Part shown: piece after piece, positions 1 through 64,000 of the stretch
Numbering within the stretch: the first letter of the stretch is position 1
Layout: each line of letters opens with the position of its first letter
NCBI RefSeq assembly: GCF_011044155.1
Contig: NZ_CP049056.1
Location: 372,001-436,000 of the forward strand
Direction of reading: 5' to 3'
From: Pikeienuella piscinae
GTDB lineage: Bacteria; Pseudomonadota; Alphaproteobacteria; Rhodobacterales; Rhodobacteraceae
DNA: 64,000 nucleotides
The notes under the pieces: model-generated
The model's database searches: none
What the model was told of the DNA's origin: nothing
The model's input: only the letters and a program-made list of their open reading frames with translations
Program-made: the position numbers and the translations under genes

Positions 1-540
1 CCGTCTCCGCGTCAACTCGCTAGGGCTCCCGATGAATTCATTGCGCCTCACTGCTGCTCTCGAAGCGGAATCCTTTCAGACGTCTGGTTTTCCCTTAGTG
101 CGACTCTATGGATAGCTGTTCGGATATCCGGATTATTCTTAGCGCCGTTTTGTGCGGTTTGACGTCGCATCGACGCAGCTGCTCGTTCCGTGTTGATATT
201 CTTCCCAAGGACGCGATCTTCCAGCGCGATAGCGGCGCAAATGCGTCGAGCGTCCTGCGCATTCGAGTGGCGCATCGCCGCCTTCATCAAGGCGGCGCGC
301 GCGCGCCCGAAAATGACAGTTATGGTGAGCTTTCGGGCGCCGGGAAACCGGCGAGGGGGCGCCAGTTGCGGAATGAAACGTGCGCGCGAAAGACAAAATG
401 CATGGAAGTCGCGGGCTGTTCATGTTTGCATGAGGGACGGAATACGCAAATTGTTCGGCCCGAGTCTGGCGGCGCAGAGTGTGATTCAATCGTCGCGTGT
501 GCTGGAACTGGACGAATTTACTAGTGGAGGTATGACTACC
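1..540. other. 540-base region before the ABC transporter; no gene recognised
   Basis: I see no convincing gene here. The open frames lack recognisable protein features and are best explained by G+C-rich sequence. There is a perfect 9-bp hairpin at 276-297 (arms CGCCGCCTT and AAGGCGGCG, loop CATC) with no T-run on either side. A small inverted repeat, TTTGC (425-429) and GCAAA (446-450), lies about 90 bases before the binding-protein start and could be an operator, but arms this short are weak evidence. The promoter of the downstream transporter operon is expected in this stretch; I could not place it. Confidence 0.4.
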
Positions 541-2142
541 ATGAAAATCAAACCGGAACTCATGCACCGGCTTGCGGACGCGGCGCGGACCGGAAAGCTC
601 TCACGCCGCAGCTTCATGAGGAACGCGACCGCGGCCGGCGTGACCGCGGCGACTGCGACGGGGCTCTGGACGACTCACGCGAGCGCAGAGCCGAAAAGAG
701 GCGGGACGTTCCGGTGGGGGATCCATGACGGCAACACGTCCGACACGCATGACCCCGGCACGTATGTGACGCGTCAGCAGATCTATCTCGCGCACCAGTA
801 TCGCAGCTATCTGACGATGATCAATTCCGACAACACGCTGGGCCCCGATCTGGCTACGGAATGGAGCGCGACTCCGGACGCCGCCGAATGGACGTTCAAG
901 ATCAACGACAAGGCCAGCTTCCATAGCGGCAAGGCGCTGACGGCCGAAGATGTGGTCGCGTCGATCAACCATCACAGGGGCGACAAGACGACGTCCGCCG
1001 CAAAGGCGCTGCTGACCGACGTCACTGACGTCGTCGCCGACGACGCGCATACAGTCACGATCAAGCTCGGGCGCGGCAACGCCGATCTGCCCTGGCTGAT
1101 GACGGACTACCACCTCGCGATCTGCCCGGCCAACGCCGACGGCTCGATCGACTGGCAGTCCGGCGACGGCAGCGGCCCCTACAAGATCGAAAGCGGCGAA
1201 TTTGGCGTGCGCTGGGAACTCAGCCGGTTCGACGGGTGGCATGGCGAGGGGGCGTATTTCGACGCCGTCGTGATGCTCGTTCTCAATGACCCGAACGCGC
1301 GGCAGACCGCGCTGGTGACGGGTGATGTCGACTGCGTGTCGCTTGTCGAGCTGAAGACGCTGGCGCTGCTGCAGCGCTCGCCGAATATCGAGGTCGATAA
1401 CGTGCCCTCCGGCGCGGCGATCACCATGCCGATGTTCTGCGACACCCCGCCATTCGACGATGTGAATGTGCGGATGGCGCTCAAGCTTGCGATCGACCGT
1501 CAGGAGATCATCGACAAGATCGCCTTTGGCGCGGCGACCATGGGCAACGATTTCCATCTTGCGCCGGTGCAGCCCTTCTTCCCCGCGGACATTCCGCAGC
1601 GCGAATACGATCCCGATCAGGCGAAATCCCTGCTCAAGAAGGCCGGGGCGGAAGGCGTGTCGGTCAAGATCCACACCGCCGACAGCGTCTTTTCCGGCGC
1701 GGTCGACATGTGCGTCCTATACGCCGAGCAGGCGCGGGCGGCGGGAATCAACATCGAAGTCGTGCGCGAGCCGAGCGATGGCTATTATTCCGATGTCTGG
1801 CTCAAGAAAGCGTTCACCGCGGTCTCGTGGGGGGCGCGGCCGACGCCGGACGTGATGTTTACGCTCGCCTACAAGTCCGACGCGGCGTGGAACGAGAGCC
1901 ATTGGCAGAACGAGCGGTTCAACGAATTGCTGCTTGTCGCCAAGGCCGAGCTGGACGAAGCGAAGCGCGCCGAGATGTATCACGAGATGTGCATGCTGAT
2001 GCGTGACGATGGCGGCACGATCATCCCGTTCTTCAACAACTTCGTCTATGCTCATGACAAGAAGGTTCAGCACAACGCCGACTTGGCCGCGAGCTGGGAA
2101 TGCGATGGCGCGCGCGCGCCGAGTCGCTGGTGGTTCGCCTGA
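541..2142 (+). CDS. ABC transporter periplasmic binding protein, family 5 (peptide/nickel type), Tat-exported
   Basis: Family 5 extracellular solute-binding protein of 533 residues, expected to capture a peptide, amine or similar solute in the periplasm and deliver it to the two permeases downstream. The N-terminus carries a twin-arginine signal (S-R-R-S-F-M, Arg22-Arg23), then an alanine/threonine-rich stretch ending near A-S-A, so export is predicted through the Tat pathway, whose tatABC genes are also in this window. The mature start (PKRGGTFRWG) is typical of the family. I chose ATG 541 because GGAGG at 526-530 lies 10 bases upstream; the ATG at 532 is only one base from it. First gene of a five-part importer on four genes. 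The substrate cannot be read from sequence; adjacency to the glycine cleavage operon is only suggestive. Confidence 0.9.
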   Translation: MKIKPELMHRLADAARTGKLSRRSFMRNATAAGVTAATATGLWTTHASAEPKRGGTFRWGIHDGNTSDTHDPGTYVTRQQIYLAHQYRSYLTMINSDNTLGPDLATEWSATPDAAEWTFKINDKASFHSGKALTAEDVVASINHHRGDKTTSAAKALLTDVTDVVADDAHTVTIKLGRGNADLPWLMTDYHLAICPANADGSIDWQSGDGSGPYKIESGEFGVRWELSRFDGWHGEGAYFDAVVMLVLNDPNARQTALVTGDVDCVSLVELKTLALLQRSPNIEVDNVPSGAAITMPMFCDTPPFDDVNVRMALKLAIDRQEIIDKIAFGAATMGNDFHLAPVQPFFPADIPQREYDPDQAKSLLKKAGAEGVSVKIHTADSVFSGAVDMCVLYAEQARAAGINIEVVREPSDGYYSDVWLKKAFTAVSWGARPTPDVMFTLAYKSDAAWNESHWQNERFNELLLVAKAELDEAKRAEMYHEMCMLMRDDGGTIIPFFNNFVYAHDKKVQHNADLAASWECDGARAPSRWWFA

Positions 2143-2155
2143 ACTGATGGATTCG

Positions 2156-2223
2156 CGCCGCTCCGAACGGAGCGGCGTGGTCTCGCTGGCGCCCGGTTGC
2201 GTCCGGGCCCGGCGCTGCCGGGC
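2156..2223 (+). promoter_or_regulatory. Run of three hairpins between binding protein and permease genes
   Basis: Just after the binding-protein stop there is a perfect 9-bp stem (CGCCGCTCC 2156-2164, loop GAAC, GGAGCGGCG 2169-2177). It is followed by a 6-bp stem (2191-2196 with 2203-2208) and a 7-bp stem (GCCCGGC 2207-2213, loop GCT, GCCGGGC 2217-2223); the last two share two bases and are alternatives. There is no T-run, so this is not a standard intrinsic terminator. In many importers such an element protects the upstream mRNA and lowers permease expression; that role here is inferred. Confidence 0.55.
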
Positions 2224-2302
2224 CGCGGCCTGAAGAGGTTCGCGAACCGGCGAGAAACAATAACCAATGCCGCCGGAAGGGCGGATGAACAGGAGGGGTA
2301 CT

Positions 2303-3259
2303 ATGGGCGATGTGGTGACCATCATCCTCAAGCGCCTTGGGCTGGGAGTCGTCACGCTCTTCGTGATCTCCGTTCTGATCTTCAGCGCCGTCGAGATGCT
2401 GCCGGGCGACGTCGCCGAGGCGGTGCTCGGGCAGGGCGCCACCGCAGAAACCGTGGAGGCGATGAGGCTCCAGCTTGGCTTGGATCAACCCGCCCCGATA
2501 CGATATTTTCACTGGCTGGGCGGCGCGATTCAGGGTGATTTCGGCCAGTCGCTGATCTCCAGCGAGCGGGTGAGCGAGAAGATCGGCCCACGGTTGCTCA
2601 ACACGCTCTTTCTCGCCAGCTACGCCGCCGTGATCGCCGTGCCGATCGCCATCGTGCTCGGCGTGATCGTCGCGCTGTTGCGGAATACGATATTCGACCG
2701 GGTGGCGAATGTGCTGACGTTGACTTCGATCTCGTCGCCGGAATTCTTTCTCGGCTACATCCTGATCCTCTATCTGGCGGTCAAGGCGCCGATCTTTCCG
2801 GCGATCGCGAGCCTCTCCCCCGACATGACGTTTCCTGATCTGCTGTACCGCACCTTTCTTCCCGCCCTGACGATGGTGCTCGTGGTCACGGCCCACATGA
2901 TGCGGATGACGCGGGCGGCGATCATCAACCTCCTCGCCTCTCCCTATATCGAGATGGCGCGTCTCAAGGGGGCGCCTGCATGGAAGGTGATCGTGCGCCA
3001 TGCGCTGCCGAACGCCTGGGCCCCGATCATCAACGTGGTCGCGCTCAACCTCGCTTACCTCATCACCGGCGTGGTGCTGGTTGAGGTCGTGTTCGTTTAT
3101 CCGGGCATCGGACAATTGCTGGTCGATGCGGTGAGCAAGCGGGACTTCCCGGTTGTGCAGGCGGTCTGCCTGATCTTCGCTGCGACATTTATCCTGTTGA
3201 ACCTTGCGGCCGATGTCGGGGCGATCCTGACCAATCCGCGCCTCAGGCATCCGAAGTGA
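2303..3259 (+). CDS. ABC transporter permease, DppB/OppB type
   Basis: Inner-membrane permease of 318 residues with an N-terminal membrane segment (about residues 10-30), a long periplasmic stretch containing the GLDQPAPIRYFHWLGG-type segment common in DppB proteins, and a C-terminal BPD_transp_1 domain with about five more helices. The EAA-like coupling loop reads M-A-R-L-K-G-A near residues 215-225, the contact site for the ATPase. ATG 2303 is preferred over upstream ATGs because AGGAGG (2291-2296) sits six bases before it. It pairs with the next permease, ten bases downstream, to form the translocation channel. Confidence 0.9.
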   Translation: MGDVVTIILKRLGLGVVTLFVISVLIFSAVEMLPGDVAEAVLGQGATAETVEAMRLQLGLDQPAPIRYFHWLGGAIQGDFGQSLISSERVSEKIGPRLLNTLFLASYAAVIAVPIAIVLGVIVALLRNTIFDRVANVLTLTSISSPEFFLGYILILYLAVKAPIFPAIASLSPDMTFPDLLYRTFLPALTMVLVVTAHMMRMTRAAIINLLASPYIEMARLKGAPAWKVIVRHALPNAWAPIINVVALNLAYLITGVVLVEVVFVYPGIGQLLVDAVSKRDFPVVQAVCLIFAATFILLNLAADVGAILTNPRLRHPK

Positions 3260-3269
3260 GGGGCTGGAG

Positions 3270-4331
3270 ATGAATTATTTTGTGATCGTCTACTACGCCC
3301 TGCTGATCGGGGCGTCCTGTCTCGCGGCTTATTACGGCAAACGCGCAGCCTTCATGCTGCTCTTCAGCCTGACGCTGTTGTCGTTCGTGATGGGCATCAT
3401 CGGCGGCGAGGCCGCCCTTTGGACCGTAACGATTGTCGCGGGGTTGCTGGCGCTGGCCGCCGGAACCGCCTACGCGTTCCGCGAATTCCTGATCAACATC
3501 GTTGGCCCGCAGACGGCCAAACTGTTGCGAACGGCGCCGTTGACTGCGGCGTTCGGCATGTTCGTGATCTTCACCTACGCGGTGATGGGGATTTTCGCGC
3601 CGATCATCGCGCCCCATGGCGAGGCGGAGGTGATCTCCTCCTCCTTCGCGCCGGCGGACGCCACGATGTTGCTTGGCGCGGATCAGCTTGGGCGCGATCT
3701 CTTCAGCCGGCTGGTCTATGGCGCGCGAAACACGGTCGGGCTTGCGCTTCTCGCCACTCTGCTCGCCTTCCTCATGGGCGCTTTCGCCGGTCTGATGGCG
3801 GCCACGAAGGGCGGGTGGATCGATCAGGCGATGGGGCGTATGGCGGATGTGATCATGTCGATCCCGTCGCTGATCTTCGCTCTGCTGCTGCTCTCGATTT
3901 TCGGCACCAATGTCTTTGTTCTGGTCATCATCGTTGCGGTGATCTACTCGCCGCGGGTCTTTCGCCTTACGCGGGCCGTGGCCGGAAACGTGGTGGTGAT
4001 GGACTATGTGGAAGCGGCGCGACTGCGGGGCGAGGGCGACTGGTACCTGATCAGGCGGGAAATCCTGCCGAACTCCACCGCTCCGCTGATCGCGGAGTTC
4101 GGGCTGGAATTCTGCTTTGTCTTCCTGCTCATCGCCGGCCTTTCGTTCCTCGGCCTCGGCATCCAGCCTCCGACGGCGGACTGGGGCTCAATGGTGCGTG
4201 AGAACGCCACGCTGATCTCGTTCGGCGAAATCACACCGCTTATCCCCGCCGCCGCGATCGCGTTGCTGACGGTTTCCGTCAATTTCGTGGTCGACTGGAT
4301 GCTGTGGCAGTCAGCCGGCTTGAAGGAGTGA
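3270..4331 (+). CDS. ABC transporter permease, DppC/OppC type
   Basis: Second inner-membrane permease (353 residues). The N-terminal 75 residues contain two or three extra hydrophobic helices before the usual DppC-like start (TAPLTAAFGMFVIFTYAVMG), making it longer than standard DppC (about 300 residues). The core has the LGADQLGRDLFSRLVYGAR segment characteristic of this family, and the coupling loop E-A-A-R-L-R-G. A GGAG lies upstream of ATG 3270. The stop is five bases from the ATPase start, so the genes are probably translationally linked. The extra N-terminal helices are the unusual point; I assign no function to them. Confidence 0.9.
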   Translation: MNYFVIVYYALLIGASCLAAYYGKRAAFMLLFSLTLLSFVMGIIGGEAALWTVTIVAGLLALAAGTAYAFREFLINIVGPQTAKLLRTAPLTAAFGMFVIFTYAVMGIFAPIIAPHGEAEVISSSFAPADATMLLGADQLGRDLFSRLVYGARNTVGLALLATLLAFLMGAFAGLMAATKGGWIDQAMGRMADVIMSIPSLIFALLLLSIFGTNVFVLVIIVAVIYSPRVFRLTRAVAGNVVVMDYVEAARLRGEGDWYLIRREILPNSTAPLIAEFGLEFCFVFLLIAGLSFLGLGIQPPTADWGSMVRENATLISFGEITPLIPAAAIALLTVSVNFVVDWMLWQSAGLKE

Positions 4332-4336
4332 ATGTA

Positions 4337-5989
4337 ATGTCCAAGGAAGATAAAGATCTCCTGCTGAAGGTCCGGGACCTGCGGATCGAAGGCTACTCCG
4401 ACGAAAAGTGGATCGAGATCGTTCACGGCGTCAATTTCACGTTGAACCGGGGCGAAGTGCTTGGCCTGATCGGCGAATCCGGCGCGGGCAAATCCACGAT
4501 CGGCCTCGCCTCGATGGGATTCGCGCGGGATGGTTGCCGCATTTCGGACGGTTCCGTCGAGTTTGACGGAATGGAGTTGACGACGTCGTCTGAATCGGAG
4601 CTGAGGGTGCTGCGCGGCTCGCGGATCGCCTATGTTGCGCAATCCGCCGCCGCCTCCTTCAACCCGGCGCACCGGCTGATCGAGCAACATGTGGAGGCGC
4701 CCCTTCACTATCACTTGCGCAAACGCTCTGAAGCGCAGGACGATGCGATGGAGCTCTATGAAAAGCTGCGTCTGCCAAACCCCACCGAGATCGGCTTCAG
4801 GTATCCGCATCAGGTCTCCGGCGGTCAGCTTCAGCGCGCGATGACGGCGATGGCGATGTCATGCCGGCCCGACCTGATCATCTTCGACGAGCCGACGACC
4901 GCGCTCGACGTCACCACGCAGATCGAAGTGCTTTCCGCGATCCGCGATATCGTCGACCAGTTCAACACCGCCGCGATCTACATCACGCATGATCTCGCGG
5001 TCGTCGCGCAGATGGCTGACAAGATCAAGGTCCTGCTGAAGGGCGATGAGGTCGAAGAATCCGACACCGCCGAAATGCTCTCGAATCCGAAGGAGGATTA
5101 CACCAAGAGCCTCTGGGCGGTGCGCAGCTTCACGCGCGAAGAGAAGAAGCGCCCGACCGGAGACGCTATACCGGTCGTATCGGTCGAGAATATCGACGCC
5201 TCCTACGGAACCACGAAAGTGCTCGAAGACGTGTCATTCGACATTTACGCGGGCATGACCGTGGCGGTCGTCGGCGAGTCTGGCTCGGGCAAGTCCACCA
5301 CGGCGCGCTGCATCACCGGCCTTCTGCCGCCGACCAAGGGACGCATCCTGTTCAATGGTGAAGAACTCCCGGCGCACTACTCGAAACGTAGCAAGGATCA
5401 ACTGCGGCAGGCGCAGATGATCTACCAGATGGCTGATACGGCGTTGAATCCGAAGGTGCAGATTCACGAGATCATCGGCCGTCCGGCGCAGTTCTATTCG
5501 GGCCTGAAGGGCGCGGCGCTCAAGAGCCGGGTCGATGAGTTGCTTGACCTTATCGAGCTCGAGCCGTCGAAATATTTCCACCGCTATCCGCCCGAACTAT
5601 CCGGCGGGCAGAAACAGCGGATCGGCATCGCCCGCGCGCTGGCGGCGGAGCCGACCTTCATTATCTGCGATGAGGTGACGAGCGCGCTCGACCAGCTTGT
5701 AGCGGAGGGCATCCTGAAGTTGCTCGACAGGCTGCAGAAAGAGCTGAACCTCGCCTACATGTTCATCACGCATGATCTGGCGACGGTACGTTCGATCGCC
5801 GATGAGGTGGTGGTGATGAAGGAGGGGCGCGTGGTCGAACAGGGCGCCAAGTCTGAGATGTTCAAACCACCCCACCATCCCTACACGGATCTCTTGTTGT
5901 CGTCGGTGCCGGAGATGGATCCGGACTGGCTCACCGGCGTCCTCGAAGAACGCGGCGTGGACAACATCGGCGAGGCGGCGGACGTCTGA
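4337..5989 (+). CDS. ABC transporter fused double ATPase, DppD-DppF type
   Basis: Cytoplasmic ATPase of 550 residues with two complete nucleotide-binding domains in one chain. Domain 1: Walker A GESGAGKST at residues 46-54, signature VSGGQ near 165, Walker B LIIFDEP. Domain 2: Walker A GESGSGKST at residues 313-321, signature LSGGQ, Walker B FIICDE followed by VTSALD. Most peptide importers encode the two halves as separate DppD and DppF genes; the fused form is known (for example YejF). ATG 4337 follows AAGGAG at 4323-4328; the overlapping ATG at 4332 is out of frame. Both Walker and signature motifs are intact, so both sites are predicted to be active. Last gene of the importer operon. Confidence 0.93.
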   Translation: MSKEDKDLLLKVRDLRIEGYSDEKWIEIVHGVNFTLNRGEVLGLIGESGAGKSTIGLASMGFARDGCRISDGSVEFDGMELTTSSESELRVLRGSRIAYVAQSAAASFNPAHRLIEQHVEAPLHYHLRKRSEAQDDAMELYEKLRLPNPTEIGFRYPHQVSGGQLQRAMTAMAMSCRPDLIIFDEPTTALDVTTQIEVLSAIRDIVDQFNTAAIYITHDLAVVAQMADKIKVLLKGDEVEESDTAEMLSNPKEDYTKSLWAVRSFTREEKKRPTGDAIPVVSVENIDASYGTTKVLEDVSFDIYAGMTVAVVGESGSGKSTTARCITGLLPPTKGRILFNGEELPAHYSKRSKDQLRQAQMIYQMADTALNPKVQIHEIIGRPAQFYSGLKGAALKSRVDELLDLIELEPSKYFHRYPPELSGGQKQRIGIARALAAEPTFIICDEVTSALDQLVAEGILKLLDRLQKELNLAYMFITHDLATVRSIADEVVVMKEGRVVEQGAKSEMFKPPHHPYTDLLLSSVPEMDPDWLTGVLEERGVDNIGEAADV

Positions 5990-5998
5990 GGCCGGTTT

Positions 5999-6024
5999 CG
6001 CCGCCGAATATAGAATCGGCGGCG
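5999..6024. terminator. Hairpin between convergent ABC and gcvP genes
   Basis: A 9-bp stem (CGCCGCCGA 5999-6007, loop of eight A/T-rich bases, TCGGCGGCG 6016-6024) lies between the stops of the importer operon (+) and gcvP (-). No clear T-run follows on either strand, so it may act as a weak bidirectional terminator or an mRNA 3'-end stabiliser. Confidence 0.45.
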
Positions 6025-6080
6025 GCGGCTTCTGACGATAGCCGAAGGCGGGTCCGTCGCCGCCAGCAGCGTTGCGGTGG

Positions 6081-8912
6081 CTATTCCGCCGCGTCCACGT
6101 AGCTCTCGACAGGTGGACAGGAGCAGACGAGGTTTCGGTCTCCATAGACATTGTCGACCCGGTTGACCGGGGACCAGTACTTGTCCACTCGGAACGCCCC
6201 CGGCGGATAGCAGGCCTGCTCTCGGCTGTAGGGGCGGTCCCATTCGCCGACCAGATCCTCGACCGTATGCGGGCTGCGCTTCAGCGGGTTGTTCTCTGGG
6301 TCCGCGCGGCCCTCCTCAATCGCCTTCGCTTCATCGGCTATGGCGAGCATGGCGTTGATGAAGCGGTCAAGTTCGGCCTTCGGTTCAGATTCCGTCGGTT
6401 CGATCATCAGCGTGCCTGCGACCGGCCAAGACATGGTCGGCGCGTGGAAGCCGCAATCGATCAGGCGCTTGGCGACGTCATCGACGCTGACGCCGGCGCT
6501 GTCCTTGAGCACCCGCGTATCAACGATGCACTCATGCGCGACGCGCCCATTGCGGGAATAGAGGATCGGGTAGGCCGACGCGAGGCGGCTCGCGATGTAG
6601 TTCGCGCTGAGGATCGCAAGTTTCGTCGCCTGGGTCAGGCCAGCCCCGCCCATCATCAGGCAATAGGCCCATGAAATCACCAGGATCGAGGGGGAGCCGT
6701 ACTCCGCCGCGCTCACCCGGCCGGCGCCGCCGGGGCGACCGGGCAGGAAAGGCGTCAGGTGCGCCTTTACCCCGATCGGGCCCATGCCAGGTCCACCGCC
6801 GCCATGCGGGATGCAGAACGTCTTGTGAAGATTGAGATGGCTGACGTCCGAGCCGATCTCGCCCGGACGCGCCAGTCCAACCAGCGCGTTGAGATTCGCG
6901 CCGTCGAGATAGACCTGCCCGCCATGTTCATGGGTGATCTCGCACACGGTGCGCACGGTTTCTTCGAATACGCCGTGTGTCGATGGGTAGGTGATCATGC
7001 AGGCGGCGAGGGTGTCGGCGTTCGCTTCGGCCTTGGCGCGGAAATCGTCGATGTCGATATCGCCATTTGCAGCCGCTTTCACGACGACGACCTTCATTCC
7101 CGCCATCTGCGCGGAGGCAGGGTTCGTGCCATGCGCCGAGGTGGGAATCAGGCAGACCTTTCTGCGGTCATCGCCACGACTGGCGTGATAGGCCCGGATC
7201 GTCAGCAGCCCGGCGTATTCGCCCTGCGCGCCGGAGTTCGGCTGCATCGAGAATGCGTCGTAGCCGGTGATGGCGCAAAGTTTCTCCGAGAGGTCGGCGA
7301 TCAGTTCCGTGTAACCCGCCGTCTGATCCGCCGGCGCGAGTGGATGAATGTCGGCGAATTCAGGCCAGCTCAACGGCATCATCTCGGCTGTTGCGTTCAG
7401 CTTCATGGTGCAGGAGCCGAGCGGGATCATCGCCCGGTCGAGCGCGAGATCGCGATCGGCCAGCCGGCGCATGTAGCGGGTCATCTCCGCCTCGGCCCGG
7501 TTCATGTGGAAAATCGGATGGGTGAGATATTCGCTGGTGCGGATCAGCGCCGTGGGCAGTCGCGTCTCGTATTCGATATCGGTCGGCTCGCCGCCAAAAG
7601 CGCCGAGGACGGCCTCCGTATGCTCACGCCGCGTGCGTTCGTCGAGGGAGATCCCGATGCGCGTCGCACCGATCTTGCGCAGGTTGACCCCCCGCGCCTC
7701 CGCCGCCTTCAGGATCACGCCTTGCAGCGCGCCGGCTTCGACGCTGATCGTGTCAAAGAATTCCGCAGGCTCTACCTTGAATCCAAGCGTCTCAAGCCCT
7801 TTCGCCAGTCGAGCCGTCTTGCGGTGAATGCGCTCGGCGATCGCCTTCAATCCCACAGGGCCGTGAAAGACTGCATACATCGACGCCATCACCGCCAGTA
7901 GCGCCTGCGCGGTGCAGACGTTCGAGGTGGCCTTTTCGCGCCGAATATGCTGCTCGCGGGTCTGCAGGCTCAACCGGTAGGCGCGACCGCCGCGCGCATC
8001 GACCGAAACGCCAACAATGCGCCCCGGCATGACGCGCTTTAGCGCGTCCTTCACCGCCATATAAGCCGCGTGCGGACCGCCGAAGCCGAGCGGCACGCCG
8101 AACCGCTGCGTCGAGCCGATGGCGATGTCGGCGCCCATCTCGCCCGGCGGCGTCAGCAGCGTGAGCGCGAGGGGGTCGGCCGCGACGCAGGCGAACGCGC
8201 CGGTCTCGTGCAGCGATGCGATGGGACCGGTGAAGTCATGGATATGACCGTAAGTGCCGGGATACTGGAAGAGCGCCCCGAAGAGCCGCGCCGGGTCGAG
8301 ATCGGCGAATGGATCTCCCACGATCACATCCCATCCGAGCGGCTCCGCCCGGGTCCGGATTAGCTCGATGGTCTGTGGGTGGCAGTGATGATCGACGAAA
8401 AAGGCGGTCGCCTTGGATTTCGTCGCGCGCTGGCAGAGCGCCATCGCCTCGGCCGCCGCGGTCGCCTCGTCCAGCAGCGAGGCGTTGGCGACGTCAAGTC
8501 CGGTCAGGTCGCAGACCATGGTCTGGTAGTTCAACAGCGCCTCAAGTCGACCTTGACTGATCTCCGGCTGGTAGGGGGTGTAGGCGGTGTACCAGGCTGG
8601 ATTCTCCAGAATATTCCGCTGGATCGCCGGGGGAGTGACGGTGCCGTAATAGCCTTGGCCGATCAGGCTTGTAAGCACCTTGTTCTTCATCGCAGTCTGT
8701 CGAATACGGTGTAGCACACCCTGTTCGGAAAGCGCCGGCCCCCAGTCGAGCGGCGCCGCCTGACGAATGCCGGCCGGTACGGTCTCGTCGATCAGCGCGT
8801 CGAGCGAGGATGGGCCAACCGCCGCCAGCATCTCCTCGATCTCCTTCGGGGAGGGACCGATATGACGGCGGTTCGCGAAGTCGTAGGGGTCGTAGTCGGT
8901 GGCGGCGCTCAT
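6081..8912 (-). CDS. gcvP: Glycine dehydrogenase (decarboxylating), P protein of the glycine cleavage system
   Basis: P protein of 943 residues, the usual size for the single-chain homodimeric form. It decarboxylates glycine with pyridoxal phosphate and passes the aminomethyl group to the lipoyl arm of GcvH. The N-terminal half shows [14 protein letters not shown], and the C-terminal half contains the PLP-lysine region [19 protein letters not shown] 8912 is chosen over a TTG at 8939 that would overlap the gcvH stop; GAGAAGGA lies about nine bases upstream of the ATG. Third gene of the leftward operon gcvT-gcvH-gcvP, 23 bases after gcvH. The operon yields CO2, ammonia, NADH and methylene-THF from glycine. 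Confidence 0.97.
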
Positions 8913-8935
8913 GGCGAAGTTTTCCTTCTCAGGCG

Positions 8936-9298
8936 TCAATCGAGACTGGCGGTGTAGGCGGCTTCGTCAAGCAGTTCAGTGAGATCATCCGGGTTGTTCA
9001 GCTTCATCTTGAAGAACCAGCCGGCGCCGCGCGGATCGGAGTTGACGATGGAGGGGTCGGCGGTGATCGCGTCGTTGACCTCGACGATTTCCCCGTCGAG
9101 CGGGGCGTAGACGTCGGAGGCGGCCTTGACCGACTCGACAACCGCCGCGGCGTCGCCCTTGGAGAACTTGGCGCCTGTCTCGGGCAATTCCACGAAAACC
9201 AGATCGCCGAGCTGCTCGGTGGCGTGGGCGGTGATTCCGACCGTGGTGATGCCGTCCTCGGTCGACAACCACTCGTGATCCTCTGTGAATTTAAGCAT
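8936..9298 (-). CDS. gcvH: Glycine cleavage system H protein
   Basis: Lipoyl carrier protein of 120 residues that shuttles the aminomethyl intermediate between GcvP, GcvT and the L protein. It starts [12 protein letters not shown], typical of GcvH, and the lipoylation site is Lys58 in the motif [10 protein letters not shown] 9298 is preceded by GAGAGG. The reading frame stays open upstream into the end of gcvT, but that extension is not H-protein-like. The gap to gcvT is four bases, consistent with coupled translation. No lipoate synthase or L-protein gene lies in the window. Confidence 0.97.
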
Positions 9299-9302
9299 GG
9301 AT

Positions 9303-10445
9303 TCAGCCTCTCTTGTAACGGGGGGAAACGAATGGAAGGGCGGCGACGCGTACCGGCAGGCGCTTGCCGCGAACATCGGCATGGACCGTGACGCCGGGCT
9401 CCGCCATGTCGGCGGCGACATAGCCCATCGCGACGGGGGCCTCCACCGTGGGGCCGAAGCCGCCGGACGTGACCTCGCCGATCGGATCTGCCGCGGCCTC
9501 ACTGGCGTAGAGAAGGGCGCCGGCGCGGACTGGCGCGCGGCCCTCGGGCGAAAGCCCGACGCGGCGGCGGGGGGCGCCGGTTTCAAACTCGGTGAGGATC
9601 ACATCGGCGCCGGGAAAGCCGCCGGCGCGATCGCCGCCGCTGCGGCGAACCTTCTGTATCGCCCAGGTGAGCGCCGCGGCGATCGGGGTGGTGTCCGGGC
9701 CGATATCGTTCCCGTAAAGGCAAAGCCCGGCCTCGAGCCGGAGCGAGTCGCGCGCGCCGAGGCCGATCGGCCGCACGGCTTCATTCGCAAGCAACGATTC
9801 CGCGAGTTCGACGGCGCGGTCCGCGGGGACCGATATTTCGTACCCGTCTTCGCCCGTGTAGCCGGAGCGCGAGACGAAGCAATCGGCGCCAAGAATCTCG
9901 ACCGGGTGAAGGTCCATGAACTTCATCGCCGCGACTTCCGGCGCCAGCGCGGCGAGGGCGCTTTCGGCCGCCGGCCCCTGCAGTGCGATCAGCGCCCGGT
10001 CGGTGAGCTCCTCGACTACGCAGTCATCGGAGAGGTTCGCTTTCAGATGCGCGATGTCCGCGGCCTTGCAGGCGGCGTTGACCACCAGAAAGAGATGATC
10101 TCCCCGATTGGCGACCATCAGGTCGTCGAGAATGCCGCCGTCTGGAGAGGTGAAAAGCGCGTAGCGCTGCCGCCCCTGCTTCAGGCCCAGAATGTCGACC
10201 GGCACCAGGCGTTCGAGCGCGAGCGCGGCGTCCTCGAAGCGGCCGGATCGGGCGCGGAGCGTGACCTGACCCATATGGCTGACGTCGAAAAGCCCCGCTT
10301 GCGCCCGCGTGTGCAGATGTTCCTTCAGCACGCCATCGGGGAACTGGACCGGCATCGAATAGCCGGCGAAAGCGACGAGCTTTCCGCCGCGCTCGACATG
10401 CAGATCGGTCAGCGGTGTTTTCAGGAGGTCGTCGGTCGCTGTCAT
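9303..10445 (-). CDS. gcvT: Aminomethyltransferase, T protein of the glycine cleavage system
   Basis: T protein of 380 residues. It releases ammonia from the aminomethyl-lipoyl intermediate and transfers the C1 unit to tetrahydrofolate. It begins [20 protein letters not shown] and contains FDVSHMGQV and [12 protein letters not shown], both hallmarks of folate-binding GcvT. ATG 10445 is preceded by AGGGAG at a good distance; a TTG directly before it is in frame but less likely. First gene of the gcvTHP operon. The C-terminal halves of the two large oxidoreductases at 53614 and 58201 belong to the same fold family. Confidence 0.97.
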
Positions 10446-10780
10446 CAAATTGCTCCCTGGCGCGTTCCGGCGCGGCTTTCCTCAATCATTGCATTTTCCC
10501 GGAGGTCGTCATCTGGAAACCGGGCCGTGGCGAGGCGCTCATGCGCCATTAATCGGAGAGCAAAGCGCGCCCGGCCGCCAAGTTCAAGGCCCGCCCCAAA
10601 AAAATCTACTCGCAATGGTGGATCACGCCTGATTCCTTCCGTCTTCCAGTGTATTGATGAACCTTGCCAGAACTCGCTCCGCTCTGCATCGGCGCCGTCG
10701 CTCCGTCCAGGGTGGAGAATCCGGGTGATCCGCGCGTGAATTCTGCTAGCGTCGGCGTCGTCGCGGGTGAGGGGCGTGGA
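10446..10780. other. 335-base divergent intergenic region, gcvT / MFS
   Basis: This region should contain the promoters of the gcv operon (-) and the MFS gene (+). I looked for a glycine riboswitch on the gcvT side and did not find the conserved core (GGAGAG followed by a CCGAAGG-type segment). A run of seven T on the minus strand at 10599-10605 has no stem in front of it. Nothing else recognisable. Confidence 0.4.
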
Positions 10781-12121
10781 ATGAGCGGGCGCGAGCGTAG
10801 GGCGGTCTGGGGTTGGATGTTCTACGACTGGGCCTCGCAGCCCTTCCACACGCTGATCCTCACCTTCATCTTCGCACCCTATTTCGCCGCCTCGGTCGCC
10901 GATTCTCCCGCGCGCGGGCAGGAAATCTGGGGCTATGCTGTCGCCGGCGGATCGGTGCTGATCGCGCTGCTGGCGCCGGTTCTCGGCGCGGTCGCGGACG
11001 CCAGCGGGCCGCGGCGGCCATGGATCATCGTCTTTTCCGCCTGTTACATGGTCGGGACCGCCGGCCTCTGGTTCGCGTCTCCGGGCCTGCCGGACCCCGC
11101 GCTCATCCTCGGCTTCTTCATTCTTGGCCTTGTCGGAGTGGAGTTCACGACGGTCTTCACAAATTCGCTTCTACCCGATCTTGGCCCTAAGGAGGAAATC
11201 GGCAGGATCTCCGGTTCGGGCTGGGCTATGGGGTATTGGGGGGGACTGGCCTCACTCGTCATCGTGCTCGGGTTCATCGTTCCGGGGCCGGATGGCGACG
11301 CGACGCTGCTTGGGATTCAACCTGCCTTCGGGCTCAAGCCGGCGCTGGGCGAAGGGCCGCGGGCGACCGGACCGCTAAGCGCGATCTGGTATTTCGTCTT
11401 CATGATTCCATTCGCGCTCTGGACGCCGGACGCCGCGCGCAAGCCGAGGGCGGCCGGCGCGGTGGCGGCGGGGCTCGGCCAGCTTCGCGCGACTCTCCGG
11501 TCGCTGCCGCGGGACAGGAGCCTCTTTTCCTATCTCGCATCTTCGATGTTCTATCGCGATGCGCTGAACGGTCTTTACGTCTTTGGCGGAATTTACGCTG
11601 CTGGAGTTCTGGGGTGGGAGACGTTCCAACTCGGCCTGTTTGGGATCATCGCCGCGCTGGCGGGCGCTGTTGGGGCGTGGCTTGGCGGGCGGGCGGATCG
11701 GCGGCTTGGTCCGAAACCGGTGATATGTTTCGCAATCGCCGCGCTGATGCTGGTGTCGATCGTGACGATCACGACCGGGCCGGGCGAAGTGATGTTCATC
11801 CCGGTCGGTTCGGCGGCTGCGCCCTCGGGGTTGCCCACGATGGTGTTCTATCTTTGCGGCGCGGTGATCGGCGCCGCGGGCGGTTCGCTTCAGGCGGCGT
11901 CGCGGACAATGCTGGTCAGACAGGCGCGGGAAGGGCGGATGGCGGAGGCGTTCGGCATCTACGCGCTGGCGGGAAAGGCGACGAGCTTTCTCGCGCCGTT
12001 CCTGATCGCCGTCGTGACTGGGGCGACGGAAAGCCAGCGCATCGGGGTGACGCCGGTCATACTTCTGTTTCTTGTCGGCCTTCTCCTGATGGTCCGGGTG
12101 ACGGCGGAAGGGCGCAAGTGA
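10781..12121 (+). CDS. MFS transporter, UMF1 (Atg22-like) family
   Basis: Multi-pass inner-membrane protein of 446 residues with about twelve hydrophobic segments. The start R-R-A-V-W-G-W-M-F-Y-D-W-A-S-Q-P-F is the signature of the UMF1 branch of the MFS, which includes fungal Atg22 vacuolar amino-acid effluxers. Substrate in bacteria is generally unknown; amino-acid efflux is only an inference from the eukaryotic relative. ATG 10781 follows GAGGGG (10769-10774) at six bases. It may be cotranscribed with the lone ABC ATPase 70 bases downstream. Confidence 0.85.
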   Translation: MSGRERRAVWGWMFYDWASQPFHTLILTFIFAPYFAASVADSPARGQEIWGYAVAGGSVLIALLAPVLGAVADASGPRRPWIIVFSACYMVGTAGLWFASPGLPDPALILGFFILGLVGVEFTTVFTNSLLPDLGPKEEIGRISGSGWAMGYWGGLASLVIVLGFIVPGPDGDATLLGIQPAFGLKPALGEGPRATGPLSAIWYFVFMIPFALWTPDAARKPRAAGAVAAGLGQLRATLRSLPRDRSLFSYLASSMFYRDALNGLYVFGGIYAAGVLGWETFQLGLFGIIAALAGAVGAWLGGRADRRLGPKPVICFAIAALMLVSIVTITTGPGEVMFIPVGSAAAPSGLPTMVFYLCGAVIGAAGGSLQAASRTMLVRQAREGRMAEAFGIYALAGKATSFLAPFLIAVVTGATESQRIGVTPVILLFLVGLLLMVRVTAEGRK

Positions 12122-12191
12122 TTGCGGACGCGGATGGCGGTTGTTACATGGCGTTATCCCGATTGAAATCGTCAGAAAGGGAGAGCCACGG

Positions 12192-13325
12192 ATGACAGCG
12201 CCGCCACGTCTCGCGCTTGATCGGGTCGCCCGCACATTTGACGGGGTGGCGGTGGTCGATGACCTGTCGCTCGAGATTGCGGCGGGCGAGGTGCTGTGCC
12301 TTCTCGGCCCGTCAGGCTGCGGCAAGACGACGACGCTGCGTATCGCGGCCGGGGTGGAGCGTCAAAGCTCCGGCCGGGTCCTGCTGGAGGGTGTCGTCGT
12401 TTCTGACGCCAACAGGCACGAGCCGCCGGAGCGGCGCTCCGTCGGCCTGATGTTTCAGGACTTCGCGCTCTTCCCGCACCTCGATATCGCCGCCAATATC
12501 GCGTTCGGCCTGTCCGGCCCGAAACGGGAGCGCGGCGCGGTCGCCGAGCGTTTTCTGGAGCGGGTCGGGCTCAAGGGTTTTGGCGGAAAATATCCGCATA
12601 TGCTTTCCGGCGGCGAGCAGCAGCGTGTCGCGCTGGCCCGCGCGCTCGCTCCGAATCCGCGCGTGATGCTGATGGATGAGCCTTTCTCCGGGCTCGACAA
12701 CCGGCTGCGCGATGCGGTGCGCGATCAGGCGCTGAGCATCCTGAAGGCCGAGGGGACGGCGGTTCTGCTTGTGACCCACGACCCGGAGGAGGCGATGCGC
12801 ATGGCCGACCGGATCGCATTGATGCGCAAAGGACGGATCGTGCAGACCGGCGCGCCCTACAACGTCTATAATCGTCCGGTGGATCGCGAGGCGGCGTCTT
12901 TTCTCTCGGATGTCAATGTCATCCACGGCGTCGTTCGGAATCGCCAGACCGATACGCCTTTCGGTCTGTTCCTGACGCCCAAACTGATCGACGGGGCGGA
13001 TGTCGAGATCATCGTCCGCCCGGAACATCTGAAGGTCGACCTGGGCGAAAACGGCCCGCCTGCGGCGAACGTCAAGACCGGCGTGCCGGCCGCGGGAACC
13101 GTGGTGCGGGCGCGTTTTGTTGGCGCCGAGAGCCTGATCGAGGTCAGGATGGAGCATGACGGCGCGCGGCTCATCTCCACCGTGCCGGGCGCCTTTCTGC
13201 CGGAGGAGGGCGCCCGGGTCTGGCTCTCGTTGCGTCGCGATCACTGCCATCTCTTCCCCTGCAGGGTGCAATCGCACGTCTCGGATCCCTACATCTCGAC
13301 CGACGCTCGCACGGCGGCCGAGTAA
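12192..13325 (+). CDS. ABC transporter ATPase, Fe(III)/spermidine-putrescine type, without partner permease
   Basis: ATPase of 377 residues. Walker A is GPSGCGKTTTLR near residue 40, Q-loop in MFQDFALFPHL, signature LSGGEQQRVALARAL, Walker B VMLMDEPFSGLD and H-loop in TVLLVTHDPEEAMRMADR-like sequence. A C-terminal domain of about 130 residues, containing IIVRPEHL, resembles the regulatory TOBE region of FbpC/PotA proteins. No permease or binding-protein gene is adjacent, so the partner must be encoded elsewhere or this is an orphan ATPase. ATG 12192 is preceded by AAGGGAGAG. Confidence 0.85.
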   Translation: MTAPPRLALDRVARTFDGVAVVDDLSLEIAAGEVLCLLGPSGCGKTTTLRIAAGVERQSSGRVLLEGVVVSDANRHEPPERRSVGLMFQDFALFPHLDIAANIAFGLSGPKRERGAVAERFLERVGLKGFGGKYPHMLSGGEQQRVALARALAPNPRVMLMDEPFSGLDNRLRDAVRDQALSILKAEGTAVLLVTHDPEEAMRMADRIALMRKGRIVQTGAPYNVYNRPVDREAASFLSDVNVIHGVVRNRQTDTPFGLFLTPKLIDGADVEIIVRPEHLKVDLGENGPPAANVKTGVPAAGTVVRARFVGAESLIEVRMEHDGARLISTVPGAFLPEEGARVWLSLRRDHCHLFPCRVQSHVSDPYISTDARTAAE

Positions 13326-13361
13326 AAAACCGCGTGAGACGCTCTTTCCGCGCCCGTGCTA

Positions 13362-13421
13362 TTCCCATATGAGAGTGAGCAAGAGCGCGCGCGCAAAGCC
13401 GCGCGCGCCCGGATATGGGAG
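13362..13421 (+). promoter_or_regulatory. Two-tier hairpin overlapping the tatA ribosome-binding site
   Basis: An outer stem CCCATAT (13364-13370) pairs with ATATGGG (13413-13419), extendable by T-A and T-G to 13362/13421. An inner 8-bp stem of alternating GC (13387-13394 with 13401-13408, loop AAAGCC) sits inside it. The right outer arm contains the first bases of the tatA Shine-Dalgarno sequence (GGGAGAGAG, 13417-13425), so folding would partly mask it. It could also be the 3' end of the preceding ABC gene, although no T-run follows. Confidence 0.5.
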
Positions 13422-13427
13422 AGAGCC

Positions 13428-13637
13428 ATGGTTCCCGGTTGGGTTCAGATCGCCGTCGTCGTCCTGCTCGCGGTGCTGCTTTTCGGCGGCCGCGGCAAGA
13501 TTTCATCCATTATGGGTGATTTTGCGAAGGGCATAAAATCCTTCAAGAAGGGTATGAAAGACGAAGACGAGGCGCAGCGCGTCGAACGCAGTTCGGAAGA
13601 CCCGATCGACGTGACCCCGAAGAAAGAGAACGTCTGA
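13428..13637 (+). CDS. tatA: Sec-independent protein translocase subunit TatA
   Basis: TatA of 69 residues, normal length. A single N-terminal membrane helix (about residues 5-20) is followed by the conserved F-G-G-R-G-K-I hinge, an amphipathic helix rich in lysine and phenylalanine, and an acidic tail. TatA oligomerises to form the passage for folded proteins with twin-arginine signals. ATG 13428 is just after a GGGAGAGAG ribosome site; in-frame upstream sequence is not TatA-like. First gene of tatABC. A likely client in the window is the Tat-signal binding protein at 541-2142. Confidence 0.95.
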
Positions 13638-13673
13638 AGCTGACGCGCCGCGCTGGCGCCGACGGATAGAGAA

Positions 13674-14114
13674 ATGCTCGACATCGGCTTCATGGAGCTT
13701 GTGGTGATCGGCGCGCTGGCGCTGATCGTCGTCGGTCCGAAGGAGTTGCCCGGCCTGCTTCGCACGGTTGGACAATTCGTCGGCAAGGCGCGGGCGATGG
13801 CGCGCGACTTCCAGCGCACGATGGAGGATGCCGCGCGCGAGGCCGATCTCGGTGATGTCGCCGACGCCGTCAAGAAGGGCGGCAATTTGAACAAACTGCC
13901 ATTCGACAACCAGGTCGTGAACAGCCTCAAGGAGTTTGAGCGTACAGTGAAGTCCGAGGTGAACGACGTGAAGCGGGCGGGAGAGGCGGCGGCGTCTGGC
14001 GGCGGGGCGACAAAGCCGGGTCCGTCCAACACGCCGACACCGGCGGCGGCGCCTGAGAAGGCTCCGCCCACCGCTGAACCCGCCCCAGCCCCTGCGGCCG
14101 CGAAAGACGGCTGA
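13674..14114 (+). CDS. tatB: Sec-independent protein translocase subunit TatB
   Basis: TatB of 146 residues. It starts M-L-D-I-G-F-M-E-L, with the Glu near the membrane segment that distinguishes TatB from TatA, then the V-G-P-K-E-L-P hinge and a long amphipathic region. The last 40 residues are rich in Pro and Ala and probably disordered. TatB with TatC binds twin-arginine signal peptides. It lies 36 bases after tatA and five before tatC. Confidence 0.95.
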   Translation: MLDIGFMELVVIGALALIVVGPKELPGLLRTVGQFVGKARAMARDFQRTMEDAAREADLGDVADAVKKGGNLNKLPFDNQVVNSLKEFERTVKSEVNDVKRAGEAAASGGGATKPGPSNTPTPAAAPEKAPPTAEPAPAPAAAKDG

Positions 14115-14119
14115 CCCGG

Positions 14120-15013
14120 ATGAAGGACGCCAGCGCAGACGACGAAATCGAGGCGAGCCGCGCGCCATTGATCACGCATCTCACCGAGTTGCGCGACAGG
14201 CTGATCAAGGCGCTGATCGTGCTTTCCATTTGCGTTATCGTCTGCTTCTTTTTCGCGACGCAGCTCTTCGACATTCTCGCCGCGCCACTCCGCGATGCGT
14301 TGACGTCGCGCGGGCTGGAATCAAAGCTGATCTACACCGCGCTGCAGGAAAAGTTCTTCACCGACATGAAGCTCTCGCTTTTCGGCGGCTTCTTCATCGC
14401 GTTCCCGTTCATCTCCATGCAGCTCTGGCGTTTCGTTGCGCCGGGGCTCTATCAGAACGAGAAGAAGGCGTTCTGGCCGTTCCTGGTCGCGACGCCGGTT
14501 CTCTTTTTCATGGGCGCGAGCTTGGTGTATTTCGTTGTAGCACCAATGGCTTTCGGGTTTTTTCTCGACTACGGCAATAACACGGCCGGTGAGGTTGCGA
14601 CCTCTACGGAATTCCTGGGCAAGGTTCGCGAGTATCTCGGATTGATGATGACCTTCATCCTTGCCTTCGGGATCTGCTTCCAGCTGCCAGTGCTGCTCAC
14701 GCTTCTCGGGCGGGCGGGGATCGTTTCGGCCGATGGGCTCGCGGCGAAGCGCAAATACGCCATAGTCGGGATTGCGGCGGTTGCGGCGATCTTCACGCCG
14801 CCGGATCCCATCAGCCAGATCGGGCTCGGCGTCCCGATCTATCTGCTATACGAGATCTCCATCCATCTGGTTCGCGCCTTCGAGAAGAAGCGTGAAGAGG
14901 AGTTGCGGGCTGCTGGCCTCTGGGTCGATGACGACGAAGATGACGACGAAGACGAGGACGGTAGCGAGGAAGAAGACGAAAGCGACCTTGAAACCGGGGC
15001 GAAGCCGACGTGA
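14120..15013 (+). CDS. tatC: Sec-independent protein translocase subunit TatC
   Basis: Six-helix membrane protein of 297 residues, the signal-peptide receptor of the Tat system. The conserved N-terminal H-L-T-E-L-R-D-R-L and the F-I-A-F-P-F segment are present. After the last helix the chain continues with a very acidic tail of about 30 residues, mostly Asp and Glu, longer than in E. coli TatC. The gene overlaps the start of the DUF815 gene by four bases (GTGA). Tail function is unknown. Confidence 0.96.
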   Translation: MKDASADDEIEASRAPLITHLTELRDRLIKALIVLSICVIVCFFFATQLFDILAAPLRDALTSRGLESKLIYTALQEKFFTDMKLSLFGGFFIAFPFISMQLWRFVAPGLYQNEKKAFWPFLVATPVLFFMGASLVYFVVAPMAFGFFLDYGNNTAGEVATSTEFLGKVREYLGLMMTFILAFGICFQLPVLLTLLGRAGIVSADGLAAKRKYAIVGIAAVAAIFTPPDPISQIGLGVPIYLLYEISIHLVRAFEKKREEELRAAGLWVDDDEDDDEDEDGSEEEDESDLETGAKPT

Positions 15014-15894
15014 CGGTCGCCGGAGGGGACGACCGCGCGCGGCGGGTCGCCGCGCTGGAGCGGATCGCGGATGCGCTGGAGCGGATTGCGCCTTCACCGA
15101 GTCCGGCGCCGGATTTCGACGCGGCCGAGGCCTTTGTCTGGCGCACCGCGCCGGACCGCCTCGATCCGGCGACGAGGGTCTCACGGGTGCCGATCGGACT
15201 TCTGGTTGGGGTTGATCGTGCACGCGATACGCTTCTCGAGAACACCCGCCGTTTCGCCGCCGGCATGCCCGCCAACAACGCGCTCCTTTGGGGGGCGCGC
15301 GGGATGGGGAAATCCTCCCTGGTCAAGGCGGCCCATGCCGCGGTTCTGGCCGAGGGCGGAGGGCGGTTGGCGCTGATCGAGATACAGCGCGAAGATATCC
15401 CCTCGCTCGACCGGCTGATGGCGCTTCTGCGCGGGGTCGACCATCGTTTTCTGCTCTTTTGCGACGATCTGTCCTTCGATAAGGACGACAATCATTACAA
15501 GTCCCTGAAGGCGGTGCTCGACGGCGGCGTCGAGGGGCGGCCCGACAATGTGATTTTCTACGCGACCTCGAACCGACGCCATCTGATGCCGCGCGACATG
15601 ATCGAAAATGAGCGCTCGACGGCGATAAGCCCTTCGGAAGCGACGGAGGAGAAGGTTTCGCTCTCTGACCGGTTCGGTCTCTGGCTCGGCTTTCATCCCT
15701 GTGGGCAGGATGAATTCCTGACGATCATTCGCGGCTATTGCGATGCGCTGGGGATCGATATCGACGATGAGACGATGCACGCGCAAGCGATCGAGTGGCG
15801 CCAGACGCGGGGCGCGATCTCCGGCCGAGTCGCCTGGCAGTTCGTCACCGACCTGGCCGGCCGCATGGGCCGTCCGATGGTGTTCAACGGTTAA
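15010..15894 (+). CDS. DUF815 family AAA-type ATPase
   Basis: Predicted cytoplasmic ATPase of 294 residues belonging to the DUF815 (P-loop) family. Walker A is GARGMGKS at residues 95-102, a Walker B-like segment LLFCDDLSFD is near residue 155, and YATSNRRHLMPRDM resembles sensor 1 of AAA proteins. It starts at GTG 15010, overlapping the tatC stop by four bases, so it is likely translated with the tat genes. The biochemical role of the family is not established. A link to protein export is suggested only by position. Confidence 0.85.
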   Translation: MTVAGGDDRARRVAALERIADALERIAPSPSPAPDFDAAEAFVWRTAPDRLDPATRVSRVPIGLLVGVDRARDTLLENTRRFAAGMPANNALLWGARGMGKSSLVKAAHAAVLAEGGGRLALIEIQREDIPSLDRLMALLRGVDHRFLLFCDDLSFDKDDNHYKSLKAVLDGGVEGRPDNVIFYATSNRRHLMPRDMIENERSTAISPSEATEEKVSLSDRFGLWLGFHPCGQDEFLTIIRGYCDALGIDIDDETMHAQAIEWRQTRGAISGRVAWQFVTDLAGRMGRPMVFNG

Positions 15895-15933
15895 CGGCGG
15901 CTTCGAAGCCGAGGCTGCGCGGCGGCCGCGCGT

Positions 15934-16425
15934 TCAGAGATAGAACATCAACGACAGCAGTACGGCGGCGATGCCGACCTCGATCAGCGCGCGGGTGCGG
16001 TGCGCTGAAAGAAGCCGGGCGCGCGCCATGCTGTTGGCTTCCCCGGACTGGCCGGTGGTTGCGACCACTTCCATCGTCGCGTTCCGCACCGAGAGCCGGT
16101 TTGGCTCGGTCGTGAACATGAATATTCCGATGAGGAGGGCGCCGAGCGCGAGCGGGCCGTATGTCTCGTTGTCGAGATTGTAGAGGCCGCCGATGGCGAG
16201 AGCCATGCCGCCCAGCATAATGGCGAGAAAGCCGCGCGGAGGCGCCAACCGATAGGTGCGCGCAACGGCGACTTCATCCTCGCCGGGCGCAATGTCGCCG
16301 CGGACGATCGGGCAATTCAGATAGTAATAGACCGAATGCATCGCCTTGAGCGCGACCAGCGCCGCGACAACCCAGGCGCGCCAGTCGTGGCTGAGCGCAG
16401 CTACGCCGCTGAAGATCATCTCCAT
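15934..16425 (-). CDS. Hypothetical four-helix membrane protein
   Basis: I do not recognise this 163-residue protein. It has four hydrophobic segments (roughly residues 17-38, 65-84, 89-106 and 145-162) with a basic loop between the third and fourth, and would sit in the inner membrane. Its ATG shares one base with the TAA of the FrnE-like gene upstream (TAATG), so the two are very probably cotranscribed. Any link to thiol-redox chemistry is inferred from that coupling alone. Confidence 0.7.
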   Translation of the reverse strand: MEMIFSGVAALSHDWRAWVVAALVALKAMHSVYYYLNCPIVRGDIAPGEDEVAVARTYRLAPPRGFLAIMLGGMALAIGGLYNLDNETYGPLALGALLIGIFMFTTEPNRLSVRNATMEVVATTGQSGEANSMARARLLSAHRTRALIEVGIAAVLLSLMFYL

Positions 16426-17066
16426 TACGGCGTTTCCGTCTGCTTAGCGGCGAGCTCCTCGAGCACGCTGGTCCAGAGCTCCGGCGGCTGGGCGCCGGTG
16501 ACGACATGCTTGCCGGCGACGATGAAGGTCGGCACGCCGTTGACGCCGATCTCGCGCGCGGTCGCTTCCTCTGTCTCCAGGAGCTCACGATCGGCGTCGC
16601 CATCAAAGAGCCGCTGCACCACGTCGCGCTCCATGCCGACGCTCACTCCGGCCTCCAGCAGAAGGTCGCGGTCGCCGATATCCTCACCCCGCTCGAAATA
16701 ACGCGCGAAGAGCTGGCTGACGAGCGCGGTTTGCGAGCCGGTGGTGCGCGCCCAGCGAATCAGCCGATGCGCGTCGAACGTGTTCGGCGTCCGTTCGATC
16801 AGGTCGAATCGCAGGTCCAGCCCGGCGGTTTTCGCGTGCTCCTCGATCTGGGCGTAAACGCGCGTCGCCTTCTCCGGGCCGAACTTGCGCTCAAGATACG
16901 CGCGCCGATCGACGCCGCCCTGCGGCATGTCGGGATTGAGCTGGAAGGGCCGCCAGAAGATGTCAAAGGGCTGAACGCCGGTCGCCTCGACCGCGCGGTC
17001 GAAATTGGCCTTGCCGATATAGCACCAAGGGCAGATGGGGTCGGAAACGATGTCGAGTGTTATCAT
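16425..17066 (-). CDS. DsbA family oxidoreductase, FrnE/2-hydroxychromene-2-carboxylate isomerase-like
   Basis: Thioredoxin-fold protein of 213 residues with the redox motif C-P-W-C-Y-I-G near residue 11 and the C-terminal cis-Pro region G-V-N-G-V-P-T-F. The absence of a signal peptide implies a cytoplasmic location, as in FrnE-like proteins rather than periplasmic DsbA. ATG 17066 is chosen because the chain then begins MITLDIVSDPICPWC as in homologues; no strong Shine-Dalgarno is visible. An 18-base palindrome at 17072-17089 lies directly upstream and may control it. Confidence 0.85.
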   Translation of the reverse strand: MITLDIVSDPICPWCYIGKANFDRAVEATGVQPFDIFWRPFQLNPDMPQGGVDRRAYLERKFGPEKATRVYAQIEEHAKTAGLDLRFDLIERTPNTFDAHRLIRWARTTGSQTALVSQLFARYFERGEDIGDRDLLLEAGVSVGMERDVVQRLFDGDADRELLETEEATAREIGVNGVPTFIVAGKHVVTGAQPPELWTSVLEELAAKQTETP

Positions 17067-17071
17067 GGCTG

Positions 17072-17089
17072 TGAATATGGGCCTATTCA
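17072..17089. promoter_or_regulatory. Palindrome next to the FrnE-like start codon
   Basis: TGAATA (17072-17077) and TATTCA (17084-17089) form perfect 6-base arms around TGGGCC, six bases before the FrnE-like ATG on the minus strand. Position and symmetry fit an operator or translation-blocking hairpin. The remaining divergent region up to 17398 holds the promoter of the XRE regulator; nothing else was recognised there. Confidence 0.35.
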
Positions 17090-17398
17090 GAAGTTTTGTA
17101 ACCAAGCGTCGCGATCAAATCCATTTGCGGCGGCCCGTCACCCGCAATGCGCGACAGGCGCGAAGTTGTCACGGGCGTTTCGCGCGCGGACCAGGTTTCA
17201 GGGTCGGCGCGGCCGCAAACCGACGCCTCCCCGGTGGGTCATCCCCTTCCGCGCGACGGGGCGATTCGAGCGCGTGGGGCAGGGTGGCGGCCAAAGTGAG
17301 CGCGTTTGCAATTGCGGCCGTTGTTCGCCGTGCGCTCGCAAATCGGCGCCCGCTGACGTATCTATCCCACGAACCGGTCGAAGCGGGAGCATTTGACG

Positions 17399-18031
17399 AT
17401 GAGCGGCGGCGAACAATCGAAGGAGGCGGAGCGGCTTCTGCGGCTCGCCACCAGCGACGGCCAGGGCCCGCGCGTCGCGCCCCTGAAGCTCGGGGAGCGT
17501 GTGCGTGCGATCCGTAAAGCGCGGAATTGGACCCTGGAAGAGGCCGCGCAGCGCGCCGGTCTCGCGCGCTCGACGCTCTCCAAGATCGAGAACGAACTGA
17601 TGTCGCCGACTTTCGATGCGGTGCAGAAGGTCGCGCGCGGACTCGACGTCGATGTGCCGCAGCTTTTTCAGCCGGCGCCGGTCGACAAGATCTCCGGCCG
17701 TCGCGCGATCACGCTGAAGGGCGAGGGCCGCGCGCATCCGACAGTAACGTATGAGCACGAGCTTCTGGCGCAGGACATCAGCCGCAAGAGGATGCTTCCT
17801 TACAAGGCCACGGTCCGCGCCCGCGATTTCAATGAGTTCGACGACTGGGTTCGCCATCAGGGTGAGGAATTTCTACTGGTTCTTTCCGGCGCAGTCCGGT
17901 TTTACACGGAGTTTTACGAGCCGGTCGGAATGGTCGCCGGCGACAGCGCCTACTATGACGGCTCAATGGGGCACTGCGTGGTTTCGAAGAGCCCGGAGGA
18001 CGCCGTCATCCTCTGGGTCACATCGATGTGA
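17399..18031 (+). CDS. XRE family transcriptional regulator with C-terminal cupin domain
   Basis: DNA-binding regulator of 210 residues. A helix-turn-helix domain (about residues 30-90) contains L-E-E-A-A-Q-R-A-G-L-A-R-S-T-L-S-K-I-E-N. A cupin fold follows (about 115-208), with E-E-F-L-L-V-L-S-G and D-S-A-Y-Y-D-G-S-M-G-H. Such proteins usually sense a small ligand in the cupin barrel and control an adjacent catabolic gene. ATG 17399 follows GGGAG (17385-17389). Its neighbours are the FrnE-like operon (divergent) and bdhA (convergent). Confidence 0.88.
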   Translation: MSGGEQSKEAERLLRLATSDGQGPRVAPLKLGERVRAIRKARNWTLEEAAQRAGLARSTLSKIENELMSPTFDAVQKVARGLDVDVPQLFQPAPVDKISGRRAITLKGEGRAHPTVTYEHELLAQDISRKRMLPYKATVRARDFNEFDDWVRHQGEEFLLVLSGAVRFYTEFYEPVGMVAGDSAYYDGSMGHCVVSKSPEDAVILWVTSM

Positions 18032-18037
18032 GGGCGC

Positions 18038-18832
18038 TCAGAGCGCCGTCCAACCGCCATCCACGGAGATCGTTGTGCCGGTGATCTGCGCCGCGTCCGA
18101 CGAGCAGAGGAAGGCCACCGTGCCGCCGATCTGTTCGACCGTGGCGAACTCCTTGGAGGGCTGGCGCGCAAGCATGACCTCGCGAATCACCGTATCGCGA
18201 TCCATGCCGTATTCTTTCATGGTGTCCGGTATCTGCGCCTCTACCAGCGGCGTCAGCACATAGCCGGGGCAGATCGCGTTGGCGGTGATCGGTTGCTCAG
18301 CCGTTTCCAGCGCCGTGACCTTGGTGAATCCGACGATCCCATGTTTCGCTGCGACATAGGCGGATTTGAACGGCGACGCTGTCAGCCCGTGGGCCGAGGC
18401 GATGTTCACGACGCGGCCCCAACCCCGCGCACGCATCAATGGCAGCGCGGCGGCGGTGGTGTGAAAGGCCGATGAAAGATTGATGGCGATGATCTGATCC
18501 CATTTCGCAACGGAAAAATCCTGGATCGGCGCGACATGCTGGACGCCCGCGTTGTTCACGAGAATGTCGACGCCGCCGAAAGCCTCCGCCGCCTTCGCCA
18601 CGAAAGCGCGGCAGGCGTCGGCGTTCGACATGTCGGCCTGAATGTAGCGCACATCGGCGCCGGTCTCCGCCGCGATCTCCTGCGCCAGCGCGTGATCTTC
18701 GGGCGTGTCGGAGAAGGAATTGAGCGCCACCGTCGCGCCCCGCGCCGCCAGCACGCGGGCGACGCCAAGGCCAATGCCGGAATTCGAGCCGGTGATGAGA
18801 GCGATCTTGCCGGAAAGTGAACGATCGGACAT
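18038..18832 (-). CDS. bdhA: D-3-hydroxybutyrate dehydrogenase (SDR family)
   Basis: Short-chain dehydrogenase of 264 residues that oxidises 3-hydroxybutyrate to acetoacetate with NAD, as in polyhydroxybutyrate breakdown. The glycine motif T-G-S-N-S-G-I-G-L-G, the N-N-A-G motif, and the catalytic Ser-Tyr-Lys (N-I-A-S-A-H-G and Y-V-A-A-K) are present. The C-terminal R-Q-P-S-K-E-F-A-T-V-E-Q and I-T-G-T-T-I-S-V-D-G-G-W are typical of BdhA specifically. ATG 18832 matches the usual N-terminus; the ribosome site is weak. It is convergent with the XRE-cupin gene, six bases apart. Confidence 0.92.
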   Translation of the reverse strand: MSDRSLSGKIALITGSNSGIGLGVARVLAARGATVALNSFSDTPEDHALAQEIAAETGADVRYIQADMSNADACRAFVAKAAEAFGGVDILVNNAGVQHVAPIQDFSVAKWDQIIAINLSSAFHTTAAALPLMRARGWGRVVNIASAHGLTASPFKSAYVAAKHGIVGFTKVTALETAEQPITANAICPGYVLTPLVEAQIPDTMKEYGMDRDTVIREVMLARQPSKEFATVEQIGGTVAFLCSSDAAQITGTTISVDGGWTAL

Positions 18833-18936
18833 GGGAGGGCCTTGATGCTGGAACAGGTTGCGGCGCACCATAGCTCTGGCGAAAGACGATGGTAAGACCG
18901 GGATGACGCGAGCGGTGAGAGATATCGCCCCGCATC

Positions 18937-18964
18937 AAAAAAAACGCCCCCGCAAGCGAGGGCG
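18937..18964 (-). terminator. Intrinsic terminator on the minus strand with no gene before it
   Basis: Read on the minus strand, a 9-base-arm stem with one mismatch (plus-strand arms 18945-18953 and 18956-18964) is followed directly by eight T. This is a textbook Rho-independent terminator. The nearest minus-strand gene upstream is DUF502, whose stop is almost 2 kb away beyond an opposite-strand gene, so the terminator does not close an annotated gene. Confidence 0.75.
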
Positions 18965-19060
18965 TCAGTACATTGAGGCAGGTTTCATACAGGCAAGAAA
19001 CCTATCGAGCAGTGAGGTGAAGATGAGGGATGCCCGCGGGAATAGCAAGCCCAAATTTGG
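18937..19060 (-). ncRNA. Candidate small RNA ending at an orphan terminator
   Basis: The orphan terminator at 18937-18964 is preceded on the minus strand by a second stem-loop (7-bp arms AGGTTTC 18980-18986 and GAAACCT 18997-19003, ten-base loop). A -35-like CTTGCT with a TCATCT about 17 bases on lies near 19050-19022. Two stem-loops ending in a T-run is the usual shape of a trans-acting sRNA. It could instead be an attenuated leader of bdhA, which starts about 100 bases further left. The 5' end is a guess. Confidence 0.4.
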
Positions 19061-20882
19061 CAGGGTCGCGCGTTGGGGCGAAAATCGCCTTTCTGGAAAA
19101 CTGTTGTGTTTCGTGCTTCTGCTTCCCTTTCTTGCGCTGACGGCTTCACCGGCAGATGCGGCGGGGGCTGGTGTCGCTATGTATGGCGAACCCGAATTAC
19201 GGTCTGATTTCACTCATTTACCTTATGCCAATCCCGATGCGCCGAAGGGTGGATCCATAAGGTTTGGAGAAGTCGGTGGTTTCGACAGCCTCAACCCGTT
19301 CATCGTCAAGGGGACCGCGCCCTGGCAGTTGCGATACAAGGTTTTCGAATCGCTTCTCGCGCGGAACTGGGACGAACCATTCTCACTCTACCCATTGCTG
19401 GCCGAAAGTGTGGAGATCGCGCCGGATCGGTCCTGGGTCGAGTTCATGCTCGACCCTGCGGCGCGGTTTTCCGATGGCTCGGCGGTTACCGTCGACGACG
19501 TGATCTACTCGATGGAGCTGCTCGCGAAGGACGGCAGACCCAACTATCGCAATACCTGGTCGAATGTCGCGGGCGCCGAGAGGGTCGGCGCGCGCGGCGT
19601 GCGCTTTCGCTTCGTGACGCCAGAGCGCGAGGCGCCTTTGATCCTGGCGTTGCATCCGATCCTGAAGCGCGCCGACGCCGAAACGCGGAACTTCAGGGAG
19701 ACGACCCTGAGCCCGCTTATCGGGAGCGGCGCATATGTGGTCGACGCCTTCGAGCCGGGGCGGCGCATCATCTTTCGCCGCAATCCGGACCACTGGGCGC
19801 GCGATCTGCCGGTGATGCGCGGTCAGGCGAATTTCGACGAGATCATCATAGACTATTTTCGCGATGCGAACGCGGTGTGGGAGGCCTTCACCGCCGGCGC
19901 CATCGACGTTTATCGCGACAGCGACCCGGCGCGCTGGCGCGCCGGCTACGGGTTTCCGGCGGCGCAGGAGGGGCGCATCGTGCAGGCCGAGATTCCAAAC
20001 GGGCGCCCATCGGGGATGAAGGGGTTCGTATTCAACACCCGCAAGTCGATTTTCGAGGACATAAGAGTGCGGGAGGCGCTTACCCTCGCCTTCGATTTCG
20101 AGTGGATCCAGCGCACCATGCTGGCCGGCGCCTTCGCCCGCATCCCGAGTTATTTTGGTGGTTCGCCGCTGGCACATTCCGGCGCTGCGGAGGGGCGTGA
20201 ACGCGAGATACTCGCGCCCTTCGCCGATGCTTTGCCGGAAGGCGCGCTCGACGCGACGATCGAACAACCGGTCTCGACTGGCGACGGGCGCAACCGGCGG
20301 AATCTTCGCCGCGCCGCGAAGCTTCTCGAGGATGCCGGCTGGCGCGTCAGCGACGGGCGGCTGACCGATGCCGACGGCGACGCATTCGCGTTCGAGATTT
20401 TGCTGGGCGCGGGCGCCGATGAGCAGGTCGCCGGAATCTACGCCGAGGCGTTGAAGAGGCTGGGCGTCTCCGCCTCCGTCCGGCTTGTCGACGCGGCGCA
20501 ATACCAGGCGCGCAGGAACGACTATGACTACGACATGATCGTCAACACCTGGGCGCTATCGCTATCTCCTGGCATCGAGCAACGCTTCTACTGGGGTGAG
20601 GCCGGGGTCCAAACGCCGGGCACCCGCAATTACATGGGCGTTGGCAATCCGGCGGTGGAGGCGGCGCTCGACGCTCTGGCCGCAGCCGACACTAAGGCGG
20701 CGTTTATCTCTTCCGTCCGCGCGCTCGACCGTGCGCTGACGGCCGGGCGTTACGTCATCCCGTTCTGGTACGCGCCGAAAAGTTGGATCGCCCATGACGC
20801 CCGGCTGGCGCGGCCGGAGAGCGTCCCGCTCTACGGCGACTGGATCGGCTATCTGCCGGATGTCTGGTGGCGAACGGAATAG
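19023..20882 (+). CDS. Extracellular solute-binding protein family 5, YejA-like, orphan
   Basis: Periplasmic binding protein of 619 residues, the length typical of YejA-type (microcin C/oligopeptide) proteins and longer than standard DppA. A Sec signal peptide spans about residues 22-45 (hydrophobic L-L-C-F-V-L-L-L-P-F-L-A, cleavage near A-D-A-A). The mature part has HLPYANPDAPKGG and GGFDSLNPFIVKGTAP, both characteristic of the YejA branch. ATG 19023 follows GAGGTGAAG. No permease or ATPase is adjacent, so it must work with a transporter encoded elsewhere. Confidence 0.9.
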   Translation: MRDARGNSKPKFGRVARWGENRLSGKLLCFVLLLPFLALTASPADAAGAGVAMYGEPELRSDFTHLPYANPDAPKGGSIRFGEVGGFDSLNPFIVKGTAPWQLRYKVFESLLARNWDEPFSLYPLLAESVEIAPDRSWVEFMLDPAARFSDGSAVTVDDVIYSMELLAKDGRPNYRNTWSNVAGAERVGARGVRFRFVTPEREAPLILALHPILKRADAETRNFRETTLSPLIGSGAYVVDAFEPGRRIIFRRNPDHWARDLPVMRGQANFDEIIIDYFRDANAVWEAFTAGAIDVYRDSDPARWRAGYGFPAAQEGRIVQAEIPNGRPSGMKGFVFNTRKSIFEDIRVREALTLAFDFEWIQRTMLAGAFARIPSYFGGSPLAHSGAAEGREREILAPFADALPEGALDATIEQPVSTGDGRNRRNLRRAAKLLEDAGWRVSDGRLTDADGDAFAFEILLGAGADEQVAGIYAEALKRLGVSASVRLVDAAQYQARRNDYDYDMIVNTWALSLSPGIEQRFYWGEAGVQTPGTRNYMGVGNPAVEAALDALAAADTKAAFISSVRALDRALTAGRYVIPFWYAPKSWIAHDARLARPESVPLYGDWIGYLPDVWWRTE

Positions 20883-20894
20883 ACGCCTTTCGGA

Positions 20895-21611
20895 TCAGTT
20901 CACCGGCTCCGGCCGCCTGACCGCGACGCCCGCGGCGATCTCGGCCTTGGTCGGCGGCGTGACGAGTCCGGCGGAGATAACCAGCTTGGCCGCGTCCTCC
21001 ACGCTCATGTCGAGAAGAACGACATCGGCGCGCGGGACGAACAGGAGGAAACCGGAAGTCGGGTTCGGTGTCGTCGGCAGAAAGACGCTGATCATTTCCG
21101 GCACGCCGGTGCGGGTCGGAATCTCGCCCCGCGTGTCGGTCGAGACGAAGGCGACCGCCCAGAGTCCCCTGCGCGGATACTCGATCAGGCACGCTTTCCT
21201 GAACGATGTCTGCGACTGGCTCAGAATCGTCTCTGCGATCTGCTTGAGCGCGTTGTAGATCGAGCGGATCACCGGCATCCGCGAGACCCAGCCTTCCCCG
21301 AGCCGGACAAGCTGGCGGCCAAAGAAGTTCTTCGTCAGCCAGCCGATGATCGCGGTGAAAAGAAGAAAGACTATGACCCCGAAACCCGGCACGTCCGCGC
21401 CAAGATAGGTGCCGGGATTATAGGCGGCCGGCACCCAGGGGACGATCGCCGCGTCGATGACGGTGATCGCAGTCCAGGCGAGATAGATGGTCAGCGCAAC
21501 CGGCCCGACCAGGACGATTCCGGCGAGGAAATTGCCGCGCAGCCTCTGCAGGAAGCTGCGCCGTGGAAGCTTCGGGATTACGCCCGGCTTTTCTCTCTTC
21601 TTTCTGACCAC
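20895..21611 (-). CDS. DUF502 family membrane protein
   Basis: Membrane protein of 238 residues with two N-terminal helices (about 28-52 and 70-92) and a soluble C-terminal domain carrying the DUF502 hallmarks W-V-S-R-M-P-V-I-R-S-I-Y-N and F-V-S-T-D-T. The family has no firm biochemical role. It begins at GTG 21611 with a lysine/arginine-rich leader. It lies 28 bases after the hydroxyacid dehydrogenase gene at the end of the leftward mre-rod transcription unit. Confidence 0.85.
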   Translation of the reverse strand: MVRKKREKPGVIPKLPRRSFLQRLRGNFLAGIVLVGPVALTIYLAWTAITVIDAAIVPWVPAAYNPGTYLGADVPGFGVIVFLLFTAIIGWLTKNFFGRQLVRLGEGWVSRMPVIRSIYNALKQIAETILSQSQTSFRKACLIEYPRRGLWAVAFVSTDTRGEIPTRTGVPEMISVFLPTTPNPTSGFLLFVPRADVVLLDMSVEDAAKLVISAGLVTPPTKAEIAAGVAVRRPEPVN

Positions 21612-21639
21612 TCAACGCCCCCTTGATGACCGGCCTTAA

Positions 21640-22587
21640 CTAGTAACCGAGGCTGCGATCCACAATGTGCCATAACGGCTCGCCGCGGATCATTCTTCCG
21701 ATTTGTTCGACGACGACGCGCGCCGCGAAGCTTGCGCGAGTCTCCGCCGCGATATGTGGGGTGACGGTGACTTGCGGGTTGCGCCAGAACGGATGGGAGG
21801 CGGGCAGGGGTTCTTCGTTGAACACGTCCAGCGTCGCATGGGCGATCTGGCCGGATTCGAGCGCCGCGAGCAGCGCGTCGTCGTCGATCAGGGGCCCGCG
21901 GCCGGGGTTGATGATGACCGCGCCACGCGGCAGGAGCGCCAATGTGCGCGCATTCAGGATCCCGCGCGTCTCCGTCGTCGAAGGCAGGATCGTCACGAGG
22001 ATCTCCGAGCGCGCGAGAATTTCATCCAACCCCTTCGCGCCGTGAAGGCAGGTAACGCCATCCACGGATTTCGCCGTGCGGCTCCAGCCGGCGACATCGA
22101 AGCGCAGGCGAGCCAGCATTCGCGCCGCGTCCGCGCCGAGCGCGCCGAGGCCGAGCACGCCGACCTTCCGGTCGCGAGATAGCGGCGGGACCGCCGGCGC
22201 CCAGTTTCCGGCCATGCTTTCGCGGACGCATCTGTCGATGCCGAGATGATGGCGCAGGACATGCCCGACGATGTAATCGGTCATCCCTTCGGACAGTCCC
22301 GGCTCCACCATCCGGCAGAGAACCGGCTCCTCCGGCAGGGTCGGGTTGGCGAGCAGGCCTTCGACACCCGCCCATATGCTCTGAACCGCCTTCACGCCGC
22401 GATACGGGGCCAGATCGCGAATGCCTGCGACTGGATTGAGCACAAGCATATCCACGTCTTCGGGGCTGATCTCCGCCGGGTCGACCCGGAGTTGGAACGG
22501 GATGTTCAACTCCGCCCTCCAGCGGGTCAGTTCGGTCTCCCACTCCTTCATCTGCGCGGGGCGGGTGGAAAGCAGCACTTCTGTCAA
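21640..22587 (-). CDS. D-2-hydroxyacid dehydrogenase, glyoxylate/hydroxypyruvate reductase A-like
   Basis: NAD(P)-dependent 2-hydroxyacid dehydrogenase of 315 residues. The Rossmann motif V-G-V-L-G-L-G-A-L-G is near residue 145, the catalytic Arg lies in S-I-W-A-G-V/N-P-G-R-G-P-L-I segments, and the catalytic His lies in T-P-H-I-A-A-E-T. Overall it resembles GhrA, which reduces glyoxylate and hydroxypyruvate. The start is TTG 22587, eight bases after AGGAG inside the end of rodA; the three-base gap suggests coupling to rodA. Substrate is inferred from similarity only. Confidence 0.85.
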   Translation of the reverse strand: MTEVLLSTRPAQMKEWETELTRWRAELNIPFQLRVDPAEISPEDVDMLVLNPVAGIRDLAPYRGVKAVQSIWAGVEGLLANPTLPEEPVLCRMVEPGLSEGMTDYIVGHVLRHHLGIDRCVRESMAGNWAPAVPPLSRDRKVGVLGLGALGADAARMLARLRFDVAGWSRTAKSVDGVTCLHGAKGLDEILARSEILVTILPSTTETRGILNARTLALLPRGAVIINPGRGPLIDDDALLAALESGQIAHATLDVFNEEPLPASHPFWRNPQVTVTPHIAAETRASFAARVVVEQIGRMIRGEPLWHIVDRSLGY

Positions 22588-22590
22588 CGG

Positions 22591-23730
22591 TCAACTCCTG
22601 CGATGGATATGCGCGCTCTGGATCAGGCCGAACGCCAAGAGAATGACCATCATCGCTGATCCGCCATAGGAAACCAGTGGCAAAGGGACGCCGACAACGG
22701 GCATCAACCCGACGACCATGGCGATATTGACGGCGAAGAAGAGAAAGAACGTCGTGGCGAGGCCGCCGGTCAGCAGGGCGCCGAAACGGTCGCGGTTCGA
22801 GGCCATCGATGCGAAGCAGAACGCGATGATCAGAAGATAGAGTGCGAGCACGGATGCGGCGCCGATGAACCCGAACTCCTCCGCCAGGGTCGTGAAGATG
22901 AAATCGGTATGTTTCTCGGGGAGGAAATTCAGCCGGCTTTGCGTCCCCTCCATGAAACCCCGCCCGGAAAACCCGCCGGATCCGAGCGCGATGGTCGATT
23001 GCGTGATGTGATAGCCGGCGCCAAGGGGGTCTTGCGCGGGGTCGAGAAAGACTGCGATGCGGCGGAACTGGTAATCCTTCAGCAACTGCCAGTCCGTCCC
23101 TTGCGACGCCATGACCAGCGTGACCGCGCCCACCGTCGATGCGGCCCCCACGGTGAAGTACCAGAGCGAGACTCCGGCGAGAAACATCACCGCGGCGCCC
23201 CCCGCGACGAGGAGGATCGCGGTGCCGAGGTCGGGTTGGCGCAGAACCATCGCCACTGGGACGAGAATCAGAAGCAGCGGCGGCGCCATCCAGAGCGGGC
23301 GGGAAACCTTCTCGTGCGGCAACCAAGCGTAGTAGGCGGCGAGCGCGAGCACGAGCGCGACCTTCATGACCTCGGAAGGCTGAACCGTGATGACTCCGAG
23401 ATCGATCCAGCGTTGCGCGCCTTTGCCGATGACGCCGATCACCTCCACCGCCGTCAGAAGCGCAAGCGCGCCGCCATAGATCACCGGCGCAACCGCGCGC
23501 CAGAATCTGATGTCGATCATCGCCATCATGAACATCGCCGCGAAGCCAAGGCCGAAACGGATCATCTGTGGGCGCGCCCAGGGGTCGAGCGAGCCGTTTG
23601 CGACTGAGAAGAGCATCAGAAAACCGACGCTGGCGACCGCGACAATGAGCAGCGCGAGCGCCCAGTTGAACCGCAGCGCCTTGCTCCAGAGACCGGGTCG
23701 CGCTCCATGTCCCCGATCGATCGCGCTCAT
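22591..23730 (-). CDS. rodA: Rod-shape-determining peptidoglycan polymerase RodA (SEDS family)
   Basis: Polytopic membrane glycosyltransferase of 379 residues with about ten helices. SEDS signatures are visible: W-K-A-L-R-F/N-W-A-L region, I-A-V-F-L-D-P-A-Q-D-P-L-G-A-G-Y-H, and the C-terminal G-L-M-P-V-V-G-V-P-L-P-L-V-S-Y-G-G-S. With PBP2 it builds peptidoglycan for cell elongation. It overlaps mrdA by four bases (ATGA). Confidence 0.97.
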   Translation of the reverse strand: MSAIDRGHGARPGLWSKALRFNWALALLIVAVASVGFLMLFSVANGSLDPWARPQMIRFGLGFAAMFMMAMIDIRFWRAVAPVIYGGALALLTAVEVIGVIGKGAQRWIDLGVITVQPSEVMKVALVLALAAYYAWLPHEKVSRPLWMAPPLLLILVPVAMVLRQPDLGTAILLVAGGAAVMFLAGVSLWYFTVGAASTVGAVTLVMASQGTDWQLLKDYQFRRIAVFLDPAQDPLGAGYHITQSTIALGSGGFSGRGFMEGTQSRLNFLPEKHTDFIFTTLAEEFGFIGAASVLALYLLIIAFCFASMASNRDRFGALLTGGLATTFFLFFAVNIAMVVGLMPVVGVPLPLVSYGGSAMMVILLAFGLIQSAHIHRRS

Positions 23731-25685
23731 GCCCGGTTCCTCGTCGAATCTGCGCCGAGATCCGGCTCGCGCTGCTCCTCTTCGCGACGGCGTCTGATCT
23801 CCTCGCGCTCACGCGCGGGATAGGCGCGGAGTGGCGGTTCCGGGCCGTATAGCGCGCGCATCAACATATTCCGGACGATCGGTCCTGCGACGGCGGAGCC
23901 GCCGCCGCCATGCTCGACGATGACCGCCGCGGCGTACCGGGGACGATCATAGGGGGCGAAGGCTACGAATAGCGCGTGATCCCGCCGTTCCCAGGGCAGG
24001 TCCTCGTTCCGGGTGACGCCGCGCGCGCGCTCCGCGGCGGTGATGCGGCGCACTTGGCTGGTCCCGGATTTCCCGGCCAGCGCCATCGCGGCCTCGGCGA
24101 TGCGGCTTCGATAGCCGGTGCCGCGCCGTTCATTGGAGACCGCGAACATGCCTTCGCGGACGAGACGGAGATGGGCCGCCGAGACGCCGAGGGGGGGAGC
24201 CTCCACCATCGGCGCCGGCGCCCCGTCAACGGTGCGGATGAGCCGCGGCTCGACTCGCCTGCCGTCGCCCCCGATCCGCGCCGCCATCGTGGCGAGTTGG
24301 ATCGGGCTCGCGAGCACGAAGCCCTGACCGATTCCGGTGTTGAGCGTATCGCCGATCTGCCAGCTCTCGCCGTAGCTCGCCTGTTTCCACGCCTTCGTCG
24401 GCGTGAGGCCGGCCTGCACCGCAGTCACCGGGAGATTCGGCCGGACGCCGAGGCCGAACCGGCCCGCCATCTCCGATATCCGCTCTACGCCCACGCGGCG
24501 CGCGACCTCGTAGAAGTAGACATCGCAAGAGAACTTGATGGCGTCGCGCAGCGCGACATGGCCGTGCCCGCCACGCCGCCAGCAATGAAAATAACGGTCG
24601 CCGAGTTTGTAGCGTCCATTGCAGAAGACCCGTTCATCCGGTCCGACCATCCCGGCCTCCAGCGCCGCCAGCGCGACGACCATCTTGAAGGTGGAGCCCG
24701 GCGGATACTGTCCGGACACCGCCTTGTTGGCGAGCGGCCGATAGGGATCCTCCAGCAGCGCTGACCATTCGCGCTGGCTGATGCCGACGACGAACTTGTT
24801 CGGGTCGTACCCCGGCGTCGAGGCGAGTGCGAGAATGTCGCCGGATTCGATCTCCATTAGCACGGCGGCGGCGCTTTCGCCCTCCAGCTGATTCAGCGCA
24901 TATCGCTGCATGTCGATATCCAGCGTGAGGCCGAGATTTGCGCCGGCGACGCCTTCGGCCCGGTCAATCTCGCGGATCACCCTGCCGACGGCGTTGACCT
25001 CGATCCGGCTGGCGCCGGCGGCGCCGCGCAGGACGGATTCCTTCACCCGCTCCACTCCCGTCTTTCCGATATGGAAGTCCGGAATCTGAAAGAGAGGGTC
25101 GTCTGCGTCTTCGCGATTCCGGTCTGCTTCGGAGAAGCGCCCGACATAGCCGACGACGTGACCGAAGGCGGCCCCCTCCGGATAATGGCGGGTCAGCCCG
25201 ACTTCGGGGGCGACGCCGGGCAGGGCGGGGGCGTTCACGTTGATCCGGGCGAATGCGTCCCAGTCGAGATTCTCGGCGACCGTCACCGGCACGAAGGCGC
25301 TTTTCGAACGGATCTCGCGGAGCGCGCGGCTGCGTTGATGCGGCGGGATGTCGATGACGCGCGAGAGGTCGTCCAGCACCGCTTCGACATCGCCCGCCTG
25401 CTCACGGATCATCACGACGCGATAGTTCTGGCGATTGACCGCCAGCGGTCGGCCGGTCCGGTCGGTGATCTCCCCGCGCGCGGGCGGGATCAGCCGGACA
25501 TTGATGCGATTTTCCTCCGCCATCATCAGGTATTCCTCGGCGGCGTCGATCTGCAACTTCTTCAGCCGCCAGAAAAGGCCGCTGGCCACCAGAGCTTGCG
25601 CGCCGAAAAGAAGTGCACCGCGCCGGGTCAGACGTGCGGGCGCGCCCGGGCGACGGGCGTCGCGCCGAAAGGTGAAGCGGCTCAT
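23727..25685 (-). CDS. mrdA: Penicillin-binding protein 2, elongation transpeptidase
   Basis: Class B penicillin-binding protein of 652 residues. One N-terminal membrane helix (about 22-42) is followed by a pedestal domain and then the transpeptidase domain with the nucleophile motif S-T-F-K, the S-C-D motif and K-S-G-T-S. A proline/glutamate-rich and arginine-rich tail follows. It crosslinks elongasome peptidoglycan with RodA. Overlaps of four bases with both mreD and rodA indicate a single translationally coupled operon. Confidence 0.97.
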   Translation of the reverse strand: MSRFTFRRDARRPGAPARLTRRGALLFGAQALVASGLFWRLKKLQIDAAEEYLMMAEENRINVRLIPPARGEITDRTGRPLAVNRQNYRVVMIREQAGDVEAVLDDLSRVIDIPPHQRSRALREIRSKSAFVPVTVAENLDWDAFARINVNAPALPGVAPEVGLTRHYPEGAAFGHVVGYVGRFSEADRNREDADDPLFQIPDFHIGKTGVERVKESVLRGAAGASRIEVNAVGRVIREIDRAEGVAGANLGLTLDIDMQRYALNQLEGESAAAVLMEIESGDILALASTPGYDPNKFVVGISQREWSALLEDPYRPLANKAVSGQYPPGSTFKMVVALAALEAGMVGPDERVFCNGRYKLGDRYFHCWRRGGHGHVALRDAIKFSCDVYFYEVARRVGVERISEMAGRFGLGVRPNLPVTAVQAGLTPTKAWKQASYGESWQIGDTLNTGIGQGFVLASPIQLATMAARIGGDGRRVEPRLIRTVDGAPAPMVEAPPLGVSAAHLRLVREGMFAVSNERRGTGYRSRIAEAAMALAGKSGTSQVRRITAAERARGVTRNEDLPWERRDHALFVAFAPYDRPRYAAAVIVEHGGGGSAVAGPIVRNMLMRALYGPEPPLRAYPAREREEIRRRREEEQREPDLGADSTRNRA

Positions 25686-26230
25686 CGCGCCCGCGCCGCA
25701 CGGCCGATAAGCTTCGGGTTCTCCACCGACTCCGGCCTGATACGGAAGAGATAGCGGAGGACTAGCGCCACCACGCCGTAGGCGCAGAGTGTCGCGAACG
25801 CGCCCGCGCCCAGAACCACGAGCGGCGGTGAAGGCGTCAGCACCAGAAGCAGGACGCCGAGCTGAACGACAGTGATCGAGAGGATCGTCGCCGCGACGCC
25901 GCCCATCTCCACCATCGGCGAGCGCAGCAGCCGGTCGCGGTGAAAGCGGAGATATTCGACCCCGGCCCAGAGCGTGAGCGCGCCGAGGCCGACCGGCCCG
26001 CCGCTGATCAGGTCGCGGACGAGACCGAGAGTGATGACGAGAATGGCGGGCGTCGCGTCGGGCCGGCGGATCGCGAGAAACGCGGCGACGCAGAACAGCA
26101 GATCAGGCGAGGGCAGGGCTGAGGCGCGCGCATCGACCGGCGTCAGCCCGACAAGGATGGCGAGCCAGCCGAAGCCGATGAGAACCGCCATGTTGGCGAA
26201 AAGAATGGGACGAGGCGAGCGTTCCGCCAT
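25682..26230 (-). CDS. mreD: Rod-shape-determining protein MreD
   Basis: Small membrane protein of 182 residues with about five helices, typical of MreD. The central G-L-V-R-D-L-I-S-G-G-P-V-G-L-G segment matches the conserved loop of the family. It is an elongasome component linking MreC to the RodA-PBP2 complex. It sits three bases after mreC and overlaps mrdA by four. Confidence 0.93.
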   Translation of the reverse strand: MAERSPRPILFANMAVLIGFGWLAILVGLTPVDARASALPSPDLLFCVAAFLAIRRPDATPAILVITLGLVRDLISGGPVGLGALTLWAGVEYLRFHRDRLLRSPMVEMGGVAATILSITVVQLGVLLLVLTPSPPLVVLGAGAFATLCAYGVVALVLRYLFRIRPESVENPKLIGRAARAR

Positions 26231-26233
26231 CGC

Positions 26234-27139
26234 TCAGTTCCCGACCGCGCCGACAGTGGGCGCTCCGGCCTGCGGATCGGGTGCGATCAGTCCGCCCGGT
26301 GTGTCGATCGTCGTCGATGGCCGATAGAGTAGCACGCGAACGAATTCGAGCCGCTCGTAATCGGCGCTGATCTGCATCCGCGCGCCATAGTCACCGATCA
26401 CCGCGATGACGCCGACCGGAAGGTCCGGAGGAAACACGCCGCCATCGCCAGAGGTCGTCACCCGGTCTCCGGGCGCGACGCCGGCCATCGTGTCGAGGAA
26501 GCTGAGGCGCGGCGCGTCGGAATTCTCCCCGGTGAGAACCGCCCGGCGGCCGGAGGGAAGCACCTTGACCGGGACGCGGCTGTTGAAATCGGTGAGAAGA
26601 AGAATTCGGGAGGCGTGCTCGCCGACGCCGACCACGCGCCCGACGACGCCTTCGCCGTCTACCGCGGCCGCGCCGTCCAGAACGCCGTCGGCAGCGCCAA
26701 TATTGAGAAGCGCGGACTGCGCGAATGGGCTTCCGCTGTCCGCGATCACCTCACCGGCGACGAAGCCGATCCGCGGCGCGAGGTGAAGATTGTTGAGCGC
26801 GCGAAGCTGGGCGTTCTCTCGCTCCAACTGCTGCGCCGATTCGCGCCACGCGCGGAGCCGTTGAATCTCGGCGCGCAGCGTCTTGTTCTGCTCATAGACC
26901 CGCGTGAAATTCTCGAAATCCTGCATCATGTCCGCGACCGCGCCGAGCGGGTTCGCGGTCAGTTCGACCGATGGCGTCGCCCAGTCCACGAGCGCCATGC
27001 GCAGGCGTTCGATGCGAGGGCTGTCGGCGCGCCACAGAACGAAGAGCGCGATTACGAGGAAGATCAGCGCCAACAGCGCTCCGCGGCGAACGAGGCGCCC
27101 GAACTCCCTGCCGATATCGCCGCGTTCACGGCCAGCCAT
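26234..27139 (-). CDS. mreC: Rod-shape-determining protein MreC
   Basis: Bitopic periplasmic protein of 301 residues. An N-terminal membrane helix (about 18-38) is followed by a coiled coil rich in Glu/Arg/Leu (about 75-115) and a beta-rich domain with G-E-V-I-A-D-S and V-G-R-V-V-G-V-G. The last 25 residues are Pro/Ala-rich. MreC activates PBP2 during elongation. Second gene of the mre operon, 38 bases after mreB. Confidence 0.96.
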   Translation of the reverse strand: MAGRERGDIGREFGRLVRRGALLALIFLVIALFVLWRADSPRIERLRMALVDWATPSVELTANPLGAVADMMQDFENFTRVYEQNKTLRAEIQRLRAWRESAQQLERENAQLRALNNLHLAPRIGFVAGEVIADSGSPFAQSALLNIGAADGVLDGAAAVDGEGVVGRVVGVGEHASRILLLTDFNSRVPVKVLPSGRRAVLTGENSDAPRLSFLDTMAGVAPGDRVTTSGDGGVFPPDLPVGVIAVIGDYGARMQISADYERLEFVRVLLYRPSTTIDTPGGLIAPDPQAGAPTVGAVGN

Positions 27140-27177
27140 GAGCTACGCTCCTTTCCGCGCCGTCGCGGCGCGGGCGT

Positions 27178-28356
<1,179 letters not shown>

Positions 28357-28392
28357 TCAGCGCCGCCGTGAACGAAACATCGCCAAGGCGGA

Positions 28393-28418
28393 GCCGGCGA
28401 AACCGTGGTTCCGCCGGC
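28393..28418 (-). terminator. Hairpin after leuA
   Basis: A stem with 12-base arms including one G-T pair (28393-28404 and 28407-28418) lies 23 bases after the leuA stop. There is no T-run, so termination efficiency is doubtful; it may separate leuA and mreB transcription. Confidence 0.45.
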
Positions 28419-28440
28419 TGTATTGTCTGGGCCGATGTTA

Positions 28441-30051
28441 TCAGCTCGCCAGCGAGATTGTCGCGTTCGGCGCGCTCTTGCCGCGGCGGAGCGTGAGCCG
28501 GTTGAGCGCGATCACATAGGCCCGCGTCGAGGCGACGACCGTGTCGGTGTCGGCGGCTTGCCCGGTGACAATCCGTCCGTCCTCCTCCAGTTTGACCGAT
28601 ACGGTCGCCTGCGCGTCGATCCCGTCCATCACCGCGTTCACCTGATAGAGCTTGAGGACCGCCTCATGAGGAACCAGCTTGTTCACCGCCGCGAAGGCGG
28701 CGTCCACCGGGCCGTCACCCTCCGCCGTCACTTCATGATCGACCCCGTCGATGGCCAGCGTCAGTTCGGCGGAGCGCGGCGCGCCGGTTCCGCAGACAAC
28801 GCGGAGCGACCGGATGCGGATGCGGTCATTGGCGGCCGACGTGCGCTCATCGTCGATCAGCGCGACGATATCCTCGTCGTAGACGTCCTTCTTCGAATCG
28901 GCGAGGGCCTTGAAGCGCACGAACGCTTCCTGAAACGCATTGTCGCCGAGATCGATGCCGAGATCCTTCAGCTTGGCGCGAAAGGCGGCGCGCCCCGAAT
29001 GCTTGCCCATCACCAGCGCGCTGGCGGAGAGGCCCACATCCTCCGGCTTCATGATCTCGAAAGTCTCGGCGTTCTTCAACACGCCGTCCTGATGGATGCC
29101 GCTCTCATGCGCGAAGGCGTTCTTGCCGACGATCGCCTTGTTGAACTGCACCGGGAAGCCGGATGCGGTGGCGACCATGCGCGATGCGCTCATGATCTTC
29201 GTCGTGTCCAGCCCTGTATGATAGGGCATTATATCCCGCCGAACGCGCAGCGCCATCACCACCTCTTCGAGCGCAGTGTTTCCGGCTCGCTCGCCAAGCC
29301 CGTTGATCGTGCATTCGATCTGCCGCGCGCCGGCCTCCACCGCTGCCAGTGAGTTCGCGGTCGCCATTCCGAGATCGTTGTGGCAGTGAGTCGCGATCAC
29401 GCATTTGTCGAGTCCCGGCACGTTCTCGAGCAGATCACGGATGATCTGCGCCGATTCACGCGGCGCCGTGTAGCCGACAGTGTCGGGGATGTTGATCGTC
29501 GTCGCGCCTGCGGCGATGGCGACCTTCACCGTCTCGATCAGATAATCGCGCTCGGTCCTTGTCGCGTCCATCGGCGACCATTGCACATTGTCGCAAAGCG
29601 CGCGGGCGTGGCTGACGGTGTCCTCGATCTTGCGCAGAACCTGATCGCGATCCATCGCGAGTTGGTGCTGGCGATGGAGAGGGGAGGTGCCGATGAAGGT
29701 GTGGATACGTGGCTTCTTCGCATGGCGCACCGCATCCCATGCGCGGTCGATATCGCCTTTCGCGGCGCGCGCGAGGCCGCAGATCACCGATCGTTCCGCC
29801 ATGCGGGCGATTTCGCTCACCGCCTCGAAATCTCCCTCAGAGGCGATGGGAAAGCCGGCTTCGATGATATCGACGCCCATCTGATCGAGGATCGCGGCTA
29901 TGTCGAGCTTCTCCTGAAGCGTCATCGTCGCGCCGGGCGACTGCTCGCCGTCGCGCAGCGTCGTGTCGAAGATCAGCACGTGGTTGGGGTCGTTGGCGTC
30001 TACGGCGGTTTGATTCGCGCCGGGGGTGTCGGTTCGGTCGGTTGTGTTCAT
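28441..30051 (-). CDS. leuA: 2-isopropylmalate synthase
   Basis: First committed enzyme of leucine synthesis, condensing acetyl-CoA with 2-ketoisovalerate; 536 residues. The catalytic N-terminal barrel has [13 protein letters not shown] and the metal motif H-C-H-N-D-L-G. The C-terminal third (from about residue 400) is the regulatory LeuA dimer domain that binds leucine for feedback inhibition. An unusual 25-residue polar extension precedes the barrel. The gene is preceded by a Leu-codon leader peptide and hairpins (30098-30213), so expression is probably set by leucyl-tRNA supply. Confidence 0.97.
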
Positions 30052-30097
30052 GGGACTCGCTCAGCTTTTCCGGGGTTTCTGCGGCGCGTGGCTTATC

Positions 30098-30136
30098 CCC
30101 CAGACGCGCGCGCCGCGATCCCGGCGCGCCTAGGGG
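30098..30136 (-). promoter_or_regulatory. Attenuator-like hairpin in the leuA leader
   Basis: On the minus strand C-C-C-C plus GCGCGCC-type arms (30108-30114 with 30123-30129, and C-rich 30097-30101 with G-rich 30133-30136) form a strong G+C hairpin overlapping the leader-peptide stop codon. A second, perfect hairpin (8-bp arms GATCGCCC 30165-30172 and GGGCGATC 30177-30184, loop GACG) lies inside the leader peptide. A GATCGC repeat in the loop of the first could pair with the second, giving mutually exclusive folds. No T-run follows. Confidence 0.6.
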
Positions 30137-30213
30137 CGGCTAAGGAGGAGGACGCGCGCGCATAGATCGCCCGACGGGGCGATCAGGCAGGAGATATGCG
30201 CGACGATCATCAT
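30130..30213 (-). CDS. leuA leader peptide (27 residues, run of three Leu codons)
   Basis: A short frame directly upstream of leuA reads MMIVAHISCLIA then PSGDLCARVLLLSRP. Three consecutive Leu codons (CTC CTC CTT, 30150-30142) lie four codons before the stop, with two further Leu (CTG, CTA) earlier. That is the design of an amino-acid attenuator: ribosomes short of leucyl-tRNA stall at the run and change which hairpin forms. The start could be either of two adjacent ATGs (30213 or 30210). No Shine-Dalgarno is visible, and the probable promoter places the mRNA start at or near the ATG, so the peptide seems to be read from a leaderless message. Confidence 0.75.
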   Translation of the reverse strand: MMIVAHISCLIAPSGDLCARVLLLSRP

Positions 30214-30220
30214 GGCGCCT

Positions 30221-30248
30221 GTTATACGCACCGCGCCGCGTCATGCAA
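30221..30248 (-). promoter_or_regulatory. Candidate promoter for leuA leader
   Basis: On the minus strand TTGCAT (30248-30243), 16 bases, then TATAAC (30226-30221). The -10 ends seven bases before the leader ATG at 30213, so transcription would begin at or within a base or two of the start codon. Confidence 0.6.
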
Positions 30249-30283
30249 ACCCATTCGTGGCGCGCTTCGGTTTCCGCAACGCC

Positions 30284-31723
30284 TCAGTCGCCGGGGGCCG
30301 GTGGCGTCGGCGCCTCGCCGCGCTGGCCATCGACCCATTCGCCGTCAAAGATCGCGCCGTTGGCGAAGATCATCTCGCCCTTGCCGTGGCGTCGATTGTC
30401 TTTGAACGCGCCCTTGTAAACATTGCCGTTCGGATAGGTGGCGACGCCTTCGCCCTCGATCTTGTTGTCGACCCAGGAACCCTTGTAGGTGAAGCCGTCA
30501 GCCTGGGTGAAAACGCCTGTCCCCTCGCGCCGGCCATTGACGAATTCGCCCTCATAGATTCCGCCATCGGGGAAGTGGGCGGTTCCGGTTCCGTTCGGCT
30601 GGTCGTCGGCCCATTCGCCCTCGTATTCATAGCCGTCGGGATAGACGATGCGACCCTCGCCGTTGATCCGGCCGTTCTTGAATTCGCCCTTGTAGACGGC
30701 GCCGGAGGCGTAGCGGAACTCGCCTTGCCCCTCGATCCGGCCCTCCACCCATTCGCCCTCGTAGACGCCGCCGTCGGCAGTGGTCATCTTGCCGACGCCG
30801 GTGATGGCGTTGTCGACGAAAACACCCTCCAGAACCCGGCCATCGGCCAGGCGGGCGACGCCCGGACCCTCGAACCGGCCTTCGACCCATTCGCCCTCAT
30901 AGACATCGCCGTTCGCGGCCGTCAGCATGCCTTTTCCCTGGCGTTTGCCGGCGACGAACGCGCCTTCGTAAATGTCGCCATTCGCATAGTGCGCGCGGCC
31001 CTCGCCTTCGCGCTCGCCGTTGACGAATTCGCCCTCGTAGGCGTCGCCGTTCGCATAGGTCGCAGCGCCCATGCCGGCGATCTGGCCAGCCTTCCATTCG
31101 CCCTTGTAGACGAACCCGTCTGGCATCGTGATTTCGCCGGTTCCCTCGCGGACCCCAGCCTTGAAGGTTCCCGTATAGACCGAGCCGTCGGAATAGGTGA
31201 CCGTTCCTTCGCCGTCAGGCGCTCCATCGGTCCATTCGCCTTCGTAACGGTAGCCGTTCGGCCGGGTCATCACGCCGCGCCCGTTATGGGCGGAGTTCTG
31301 GAATTCGCCCTCGTAGCGTGCGCCGTCAGCATATGTCGCGACGCCCGACCCCTGAATCACGCCCCCAACCCAATCGCCCTCATAGGAGCCGCCATCGGAA
31401 TAGGTGATCTGACCGCGCCCGTTCGGGGCGCCGTCCTTGAACTCGCCCACATAGACCGAACCGTTCTCGTATTTGACGCGGCCTTCGCCCTCTATCCGCC
31501 CCTCGACCCATTCCCCCTCGTATTCATAGCCGCCCGGAAGGGTGAAGGAGCCGTAACCGTGCTGTTTGCCGTCCTTGAATTCGCCTTCGTAAACGCCGCC
31601 GCTGTCGTATTTCTTCACTGCGACGCTCGCTTCGTCGGCCGCAGCGCAATAGGGCAGGAGGGCGATCGCGCCCGCGCTGGCCATTCGCGCCCCGAGGGTC
31701 GCCCATCGGTCAATTCCGCGCAT
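30284..31723 (-). CDS. Exported MORN-repeat protein
   Basis: Protein of 479 residues consisting almost wholly of MORN repeats. An N-terminal signal (hydrophobic stretch about 8-27, A-L-L-P-Y-C-A-A-A) predicts export; P-Y-C-A is not a convincing lipobox. From residue 45 to 458 there are 18 uninterrupted 23-residue repeats of the form Y-E-G-E-W/F-x-x-G-x-x-x-G-x-G, then a partial repeat and a proline-rich end. MORN repeats form elongated beta-strand arrays that bind membranes or proteins; in bacteria few are characterised. ATG 31723 is preceded by GGGGAG. Neighbours (leuA, gltX) give no functional clue. Confidence 0.9.
   Translation of the reverse strand: MRGIDRWATLGARMASAGAIALLPYCAAADEASVAVKKYDSGGVYEGEFKDGKQHGYGSFTLPGGYEYEGEWVEGRIEGEGRVKYENGSVYVGEFKDGAPNGRGQITYSDGGSYEGDWVGGVIQGSGVATYADGARYEGEFQNSAHNGRGVMTRPNGYRYEGEWTDGAPDGEGTVTYSDGSVYTGTFKAGVREGTGEITMPDGFVYKGEWKAGQIAGMGAATYANGDAYEGEFVNGEREGEGRAHYANGDIYEGAFVAGKRQGKGMLTAANGDVYEGEWVEGRFEGPGVARLADGRVLEGVFVDNAITGVGKMTTADGGVYEGEWVEGRIEGQGEFRYASGAVYKGEFKNGRINGEGRIVYPDGYEYEGEWADDQPNGTGTAHFPDGGIYEGEFVNGRREGTGVFTQADGFTYKGSWVDNKIEGEGVATYPNGNVYKGAFKDNRRHGKGEMIFANGAIFDGEWVDGQRGEAPTPPAPGD
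30350..31591 (-). repeat. Tandem 69-bp coding repeats (18 copies, MORN)
   Basis: Eighteen consecutive, diverged 69-base units encode the 23-residue MORN motifs at residues 45-458. The units keep exact length and frame but vary widely at synonymous and non-motif positions, so the array is old and not freshly expanded. Units beginning YEGEWVEGRIEG occur twice (second and thirteenth), the closest pair. Confidence 0.85.
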
Positions 31724-31896
31724 CGTTCCGCTCCCCATCGTCCTACGTTCACCGCCACATGCTTTCGGCGGACAGTAGGTAGATGACCGCGGCCTGACAA
31801 CTCCACCGTGACGATGAGCGCCGCTTGCGCCGGCGCGGGCGTGGCGGCTATTGCGGGGCGCGGCGTGGTGAGCGCCGCGAATGGGAGCGACGGGCC

Positions 31897-33189
31897 ATGA
31901 TCAGAACGCGATTCGCGCCTTCGCCGACCGGGGCGCTGCATCTCGGCAATCTGCGCACGGCGGTGTTCAACGCACTGCTTGCGCGCGGTGCGGGGGGGCG
32001 GTTTCTACTCCGAATCGATGATACCGACCGGGAGCGTTCGGAGCAGCGCTTCGCCGATGCGATCCGCGCCGATCTCGACTGGCTCGGCCTCCGCTGGGAC
32101 GCGGAGTTCATCCAGTCCGAACGTATGGCGCTATACGAGGCGGCGGCGGAGCGGCTGAAAGCCGATGGACGGCTCTATCCGGCGTGGGAGAGCGCCAGTG
32201 ATCTCGCGCTCATGCGGCGTCGGCTTCTCGCTGCGAAACGCCCGCCGGTCTATGACCGCGCCGCGCTCAGGATGAGCGATACGGAGCGCGCGGAACTGAT
32301 GGCGACGCGCCCGCCGCACTGGCGCTTTCGGCTGGAGCCTGGTGTTATCGAATGGGACGACGGGCTGCGCGGCCCCCAGCGGATCGCGGCGGAGGCGGTC
32401 TCTGATCCGGTCCTGATCCGAGAGGATGGCCAGTTTCTCTATTCGCTCTGCTCGGTGGTCGACGACGCCGAGATGGGGGTGACGGATGTGGTCAGGGGCG
32501 CCGACCATGTCACCAACACCGCGACGCAGATCCAGCTTTTCGCCGCGCTGGGCGCCGCGCCGCCTCGCTTCGCGCATCATGCGCTGATGGTCGGGCCGGG
32601 CGGCGAGAAGATATCGAAACGCCTTGGTGGTCTTTCGGTGGCGGATTTGCGCGAGTCGGGGGCGGAGCCGACGGCGGTGCTTTCGTGGCTGGCGCGTATC
32701 GGATCGGCGCGGCCGGTCGAGCCGCTCTGGTCGGTCGAGGCGGCGGCGGAGGATTTCGATCTGTCCACATTCGGCGCCGCGCCGGTCCGCGCCGCCACTG
32801 CCGATATCATGCAGCTCTCGGCGAAAATGCTGCACGACGCTCCGTTCGAGGCCGTGCGCGCCCGGCTTCCGTCCGAGGTGACGGAGGCGTTTTGGCTCGC
32901 GGTCCGGCCCAATATCGACCGGCTGGAGGACGTTCTCGATTGGCGCGCCGTCGCCGCCGGGGCGACTCCGCTGATCGCACCGGAGGATGCGGAGTTCGTA
33001 GCTGAGGCGCTGGCGCTGCTCCCGCCCCGACCGTGGGACGGGGGCACATGGGCGGCATGGACCGGCGCGGTGAAGGCGGCGACCGGGCGCAAGGGCAGGG
33101 CGCTTTTCCTTCCGCTCCGCCGTGCGCTCACCGGGCGGGATCACGGGCCGGAAATGGCGACGTTCATGCCGTTTCTTGCGAAACCCTGA
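31897..33189 (+). CDS. gltX: Glutamyl-tRNA synthetase
   Basis: Class I aminoacyl-tRNA synthetase of 430 residues charging tRNA with glutamate. The HIGH-like motif is in F-A-P-S-P-T-G-A-L-H-L-G-N-L, and the KMSKS-like motif reads K-I-S-K-R. The protein is short for GltX (usually 465-500); alphaproteobacteria often carry two GltX copies, one of them shorter, so this may be the second copy. Absence of the four-Cys zinc site argues against the GluQ paralogue. ATG 31897 gives the canonical M-I-R-T-R-F-A-P start; upstream in-frame residues are low-complexity Arg/Gly. Confidence 0.92.
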   Translation: MIRTRFAPSPTGALHLGNLRTAVFNALLARGAGGRFLLRIDDTDRERSEQRFADAIRADLDWLGLRWDAEFIQSERMALYEAAAERLKADGRLYPAWESASDLALMRRRLLAAKRPPVYDRAALRMSDTERAELMATRPPHWRFRLEPGVIEWDDGLRGPQRIAAEAVSDPVLIREDGQFLYSLCSVVDDAEMGVTDVVRGADHVTNTATQIQLFAALGAAPPRFAHHALMVGPGGEKISKRLGGLSVADLRESGAEPTAVLSWLARIGSARPVEPLWSVEAAAEDFDLSTFGAAPVRAATADIMQLSAKMLHDAPFEAVRARLPSEVTEAFWLAVRPNIDRLEDVLDWRAVAAGATPLIAPEDAEFVAEALALLPPRPWDGGTWAAWTGAVKAATGRKGRALFLPLRRALTGRDHGPEMATFMPFLAKP

Positions 33190-33197
33190 CGCCGCGC

Positions 33198-33226
33198 TTG
33201 CCCTCGCCGCCGGGCTGAGGCATACC
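33198..33226 (+). promoter_or_regulatory. Candidate promoter for cysS leader
   Basis: TTGCCC (33198-33203), 17 bases, CATACC (33221-33226). Eight bases separate the -10 from a small frame at 33235, so the transcript would be nearly leaderless. The -10 match is modest. Confidence 0.4.
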
Positions 33227-33234
33227 CTCGCTCC

Positions 33235-33279
33235 ATGAACGCCGCGATCTTCATTTGCGAGATTTGCATTATCCGCTGA
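33235..33279 (+). CDS. Candidate Ile/Cys leader peptide of cysS-cimA (14 residues)
   Basis: A 15-codon frame between gltX and cysS reads MNAAIFICEICIIR. Five of the 14 residues are Ile (codons ATC, ATT, ATT, ATT, ATC) and two are Cys (both TGC), packed into nine consecutive positions. Downstream are cysS (uses Cys) and, overlapping it, cimA, the entry enzyme to isoleucine via citramalate. The match between codons and pathway suggests attenuation. Beyond the frame, a stem GGCCC (33330-33334) / GGGCC (33340-33344) lies before the cysS start, and CCGCC in it could pair instead with GGCGG at 33291-33295. No Shine-Dalgarno precedes the ATG. A chance frame cannot be excluded. Confidence 0.5.
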   Translation: MNAAIFICEICIIR

Positions 33280-33362
33280 CACCTGTCCGCGGCGGCGCTT
33301 CCCTGTTCTCTCATCACGACTGAACCAGCGGCCCGCCGGGGGCCAACCCATGTTGTGAACCG

Positions 33363-34757
33363 ATGACCGAGATCAGACTGCACAACTCCCTGACCCGCCG
33401 GAAGGAGGTTTTCAAACCTCTGAACCCCGAGAATGTGCGGATGTATGTCTGCGGGCCGACCGTCTACGACCGCGCCCATATCGGCAACGCCCGCCCGGCG
33501 GTGGTGTTCGACGTGCTTTATCGGTTGCTCCGCCATATCTATGGCGAGGATCATGTCACTTATGTCCGCAATATCACGGATATAGACGACAAAATTAATG
33601 CGCGGGCGAAAGAGACGTTGAAACCCGATGAGACGCCGGTCGAGGCGATCCGGCGCATCACCGACGAGACCGCCGCCTGGTACCGGGACGACATGGCGGC
33701 GCTCGGCTGCCTCCCCCCGACGCACCAGCCCCGCGCCACGGAATTTGTGCCGCAGATGGTGGCGATGATCTCGGAACTGATCGAGAAGGGCAACGCCTAC
33801 GCCGCCGAAGGCCATGTGCTGTTCGAGGTCGCGACCTATCCCGAATACGGCCGCCTCTCCGGCCGCTCGACCGAAGACATGATCGCCGGCGCGCGGGTTG
33901 AGGTCGCGCCCTATAAACGCGACCCGATGGATTTCGTCCTCTGGAAACCCTCCACCGACGACCAGCCGGGCTGGGACAGCCCATGGGGTAGAGGAAGGCC
34001 CGGTTGGCATATCGAATGCTCGGCGATGGCGTCGGAGCTTCTCGGCGAGACCTTCGATATTCACGGCGGCGGCGCGGATTTGCAGTTTCCGCATCACGAG
34101 AACGAAATCGCGCAAAGCTGCTGCGCGGCACCGGGTGCGGGGTTCGCGAACCTCTGGATGCACAACGGGATGATCAATGTCGATGGGAGGAAGATGTCGA
34201 AATCGCTCGGCAACTTCCTGACCGTCGAGGACTTGCGGGGACAGGCGCCGGGCGAAGTGCTGCGCCTGGCGCTTCTGGGGACGCATTACCGTGGAACGCT
34301 GGACTGGACGCAGCAACGAATGGATGAGGCTGCAGCGGCGTTGACCAAGTGGCGAGCTGTTAGTGAGGGGGCTTCCCCTACGCTTCCTCATTCAGTGATT
34401 GAGGCTCTAGTCGACGATCTAAATACTCCTGCAGCAATTGCGGAGCTGCATCGTTTGGCTCGGGAGGGAGAGGGCGATTCACTTGCTGGCGGAATGGCGC
34501 TAATGAATTTCCGTGCGCCGAACTTGCATGTTTATCAGGAAATTCTCGACAGCGAATCCGAGCTAATCGAAGGGTTGCTTGCTGAGCGATCAGCAGCTCG
34601 TGCTACGAAAGATTTCGGTCGCGCCGATACTATACGCAAGCGGCTTGATGATGCGGGAGTACTGGTGATTGACGGGAAGGGTGGACCTTCTCAGTGGCGG
34701 CGTGGTCCAGGCTTCGATCCCAAAAAGCTTTACGACAACCTGTCGGAGCAAAGATGA
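33363..34757 (+). CDS. cysS: Cysteinyl-tRNA synthetase
   Basis: Class I synthetase of 464 residues charging tRNA(Cys). Visible are the zinc/ATP region Y-V-C-G-P-T-V-Y-D, the HIGH-like H-I-G-N, the W-H-I-E-C-S segment and K-M-S-K-S. The catalytic part (33363 to about 34340) matches its neighbours in base composition. From about 34356 to 34745, which encodes the C-terminal tRNA-binding helical domain, the DNA is much richer in A and T: of roughly 48 codons from 34356 I count about 30 ending in A or T, while the neighbouring genes rarely do so. The reading frame and domain remain intact, so the gene seems functional but mosaic. It overlaps cimA. Confidence 0.95.
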
Positions 34758-36373
34758 TGACCCGCACCCGCCTCTCCCTCTTCGACACCACCCTCCGCGA
34801 CGGCCAGCAGACGCAGGGGGTGGATTTCTCCGGCGACGACAAGCGCAAGATCGCGCTGGCGCTTGACGCGCTCGGTCTCGACTATGTCGAGGGTGGCTGG
34901 CCCGGCGCCAACCCGACCGACAGCGAGTTCTTCGCAAATGCGCCTGTCCTGAAACACGCCACCTTCACCGCCTTCGGCATGACGAAGCGCGCCGGGCGTT
35001 CGGCGGCGAATGACGATGTGCTGGCCGAGGTGGCGAACGCCGGAACGCCCGCCGTCTGCCTCGTCGGCAAGAGCTACGATTTCCATGTCGAGACCGCGCT
35101 CGGCATCACGCTCGACGAGAACGTCGCGAACATTTCTGAAAGCATCGCACATCTCGTCGGCCTCGGCCGCGAAGCGCTTTTCGACGCCGAGCATTTCTTC
35201 GACGGCTACAAGGCGAACCCGGATTACGCGCTGCGCTGCCTCGACGCAGCGATGGAGGCCGGCGCGCGCTGGGTCGTGCTTTGCGACACCAATGGCGGCA
35301 CGCTGCCGGACGAAATCGCGGAGATCACTGGCGCGGTCGCCAGGCGTCTGCCGGGTGACCGGCTCGGCATCCACACCCATAACGACACCGAAACCGCCGT
35401 CGCCGGGGCGCTGGCGGCGGTGGATGCGGGCGCGCGGCAGATTCAGGGCACGCTCAACGGGTTGGGGGAGCGTTGCGGCAACGCCAATCTCGTCTCGATC
35501 ATCCCGACGCTGCTGCTGAAGGAGCCGTGGGCGAGCCGTTACGAGGTTTCCGTCCCGAAGGACAGATTGCCGGGGCTGAGCGGGCTAAGCCGGATGCTCG
35601 ACGAGCTTCTGAACCGTGCGCCCGACCGTCACGCACCCTATGTCGGCGCGGCGGCCTTCGCGCACAAGGCCGGGCTCCACGCCTCCGCCATCATCAAGGA
35701 TCCGACGACCTATGAGCATATCCCGCCGGAGGCGGTGGGAAACGAACGCGTCATCCCGATGTCGAATCAGGCCGGCCGCTCGAACCTTCTGCGCCGGCTT
35801 TCCGAGGCGGGCATCAGCGCCGAGAAGAGTGACCCGCGGCTTTCGCGCCTCCTGCAGGATGTGAAGGACAAGGAGGACAGGGGCTTCTCCTATGACAGCG
35901 CGGAAGCGTCATTCCAGCTGCTGGCGCGGGCGCATCTCGGCTTGCGCCGGAAGTTCTTCGATGTCGAACGGTTCCGTGTCACGGTCGAGAGGCGGCACAA
36001 TGCGATGAAGAATCTCGTCACCGTCTCGGAAGCGGTGGTGGTGGTGAATGTCGATGGCTCACGGTTCATCTCCGCTTCGGAAAGCCTCGATGAGGCGGGC
36101 TCCGATCAGGGGCCGGTCAATGCGCTTTCGAAGGCTTTGAGCAAGGATCTTGGCAAATATGACGCCGCGATCGCCGACATGCGGCTGGTGGACTTCAAGG
36201 TGCGCATCCTCTCCGCCGGCACCGAGGCGATCACCCGCGTCCTGCTTGAGAGCTGTGATGGCGAGGGGCGACGCTGGACCACAGTGGGTGTTTCAGCCAA
36301 CATCGTAGATGCTTCCTTTCAGGCGCTGATCGATGCGATTGACTTCAAGCTTCATCGCGATACAGACCGATAA
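34754..36373 (+). CDS. cimA: Citramalate synthase
   Basis: Condenses pyruvate and acetyl-CoA to (R)-citramalate, the threonine-independent start of isoleucine synthesis; 539 residues. The DRE-TIM barrel motif [13 protein letters not shown] near the N-terminus distinguishes it from LeuA (G-E-Q-S-P-G). Metal ligands are in H-T-H-N-D-T-E, and a C-terminal LeuA-type regulatory domain starts near residue 400. Either ATG 34754 or 34757 is possible; GGAG at 34745-34748 serves both, and both overlap the cysS stop. Co-transcription with cysS is very likely. Confidence 0.95.
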
Positions 36374-36376
36374 GTG

Positions 36377-37204
36377 ATGAGAGCGCCAATTCTTTCCGCT
36401 GTCGGTGAGGCGGCGCGGCGGGGCGATGAGCCGCGGTTCCTCGCGGCGCTCTTCGCGCCCCCGGCGCGGCGCGAGGCGCTTTTCGCATTGCTCGCCTTCA
36501 ATCTCGAGCTGTCGAAGATCCCGGCGACGGTGTCGGAGCCGATCCTGGGCGAGATCCGGCTCGCCTGGTGGCGCGAGGCGCTGGACGATCTTTTCGAGCG
36601 CGACATCGTGCGGGGCCATGAGGTGATCGCGGCGCTCGATGCGGCGCGCGGCGCGGCGGCGCTCGACCATGGGGCGCTGGTGGCGATGGTCGACGCGCGC
36701 CTCTATGCGCTCACCCCGGGCGGAATCGAGGATACCGCCGCGCTCGGGGCCTATCTCGGCGGGACGGGCGGTGCGCTCGTCGGCTCTCTCGTGCGGGCGC
36801 TTGGCGGCGACGCGGCGGCGGTGGAGGTCGCGGCCCTCGCGGGGCGCGCGGAAGCGACGGGGCGGTTGATCGCGGCGCTGCCGGAAATCATCGCCAACGG
36901 CGGCGACGCGCACCTCACCGCGGGGCTGGACATGAACGCGCTCCGCGAGGGGCGGACGCCGGCGGCGCTGAGCGACGCTCTGCGCGGACTGGCCGAGGAT
37001 GGACTGGCGCGGCTCGGCGCGGCGCGGGCGCGGCGGCGCGAGGTTCCGCGCGCCATGCGTGCGCCGCTTTTCAGCGTCCATGTCGCGGAGCGGGTGCTAA
37101 TTAGCGCCACGAAGCCGGGTTTCGACCCATTCGGATATGAAGAAACGTCGCCATTTCGCGCCCGGGTCGAACTTCTCGCTCGGGCCGCCGCCGGGCGCTT
37201 CTGA
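36377..37204 (+). CDS. Squalene/phytoene synthase-like protein (NDUFAF6 type)
   Basis: All-alpha protein of 275 residues resembling the squalene/phytoene synthase superfamily, with E-I-R-L-A-W-W-R-E-A-L near residue 58. The first Asp-rich catalytic motif of true synthases is not apparent, so it is closer to the NDUFAF6-like group, which in mitochondria helps assemble complex I. Real prenyl-transferase activity is therefore doubtful. It begins three bases after cimA and ends seven bases from a convergent lipoprotein gene. Confidence 0.75.
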   Translation: MRAPILSAVGEAARRGDEPRFLAALFAPPARREALFALLAFNLELSKIPATVSEPILGEIRLAWWREALDDLFERDIVRGHEVIAALDAARGAAALDHGALVAMVDARLYALTPGGIEDTAALGAYLGGTGGALVGSLVRALGGDAAAVEVAALAGRAEATGRLIAALPEIIANGGDAHLTAGLDMNALREGRTPAALSDALRGLAEDGLARLGAARARRREVPRAMRAPLFSVHVAERVLISATKPGFDPFGYEETSPFRARVELLARAAAGRF

Positions 37205-37211
37205 ACGCTGT

Positions 37212-37760
37212 TCAGCATCCTCCCATGAAGCAGCCTTCGCCGGCTTCCGGGTTCGTCGCGGGCATCAGCGCGTTCAGAAGATATGACATGCGACGGCCGA
37301 AATCGGGGTCCGACGGAGTGGGCGAGTCGGGGAGGGAGAGCAAGCCTTCGGTGACGGGCGAGCCGTAACTGGTGCAGAACGCGCCGAACACCTTCAGTTC
37401 CGAGCCGGCGACGCCGCCGGCGACTTCGCCTCTGCACGCCTTCCGGGCGGTGACATCGCCCTTGGGCGCGAAAACGAGCACGAGGTGAGGTCCGCCCTGC
37501 GCCTCGGCCGGCGGCGCGGCGCGAATGGTTCGTTGCGAGACATGCGCCGGAAGCCGGATCGCCGCGGCGATCTCGTCCGCGCTTGCGCCGTCGCTTGTGG
37601 AGCCGAGGATCGTCGCCTGACCACCGGCGCCGGAGAAGACGCTGACCCAGATCGGCTGATAATTCGGTGAGATGTCGTTGCGCGTCACGACGTCGGCTCC
37701 GGGGCCGGCGCAGGCGCAAAGCAGGGCGGCGGCGGTGAGGATCGGTGCGATACGGCTCAT
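37212..37760 (-). CDS. Hypothetical lipoprotein
   Basis: I do not recognise this 182-residue protein. The N-terminus has a short hydrophobic signal ending in a lipobox (L-C-A-C, Cys17), so it should be a membrane-anchored lipoprotein. The mature part has V-F-A-P-K-G-D-V-T-A-R-K-A-C and ends G-C-F-M-G-G-C, with several Cys that could form disulfides. ATG 37760 follows AAGGAG. It lies 96 bases downstream of parE on the same strand. Confidence 0.7.
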   Translation of the reverse strand: MSRIAPILTAAALLCACAGPGADVVTRNDISPNYQPIWVSVFSGAGGQATILGSTSDGASADEIAAAIRLPAHVSQRTIRAAPPAEAQGGPHLVLVFAPKGDVTARKACRGEVAGGVAGSELKVFGAFCTSYGSPVTEGLLSLPDSPTPSDPDFGRRMSYLLNALMPATNPEAGEGCFMGGC

Positions 37761-37856
37761 GGCGAGATCTCCTTGCGCGAGATACGGCCGGCGCAGTCAA
37801 AAAGTTTCATCATGCGGCGGGCGGGCCGTCTGACGACAAGATATGCAGCCGCCGTT

Positions 37857-39869
37857 TCAGATGTCGAGCGCCTCAGCGAAACGCGCGTTGGCCTGAATGT
37901 AATCGAAGCGCAGCTCCGGCTTCTTGCCCATCAATCGCTCGACGAGTCCGGCGGTTTCGCCTGGCTCGTCATCGTCGATCGCGACGCGAATCAAGCGGCG
38001 TGTCTCGGCGTTCATCGTGGTGTCCTTGAGATCCTTCGCGTCCATCTCGCCAAGGCCCTTGAAGCGGCTGACGTCGATCTTGCCGCGCCCGGAAAAGGCG
38101 CTCTTCATCAACCGGTCGCGGCTTTCTTCGTCCTGCGCGTAGACCGATTTTCCACCTTGCGTCAGCCGATAAAGCGGCGGCTGCGCGAGGAAGAGATGGC
38201 CGTTCTCGACCAGCGGGCGCATCTGGGTGAAGAAGAACGTCATCAGGAGCGACGCGATATGCGCTCCGTCGACATCGGCGTCGGTCATGATGATCACCCG
38301 CTCGTAGCGGAGATCCTCGTCGTCGTAACGTGCGCCCATGCCGACGCCGAGAGCCTGGCAGAGATCGGCGATCTCCTGGTTCTGACCGAGCTTCGATGAG
38401 GCGGCGCCGAGCACGTTCAGGATCTTGCCGCGCAGCGGCAGCAGCGCCTGCGTCTTCCTGTCCCGCGCCATCTTGGCGGAGCCGCCGGCGCTGTCGCCCT
38501 CGACGAGGAAAATCTCGGTTCCGGCGCGGTCGACGGCCGAACAGTCGACCAGCTTGCCGGGCAGGCGGAGCTTCTTCGTGGCGGTCTTGCGCGCCGTCTC
38601 CTTCTCCTTCCTCCTGCGCATCCGGTCCTCGGCGCGCTCGATGAAGACCTCGATAAGCGCGCCGGCGGCTTTCGGGTCGGCTGCGAGCCAGTTGTCCCAG
38701 TGGTCGCGCACCGCGCCTTCGACGAGACGCTGCGCCTCGGTCGTGGAGAGACGGTCCTTGGTCTGGCCGACGAAATCCGGCTCGCGGATGAAGGCGGAGA
38801 TCATCGCGCAGCCCTCGGCGAAAAGGTCTTCGCCGGTGATCTGCGCGGCTTTGCGCGCCCCGATCAACTCGCCATACGCGCGTACGCCCTTTGTCAGCGC
38901 GGCGCGAAACCCCGCCTCGTGCGTGCCGCCCTCCGGCGTCGGGACGGTGTTGCAATAGCTGGAGACGAACGCGTCGCGCATCGGCGTCCAGGCGATGGCC
39001 CATTCGACCGATCCTGCGGTTTCCGGGCCGAACTTTTCGGAGAACGCGACCTTGCCGGCGAAAGGCGTCGCGGTGCGCGTCACTTCGTTCGATAGCGTCG
39101 CGGCGAGGAAGTCCGAAAGGCCGCCGGGAAAGTGAAAGACGTCCTCGGCCGGCGTCGCGTCGGCCGCGCCGATCAGGTCGGCGGCGCATTTCCAGCGAAT
39201 CTCGACTCCGCCGAAAAGATAGGCCTTCGAGCGCGCCATCTTCCAGAGCCGCGCCGGTTTCAGGGCTGCGCGGGGGCCGAAAATCTCCGGGTCCGGATGA
39301 AAAAGGACGCTGGTGCCGCGCCGGTTGGGAGCCGGGCCGATCTTCTCCAGCCCGCCCTCCGGCGTTCCGCGCGAAAACGCCTGCCGCCAGAGCGTGCGGT
39401 CGCGCGCGACCTCAACCACAAGGTGGTCGGAAAGTGCGTTCACCACCGAAACGCCGACGCCGTGAAGGCCGCCTGACGTTTCGTAGGCCTTGCCGGAGAA
39501 CTTGCCGCCGGAATGCAGCGTGGTGAGGATCACTTCGAGCGCCGACTTGCCGGGATAGCGGGGGTGGGGGTCGATCGGCACGCCGCGCCCGTTATCGGTG
39601 ATCCGGCAGGCGCCGTCCGCGAGCAGTTCGACCTCGATCCGGCTGGCGTGGCCGGCCACGGCCTCGTCCATCGAATTGTCCAGAACCTCGGCGACAAGGT
39701 GGTGCAACGCGCGCTCATCGGTGCCGCCGATATACATGCCTGGGCGCTTGCGGACCGGCTCCAGCCCCTCGAGCACCTCGATGGAGGAGGCGTCATAGGC
39801 CTTCGATTCGCGGTCTTCTTTCGCGAAAAGGTCGCTGGCGACCTTTGCGGCGGACTGGGCGGCGGCCAT
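37857..39869 (-). CDS. parE: DNA topoisomerase IV subunit B
   Basis: ATPase subunit of topoisomerase IV, 670 residues, which decatenates daughter chromosomes with ParC. GHKL ATPase motifs are present (E-V-L-D-N-S-M-D-E, D-N-G-R-G-V-P and G-G-L-H-G-V-G-V-S-V-V-N-A-L). The TOPRIM region has L-V-E-G-D-S-A-G-G-S and M-T-D-A-D-V-D-G-A-H-I. The length and the E-I-F-L-V-E-G-D start of the TOPRIM domain favour ParE over GyrB (about 800 residues). Confidence 0.95.
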   Translation of the reverse strand: MAAAQSAAKVASDLFAKEDRESKAYDASSIEVLEGLEPVRKRPGMYIGGTDERALHHLVAEVLDNSMDEAVAGHASRIEVELLADGACRITDNGRGVPIDPHPRYPGKSALEVILTTLHSGGKFSGKAYETSGGLHGVGVSVVNALSDHLVVEVARDRTLWRQAFSRGTPEGGLEKIGPAPNRRGTSVLFHPDPEIFGPRAALKPARLWKMARSKAYLFGGVEIRWKCAADLIGAADATPAEDVFHFPGGLSDFLAATLSNEVTRTATPFAGKVAFSEKFGPETAGSVEWAIAWTPMRDAFVSSYCNTVPTPEGGTHEAGFRAALTKGVRAYGELIGARKAAQITGEDLFAEGCAMISAFIREPDFVGQTKDRLSTTEAQRLVEGAVRDHWDNWLAADPKAAGALIEVFIERAEDRMRRRKEKETARKTATKKLRLPGKLVDCSAVDRAGTEIFLVEGDSAGGSAKMARDRKTQALLPLRGKILNVLGAASSKLGQNQEIADLCQALGVGMGARYDDEDLRYERVIIMTDADVDGAHIASLLMTFFFTQMRPLVENGHLFLAQPPLYRLTQGGKSVYAQDEESRDRLMKSAFSGRGKIDVSRFKGLGEMDAKDLKDTTMNAETRRLIRVAIDDDEPGETAGLVERLMGKKPELRFDYIQANARFAEALDI

Positions 39870-39933
39870 TGGGCTCTTCCTGAACTGCTCGATATTCGTT
39901 GTTCGCGGATTGTGCCGCTTCGGGAGATTTCGA

Positions 39934-40866
39934 TCAACCGGAATGCGAAGGCGGCGCCATCGGCGCGGGCGCCGATGGCGCTCCGGCCCGCCCCTCGCGC
40001 ACCGCCAGAAGAACGGCGCCCGCGACGATCAGCGTCGCCCCCGCGAGTGATAGCGGCGTCGGGATCACCTTGAACCAGAGCGCATCGTATAACGCCGCGA
40101 AGAGCAGCGTGGCGTAGAAGAAAGGCGTCGCGAAACTCGCGTCCGAGAACTTGAGCGCGGTCATGTACAGCGACTGCGCAGCCACCATCGTCCACCCCAC
40201 AAGCGCCATCAGCACGACTTCCAGCAGCGACGGCGCGCGCCAGACGAACGCAGCGGCGATGAATGCGACGCTGAGAGCGCAGAGGTTCGTGCAGAACAGC
40301 ATCCGCACCACGCCTTCGCGGCGCGCGAGAAGCTTCGCGAACATGGCTTCGACCGCCATCGCTAGCGCGGCGATGAGCGCGATCAACGCGCCCGGCGCGA
40401 TCGCCTCGACGCCGGGGCGGATAAGCAGAGCGCCGCCCGCCAGCGCGGTGGCGGCGGCCGCCCATCTGATCGGCCCGACCTTTTCACCGAGAATCGGGAT
40501 GGCGAGGATCATGGCGAAGACCGGGTTGAGAAAGCCGATGGCCGTCGCGTCCGCCAAGGGGATCATCGCCGCCGCGGCGAAAAGCCCGCTGACGCCGACC
40601 CAGCCGAAAGCGGCGCGCCCAGCGTAGAGCCCCCAGGGCGCGCCGCTCAGGCGGGTTCTGCGGATCGCCATCAGGGGCGCGAGCGCGAGAATCGCAAATC
40701 CGTAGCGCCCAAGCACGATCTCGAATGCATGCATCGGCGCTCCGTCGACACCTCGACCCAGGGCTTTAGCGAAAAACGTGGAGGCGGCGATGAACGCGCG
40801 GCAAAGCGTCATCATCATCGCGCCGCGCAAGGCGGGGGGGAGGGCGCTGTAGCCGTTCAAAATCAT
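39934..40866 (-). CDS. EamA/DMT family transporter
   Basis: Drug/metabolite-type permease of 310 residues with ten hydrophobic helices in two EamA repeats (about 20-150 and 160-290). Conserved segments such as I-P-L-A-D-A-T-A-I-G-F-L-N-P-V-F and F-A-T-P-F-F-Y-A-T-L-L occur at equivalent places in the two halves. Such proteins export amino acids or other metabolites; substrate unknown. ATG 40866 has a weak ribosome site; internal ATGs at residues 17-19 are possible starts. Confidence 0.85.
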   Translation of the reverse strand: MILNGYSALPPALRGAMMMTLCRAFIAASTFFAKALGRGVDGAPMHAFEIVLGRYGFAILALAPLMAIRRTRLSGAPWGLYAGRAAFGWVGVSGLFAAAAMIPLADATAIGFLNPVFAMILAIPILGEKVGPIRWAAAATALAGGALLIRPGVEAIAPGALIALIAALAMAVEAMFAKLLARREGVVRMLFCTNLCALSVAFIAAAFVWRAPSLLEVVLMALVGWTMVAAQSLYMTALKFSDASFATPFFYATLLFAALYDALWFKVIPTPLSLAGATLIVAGAVLLAVREGRAGAPSAPAPMAPPSHSG

Positions 40867-40915
40867 GAGGGTGACCCTACGCCAGGCGGCGGCTGTTTTC
40901 GGGAGCGCGATCGGT

Positions 40916-41803
40916 TCAGTCGGCGCAGAACTCAGCGATCAGAGCCGCGACCTCGTCGGGTTTCTGATGATGCAGCCAGTGATCCGCGCCTGCGACATGC
41001 GCGCGGGTCAGCGCGTCGCAGAACGTTTCGAGGCCGTCCGCCGCCGCAGGCAGCAGCGCGGTGTCGCCATCCCCCCAGATCAGGAGATGCGGCGGGCGCA
41101 CGCGCACACGCTCCGGGTCGAGCCCGGCGAGCGGGTCGTCGGCCAGCGGCTCTCCGGGGTCCGCGACTTTCATCGGCGAGGCGCGATACCAGTTCAGCAT
41201 TCCCGTCAACGCGCCGGGCGCGGACCAGGCGCGCAAATAATCCGCCCGCCGCTCGCCCCGAAGCCAGTCGATATCCATGTCCTTGGTGAAAAGCCGCATC
41301 ATGCCGGCGTAATCGTCGGCGGAGAGCCGCGCCTCCGCCCGTTCCGAGCGAAGATAGTGGATGTATTGCGAAGCTTCCGACTGCGCGCCGCCCGCCGCCA
41401 GCGCGCGCTGGAACGGGACCGGATGCACGCCGTTCATGATCACCAGTCGCTCCATCAGCTCGGGCCGGCTGAAGGCGAGCGCATAGGCGACGGAGGCGCC
41501 CCAGTCATGGCCGACGACCGCGCGGGCGCCGGGCGCGAAATGCGTAAGGATCGCGGCGGCGTCCGCAGCCAGCTTGCCGGTCGCGTAGTCCCTGACCTCT
41601 GTTGGTTTCGACGAGCTGCCGTAACCCCGTTGGTCCGGCGCGACGCAGAAGAAGCGATCCGAAAGTCGCTCCAGCATCTCCGCCCACGCGCCGGAATACT
41701 CCGGAAAGCCGTGAAGAAAGAGAAGGAGCGGGCGCCCGGCCTCGCCTGCGACTAAGCAATGAAAGGAAAGCGGGCCGGCATGGACGGTTTCTGAGCGTGT
41801 CAT
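40916..41803 (-). CDS. Alpha/beta hydrolase, epoxide-hydrolase-like
   Basis: Alpha/beta-fold hydrolase of 295 residues. The oxyanion motif H-G-F-P-E is near residue 31, the nucleophile elbow G-H-D-W-G-A (Asp nucleophile) is near 98, the acid lies in I-W-G-D-G-D, and the base His in A-D-H-W-L-H-H-Q. An Asp nucleophile fits epoxide hydrolases and haloalkane/fluoroacetate dehalogenases rather than esterases. Cytoplasmic, no signal. Substrate unknown. Confidence 0.88.
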   Translation of the reverse strand: MTRSETVHAGPLSFHCLVAGEAGRPLLLFLHGFPEYSGAWAEMLERLSDRFFCVAPDQRGYGSSSKPTEVRDYATGKLAADAAAILTHFAPGARAVVGHDWGASVAYALAFSRPELMERLVIMNGVHPVPFQRALAAGGAQSEASQYIHYLRSERAEARLSADDYAGMMRLFTKDMDIDWLRGERRADYLRAWSAPGALTGMLNWYRASPMKVADPGEPLADDPLAGLDPERVRVRPPHLLIWGDGDTALLPAAADGLETFCDALTRAHVAGADHWLHHQKPDEVAALIAEFCAD

Positions 41804-41872
41804 GCGGCGAAGCTGGCGCGGGGCGCGCGGCGCGTCAATCTCTCTTGCGCGCGAATGTCAGCCCAGTTCGTC

Positions 41873-43138
41873 TTACAATCCCGCGACGTCGAGCGCGTCG
41901 GCGAACCCCTCTGCGGCGATGGTCTTTTCCTCCGGTCGCTGGCGCACGTCGGCGAGGGTCTCCAGCCCGGTCGCGGTGGAGGCCGCCATCAGATTGCCGT
42001 GGACGCGCGGCCACCAGACGGCCTGCCAGAGCCACATCAGGAAAAGCATGCCGGCGGCGTAGTTGATCCAGGCGGCGAAGATGAAGGTTGCGCGCCCGCC
42101 AAAGGTTTCGAACCGGCCCAGAAGGCTGAGGTCGAGGCTGAGCGCGAACGCGGACGGATCGCCCCCCTCGATCGCCACGGCTAGGCGCAGCATGAGCGTG
42201 GCGAAGGCGATCAACAGGACGGCGAGAACCGCGCCGGCGAGGATCGCGCGAACGAGGGTCGCCAGCGCGGGACGGATCAGGCCGCGTTCGTCGAGATCGC
42301 AGGCGATGCGCACGCCCCGCACGCGCCGCGCCGACATGAAGAGCGCCAGCTCCATCGCGCGGTAGCGGCACCAGAGCCGGAAGACGAGCCATGCCAGGAT
42401 CAGCGCGATGACCGGTGTGGCGAAGGACATGATGTCGACGCGCACGCCTCCGTAGATCACGCCGAACCGGATCTGCCTGACAAGCATGTAGGCGCCGAGC
42501 GCCATCATCGCCGCGAACCAGACCGAGAGCCAGTCACGGAATATCCCGCGCGCCCCGCCTTCGAAATCGAACCGCGCGTCGCCATAAAGCATCGCGCGGC
42601 TCAGATAGCGCTCGCGCGCGACCCGGAGCCAGGGTCGGGAAAGGCCAAGCGTCAGCGCCATCAGCAGCGACCAGCCCAGCCAGATGCGGAGAAACGCGAA
42701 CACCGAGCCGTCCATGCCGAAGCGTAGCCCCCGCCAGCGCGTGCGTCGAAGCCGATAGCGCCGCGCGGCGAAACGCGCGAATTCGAGCACCGGCAGGATC
42801 GCAATCGCGCTCAACGCCGCCGAGAGTCCCGGCGACCATGAACTCCAGAGCGCGAGGCCGACATAGGCGAGGCCGAGATTGAAGACGAGCAGACCGGATG
42901 AAAGCGCCAGCACCGCGATGAGGGCGCCGCGCAGCAGTTCGAGCGCGGTCCCGTCATATTCGAACGGATCGCCGCCGAGCGTAGTGCGCCGCCAGATGAG
43001 TCCGCGCAGATGCGTCTTCATCCAGAACCGATAGGCCCCGAAGCTGAGCGCGCTGATCGCGCCGTCGCGCAGAACGAGGTCCTGAAGCTCGCCTTGCGCC
43101 GGCGCGAATCGAAAAGGCGCGGGTTCGGTCTCGTTCAT
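41873..43138 (-). CDS. DUF898 (YjgN-like) membrane protein
   Basis: Polytopic protein of 421 residues. The N-terminal F-R-F-A-P-A-Q-G-E-L, N-x-L-L/A-L-S-F-G-A-Y-R-F-W and T-H-L-R pattern matches DUF898 (YjgN), a family of unknown function. About eight hydrophobic helices are visible. ATG 43138 is preceded by GGAGGG; upstream in-frame sequence is a basic, low-complexity stretch. It is divergent from purA, with 170 bases between them holding both promoters. Confidence 0.8.
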   Translation of the reverse strand: MNETEPAPFRFAPAQGELQDLVLRDGAISALSFGAYRFWMKTHLRGLIWRRTTLGGDPFEYDGTALELLRGALIAVLALSSGLLVFNLGLAYVGLALWSSWSPGLSAALSAIAILPVLEFARFAARRYRLRRTRWRGLRFGMDGSVFAFLRIWLGWSLLMALTLGLSRPWLRVARERYLSRAMLYGDARFDFEGGARGIFRDWLSVWFAAMMALGAYMLVRQIRFGVIYGGVRVDIMSFATPVIALILAWLVFRLWCRYRAMELALFMSARRVRGVRIACDLDERGLIRPALATLVRAILAGAVLAVLLIAFATLMLRLAVAIEGGDPSAFALSLDLSLLGRFETFGGRATFIFAAWINYAAGMLFLMWLWQAVWWPRVHGNLMAASTATGLETLADVRQRPEEKTIAAEGFADALDVAGL

Positions 43139-43308
43139 CGCGCCGGTATCCCTCCGGAGTTTCGCATAAGGGAACTCTCCTAGATGATCGGCGAAACGCG
43201 GGCCAGTGCGGATCGGAGGCGACGACTTGTCCCTCCGGCGCAATTCGCGGTTTCGGCGTCGCAAGCGCCTGCCTATAAGGGCGCGGCTTAGACGCGAAGG
43301 ATATCGAG

Positions 43309-44601
<1,293 letters not shown>

Positions 44602-44608
44602 GGGGGTC

Positions 44609-44848
44609 GTGGCGCTTTCCTATCGTGCGCGGCGGCGACTCTCGCTGCTCCTGCTTCTGGTCTGGTTGCCGCTCTATGTCGTTGTGGCCGTCACCGTAAT
44701 GAACCTTCTCGGCCGCCCGGCGTTCTGGATCGAACTCCTGATCTACATCTCTCTGGGCGTGCTCTGGGCGTTGCCATTTCGGGCGGTTTTCCGGGGCGTG
44801 GGGAAGGCGGAGCCGGAAGCGGACGCGGGAGAGAAGGCCCCGGACTGA
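44609..44848 (+). CDS. DUF2842 family small membrane protein
   Basis: Small membrane protein of 79 residues with two helices (about 10-34 and 40-60) and the G-R-P-A-F-W-I-E and L-W-A-L-P-F segments that define DUF2842, an alphaproteobacterial family of unknown function commonly found after purA. It starts at GTG 44609 just after the purA stop. The last 15 residues are acidic. Confidence 0.8.
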   Translation: MALSYRARRRLSLLLLLVWLPLYVVVAVTVMNLLGRPAFWIELLIYISLGVLWALPFRAVFRGVGKAEPEADAGEKAPD

Positions 44849-44997
44849 ACGCCGCAGCGGGCGCGGCTGATGCGTCGCCGGTGATCCGTCTGAGGCGCGC
44901 CGCCGCGCTCCGTCGCGCGGCCTGTTTCGCCAAGCGCCCGAATGTGGTCTACGCCGTCCGGCGCGAGGAAACCCAGTATTGAGCGCGGGGGCTGCGT

Positions 44998-45660
44998 ATG
45001 GCTGCGGCGAAGAAACTGCGCATCGAAGGCGGCGTCACGCTTTTGGGCGCCGCCCCGGATGCGGACGGGCTTGCGGAGGCGCTGGCCGCCGCTCCGGCGC
45101 TGGTTTGCGCCGATGGCGGCGCTAACAATCTGACCACGGTGCCGACGGCGATCATCGGCGATCTCGATTCGCTGGAGGATGCGGCCGCGTGGCGCGACCG
45201 TCTCGGCGCCCACCTGATCCATGTCGAGGAGCAGGACAGCACCGACCTCGAGAAATGTCTGCGCCATGTCGAAGCGGCGTTCTTCATCTGCGTTGGGTTT
45301 CATGGCGGCAGGCTCGACCATGAACTGGCCGCGCTCCACGCCCTCGTCGCCGATCCCCGACCGATCGTCATGATCGGTGCGGAGGATGTCGTTCTTTCCG
45401 CCGGGCGCGGTCTCGAGCTCGATCTTCAGCCCGATGACCGCTTCTCCGTCTTTCCGTTGCGCAGGGTCGTCGCCGGGCGGAGCCGGGGGCTTCGCTGGCC
45501 GCTCGACGGGCTCGTTCTCGAGGCCGGCGAAAAGATCGGAACGTCAAATATGGCCACGGGGCGCGTCATGCTCCGTTTCGACCGGCCGGGCGCTTTGCTG
45601 CTGCTGCCGCGCATTCGACTTGACGTGGCGCTCGGCGGCCTGTTGAAGCGGGCGGCGTGA
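44998..45660 (+). CDS. Thiamine pyrophosphokinase
   Basis: Converts thiamine to thiamine pyrophosphate; 220 residues. Conserved A-D-G-G-A-N-N, I-G-D-L-D-S-L, D-S-T-D-L-E-K and H-G-G-R-L-D-H-E are in the usual order, followed by a C-terminal beta-domain with G-T-S-N-M-A-T-G. ATG 44998 has a G-rich stretch upstream. The 149 bases between it and the DUF2842 gene contain nothing I recognise. The rpiA gene follows closely. Confidence 0.9.
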   Translation: MAAAKKLRIEGGVTLLGAAPDADGLAEALAAAPALVCADGGANNLTTVPTAIIGDLDSLEDAAAWRDRLGAHLIHVEEQDSTDLEKCLRHVEAAFFICVGFHGGRLDHELAALHALVADPRPIVMIGAEDVVLSAGRGLELDLQPDDRFSVFPLRRVVAGRSRGLRWPLDGLVLEAGEKIGTSNMATGRVMLRFDRPGALLLLPRIRLDVALGGLLKRAA

Positions 45661-45686
45661 CGAGAGACGCGACGCCGGGAGAGACC

Positions 45687-46415
45687 ATGCAGGAGCCGAC
45701 AACCCCCGCTGAAAGGGCGAAATTCGCCGCCGCGCGCCGCGCGCTGGACTATGTGGAGCCGGGAATGCGGCTCGGTCTCGGTACCGGCTCGACCGCGGTC
45801 TTCCTCGTCCGGCTCCTCGGCGAGCGCATGGCGGACCGCGATCTTCTCTGCGTGCCGACGTCTTCGCGCACTGCCGCGCTCGCGACGGAATGCGGGTTGA
45901 ATGTCCGCGCGCTGGAGGACGTCGACGCGCTCGATCTGACCATCGACGGCGCGGATGAGTTCGACCCCGGCCTCACCCTGATCAAAGGCGGCGGCGGCTC
46001 GCTTCTGCAGGAGAAGATCGTCGCGGCGGCCTCGGCGCGGATGGTGGTGATCGCGGACGAGAGCAAGGCGGTCTCCCGCCTTGGCGCCTTTCCACTGCCG
46101 GTTGAGGTGGTGCGTTTCGGCTGGCGTTCGACGATGAGGCATATCGAACGCCTGCTCGCGACGGAGGATGTCGATGGCCGTGGCGTCCGGCGCAGGACGG
46201 CTGGCGACGAGCCGTTCGTGACTGACGAGGGCCACTTCATCCTCGATCTCGACCTTGGCCGGATCGGCGATGCGCCCGGCCTCGCCAGGCGGCTCGACAG
46301 TCTGCCGGGCGTAGTGGAGACCGGCCTTTTCCTCGGGCTGGCCGACGCGGCTATCGTCGGACGCGAGGACGGCGGCGTCGATTTCGTGGAAAGAGTGAGC
46401 GGCGACAGGACGTAA
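45687..46415 (+). CDS. rpiA: Ribose-5-phosphate isomerase A
   Basis: Interconverts ribose-5-phosphate and ribulose-5-phosphate; 242 residues. Signature motifs are G-L-G-T-G-S-T-A, D-G-A-D-E-F-D and K-G-G-G-G-S-L-L-Q-E-K, and the catalytic Glu lies in the last. An in-frame GTG at 45657 overlaps the previous stop, but ATG 45687 is preferred because GGGAGAG lies four bases before it and the homologous region begins there. Confidence 0.95.
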   Translation: MQEPTTPAERAKFAAARRALDYVEPGMRLGLGTGSTAVFLVRLLGERMADRDLLCVPTSSRTAALATECGLNVRALEDVDALDLTIDGADEFDPGLTLIKGGGGSLLQEKIVAAASARMVVIADESKAVSRLGAFPLPVEVVRFGWRSTMRHIERLLATEDVDGRGVRRRTAGDEPFVTDEGHFILDLDLGRIGDAPGLARRLDSLPGVVETGLFLGLADAAIVGREDGGVDFVERVSGDRT

Positions 46416-46525
46416 CCTCGGGCGGCGCATTGCGTTCGCCACGGGGGGCGCCTAGATTGTCCGGACCATGGCGGGACGCGGCGCGCGGCCCCTGAAAATG
46501 CAGCCTGACGCATCGGGGAGAGAGC

Positions 46526-47878
46526 GTGAGCGACAGCTTCGACTACGATCTTTTTGTCATTGGCGGGGGTTCAGGCGGGGTGCGCGCGTCGAGAATGGCC
46601 GCGTCCGGCGGCGCCCGCGTCGGAGTCGCCGAGGAATACCGCTATGGCGGCACCTGCGTCATTCGCGGCTGCGTGCCGAAAAAGCTCATGGTCTATGCGT
46701 CCAGCTTCGCCGAAGCGTTCGAGGACGCCGAAGGGTATGGTTGGACAGTCGGCGAGAGCCGGTTCGACTGGACGACACTGATCGCCGCGAAAGACAAGGA
46801 AATCGCGCGGCTGGAGGCGCTTTATGAGAAGGGCGTCGCCTCGTCCGGAGGCGACCTGCTCCACACGCGCGCGGAACTCGTCGGCCCGCATGAGGTGCGC
46901 CTCGTCGGCGAGGGGCGGACGGTCAGCGCGAAACACATCCTGATCGCGACCGGCGGCGCGCCCTTCGTGCCGGACATTCCCGGCGCCGAACATGCGATCA
47001 CCTCTAACGAGATTTTCCACCTGCCGGAGCTGCCGCGCCGGATTCTGATCGTCGGCGGCGGCTTCATCGCCTGCGAGTTCGCCGGTATTCTGCACGGGCT
47101 CGGCGCGCAGGTGACGCTGGTTTATCGACGCGACCTGATCCTCCGTGGTTTCGATGACGACGTCAGAGCCCATGTCTCCGCCGGTATGATCGCGAAGGGG
47201 ATCGATATCCGCTACCAGCAGGATGTCGCGTCGATCGATGGCGCCGCGCCACACCAGGTCACGTTCGAGGATGGTGGAACCGGCGAGTTCGACTGCGTCT
47301 TCTTCGCCACCGGGCGCAAGCCGAACACCGAGGGGATGGGGCTGGAGAGGGCCGGCGTGAAGCTTTCCGGGAATGGCGCGATCGCGGTCGATCAATGGTC
47401 GCAGACTAATATTCCCTCGATCTATGCGGTCGGCGACGTGACCGACCGGGTCACGCTGACCCCGGTGGCGATCCGCGAAGGCGCGGCCTTCGTTGAGACG
47501 GTGTTCAACGCCAATCCTACAAAGCCGGATCATGCGGATGTTCCCTCCGCCGTCTTCACCCAGCCGGAGGTTGGCGCAGTAGGACTGACCGAGGCGGCGG
47601 CGCGCAAGCTTGGCGAGGTGGATATCTATCGCTCGACCTTCCGCCCGATGTTCGCGACGCTGTCGGGGCGCGATGAGAAGATGTTGATGAAGCTGGTGGT
47701 GATGAAGGCCGATCAGCGCGTGCGCGGCGTTCATATCGTCGGCCACGGCGCGGCCGAGATGGTTCAGCTCGCCGGTGTCGCCGTGAAGATGGGCGCGACG
47801 AAAGAGGATTTCGACCGGACGGTCGCGGTGCATCCGACGGCCGCCGAGGAACTGGTTACGATGCGCGACCCCGTCTGA
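46526..47878 (+). CDS. gor: Glutathione reductase
   Basis: Flavoprotein disulfide reductase of 450 residues. FAD motif G-G-G-S-G-G near 13-18, redox pair in G-G-T-C-V-I-R-G-C-V-P-K-K (Cys44, Cys49), a NADPH-binding G-G-G-F-I-A-C-E-F and a C-terminal H-P-T-A-A-E-E with the active-site His-Glu. The V-I-R-G-C-V sequence (Ile-Arg rather than Asn-Leu) indicates glutathione reductase, not lipoamide dehydrogenase. GTG start at 46526 after GGGGAGAGAG. Confidence 0.94.
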   Translation: MSDSFDYDLFVIGGGSGGVRASRMAASGGARVGVAEEYRYGGTCVIRGCVPKKLMVYASSFAEAFEDAEGYGWTVGESRFDWTTLIAAKDKEIARLEALYEKGVASSGGDLLHTRAELVGPHEVRLVGEGRTVSAKHILIATGGAPFVPDIPGAEHAITSNEIFHLPELPRRILIVGGGFIACEFAGILHGLGAQVTLVYRRDLILRGFDDDVRAHVSAGMIAKGIDIRYQQDVASIDGAAPHQVTFEDGGTGEFDCVFFATGRKPNTEGMGLERAGVKLSGNGAIAVDQWSQTNIPSIYAVGDVTDRVTLTPVAIREGAAFVETVFNANPTKPDHADVPSAVFTQPEVGAVGLTEAAARKLGEVDIYRSTFRPMFATLSGRDEKMLMKLVVMKADQRVRGVHIVGHGAAEMVQLAGVAVKMGATKEDFDRTVAVHPTAAEELVTMRDPV

Positions 47879-47909
47879 GCGGGCCGGACGCGTCGAGGGA
47901 GAGAAAGGT

Positions 47910-49076
47910 ATGCCCATGTCGAGTAATGGCGGCGGCCCCTGGGGGGGCGGCGGAGGCGGCGGCGACGGCGGTGGAAAAAGCCCGTGGGGCGGCGGCGATC
48001 GCGGCGGCAAGGGCGGTGGTCAGAGGCCCCCGGACATAGAGGATATCCTCCGCGAGGGGCGCGAGCGCCTGAAGGTCATCATCGGCGGTGGCGACGGGGG
48101 TGGCGGCCGCGGCCGGCGGCCGAGCGGCGGCGACGGACTGGGGCGCGGCGGAATCGCGCTGATCGCTATCGCCGCGGTCGGGTTTTTTCTGTGGAACTCG
48201 ATCTACACGGTTAAGCCCGAGGAACGCTCCGTCGTCCTGACGTTCGGGGAGCGGTCCGGTATCGGCATGCCTGGCCTCAACTTCATCTTCTGGCCTGTGC
48301 AATCGAAGGAGATCGTTCAGGTCACGCGCGAAAACATCGTCAATATCGGCTCGCTTACCACTGGCACCGGCGCCAGTGACCGGGCGACCGTCAGCCGCGC
48401 TTCCGACAAGGGACTGATGCTGACCGGCGACGCGAACATCATCGACATCGGATTCCAGCTCGTCTGGAATGTGAGCGATCCGGAAAAGTATCTCTTCAAT
48501 CTGGCCGATACGGAAGCGACCGTCGCAGCGGTCGCCGAATCGGCGATGCGCGAGGTGATCGGCCGTTCCGAAATGAAGCCGATTCTGAACCGTGACCGCG
48601 CGGTCGTCAGCCAAGAGGTGCAGGACCTGATCCAGAGCACGCTCGACAGCTACCGAAGCGGCGTCAACGTCGTCCGCGTCAACTTCGACAAGGCCGATCC
48701 GCCGAACGAGGTGATCGATAGTTTCAGGGACGTCCAGGCCGCCGAGCAAGAGCGCGACACGCTCGAGAAGCGCGCCGACGCCTACGCCAACGAACGTCTG
48801 GCCGGCGCTCGCGGTCAGTCGGCGGAGTTGCTGCAGGAGGCCGAAGGCTATCGCGCGCAGCTGGTGAACGAGGCGGAAGGTGAAGCCAGCCGCTTCAAGG
48901 CGATCTACGAGGAATACGCCAAGGCGAAGGAGGTGACCCGCAAACGCCTCTATCTCGAAACGATGGAGCGGGTGCTGGGCGGCGTCGATAAGATCATCAT
49001 CGACGACAAGGTTGGCGGCGAACAGGGAGTCGTGCCCTATCTGCCTCTCAATGAACTGCGGAAGGGAGACAAGTGA
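47910..49076 (+). CDS. hflK: Membrane protease modulator HflK
   Basis: SPFH/stomatin-type protein of 388 residues that with HflC forms a membrane cage around the FtsH protease. The first 75 residues are glycine-rich and cytoplasmic, one helix spans about 78-97, and the band-7 domain follows (E-E-R-S-V-V-L-T-F-G), with a long helical segment rich in Glu/Ala/Arg near 270-340. A GGGAGAG lies upstream in the intergenic gap. It shares one base with hflC (TGATG). Confidence 0.94.
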   Translation: MPMSSNGGGPWGGGGGGGDGGGKSPWGGGDRGGKGGGQRPPDIEDILREGRERLKVIIGGGDGGGGRGRRPSGGDGLGRGGIALIAIAAVGFFLWNSIYTVKPEERSVVLTFGERSGIGMPGLNFIFWPVQSKEIVQVTRENIVNIGSLTTGTGASDRATVSRASDKGLMLTGDANIIDIGFQLVWNVSDPEKYLFNLADTEATVAAVAESAMREVIGRSEMKPILNRDRAVVSQEVQDLIQSTLDSYRSGVNVVRVNFDKADPPNEVIDSFRDVQAAEQERDTLEKRADAYANERLAGARGQSAELLQEAEGYRAQLVNEAEGEASRFKAIYEEYAKAKEVTRKRLYLETMERVLGGVDKIIIDDKVGGEQGVVPYLPLNELRKGDK

Positions 49077-49963
49077 TGTCGCGCGCCTATATCGCTCTCG
49101 GCGTTCTCGCCGTTCTGCTCTTCACGCTTGTCTCGTCCGTCTACATCGTCGATGAACGCAAGCAAGCCATCGTTCTTCAGTTCGGTCAGGTCACGGCCGT
49201 GCAGCAGGAGCCAGGGCTGAACTTCAAGATCCCGTTCATCCAGAACGTCGTCTATTACGAGGATCGCATCCTGCCGCTGGAGACTGAGCCGCTCGAGGTT
49301 ACTCCGCTCGACGAGCGGCGGCTCGTGGTCGAGGCGTTTGCGCGCTGGCGGATCATCGACCCGGTGAAATTCCGTCTTGCGGTCGCCGGCGGCGGTGAGG
49401 CGGTCGGCGCGACGCGGCTTGACTCGATCCTGAACGCGGCGCTTCGCGGCGTGCTCGGCAATGTGAACTCGCGCGACATTCTCTCTTCCGACCGGGCGCG
49501 GATGATGACGCAGATCCGCGACGCCGCCCGCCGACCGGCGGAGAATCTCGGCGTCGAGATCATCGATGTGCGGATCAAGCGGGCCGACCTGCCGCAGCAG
49601 AACCTGCAGGCCACTTTCGCGCGCATGCAGGCCGAGCGTGAACGCGAGGCTGCGGACGAGCGCGCGCGCGGCGCGGAGGCTGCCCAGGTCGTGCGCGCCA
49701 CCGCCGACCGTCAGGCGGTGGAGTTGGTCTCCGAAGCCCGGCGCGACTCGGAGGTGATCCGCGGCGAGGCCGACGCGACGCGAAGCGCGATCTTCGCCGA
49801 GGCTTATGGACGCGATCCAGAATTCTATGCGTTTTCCCGGTCTCTCGCCGCCTATGAAGCGGCGCTGAAGGGGGGGAACTCGAGCATGGTGATTTCGCCC
49901 GACAGCGAGTTTTTCGAGTATTTCGAGAATCGTATTCCGGGAGACCTCGCTTCGCCGCAATGA
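49076..49963 (+). CDS. hflC: Membrane protease modulator HflC
   Basis: HflK partner of 295 residues. N-terminal helix (about 5-25), then the SPFH core with V-D-E-R-K-Q-A-I-V-L-Q-F-G and F-A-R-W-R-I-I-D-P, then a coiled coil with M-Q-A-E-R-E-R-E-A-A/D-E-R-A-R-G. ATG 49076 overlaps the hflK stop and has GGGAG eight bases upstream; a GTG one codon earlier is less likely. A hairpin follows its stop. Confidence 0.94.
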   Translation: MSRAYIALGVLAVLLFTLVSSVYIVDERKQAIVLQFGQVTAVQQEPGLNFKIPFIQNVVYYEDRILPLETEPLEVTPLDERRLVVEAFARWRIIDPVKFRLAVAGGGEAVGATRLDSILNAALRGVLGNVNSRDILSSDRARMMTQIRDAARRPAENLGVEIIDVRIKRADLPQQNLQATFARMQAEREREAADERARGAEAAQVVRATADRQAVELVSEARRDSEVIRGEADATRSAIFAEAYGRDPEFYAFSRSLAAYEAALKGGNSSMVISPDSEFFEYFENRIPGDLASPQ

Positions 49964-49966
49964 CCC

Positions 49967-49995
49967 GAGGGCGCCGCCGATTTGGCGGCGCTCTC
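49967..49995 (+). terminator. Hairpin after hflC
   Basis: A 12-bp stem with one G-T pair (49967-49978 and 49984-49995, loop GATTT) starts three bases after the hflC stop. Only a weak T-rich stretch (GTTTGT) follows, so part of the transcription may run on into degP. Confidence 0.55.
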
Positions 49996-50025
49996 ACGTT
50001 TGTGAAACATGACGCAATGTTTGCG

Positions 50026-50054
50026 TTGGATTCGTAGCGATTACCGCCTATTTC
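50026..50054 (+). promoter_or_regulatory. Candidate promoter for degP
   Basis: TTGGAT (50026-50031), 17 bases, TATTTC (50049-50054), inside CCTATTT, which resembles the -10 of heat-shock (RpoH) promoters of alphaproteobacteria. It would let degP respond to stress independently of hflKC. Confidence 0.35.
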
Positions 50055-50119
50055 GGCGCCAACCGATCAGCGGCGCCATGGATTTGCGACCGCTACCGAT
50101 CAGACCGAGGAGGCCAGAC

Positions 50120-51586
50120 GTGACCTTGCCCATGAAATCCCTCCCCCTGAGTCCCCTTGAGCGCGTGCGGATCGTGGTGGTCGCCGCTCTCGGCGCGATC
50201 ATGATGCTGACGGCGCCCGGCGCGGCGCTGGGGGCGCCGGACAGTTTCGCCGACCTGGCGGAGCGGCTGAGCCCCGCGGTGGTGAACATCGCCACGACGC
50301 AGACGGTGACGGCCCCCGATCGCGGGCCGCGGCCGAAATTGCCGCCCGGCTCGCCGTTCGAGGACCTCTTCAGGGACTTCTTCGATGGTCTGCCGGAACG
50401 TGGGCCGCGTACGACCAGTTCGCTCGGCTCCGGATTCGTGATTGACCCGGACGGAATCGTCGTGACCAACAATCACGTGATCGAGGACGCCGACGAGATT
50501 GTGGTGAACTTCTCCGACGGAACCACGCTTCCGGCGACGCTGATCGGAACCGATCCCAAGACCGACATCGCGCTCCTGAAACTAACTCCGCCGGCGCCTC
50601 TCGTCTTCGTCAGCTTCGGCGACAGCAGCGCCTCGCGCGTCGGCGACTGGGTTCTGGCGATCGGCAATCCGTTCGGCCTTGGCGGTTCGGTCTCAGCCGG
50701 GATCATCTCCGCCCGCAACCGAGACATCAATTCCGGACCGTATGACGATTTCATCCAGACCGACGCTGCGATCAACCGCGGCAATTCCGGCGGACCACTT
50801 TTCAACATGGCGGGCGAGGTGATCGGCGTGAACACCGCGATCATTTCCCCGTCCGGCGGCTCGATCGGCATCGGGTTCTCCGTGCCGTCGGCGCTGGTGA
50901 AGAATGTCGTCTCCCAGTTGCGCGAGTTCGGACACACCAAGCGGGGCTGGCTCGGCGTGCGCATCCAGCAGGTGACGCCGGAACTGGCCGAGGGGCTGGG
51001 GCTCGACAAGCCGGTCGGGGCGCTGGTTTCGGAAGTGACAGCGGACGGACCGGCCGCCGAGGGCGGGATCGAAGCTGGCGACGTCATCATGAAGTTCGAC
51101 GGCCGCGATATCGCCGAGATGCGGGATTTGCCGCGCATGGTCGCCGAGACGGCGGTCGGGAAGGACGTGCGCGTCGTCATCTGGCGCAAGGGCAAGACAC
51201 AGACCGTGAAGGTCGTGCTCGGCCTACTGGATGAGGGTGATTCCGGCGCGCCGCCCGAGGTGGACAAGCCCGAAGCCCCCGCGGTCGCCGAGACAGCGCT
51301 TGGCATGAAGCTGGAGCCGCTGACCGAGAAGAGCCGCAGTGACTATGGCGTCGCCGAGGACGCGAAGGGCGTCCTGGTGACCGAGGTCGACGCTGGCAGC
51401 ACCGCGGCGGAGAAGGGCGTGCGCCCCGGCGACGTCATCGTCGAAGTGGCGCAGGAGGCGGTCGCCACGCCGGCGGATGTGCGTGGCGGCGTCGCGAAGG
51501 CGAAGGAGGAAGGGCGGAAATCCGTTCTCATCCTGGTTCAGTCCGGCGCTGATTTGCGCTTCGTCGCGCTGAAGATCACCAACTGA
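50120..51586 (+). CDS. DegP/Do-type periplasmic serine protease
   Basis: Trypsin-like protease and chaperone of the Deg/HtrA family, 488 residues. A signal peptide (hydrophobic V-V-V-A-A-L-G-A-I-M-M-L about 17-28, cleavage near A-L-G-A) leads to the protease domain with triad His119, Asp149 and Ser223 (G-N-S-G-G-P). Two PDZ domains follow (about 290-385 and 400-488). It degrades or refolds damaged envelope proteins. I chose GTG 50120 because GAGGAGG (50107-50113) is six bases before it; ATG 50132 would be 18 bases away. It follows hflKC, a common order in Rhodobacterales. Confidence 0.92.
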   Translation: MTLPMKSLPLSPLERVRIVVVAALGAIMMLTAPGAALGAPDSFADLAERLSPAVVNIATTQTVTAPDRGPRPKLPPGSPFEDLFRDFFDGLPERGPRTTSSLGSGFVIDPDGIVVTNNHVIEDADEIVVNFSDGTTLPATLIGTDPKTDIALLKLTPPAPLVFVSFGDSSASRVGDWVLAIGNPFGLGGSVSAGIISARNRDINSGPYDDFIQTDAAINRGNSGGPLFNMAGEVIGVNTAIISPSGGSIGIGFSVPSALVKNVVSQLREFGHTKRGWLGVRIQQVTPELAEGLGLDKPVGALVSEVTADGPAAEGGIEAGDVIMKFDGRDIAEMRDLPRMVAETAVGKDVRVVIWRKGKTQTVKVVLGLLDEGDSGAPPEVDKPEAPAVAETALGMKLEPLTEKSRSDYGVAEDAKGVLVTEVDAGSTAAEKGVRPGDVIVEVAQEAVATPADVRGGVAKAKEEGRKSVLILVQSGADLRFVALKITN

Positions 51587-51606
51587 CGACGCTTTCACGG
51601 AAGATC

Positions 51607-51640
51607 GGGGCCCGGCTGCCGTTAGCCGGGCCCCTTTTTT
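51607..51640 (+). terminator. Strong intrinsic terminator after degP
   Basis: Perfect 11-bp stem GGGGCCCGGCT (51607-51617) / AGCCGGGCCCC (51624-51634), six-base loop, then six T (51635-51640). Closes the purA-degP side and insulates the accessory cluster that follows. Confidence 0.92.
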
Positions 51641-51703
51641 GTTTTCTCGCTAGCGAAACCGACCTCCGCAGGTCGTATTCGGCGAAGATGCGCCGCTGCG
51701 CAT

Positions 51704-51728
51704 ATGAAAAATTGTTACAGATTTTCAT
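51704..51728. promoter_or_regulatory. Candidate operator before XRE-cupin gene
   Basis: ATGAAAA (51704-51710) and TTTTCAT (51722-51728) are perfect inverted arms separated by eleven bases in an unusually A/T-rich patch 33 bases before the regulator start. A site for autoregulation by the encoded HTH protein is a reasonable inference. No clear -10/-35 pair was identified. Confidence 0.45.
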
Positions 51729-51760
51729 TTTCGGGGAACGCTCGTGCGGCGCGAATTTGA

Positions 51761-52348
51761 ATGGCGGAGCTGACTGAAGCGGCGCCCGGAGCAGCGCGCG
51801 CGGAGGGCGTCGGACCGGATATCCGCGCGCTTCGCAAGGCGCGGGGCGTCACGCTCGCGGATCTCGCGGCGGCGGCGCGGCGTTCGGTCGGCTGGCTCTC
51901 TCAGGTCGAGCGCGGGTTATCCGAGCCGACCATTGCGGATCTTCGCCGCCTCGCGGACAGGCTTTCCGCACCTCTTGGGCTGTTCTTCGGCGATCCGGCC
52001 GCGCCGCCGGGGGAGCGCGGTGTGATCGTGCGCCGCGGAGCCGGGCGACGCCTCGGCGGCGCGGCTGGCGGCCTGACGGAGGAATTGCTCTCGCCCGATC
52101 TTGGAGGGGAGTTCGAGGTTCTGCGCTCGGTTTTCGCGCCGGGGGCCGAGCTTTACTCCACCGTCGCCCGGCCGACCGAGGAGGCCGGGTATCTCGTCGC
52201 GGGCGATCTCGACATCTGGATTGGCGGGCGGCTTTTCCATCTGCATCGCGGAGACAGCTTCCGCCTGCGCGGCGACCCCTTTCGCTGGCGCAATCCCGGA
52301 GAGAGGGAGGCGGTGGCGATCTGGGTGATTTCACCGCCGATCTATTGA
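51761..52348 (+). CDS. XRE family regulator with cupin domain
   Basis: DNA-binding regulator of 195 residues. The HTH (about 20-78) contains L-A-D-L-A-A-A-A-R-R-S-V-G-W-L-S-Q-V-E-R-G. A cupin domain follows (about 110-193), with G-Y-L-V-A-G-D-L-D-I-W-I-G-G and H-R-G-D-S-F-R-L. Members of this group often govern amine or amino-acid catabolism, which suits the genes downstream. ATG 51761 has no clear Shine-Dalgarno. It is separated by nine bases from the first LysE gene and is probably the local regulator of the cluster. Confidence 0.87.
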   Translation: MAELTEAAPGAARAEGVGPDIRALRKARGVTLADLAAAARRSVGWLSQVERGLSEPTIADLRRLADRLSAPLGLFFGDPAAPPGERGVIVRRGAGRRLGGAAGGLTEELLSPDLGGEFEVLRSVFAPGAELYSTVARPTEEAGYLVAGDLDIWIGGRLFHLHRGDSFRLRGDPFRWRNPGEREAVAIWVISPPIY

Positions 52349-52357
52349 GAGTGCGAC

Positions 52358-52981
52358 ATGGCTGAAACGATGCTGGCGATGAATGGCGTGGCGCTGCTGG
52401 TCTTCCTCGGCGCCACAGTGGTGCTTTTCATCACGCCCGGACCGAACATGATGTTCACCATCGCTTGCGGGCTCTCCGGCGGGCCGCGCGCCGGCTTCGC
52501 CGCCGGACTCGGTGGCGCGTCGGGCATGCTGGTTCATATCGCGCTCGCCGCCGCCGGGCTCTCGGCGCTCCTCTTCGCGGCGCCCGCGGCATATGATGTC
52601 CTCCGGTTCTTCGGCGCCGCGTATCTCTTCTGGCTGGCGGTGGAGGCCTGGCGGGCGGGCGACGCGCTGGAGGCGCGGCTGGGCCGTGACCGGCCCTGGC
52701 GGGCCTATCGCCGCGGGTTGCTGACATGTCTGATGAACCCCAAGGTCGCGCTTTTCATGCTGGCTTTCCTGCCGCAATTTATCGATCCCGCGATCGGCCC
52801 CGCCGCGCCGCAGATCCTCGTCCTCGGCGCGATCGTCGCGGTGATGGCGCTGCTTTTCGACGGCGCCTACGGAATCTTCGCCGGAATGGTGGCTGACCGG
52901 TTGAGGCGCGCGTCGAAGCTGATGAACCGGGTGAGCGCGGTGGTTTTCGGCGGGCTCGCCGCCCGGCTGGTGATCGACTGA
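52358..52981 (+). CDS. LysE family amino-acid exporter (first of a pair)
   Basis: Inner-membrane exporter of 207 residues with six hydrophobic helices. The L-F-I-T-P-G-P-N-M-M-F segment and N-P-K-V-A-L-F-M-L-A-F-L-P-Q-F are the RhtB/LysE signatures. It ends in V-F-G-G-L-A-A-R-L-V-I-D exactly like the next gene, so the pair comes from tandem duplication. Its stop overlaps the next start by one base. It probably keeps an amino-acid intermediate from building up; the specific substrate is unknown. Confidence 0.87.
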   Translation: MAETMLAMNGVALLVFLGATVVLFITPGPNMMFTIACGLSGGPRAGFAAGLGGASGMLVHIALAAAGLSALLFAAPAAYDVLRFFGAAYLFWLAVEAWRAGDALEARLGRDRPWRAYRRGLLTCLMNPKVALFMLAFLPQFIDPAIGPAAPQILVLGAIVAVMALLFDGAYGIFAGMVADRLRRASKLMNRVSAVVFGGLAARLVID

Positions 52982-53601
52982 TGCAGATGCTCATCCTTCC
53001 GGACGCGGCGGTGCTGGCGACCTTTTTCGCAGCCTCGCTGGCGCTCAATTTCACGCCCGGCGCCGACATGATGTTCGCCGTCGCCTCCGGCGCTTCGGGC
53101 GGCCCGCGCGCCGCCGTCGCAGCGGCTTTCGGCATCAATCTCGGCGTTGTGGCGCATATCTCGCTCGCCGCGCTCGGGCTGGCCGCGTTGATCGCCGCCA
53201 ACCCGCTGGCCTATGACTTCATCCGTTTCGCCGGCGCCGCCTATCTGGTCTGGCTGGCGATCCAGACCTGGCGCGCGCCGCCGCCAGCGCCCGGCGCCGC
53301 GCGGCGCGCGCCGGTCGGCCGAGTCGCGCTCAGAGGGTTCGCGACCAACATCCTGAATCCCAAGACCGCGCTCTTCATCTTCGCCTTCCTGCCGCAATTC
53401 GCCGACCCGGCGCGCGGCCCGGTCTGGGCGCAGATCGTCGCGCTCGGCGGGATCTTCATCGCTACCGGGTTCACCGTGAACGCGGTCGTCGGCGCCCTCG
53501 CCGGCGCCGCGACCGGGCGGCTCCTGCGGGCGTCCCGGCTGATGAGCCGCGTCTCGGCGCTGGTTTTCGGCGGCCTTGCCGCCCGTCTCGTGATCGATTG
53601 A
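52981..53601 (+). CDS. LysE family amino-acid exporter (second of a pair)
   Basis: Paralogue of the preceding exporter, 206 residues, six helices. It has N-F-T-P-G-A-D-M-M-F and N-P-K-T-A-L-F-I-F-A-F-L-P-Q-F. The two proteins are close at both ends and more different in the middle loop, where this one has a Pro/Ala-rich segment (about 99-110). They may act as a heteromer or have split substrates. Confidence 0.87.
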   Translation: MQMLILPDAAVLATFFAASLALNFTPGADMMFAVASGASGGPRAAVAAAFGINLGVVAHISLAALGLAALIAANPLAYDFIRFAGAAYLVWLAIQTWRAPPPAPGAARRAPVGRVALRGFATNILNPKTALFIFAFLPQFADPARGPVWAQIVALGGIFIATGFTVNAVVGALAGAATGRLLRASRLMSRVSALVFGGLAARLVID

Positions 53602-53613
53602 AAGGGCGTTTTC

Positions 53614-56058
53614 ATGGCCGCATTTCCCACAACCGCGCGTGTCGCCATCATCGGCGGCGGCGCCGTCGGCGTGTCCTCTCTCTACCACCTGGCTCTCGCC
53701 GGTTGGCGCGATTGCGTGCTCCTCGAGCGGGACGAGTTGACCGCCGGCTCCACCTGGCACGCGGCGGGGAACGTGCCGACCTTCTCGACCTCTTGGTCGG
53801 TGATGAACATGCAGCGCTATTCGGCCGGGCTTTATCGCGGGCTGGCGGCGGCGGTGGACTATCCGATGAACTACCACGTCACCGGCTCGCTCCGGCTTGC
53901 TCACGGAAGGGAACGGATGCGCGAATTCGAGCGTGCCCGCGGCATGGGAAGGCGCCAGGGCATCGGGCTGGAGACGCTCGGCCCGGAGGAGATCAGGCCG
54001 CATTACCCGTTCATCGAGACGCATGATCTCGCGGGCGCGCTTTTCGATCCCGACGATGGCGATATCGACCCGGCGCAGCTGACGCAGGCGCTGGCCAAGG
54101 GCGCGCGCGACGGGGGCGCGACGATCCTGCGGCATACGCCGGCGACAGGGGTGAGCCGCGCGGGCGGCGAGTGGATCATCCACACGCCCAGAGGCGACAT
54201 CCGCGCCGAGATCGTGGTCAACGCCGCCGGCTATCAGGCGCAGCGCGTTGGCGAATGGTTCCGTCCCTTCGGCGGGCGGCGCGTGCCGATGATGGTGATG
54301 AGCCATCAGTACATGCTCACCGACGAGATCGAGGAGATCGGCGCCTGGAGCCGGGAGGCCGGGCGAAAGCTGCCGCTTCTCCGCGATGTCGACAGCTCCT
54401 ATTACCTTCGGCAGGAAAAGACCGGGCTCAATCTCGGCCCCTACGAGCGGAACTGCCGCGCGCATTGGGCGACGCCCGAAGACCCGATCCCCGAGGACTT
54501 CTCCTTCCAGCTCTTTCCCGACGATCTAGAACGGCTGGAATGGCACATGGAGGACGCGATGGCGCGCGTGCCGATCCTCGGCCGCGCCGGTATATCGCGG
54601 GTGATCAACGGCCCGATCCCCTATGCCCCTGACGGCTTGCCATTGATCGGCCCGATGCCCGGTGTTCCGAACGCCTATGAGGCCTGCGTCTTCACCTTCG
54701 GCATCGCGCAGGCCGGCGGCGCCGGCAAGGTTCTGGCCGAATGGGTGACGGAGGGGGAGACGGAATGGGACATGTGGGCCGTCGATCCGCGCCGCTATAC
54801 AGACTACGCCGATCATGACTATTGCGTCGCCAAGGGGAAAGAGACCTACGGCCATGAGTATTCGATGCATTTCCCGCGCCACACATGGCCGGCGGGGCGG
54901 GACAAGCGCCTCTCGCCCCTGCATGACCGGCTGAAAACCGCCGGCGCGGTTTTCGGCGCCTATAATGGCTGGGAGCGGGCGAACTGGTTCGCCGCGCCCG
55001 GCGACGATCTTTCCGAGGCGGCGACGCAGACATGGGGCCGCTCCGGCCCGTGGGAGAAGCGCATCCGCGAGGAATGCGAGACGGTGCGCGACGGGTGCGG
55101 CGTGATCGCGATCAGCGGCTTCACGCGGCTCGCGCTGGAGGGGAAGGGCGCCCGCGCCTGGCTTGACGGGCTCACCGCTTCCCGCATCCCTCGGCCCGGC
55201 CGGATCGGGCTGCTCTACTTCACCGACCGGCGCGGCCGGGTGATGACGGAGATGTCGGCGATCCCGCGCTCCGATGATGAGATCTGGCTGATTACCGCCG
55301 CGGTGGCCCAGTGGCATGACGCCGAACTGCTGCGCGCCGGGTCGCCGGAGAGGATCGGCGTGGAGGATCGTTCGGACAAATACGAATGCCTTCTCGTTAC
55401 CGGCCCGCGATCGCGCGCGATCCTCTCGACCCTGACGGACGCTGACCTCTCCGCGCCGTGGCTTTCGGTGCGGGAGGCTGCGGTCGCTGGTCGCCCTGCG
55501 GTGCTGATCCGCGTCTCCTTCGCCGGCGAGCTGGGGTGGGAGGTGCATTGCGCCGCCAGCGACGCGCCGAATGTCTGGGACGCGCTGACCGGCGCCGGCG
55601 CGAAGCCGTTCGGCATGTGGGCGCTGGATTCCCTCCGGCTCGAAAAGGGTTATCGCACCTGGAAGGGCGATCTTTCGACTGACTACACGGCGCTTGAATC
55701 CGGTCTTGAACGTTTCCTTGCGTTGGAGAAAGCGCCGGATTTCCCCGGAAAAGCCGCGCTCCTGGCTGAACGCGCGCGCGGCCCGGCGCGCAGCTTTGTG
55801 GCGCTTACCGTCGATGCGGACGACGCCGACGCGCATTCGATGGCGACGATCTGGAAGAGCGATGAAGCCGTTGGCGAAGTTACTTCCGGCGGCTGGGGAT
55901 ATCGCGTCGGCGCGTCCATCGCGCTGGCGATGATCCGCGCCGATCTGGCGACGCCGGGAACAGAGGTCGATGTCGAGATCTTCGGCGAGCGCCGTCGGGC
56001 CGTGGTGCGGGAGCGAGACCCGCTCTGGGACCCGGAGAATCTGCGGTTGAAGGCGTGA
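53614..56058 (+). CDS. FAD-dependent oxidoreductase/aminomethyltransferase, dimethylglycine or sarcosine dehydrogenase-like (copy 1)
   Basis: Two-domain enzyme of 814 residues. The N-terminal DAO-type domain has the FAD motif I-I-G-G-G-A-V-G near residue 12 and G-S-T-W-H-A-A-G, where His49 corresponds to the histidine that carries covalent FAD in dimethylglycine dehydrogenase. The C-terminal half (from about residue 430) is a GcvT-like folate domain with F-A-G-E-L-G-W-E-V-H and G-E-V-T-S-G-G-W-G. Such enzymes oxidise an N-methyl group and pass the C1 unit to THF. A second, distinct copy lies at 58201. The exact methylated substrate is not readable. Confidence 0.88.
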   Translation: MAAFPTTARVAIIGGGAVGVSSLYHLALAGWRDCVLLERDELTAGSTWHAAGNVPTFSTSWSVMNMQRYSAGLYRGLAAAVDYPMNYHVTGSLRLAHGRERMREFERARGMGRRQGIGLETLGPEEIRPHYPFIETHDLAGALFDPDDGDIDPAQLTQALAKGARDGGATILRHTPATGVSRAGGEWIIHTPRGDIRAEIVVNAAGYQAQRVGEWFRPFGGRRVPMMVMSHQYMLTDEIEEIGAWSREAGRKLPLLRDVDSSYYLRQEKTGLNLGPYERNCRAHWATPEDPIPEDFSFQLFPDDLERLEWHMEDAMARVPILGRAGISRVINGPIPYAPDGLPLIGPMPGVPNAYEACVFTFGIAQAGGAGKVLAEWVTEGETEWDMWAVDPRRYTDYADHDYCVAKGKETYGHEYSMHFPRHTWPAGRDKRLSPLHDRLKTAGAVFGAYNGWERANWFAAPGDDLSEAATQTWGRSGPWEKRIREECETVRDGCGVIAISGFTRLALEGKGARAWLDGLTASRIPRPGRIGLLYFTDRRGRVMTEMSAIPRSDDEIWLITAAVAQWHDAELLRAGSPERIGVEDRSDKYECLLVTGPRSRAILSTLTDADLSAPWLSVREAAVAGRPAVLIRVSFAGELGWEVHCAASDAPNVWDALTGAGAKPFGMWALDSLRLEKGYRTWKGDLSTDYTALESGLERFLALEKAPDFPGKAALLAERARGPARSFVALTVDADDADAHSMATIWKSDEAVGEVTSGGWGYRVGASIALAMIRADLATPGTEVDVEIFGERRRAVVRERDPLWDPENLRLKA

Positions 56059-56153
56059 CGCGCGCCGCAAGGAATTCGCCCTCCGATGGGTTGACCCGGA
56101 TCGCGGCGCCGCGCATCCCGCCGCGCGAGACCTTAAGCGACAGGAGCCGCGCC

Positions 56154-57335
56154 ATGAAACTCTCGGAACGGATTATCGGCCTTAACGGCGCGCCCGGCGA
56201 AAGCGACGGCTGGGGCGTCTATTACCGCGCCCGCGCGATGATCGAGGCTGGTGAGACGCTTACCATGCTCTGCATCGGCGAGCATGACCGCAAGACCGCG
56301 CCCTTCATTCTCGACGCGATGGACGCCTCCGCGCGCGGCGGCAATACCGGCTACGCCCTGGCGCTGGGGCAGGATGGTCTGCGCAGGGCTGTCGCGGAGC
56401 GGGTCGAGGCGGCGACGGGCGTCGATACGACGGCGGCGAACGTCATGATCACCACGGGCGGACAGGCGGCGCTGTTCGCCACGATGTGCGCCGCGCTCGA
56501 TCCGGGTGATACGGCGGTGATCGTGGACCCTTACTACGCCACCTATCCTTCGACCGTCCGGGGCGCCGGCGGCGTCCTCAGAACTGTCGCGGCGCGTCCT
56601 TCAAAGGGCTTTCAGCCCGACGCGTCCGATCTTTCCGCCGCGACCGAGGGTGCGCGCGCGCTTCTGATCAATACGCCCCACAATCCCACCGGCGCCGTCT
56701 ACAGCCGCGCGACGATGGAGGGGATCGCGGCGGTTTGCCGCGAGCGCGATCTCTGGCTGATCTCGGATGAGGTCTATTCCGGGCAGGTGCACGAAGGCGC
56801 GCATCTTTCGCCCCGCGCGCTTCCCGGCATGGCGGAGCGGACCCTTGTCGTCGGCTCTATGTCGAAATCGTATGTCATGACCGGATTTCGGATCGGCTGG
56901 GTGATCGGGCCGGAGGACGTGATCGCGGCGATGATGAGCCTCGCCAATGCGACGACTTACGGTGTGCCCGGCTTCATTCAGGACGCGGCGGAAATCGCCC
57001 TGAGGCAGGGCGCGGCGGAGGAGGCCGAGGTCGCCGCGCTCTACAACCGGCGGCGCGACAGGGCGGTCGCGGCGCTTGAGGGCTCGCCGGTCGCGGTCTC
57101 GCCGCCCGACGGGGCGATGTATGTGATGCTGGATATCCGAGGCACCGGGATGAGCGGCGAGGCCTTCGCGATGGCGCTTCTCGAACGCGAGAGGATCGCG
57201 GTGATGCCGGGCGAAAGTTTCGGTCGAGCGGCGGCGGGCCATGTCCGCGTCGCGCTGACGGTCGGGGACGAGGCGATGGCGGCGGCGCTTCGCCGGCTCG
57301 CGCAATTCGCATCCCGCCTGGCGAAAGCCGCGTGA
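56154..57335 (+). CDS. Class I/II PLP aminotransferase
   Basis: Fold-type I aminotransferase of 393 residues. The PLP-lysine motif is S-M-S-K-S-Y-V-M-T-G-F-R-I-G-W near residue 240, with N-T-P-H-N-P-T-G earlier and a C-terminal R-V-A-L-T arginine. It should move an amino group between an amino acid and a keto acid, perhaps removing the amine formed after demethylation. ATG 56154 follows AGGAG; the 95 bases before it hold only spacer. Its stop is shared with the start of the next gene. Confidence 0.87.
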   Translation: MKLSERIIGLNGAPGESDGWGVYYRARAMIEAGETLTMLCIGEHDRKTAPFILDAMDASARGGNTGYALALGQDGLRRAVAERVEAATGVDTTAANVMITTGGQAALFATMCAALDPGDTAVIVDPYYATYPSTVRGAGGVLRTVAARPSKGFQPDASDLSAATEGARALLINTPHNPTGAVYSRATMEGIAAVCRERDLWLISDEVYSGQVHEGAHLSPRALPGMAERTLVVGSMSKSYVMTGFRIGWVIGPEDVIAAMMSLANATTYGVPGFIQDAAEIALRQGAAEEAEVAALYNRRRDRAVAALEGSPVAVSPPDGAMYVMLDIRGTGMSGEAFAMALLERERIAVMPGESFGRAAAGHVRVALTVGDEAMAAALRRLAQFASRLAKAA

Positions 57336-58204
57336 TGGCGACGATCCTCGACGGCGGCATGGGGCAGGAGCTGATCGCGCGCGCTGGTGGCGTGGCGAGT
57401 CCGCTCTGGGCGACCGACGTGATGATGAACCGACCGGAACTCGTCCGCGCCGTCCATGACGATTACTTCCGCGCCGGGGCCGAGGTCGCGACGGTAAACT
57501 CCTACGCTATCCTCCGTGATCGATTGGCGCCCTCCGGCCTGGAGTATCGTTTCGAGGCGTTGCACCTCGCCGCCTGCCGGATGGCGGTCGAGGCGCGGGA
57601 CGCGCATGGAGCGGGGCTGGTCGCCGGCTCGCTCGGCCCGATCGGGGCGTCCTACCGACCGGAGCTGGCGCCGCTGGCCGAGGAGGCGGCCCGCGTATAC
57701 GCGGAAATAGCGGCAATACAAGCGCCTTACGTTGACTTCTTTATTTGCGAGACGATGGCGTCCGTGGAGCAGGCGCGGGGCGCGGTGCTTGGCGCGTCAG
57801 AGGCCGGCAAGCCGGTCTGGCTCGCGGTGACGGTCGATGACGACAACGGCGCGCGCCTCCGCTCCGGCGAGCCGGTGGAAGAAGTGCTGGCGGTGGTCGA
57901 GGCGCTCGCGCCCGCAGCGCTTCTGGTCAACTGTTCGACGCCGGAAGCGGTCTCGGCGGCGCTGCGGAGGCTTTCCGGCGCGCCGGTTCCGCTCGGCGCC
58001 TACGCCAACGGTTTCACTCGGATCACCGAAGCTTTCAAGGCCGACCGGCCGACCGTGGACGCGCTGAAGGCGCGCACCGATCTCGGCCCCGAGGCCTATC
58101 TCGGTTTCGCGCGCGAATGGGTGGCGCTCGGCGCGACGCTCATCGGCGGTTGCTGCGAGGTCGGGCCGGCGCATATCCGGCTTCTGGCGGAGACCTTGAA
58201 ATGA
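57335..58204 (+). CDS. Homocysteine S-methyltransferase family protein
   Basis: TIM-barrel methyltransferase of 289 residues. Zinc-ligand cysteines are visible: Cys200 in L-V-N-C-S and Cys273-Cys274 in G-G-C-C-E. The D-G-G-M-G-Q-E-L N-terminus is typical. The family includes betaine- and S-methylmethionine-homocysteine methyltransferases, so this protein could take a methyl from an N- or S-methylated compound and give methionine. Between two FAD/GcvT genes, a betaine-type role is attractive but unproven. It overlaps both neighbours by 1-4 bases. Confidence 0.85.
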   Translation: MATILDGGMGQELIARAGGVASPLWATDVMMNRPELVRAVHDDYFRAGAEVATVNSYAILRDRLAPSGLEYRFEALHLAACRMAVEARDAHGAGLVAGSLGPIGASYRPELAPLAEEAARVYAEIAAIQAPYVDFFICETMASVEQARGAVLGASEAGKPVWLAVTVDDDNGARLRSGEPVEEVLAVVEALAPAALLVNCSTPEAVSAALRRLSGAPVPLGAYANGFTRITEAFKADRPTVDALKARTDLGPEAYLGFAREWVALGATLIGGCCEVGPAHIRLLAETLK

Positions 58205-60642
58205 CCCCACCGGCCCATGCCCGCGCGGTGATCATCGGCGGCGGAGTGATTGGCTGTTCGGTGGCCTATCACCTGACGAAGCTCGGCTGGAAAGATGTGG
58301 TCCTGCTGGAACGGAAGCGCCTGACCAGCGGCACGACATGGCATGCGGCCGGCCTGATCGCGCAACTTCGCGCCTCGGCCAACATGACGCGGCTGGCGAA
58401 ATACAGTCAGGAGCTATACGGCGCGCTGGAGGAGGAGACCGGCGTCGCGACAGGGTTTCGCCGCGTCGGCTCGATGACCGTGGCGCTGACCGAGGCGCGC
58501 AGGGAAGAGATCCTGCGTCAGGCTTCGATGGCCCGCGCCTTCGGGGTGGAGGCGGAACCGATTGGCCCCGGAGAGGTGAAGTTCCGGCACCCGCTGATCG
58601 AAGGCGCCGATGTGCTGGCTGGCGTCTATCTGGCGAAGGACGGGCAGGGCGACCCCGCCAACATCGCGCTTGCGATGGCGCGCGGCGCGAAACAGCGTGG
58701 CGCGGAGATATTCGAGAACGTGAAGGCGGTAAGCGTAACACGCGAAGGGCGGCGCGTCACCGGCGTCGATTGGGAAATGGCGGGCGAACGGGGCCGCATC
58801 GCCTGCGACCATGTCGTGAACTGCGCCGGCATGTGGGGGCGGGAGGTCGGACGAATGCTCGGCGTCAACGTCCCGCTCCAAGCTTGCGAGCACTTCTATA
58901 TCGTCTCCGAACCTATTGATAATCTGGAGCAACTACCGGTTCTTCGTGTGCCGGACGAATGCGCCTATTACAAGGTTGACGCCGGCAAGCTGATGCTCGG
59001 CGCCTTCGAACCCGTTGCGAAACCCTGGGCGCTGGACGGACTTCCCGAGGATTTTGAGTTCGACCAGATTCAGGAGGATTTCGACCATTTCGAGCCGATC
59101 CTCGAAGCCGCCGTGGCGCGCGTCCCGGCTCTCGGCCGCGCCGGCATCCACACCTTCTTCAACGGACCGGAAAGTTTCACGCCCGACAACGCCTATCATC
59201 TCGGCCTCGCGCCGGAGGCGGAGAATGTCTGGGTGGCGGCCGGGTTCAACTCCATTGGCATACAGTCGGCCGGCGGGGCCGGCATGGCGCTGGCGGAATG
59301 GATGGAGACGGGCGAGAAGCCCTTCGATCTCGGAGATGTCGATATCGCCCGGATGCACCCCTTTCAGGGCAATCGGACCTATCTCGCTTTGCGCGCGACG
59401 GAGAGCCTTGGGCTTCTTTACGCCGATCACTTCCCGCTCCGGCAGAAAGCGAGCGCGCGGGGTGTTCGCCGCTCCCCCTTCCATCATCAGCTTCTGGAGC
59501 GGGGGGCGGTGATGGGTGAAATCGCCGGGTGGGAGCGCGCGAACTGGTTCGCCGCGTCTGGCGAGCCGCGCGAATACCGCCACTCCTGGGGGCGCGAGAA
59601 CTGGTTCGAGAACGCCGCCGCCGAGCATCGCGCGGTGCGCGAGGGGGTCGGCCTCTACGACATGTCGTCGTTCGGAAAGATTCGCGTTGAAGGCCCTGAT
59701 GCAGAAAGCTTTCTGAACCATGTCGCCGGTGCGGAGATGGCCGTTCCCGCCGGAAAGATCGTCTACACGCAATTCCTGAACGCTCGGGGCGGGATCGAGG
59801 CCGATGTGACGATCACGCGGCTTTCGGAGACCGCCTATCTGGTGGTGACGCCGGCGGCGACCCGGCTGGCGGATGAGACGCGGCTTCGCCGGCTCGCGGG
59901 TGAGCGGCGCGTCGCGATTACCGACATGACCGCGGCGGAGGGCGTCCTGGCGGTGATGGGGCCGCGGGCGCGGGACTTGATGCGCGCCGTCTCGCCCGAC
60001 GACTTCTCCAACGCTGCGCACCCGTTCGGTTGGGCGCGGGAAATCGAGATCGGCATGGGCCTCGCCCGCGCGCATCGCGTCTCCTATGTCGGTGAGCTTG
60101 GCTGGGAGTTGTACGTCTCCGCCGACATGGCTGGCCATGTGTTCGAGACGCTGATCGAGGCCGGCGCGCGGTTCGACCTCAAGCTCTGCGGGCTGCACAT
60201 GATGAACAATTGCCGCATCGAGAAGGCCTTCCGGCATTTCGGGCATGACATCACATCCGAGGACCATGTGCTGGAGGCCGGGCTCGGCTTTGCAGTCAAG
60301 ACCGCGAAATCCGAATTCATTGGCCGCGATGCGGTGCTCAGGAAACGCGAGGCCGGACTCGGGCGGCGGATGCTCCAGTTTCGGCTGAACGATCCCGAGC
60401 CGATCCTCCACCATAACGAGCCGATCCTCAGGGACGGACGCGTTGTCGGCTATCTGAGTTCGGGCGCCTATGGGCATACTCTCGGCGCTGCGGTGGGGCT
60501 CGGCTATGTTCCTTCGGAGGGCGAGTCTGCGGAGGCGTTGCTCGCATCAAGCTATGAGATCGAGATCGCCGGACGGCTTTTCGCGGCGCGGGCTGCGCTG
60601 AAGCCGTTTTACGATCCGACAGGAGAAAGAATGAGAGGATGA
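58201..60642 (+). CDS. FAD-dependent oxidoreductase/aminomethyltransferase, dimethylglycine or sarcosine dehydrogenase-like (copy 2)
   Basis: Two-domain enzyme of 813 residues, same architecture as the gene at 53614 but clearly diverged. FAD motif I-I-G-G-G-V-I-G, covalent-flavin-type G-T-T-W-H-A-A-G with His48, then a GcvT-like half (from about 440) with Y-D-M-S-S-F-G-K, S-Y-V-G-E-L-G-W-E and L-S-S-G-A-Y-G-H. The Y-D-M-S-S-F-G-K version is closer to classical dimethylglycine/sarcosine dehydrogenases than copy 1. ATG 58201 overlaps the previous stop. The two copies could do successive demethylations. Confidence 0.9.
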   Translation: MTPPAHARAVIIGGGVIGCSVAYHLTKLGWKDVVLLERKRLTSGTTWHAAGLIAQLRASANMTRLAKYSQELYGALEEETGVATGFRRVGSMTVALTEARREEILRQASMARAFGVEAEPIGPGEVKFRHPLIEGADVLAGVYLAKDGQGDPANIALAMARGAKQRGAEIFENVKAVSVTREGRRVTGVDWEMAGERGRIACDHVVNCAGMWGREVGRMLGVNVPLQACEHFYIVSEPIDNLEQLPVLRVPDECAYYKVDAGKLMLGAFEPVAKPWALDGLPEDFEFDQIQEDFDHFEPILEAAVARVPALGRAGIHTFFNGPESFTPDNAYHLGLAPEAENVWVAAGFNSIGIQSAGGAGMALAEWMETGEKPFDLGDVDIARMHPFQGNRTYLALRATESLGLLYADHFPLRQKASARGVRRSPFHHQLLERGAVMGEIAGWERANWFAASGEPREYRHSWGRENWFENAAAEHRAVREGVGLYDMSSFGKIRVEGPDAESFLNHVAGAEMAVPAGKIVYTQFLNARGGIEADVTITRLSETAYLVVTPAATRLADETRLRRLAGERRVAITDMTAAEGVLAVMGPRARDLMRAVSPDDFSNAAHPFGWAREIEIGMGLARAHRVSYVGELGWELYVSADMAGHVFETLIEAGARFDLKLCGLHMMNNCRIEKAFRHFGHDITSEDHVLEAGLGFAVKTAKSEFIGRDAVLRKREAGLGRRMLQFRLNDPEPILHHNEPILRDGRVVGYLSSGAYGHTLGAAVGLGYVPSEGESAEALLASSYEIEIAGRLFAARAALKPFYDPTGERMRG

Positions 60643-61448
60643 CCATGACCGTCGAGGACCGCCGTCGCCGCTTTCGCGAACTGCACCAGCCGGGCGCGCC
60701 GCTGGTGATGCCGAACCCCTGGGATCTCGGCTCCGCCCGTGTCCTCGAATCGCTCGGCGCCGTGGCGTTCGGCACCACCTCCTCGGGTTTCGCCTTCACG
60801 CTTGGCCGGCCGGATCGGGAGCACGTCTCGGCCGACGAGGCGCTGGCCCATGCCGCCGCGGTCCATGCGGCGGTGAGCATCCCGGTCAGCGCCGATCTCG
60901 AAAGCGGCTACGGGGCCACGCCGGAAACGGTGGCGGCGACGGTCCGCCGGGCGGCGGAAATCGGCCTCGCCGGCTGCTCGATCGAGGATACCGATCACCC
61001 GCATCCGCGCTCCTATGCGTTCGACGCGACGATGGCGCGGGCGAAGGCGGCGATCGAGGCCGCGGGCGAAAGCGGCATCGTGCTTACGCTGCGCGCGGAC
61101 GGGCTGCTCTATGGCGCCTATGACGAGGCGGAGGCGGTGCGCCGGTGTCTCGCAATGGCCGAACTCGGCGCGGATGTGATCTATGCGCCGCTCGCCTCCG
61201 CCGAGGCGCTGAAGGCGATGGCCGCGAGCGGAACGCCGGTGAACGCGCTGGCCGTCGGAGACGCGGCGAAACTGGAGGTGAAGGGGCTGGCGGCGCTCGG
61301 CGTCGCCCGCATCTCCTTCGGCGGGGCGCTGGCGCGACTCACGCAGCGGGTGCTGATCGATGCTGGGCGGGCGGCGCTTTCCGGCGAACTGTCGGCGCTT
61401 CTCGGCGGCGCGTCTGGGGCGGAGGTCGACGCGTTTCTCAGCCGCTGA
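60639..61448 (+). CDS. Isocitrate lyase/PEP mutase family protein
   Basis: TIM-barrel lyase of 269 residues. S-A-D-L-E-S-G-Y-G and G-C-S-I-E-D-T are the metal and phosphate-binding motifs of the PEP mutase/ICL superfamily. The K-K-C-G-H catalytic motif of true isocitrate lyases is absent, so it belongs with the PEP-mutase-like/carboxy-lyase group, whose reaction cannot be told from sequence. ATG 60639 overlaps the previous stop by four bases. Its 3' end overlaps the P450 gene by 11 bases on the other strand. Confidence 0.82.
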   Translation: MTMTVEDRRRRFRELHQPGAPLVMPNPWDLGSARVLESLGAVAFGTTSSGFAFTLGRPDREHVSADEALAHAAAVHAAVSIPVSADLESGYGATPETVAATVRRAAEIGLAGCSIEDTDHPHPRSYAFDATMARAKAAIEAAGESGIVLTLRADGLLYGAYDEAEAVRRCLAMAELGADVIYAPLASAEALKAMAASGTPVNALAVGDAAKLEVKGLAALGVARISFGGALARLTQRVLIDAGRAALSGELSALLGGASGAEVDAFLSR

Positions 61449-62844
61449 CCGGGGCGGGCGCCGCCGCTGACGCAGGATGCGGCGCGCGACGAAGGAAGCG
61501 CATCCTGATCGGCTCCTTCGGTCGTGTCGTCAGTTTACCGACCGGCATGACCCGCTTGGCGTTCAGCGTCTCGAAATCGTAGCGTCGGCAAAGCGAAGCC
61601 AGAATCAGCACGCTTTCCGTCGTCGCGAAACTCGCCCCGGCGCAGACCCGGGGGCCGAGGCCGAATGGCAGATAGGCGAGGCTGGCGATCTTGGTCATGC
61701 GGCCCGGAAGATGCCTGTCGGGGTCGAACACGTCCGGACGGCGCCAGAATTTCCGATGCCGATGGATCAGCCAGGGCGAGACGACGACCAGCGAGCCGGC
61801 GGCAATTTTCTGCTCGCCGAGCACATCGTCCTTCGTCGCGATCCGGGTGATGAAGGAGACCGGCGGATAGAGCCGCAGGGCCTCGCGGAAAACGTTCCGC
61901 GTGTAACCGAGCGCGCGCACATGCTCGAATCGGATCGGCCCATCGCCGACCGCGCGCGCTGTCTCTTTGCGGATGCGCGCCACTGTTTCGGGCGTCTGGC
62001 TCAGGATGAAGAACGCCCAGGTCAAAGCACTGGCCGAGGTCTCATGCCCGGCGAGGAAAAAGACCGCAATCTGGTCGATCAGCTCGTCGCGCGTGAAGCC
62101 TTCGCCGGTTTCCGGGTCGCGCGCCGTGATCACGTCGCCCGCGATGTCGGCGCGGCGCTCGCCCGAGGCGAGCCGGCGGTCGATCATCACGCCGAGCCGC
62201 TCGCGGATCACCGCGCACATCTCCTTCACCCGTTTCGGCGGCTCGATCTCCGCCCAGGCCGGGCTTTCCAGCATCACCTTCGGCTCGATCTGGGGGACGC
62301 TGTTCTGATACTCCGCGAAGGCGTGAAACACCGCGCTGGCGTGTTCGCCCTCGATCGGTTCGGAAAAGATCGTCCGAAAGACGATATCGGCGGTCAGTCG
62401 GCTCATTTCCTCGTCGAGCGGCAGCGGGCCGGCGGCGGCGTCCAGCCGAGTCTCGGCCGCGTCGACCGCCGCGACCATCTGCTGGTAGGCGGTTTTTATC
62501 CGCATATGCGCGAATGCCGGGTCGATCATCCGCCGCTGGCGCGCCCATGTCTCTCCGGCCGAGATGAACATCCCGTCGCCGACCAGAGGCGCCAACGCGC
62601 CGACCATCAGATCGCTTTTCGGGTAGTTCGCGACCCGGTCGATCAGCACCTTGCGAACCAGATGCGGGTGGTTGACGATGAAGATCGGCCGCTTCGATCC
62701 CGGCGCCTGTCCGATAAAGGTTTCATACGCCGAACCGGGCAGAAGCGAAAGAACGTCGCGCGCGCCCAGGAACGCCGAGGCGAACGCCCCGGCCATGGTT
62801 TTCGGTTTCGGCGCGGGTGGGCGAAAGGGTTCGGATCGGTTCAT
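61438..62844 (-). CDS. Cytochrome P450
   Basis: Haem-thiolate monooxygenase of 468 residues. The I-helix A-G-H-E-T-S-A-S, the E-x-x-R in R-E-A-L-R-L-Y-P-P and the haem-binding F-G-L-G-P-R-V-C-A-G are all present, so it is expected to be active. The general sequence resembles CYP102/CYP4-like fatty-acid or terpenoid hydroxylases more than CYP101; substrate unknown. No ferredoxin or reductase gene is adjacent. ATG 62844 has a weak ribosome site. Confidence 0.93.
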   Translation of the reverse strand: MNRSEPFRPPAPKPKTMAGAFASAFLGARDVLSLLPGSAYETFIGQAPGSKRPIFIVNHPHLVRKVLIDRVANYPKSDLMVGALAPLVGDGMFISAGETWARQRRMIDPAFAHMRIKTAYQQMVAAVDAAETRLDAAAGPLPLDEEMSRLTADIVFRTIFSEPIEGEHASAVFHAFAEYQNSVPQIEPKVMLESPAWAEIEPPKRVKEMCAVIRERLGVMIDRRLASGERRADIAGDVITARDPETGEGFTRDELIDQIAVFFLAGHETSASALTWAFFILSQTPETVARIRKETARAVGDGPIRFEHVRALGYTRNVFREALRLYPPVSFITRIATKDDVLGEQKIAAGSLVVVSPWLIHRHRKFWRRPDVFDPDRHLPGRMTKIASLAYLPFGLGPRVCAGASFATTESVLILASLCRRYDFETLNAKRVMPVGKLTTRPKEPIRMRFLRRAPHPASAAAPAPVSG

Positions 62845-62975
62845 TTCAGCTCGGGTGTGGAGGAATGGCGCGAACCTAGCGGCGGCGCCGGTCATGTCAA
62901 TTCGCGGCGCCTCGCCCGTTCCCGTGACAGGCGGCCGGATGGCCGCTATCGAACCGCGAGCAGAGGAGCGAACTG

Positions 62976-64000
62976 ATGGATTTCGACGAATACGGCCCCT
63001 GGGCCAAACGGGTGGTCGACTGGACCCTCGACTATCACAGGACGATCCGCGAGCGGAAGGTGCGCGCGCCGCTGACCCCCGGCGCCGTGGCGGGGCAACT
63101 GCCGGAGAGCCCGCCCGAACTGGCGGAGCCGATGGAGACGATATTCGCCGATTTCGAACGGATCGTTCCGGACGGCATGACCCATTGGCAGCATCCTCGC
63201 TTCATGGCCTATTTTCCGTCCAACGCTGCACCCGCCTCGATGCTGGCGGAGCAACTGGTCAACGGGATCGCCGCGAATTGCCTCTTGTGGCAGACAAGCC
63301 CGGCCGGGACCGAGATCGAGACCCGGATGATCGACTGGCTGCGCCAGGCGTTGGGGCTTCCCGCCGGATGGCGCGGACTGATCCAGGACGCCGCCTCAAC
63401 CGCTACGCTCTGCGCCGCGCTGACGATGCGCGAACGGTCGATGGGCTGGCGCGGCATCCGTTCCGGCGTCTCGGGCGAAACGGCGCCGCGCATCTACGCC
63501 TCCGCGCAAACCCATTCGAGTGTCGACAAGGCGTGCTGGGTCGCCGGAATAGGCCAGGACAACCTGGTGAAGATCGGAACGGACGAAAATTTCGCCATGC
63601 GTCCGGACGCGCTCCGGGAGGCGATTGAAGCGGACCGCGCGGCGGGATTGGCCCCCGCCGGGGTGATGATCTGCGTCGGCGGCACCTCCATCGGCGCCAT
63701 TGATCCGGTCAGCGCGGTGATGGATGTCGCGGAGGAGGAGGGACTCTACACCCATGTCGACGCCGCCTGGGCCGGCTCCGCGATGATCTGCCCTGAGTTC
63801 CGGTCGCTCTGGGACGGGGTGGAGCGGGCCGACAGCGTTGTCTTCAACCCGCATAAATGGCTTGGCGCGCATTTCGATTGTTCTGTCCAGTTCCTGAAGG
63901 ACCCGACCGATCAGATCCGGACACTCGGGCTCCGCCCCTCGTTTCTGGAGACTGGCGGCGTTGACGATGCGGTCAATTATTCCGAATGGACGCTGCCGCT
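62976..64000 (+). CDS. PLP-dependent amino-acid decarboxylase, aromatic-L-amino-acid type (3' end cut by window)
   Basis: Starts at ATG 62976 (M-D-F-D-E-Y-G-P-W, GAGGAG upstream) and runs to the window end without a stop, 341 complete residues. Typical group II decarboxylase segments are present: T-H-W-Q-H-P-R-F-M-A-Y-F-P, N-P-H-K-W-L-G with the PLP lysine (Lys294), and H-V-D-A-A-W-A-G. Enzymes of this group decarboxylate aromatic amino acids (Trp, Tyr, Dopa, Phe) or tyrosine-like acids. Next to a P450, a role in an aromatic amine pathway is possible but only positional. Confidence 0.88.
   Translation, partial: MDFDEYGPWAKRVVDWTLDYHRTIRERKVRAPLTPGAVAGQLPESPPELAEPMETIFADFERIVPDGMTHWQHPRFMAYFPSNAAPASMLAEQLVNGIAANCLLWQTSPAGTEIETRMIDWLRQALGLPAGWRGLIQDAASTATLCAALTMRERSMGWRGIRSGVSGETAPRIYASAQTHSSVDKACWVAGIGQDNLVKIGTDENFAMRPDALREAIEADRAAGLAPAGVMICVGGTSIGAIDPVSAVMDVAEEEGLYTHVDAAWAGSAMICPEFRSLWDGVERADSVVFNPHKWLGAHFDCSVQFLKDPTDQIRTLGLRPSFLETGGVDDAVNYSEWTLP

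Follow-up and report, generated by a model that had tools for sequence, protein, structure and literature searches.

The DNA analysed here, called the window, is a stretch of 64,000 nucleotides of the Pikeienuella piscinae contig NZ_CP049056.1. It holds cysS, assigned to cysteinyl-tRNA synthetase by the look of its sequence and an orthologue search, and cimA, which by its sequence and the orthologues found behind cysS probably encodes a citramalate synthase of the LeuA family. An earlier sequence-only reading of the window had claimed that the two genes overlap, and the overlap is one base, position 34757, shared by the cysS stop and the cimA start. Upstream lies a short open reading frame (leader ORF), whose end is separated from the cysS start by 83 nt. 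The features of the interval are listed below, the RNA elements as predicted.

33198..33203, plus strand: -35-like element TTGCCC, read from the sequence, with TTG conserved near -35 of the leader ATG in 80 relatives
33223..33228, plus strand: -10-like element TACCCT, read from the sequence, with A at -11 of the leader ATG
33235..33279, plus strand: leader ORF MNAAIFICEICIIR, from sequence and family conservation; its start is predicted to be the first base of the transcript
33237..33245, plus strand: 5' arm of stem P0, within codons 1-4, predicted to pair with 33292-33297 and 33299-33301 in a terminator-like fold
33256..33268, plus strand: small hairpin within the leader, predicted by folding, which would hold the Cys codons
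33274..33280, plus strand: segment X, predicted 5' arm of stem P1, spanning the stop codon and pairing with 33285-33291
33285..33301, plus strand: segment Y, from folding, composed of the 3' arm of P1 (33285-33291) and the 3' arm of P0 (33292-33301)
33300..33313, plus strand: pyrimidine-rich tail closing the fold, read from the sequence and weakly U-rich in this genome
33328..33344, plus strand: segment Z, approximate bounds, alternative antiterminator-like partner of Y in constrained folds
33363..34757, plus strand: cysS
34757..36373, plus strand: putative cimA

The leader ORF translates as MNAAIFICEICIIR followed by a stop, with five Ile and two Cys codons, all within codons 5-13. Both the coordinates and the composition of the 14-residue frame described in the sequence-only reading are exact. 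The Cys codons are 8 and 11, and thus not in tandem. As in the short ORFs of ribosome-mediated attenuators, the codons match the amino acids of the downstream genes. The window has 270 ATG frames of 9-20 aa, counting both strands, and this one alone reaches six or more Ile or Cys per nine residues. With all loci pooled, such a density is found in 120 of 9134 ATG frames, the pool counting nested starts as well as loci that overlap or occur more than once; 117 of these lie upstream of cysS (116, plus the window's own leader counted again as locus L001) and three do not. No family of Rfam 15, including T-box, matched at gathering score in 15 loci, and window positions 30000-37000 gave three weak matches, none at gathering score.

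On the minus strand, an ATG frame with a Leu run, MMIVAHISCLIAPSGDLCARVLLLSRP (30130-30213), starts 7 bases after a TATAAC box and lies upstream of a leuA-like gene (28441-30051, minus); it may be another leaderless leader, one for Leu. The LLPLIGR...GETA string before cysS in several loci was considered as a second leader and rejected, as it looks like the C-terminus encoded by the gltX-type gene upstream.

The spacing of a -10 element predicts where transcription starts. Relative to the leader ATG, the 80 relatives have A at -11 in 60% and G at -14 in 56%, and the conserved -35/-10 spacing therefore places the expected transcription start at the A of the leader ATG. A word resembling a Shine-Dalgarno (SD) sequence precedes six of 79 leaders, the background being 6%. 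Promoter spacing by comparison and the lack of a Shine-Dalgarno excess thus predict a leaderless ORF. A simple sigma-70 scan of 33000-33500 gave no promoter site, which means that the pair resembles the E. coli consensus only weakly; the suggested -35/-10-like pair starting the transcript near the ATG holds as a conserved pattern among the relatives, and not as a consensus promoter.

The sequence-only reading was to stand or fall with the retention of the frame and its Ile and Cys codons in close relatives having cysS-cimA. Within the genus the leader is kept in four of four genomes, as MNAAIFICEICIIR, MSRAIIICEICIIR (twice) and MITATSTCEICIIR, and the nearest named record by cysS, a Rhodobacteraceae MAG (L282) at 69% identity to that of the window, carries MRNLICICGICIIC. 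The family sample comprised 100 genomes (own included) with a cysS match in 97, from which the loci of 90 were used; the seven matching genomes left out are G019, G039, G040, G064, G075, G081, and G101. Together with three other genus genomes this gave 93 loci, all with a readable cysS N-terminus, in which the leader was chosen by Ile/Cys score and then by visual check. A clear Ile/Cys leader is found in 80 of the 93, L054 has a degenerate copy (MDARATLFCCRIV), and 12 have none or an unreadable one, including L069, cut by a contig end.

By comparison of the 80 leaders, both amino acids belong to the conserved make-up of the frame (mean 3.8 Ile and 2.6 Cys; 31% and 21%, respectively, of the residues after Met). 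Codon -3 is Ile in 75 of 80 leaders and codon -4 is Cys in 55, and one leader (L050) has five Ile and no Cys. Cys is encoded by TGC (187) and TGT (19), and Ile by ATT (164), ATC (139) and ATA (3). Since ATT and ATC are both used, the amino acid is kept and not one DNA word, except at codon -3. At this codon ATT occurs 68 times and ATC seven times in the 75 leaders, against the preference of the cysS genes, where ATC is about four times commoner than ATT.

Presence of the leader goes with the linkage of cimA to cysS. Of the 93 loci, 87 have cimA behind cysS in the same orientation, three are cut by contig ends and three lack it. The gap in the family is ~3-749 nt, and the orthologues behind cysS have 54-86% identity (LeuA-like genes ~32-34%). 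Twenty-three new family loci came from an order sample, where 60 of 61 genomes matched, the best 30 of the 60 were used and 27 loci were analysed (L117, L146-L171), four being repeats. The leader is kept in 99 of 107 readable linked family loci, L054 counted in, the eight without it being L023, L041, L047, L067, L082, L088, L092, and L093. It occurs in none of the five family loci without cimA behind cysS (L058, L077, L087, L146, L152), giving a Fisher p of 1e-5, or 8e-5 with L146 and L152, from one genus, counted once. Two of the L058, L077 and L087 genomes have LeuA-like genes but no cimA, and one has cimA elsewhere without a leader. In G075, where the cysS match is only 42% identical, cimA is present without a leader. 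L047 and L087 lack the leader and retain the Z element (TTGCTAAGCCCGCCGCG) just before cysS, as if the loss were recent. A frame of only 14 codons could in principle owe its composition to chance and have no function, but conservation, composition and cimA linkage all speak against this, and make it vanishingly improbable.

Outside the family, 113 places matched and 88 loci were taken, nearly all one per family, the 25 left out being mostly the weakest. Forty-two are linked to cimA and 46 have no cimA in the sequence covered, six of the latter being only partly readable. An Ile/Cys leader was found in five of the linked loci (L121, L122, L124, L125, L201) and in none of the unlinked ones, while 37 of the 42 have no such leader by the score cut, which was set after the data had been seen; the excess is slight (two-sided p 0.02 with 0/46, or 0.055 with 0/40 fully readable loci). 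For all of the five but L124, the family was searched for kin. The leader is kept in 3/3 kin loci in the G205 family, 2/2 in the G201 family and 1/1 in the G207 family; a further G201-family genome gave no match and the search found no kin for G148. L238, a second cysS in the G207-family kin, is without cimA and has no leader.

Named records extend the distribution to Rhizobiales. Seventy-nine of 80 such records were analysed, 27 of which, Rhodobacteraceae among them, have a frame above the score cut used outside the family. The leader is MKTVICIICRKIIR in Rhizobium leguminosarum and Ensifer adhaerens, MKTKCTIIACIITC in Devosia, and MKTSFAICGICIIG in two Mesorhizobium records. In Phyllobacterium (MKTSSVTIITCRIIIS) and Bradyrhizobium (MNGHLEICSICREIIS) cimA lies ~1094 and ~662 nt behind cysS, respectively. 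Six Rhizobiales loci (L324, L327, L333, L335, L337, L343) have an Ile/Cys leader and no cimA within 2000 nt behind cysS. Judging by their translations, the small genes behind cysS in these loci and in L351 look GFA-type and, in some loci, VOC-type. The leader peptide of Rhizobium had no match in plasmids.

Where cysS and cimA part, leader composition tends to follow gene content. In the L137 family (named kin: Parvibaculaceae record L330), 28 cysS loci with a readable start were found, several being close relatives of each other, and in the 26 with sequence behind cysS (all but L260 and L266) no cimA lies within the 1.2-1.5 kb covered there. For comparison of Ile content, the upstream ATG frame was chosen on Cys alone in both families. 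A frame with at least two Cys precedes cysS in 25 of the 28 L137-family loci, where Ile makes up 2.2% of the other residues, and in 68 of 87 loci of the linked family sample, where it makes up 38.8%; at least two Ile are found in 2/25 vs 64/68 leaders. Examples among L240-L266 are Cys-rich, nearly Ile-free leaders (MTCRCC..., MTRRTTCCRTS...), located ~100-190 nt before a cysS without adjacent cimA. L137 and L261, which have such Cys-rich leaders, gave no Rfam match. In the L137 genome, cimA is far from cysS (L268) and is preceded by MNIINAIITKGLIISG, with six Ile and no Cys. Of 33 genomes searched that lack an adjacent cimA, 14 have cimA, and one of the 14 has an Ile-rich leader; the other 13 have none, one of them (L270) with only 246 nt of upstream sequence. 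Two of the 13, L274 and L278, lie in the same orientation as cysS and ~2 kb behind it. Near the separate cimA L281, a mixed Ile/Cys frame was rejected, being on the opposite strand.

The earlier proposal that one leader senses two amino acids gains from these families with cysS alone, whose predicted leaders have Cys and hardly any Ile. Two other interpretations bear on the same data. The peptide itself may be active as a Cys-rich microprotein, its Ile and Cys content being its chemistry. Composition is conserved over many genera, and peTrpL of Sinorhizobium meliloti is a described case of a leader peptide that also acts in trans (PMC7298713). However, the residues vary in order and the peptides in length, and the composition changes with the gene behind the leader, which is unexpected under a shared protein function, so that this interpretation appears very improbable. 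Alternatively, the element may be a Cys-only cysS attenuator such as uORFC-8-2, described with Cys codons only in the text available (PMC8632094), and the Ile codons may be incidental, e.g., arising from the need of the RNA around the Cys codons to pair. The dominance of ATT at codon -3 and the six Rhizobiales loci that keep Ile codons without cimA within 2 kb would agree with this. But Ile is steadier than Cys in the family, as seen at codon -3 and in L050, it nearly disappears in the L137 family, and Ile forms runs of its own in leaders of other families, such as L121 and L122. Incidental Ile codons are thus improbable, although less so than an active peptide. It is reasonably probable that the element is a modular, leaderless two-input attenuator, in which Ile and Cys codons track cimA and cysS, with Cys-only or Ile-only leaders where the genes part, and which occurs in Rhodobacteraceae, in Rhizobiales and in further families of Alphaproteobacteria.

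The competing G+C stems claimed after the frame are real as predicted folds, and correspond to P0 and to P1 at the stop codon. When 12 leaders, including that of the window, were folded singly, most formed a junction of P0, P1 and the small Cys-codon hairpin; folds of L003, L035, and L016 deviate from it in detail. P0 and P1 are also present in predicted folds of the R. leguminosarum, Devosia, Mesorhizobium and Stappia leaders and of L122, P0 is weak in L268, and L235 folds otherwise. In relatives, segment Y mostly reads GCGGGC and then turns U-rich. Z, in ribosome-masked folds where it pairs with Y, is often GAAGTTGCTAAGCCCGCC, and lies ~20-40 nt before the cysS start.

Pairing was compared across 79 leaders by an alignment-free permutation test, in which the two arms of one genome are matched against arms from other genomes; L006, a near copy of L003, was left out, and shared ancestry is not fully removed by the test. 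P0 gave z -10.3 and P1 z -6.2, each with 0/5000 permutations as good. Y1:Z had z -4.7 (0/5000), Y2:Z, where Y2 is the U-rich half of Y, z -2.1 (98/5000), and the whole Y:Z z -6.5 (0/2000), or -5.4 with other bounds. Among control pairings, z was -1.0 for upstream:Y2, +1.3 for first codons:Z, +2.3 for leader middle:Y2, +1.0 for Y:W, +4.6 for X:W, +1.0 for leader body:X and -0.3 for leader body:Z; X:Z gave 0.0 in one version and -2.3 in the other.

Because P0 shifts register between lineages, its support comes from this alignment-free test. In alignment A1 (45 of the 79 leaders), six Y:Z column pairs are intact in 31-44 of 45 rows, in columns that hardly vary. Compared with shuffled sequences, the folds are modestly more stable (mean z -1.4 for the terminator-like segment and -1.3 from Y to Z). 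Mutually exclusive folds are predicted by folding and fit the permutation tests, while RNAalifold predicted no pair in the 49-sequence alignment A2. The alignment-free tests support a model in which Y would pair with the first codons and stop region or, as the exclusive alternative, with Z. T content in the family is 44-59% at stop+18 to +29, so the 3' end is U-rich there and weakly so in the window copy, and a terminator scan of 33000-33500 found no terminator. An SD-like word precedes cysS in 64 of 79 loci, a count that carries no weight, since the SD score was one criterion for choosing the cysS start and so inflates it.

Given codon content, conservation, linkage and predicted pairing, the leader is most likely an attenuator mediated by the ribosome, with two amino acids as its inputs. 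Transcription would start at the leader AUG, and a ribosome would load on the bare 5' end. With ample Ile-tRNA and Cys-tRNA, it would finish the frame and leave, the first codons and stop region would pair with Y, and the hairpin beside the U-rich stretch would stop transcription. When either charged tRNA is scarce, the ribosome would halt on Ile or Cys codons and cover both 5' arms, which would free Y to pair with Z and let cysS-cimA be transcribed. The Cys codons would serve cysS, and the Ile codons cimA. Comparison supports the frame, its conservation and codon composition, the promoter spacing and the pairing of P0, P1 and Y:Z; from these we infer that the ribosome stalls, that transcription terminates, that cysS and cimA share a transcript and that either amino acid elicits a response.

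The same two amino acids might be sensed in a different manner, through translation of cysS, with the ribosome site freed or hidden, or through Rho, and no intrinsic terminator would then be needed. The position of Z close to the cysS start and the weak U-tract in the window would suit such a course, as would a slight own-partner excess of Z with the ribosome-site region (Z:W, z -2.0). That value is, however, below the support for P0, P1 or Y:Z, and family members share a U-rich stretch beside the hairpin. Control by translation or Rho is therefore rather unlikely, and termination at the hairpin beside the U-rich stretch is preferred.

Several known systems resemble this one in part. Enterobacterial ilv and thr leaders have codons for more than one amino acid. 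In Actinobacteria, ilvB-type leaders similarly have codons for several amino acids in one leader, as described in the text available (PMC1262725), but these belong to one branched pathway, whereas here a synthetase substrate is combined with a biosynthetic product. The leader of S. meliloti trpL is similar in form, being leaderless, of 14 codons, alphaproteobacterial and involved in terminator vs antiterminator folding; according to the parts of the sources consulted it reads Trp only and regulates trpE(G) (PMC7298713, PMC10117765). In mycobacteria, a leaderless polycysteine ORF was reported as a cysteine-responsive operon attenuator (Canestrari et al., 2020, via PMC9094748). It shares with the present leader the short leaderless frame with Cys codons and differs in reading a single amino acid and in belonging to another phylum, the likeness being drawn from its title and citing mentions.

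The published motif uORFC-8-2 is a candidate cysS attenuator of Rhodobacterales with 145 examples and Cys codons only (RNA Biol 2021, PMC8632094). In the passages available it has a conserved short-ORF AUG, Cys codons dominated by UGC and usually in tandem at positions 14-15, two stems, the first holding the Cys codons, and a U-run at the 3' end (PMC8632094). The window leader likewise lies upstream of cysS in Rhodobacterales and has the conserved AUG. Tandem Cys at 14-15 is absent from the window copy and many relatives have the tandem earlier in the frame; moreover, Ile is here at least as conserved as Cys, cimA is linked, the Y:Z alternative is proposed, and the range extends beyond the Rhodobacterales of the description to Rhizobiales and other families. 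The family element is nevertheless very probably the uORFC-8-2 motif, as judged from the paper's text. "Isoleucine" has no occurrence in the main text of PMC8632094, and the passages on uORFC-8-2 contain no cimA. The statement in the sequence-only reading that no cysS-cimA attenuator is described needs amending, since a cysS attenuator is in print; it holds in that this is described with Cys only and without cimA in those passages. Among the literature matches listed, with subscription papers mostly outside coverage, only PMC8632094 concerned this locus, and none mentioned Ile codons, a cimA link or a wider range for uORFC-8-2. The term cysS has no occurrence in the available text of PMC2965389 and PMC3616915.

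If the proposed attenuation is true, one short leader would sense two unrelated amino acids and control an aminoacyl-tRNA synthetase and a biosynthetic enzyme together, and the published motif, explained for Cys only, would get its full reading. The gene splits would provide natural experiments on the role of each kind of codon. It would then become testable why many alphaproteobacteria couple Cys charging to Ile synthesis by the citramalate route.
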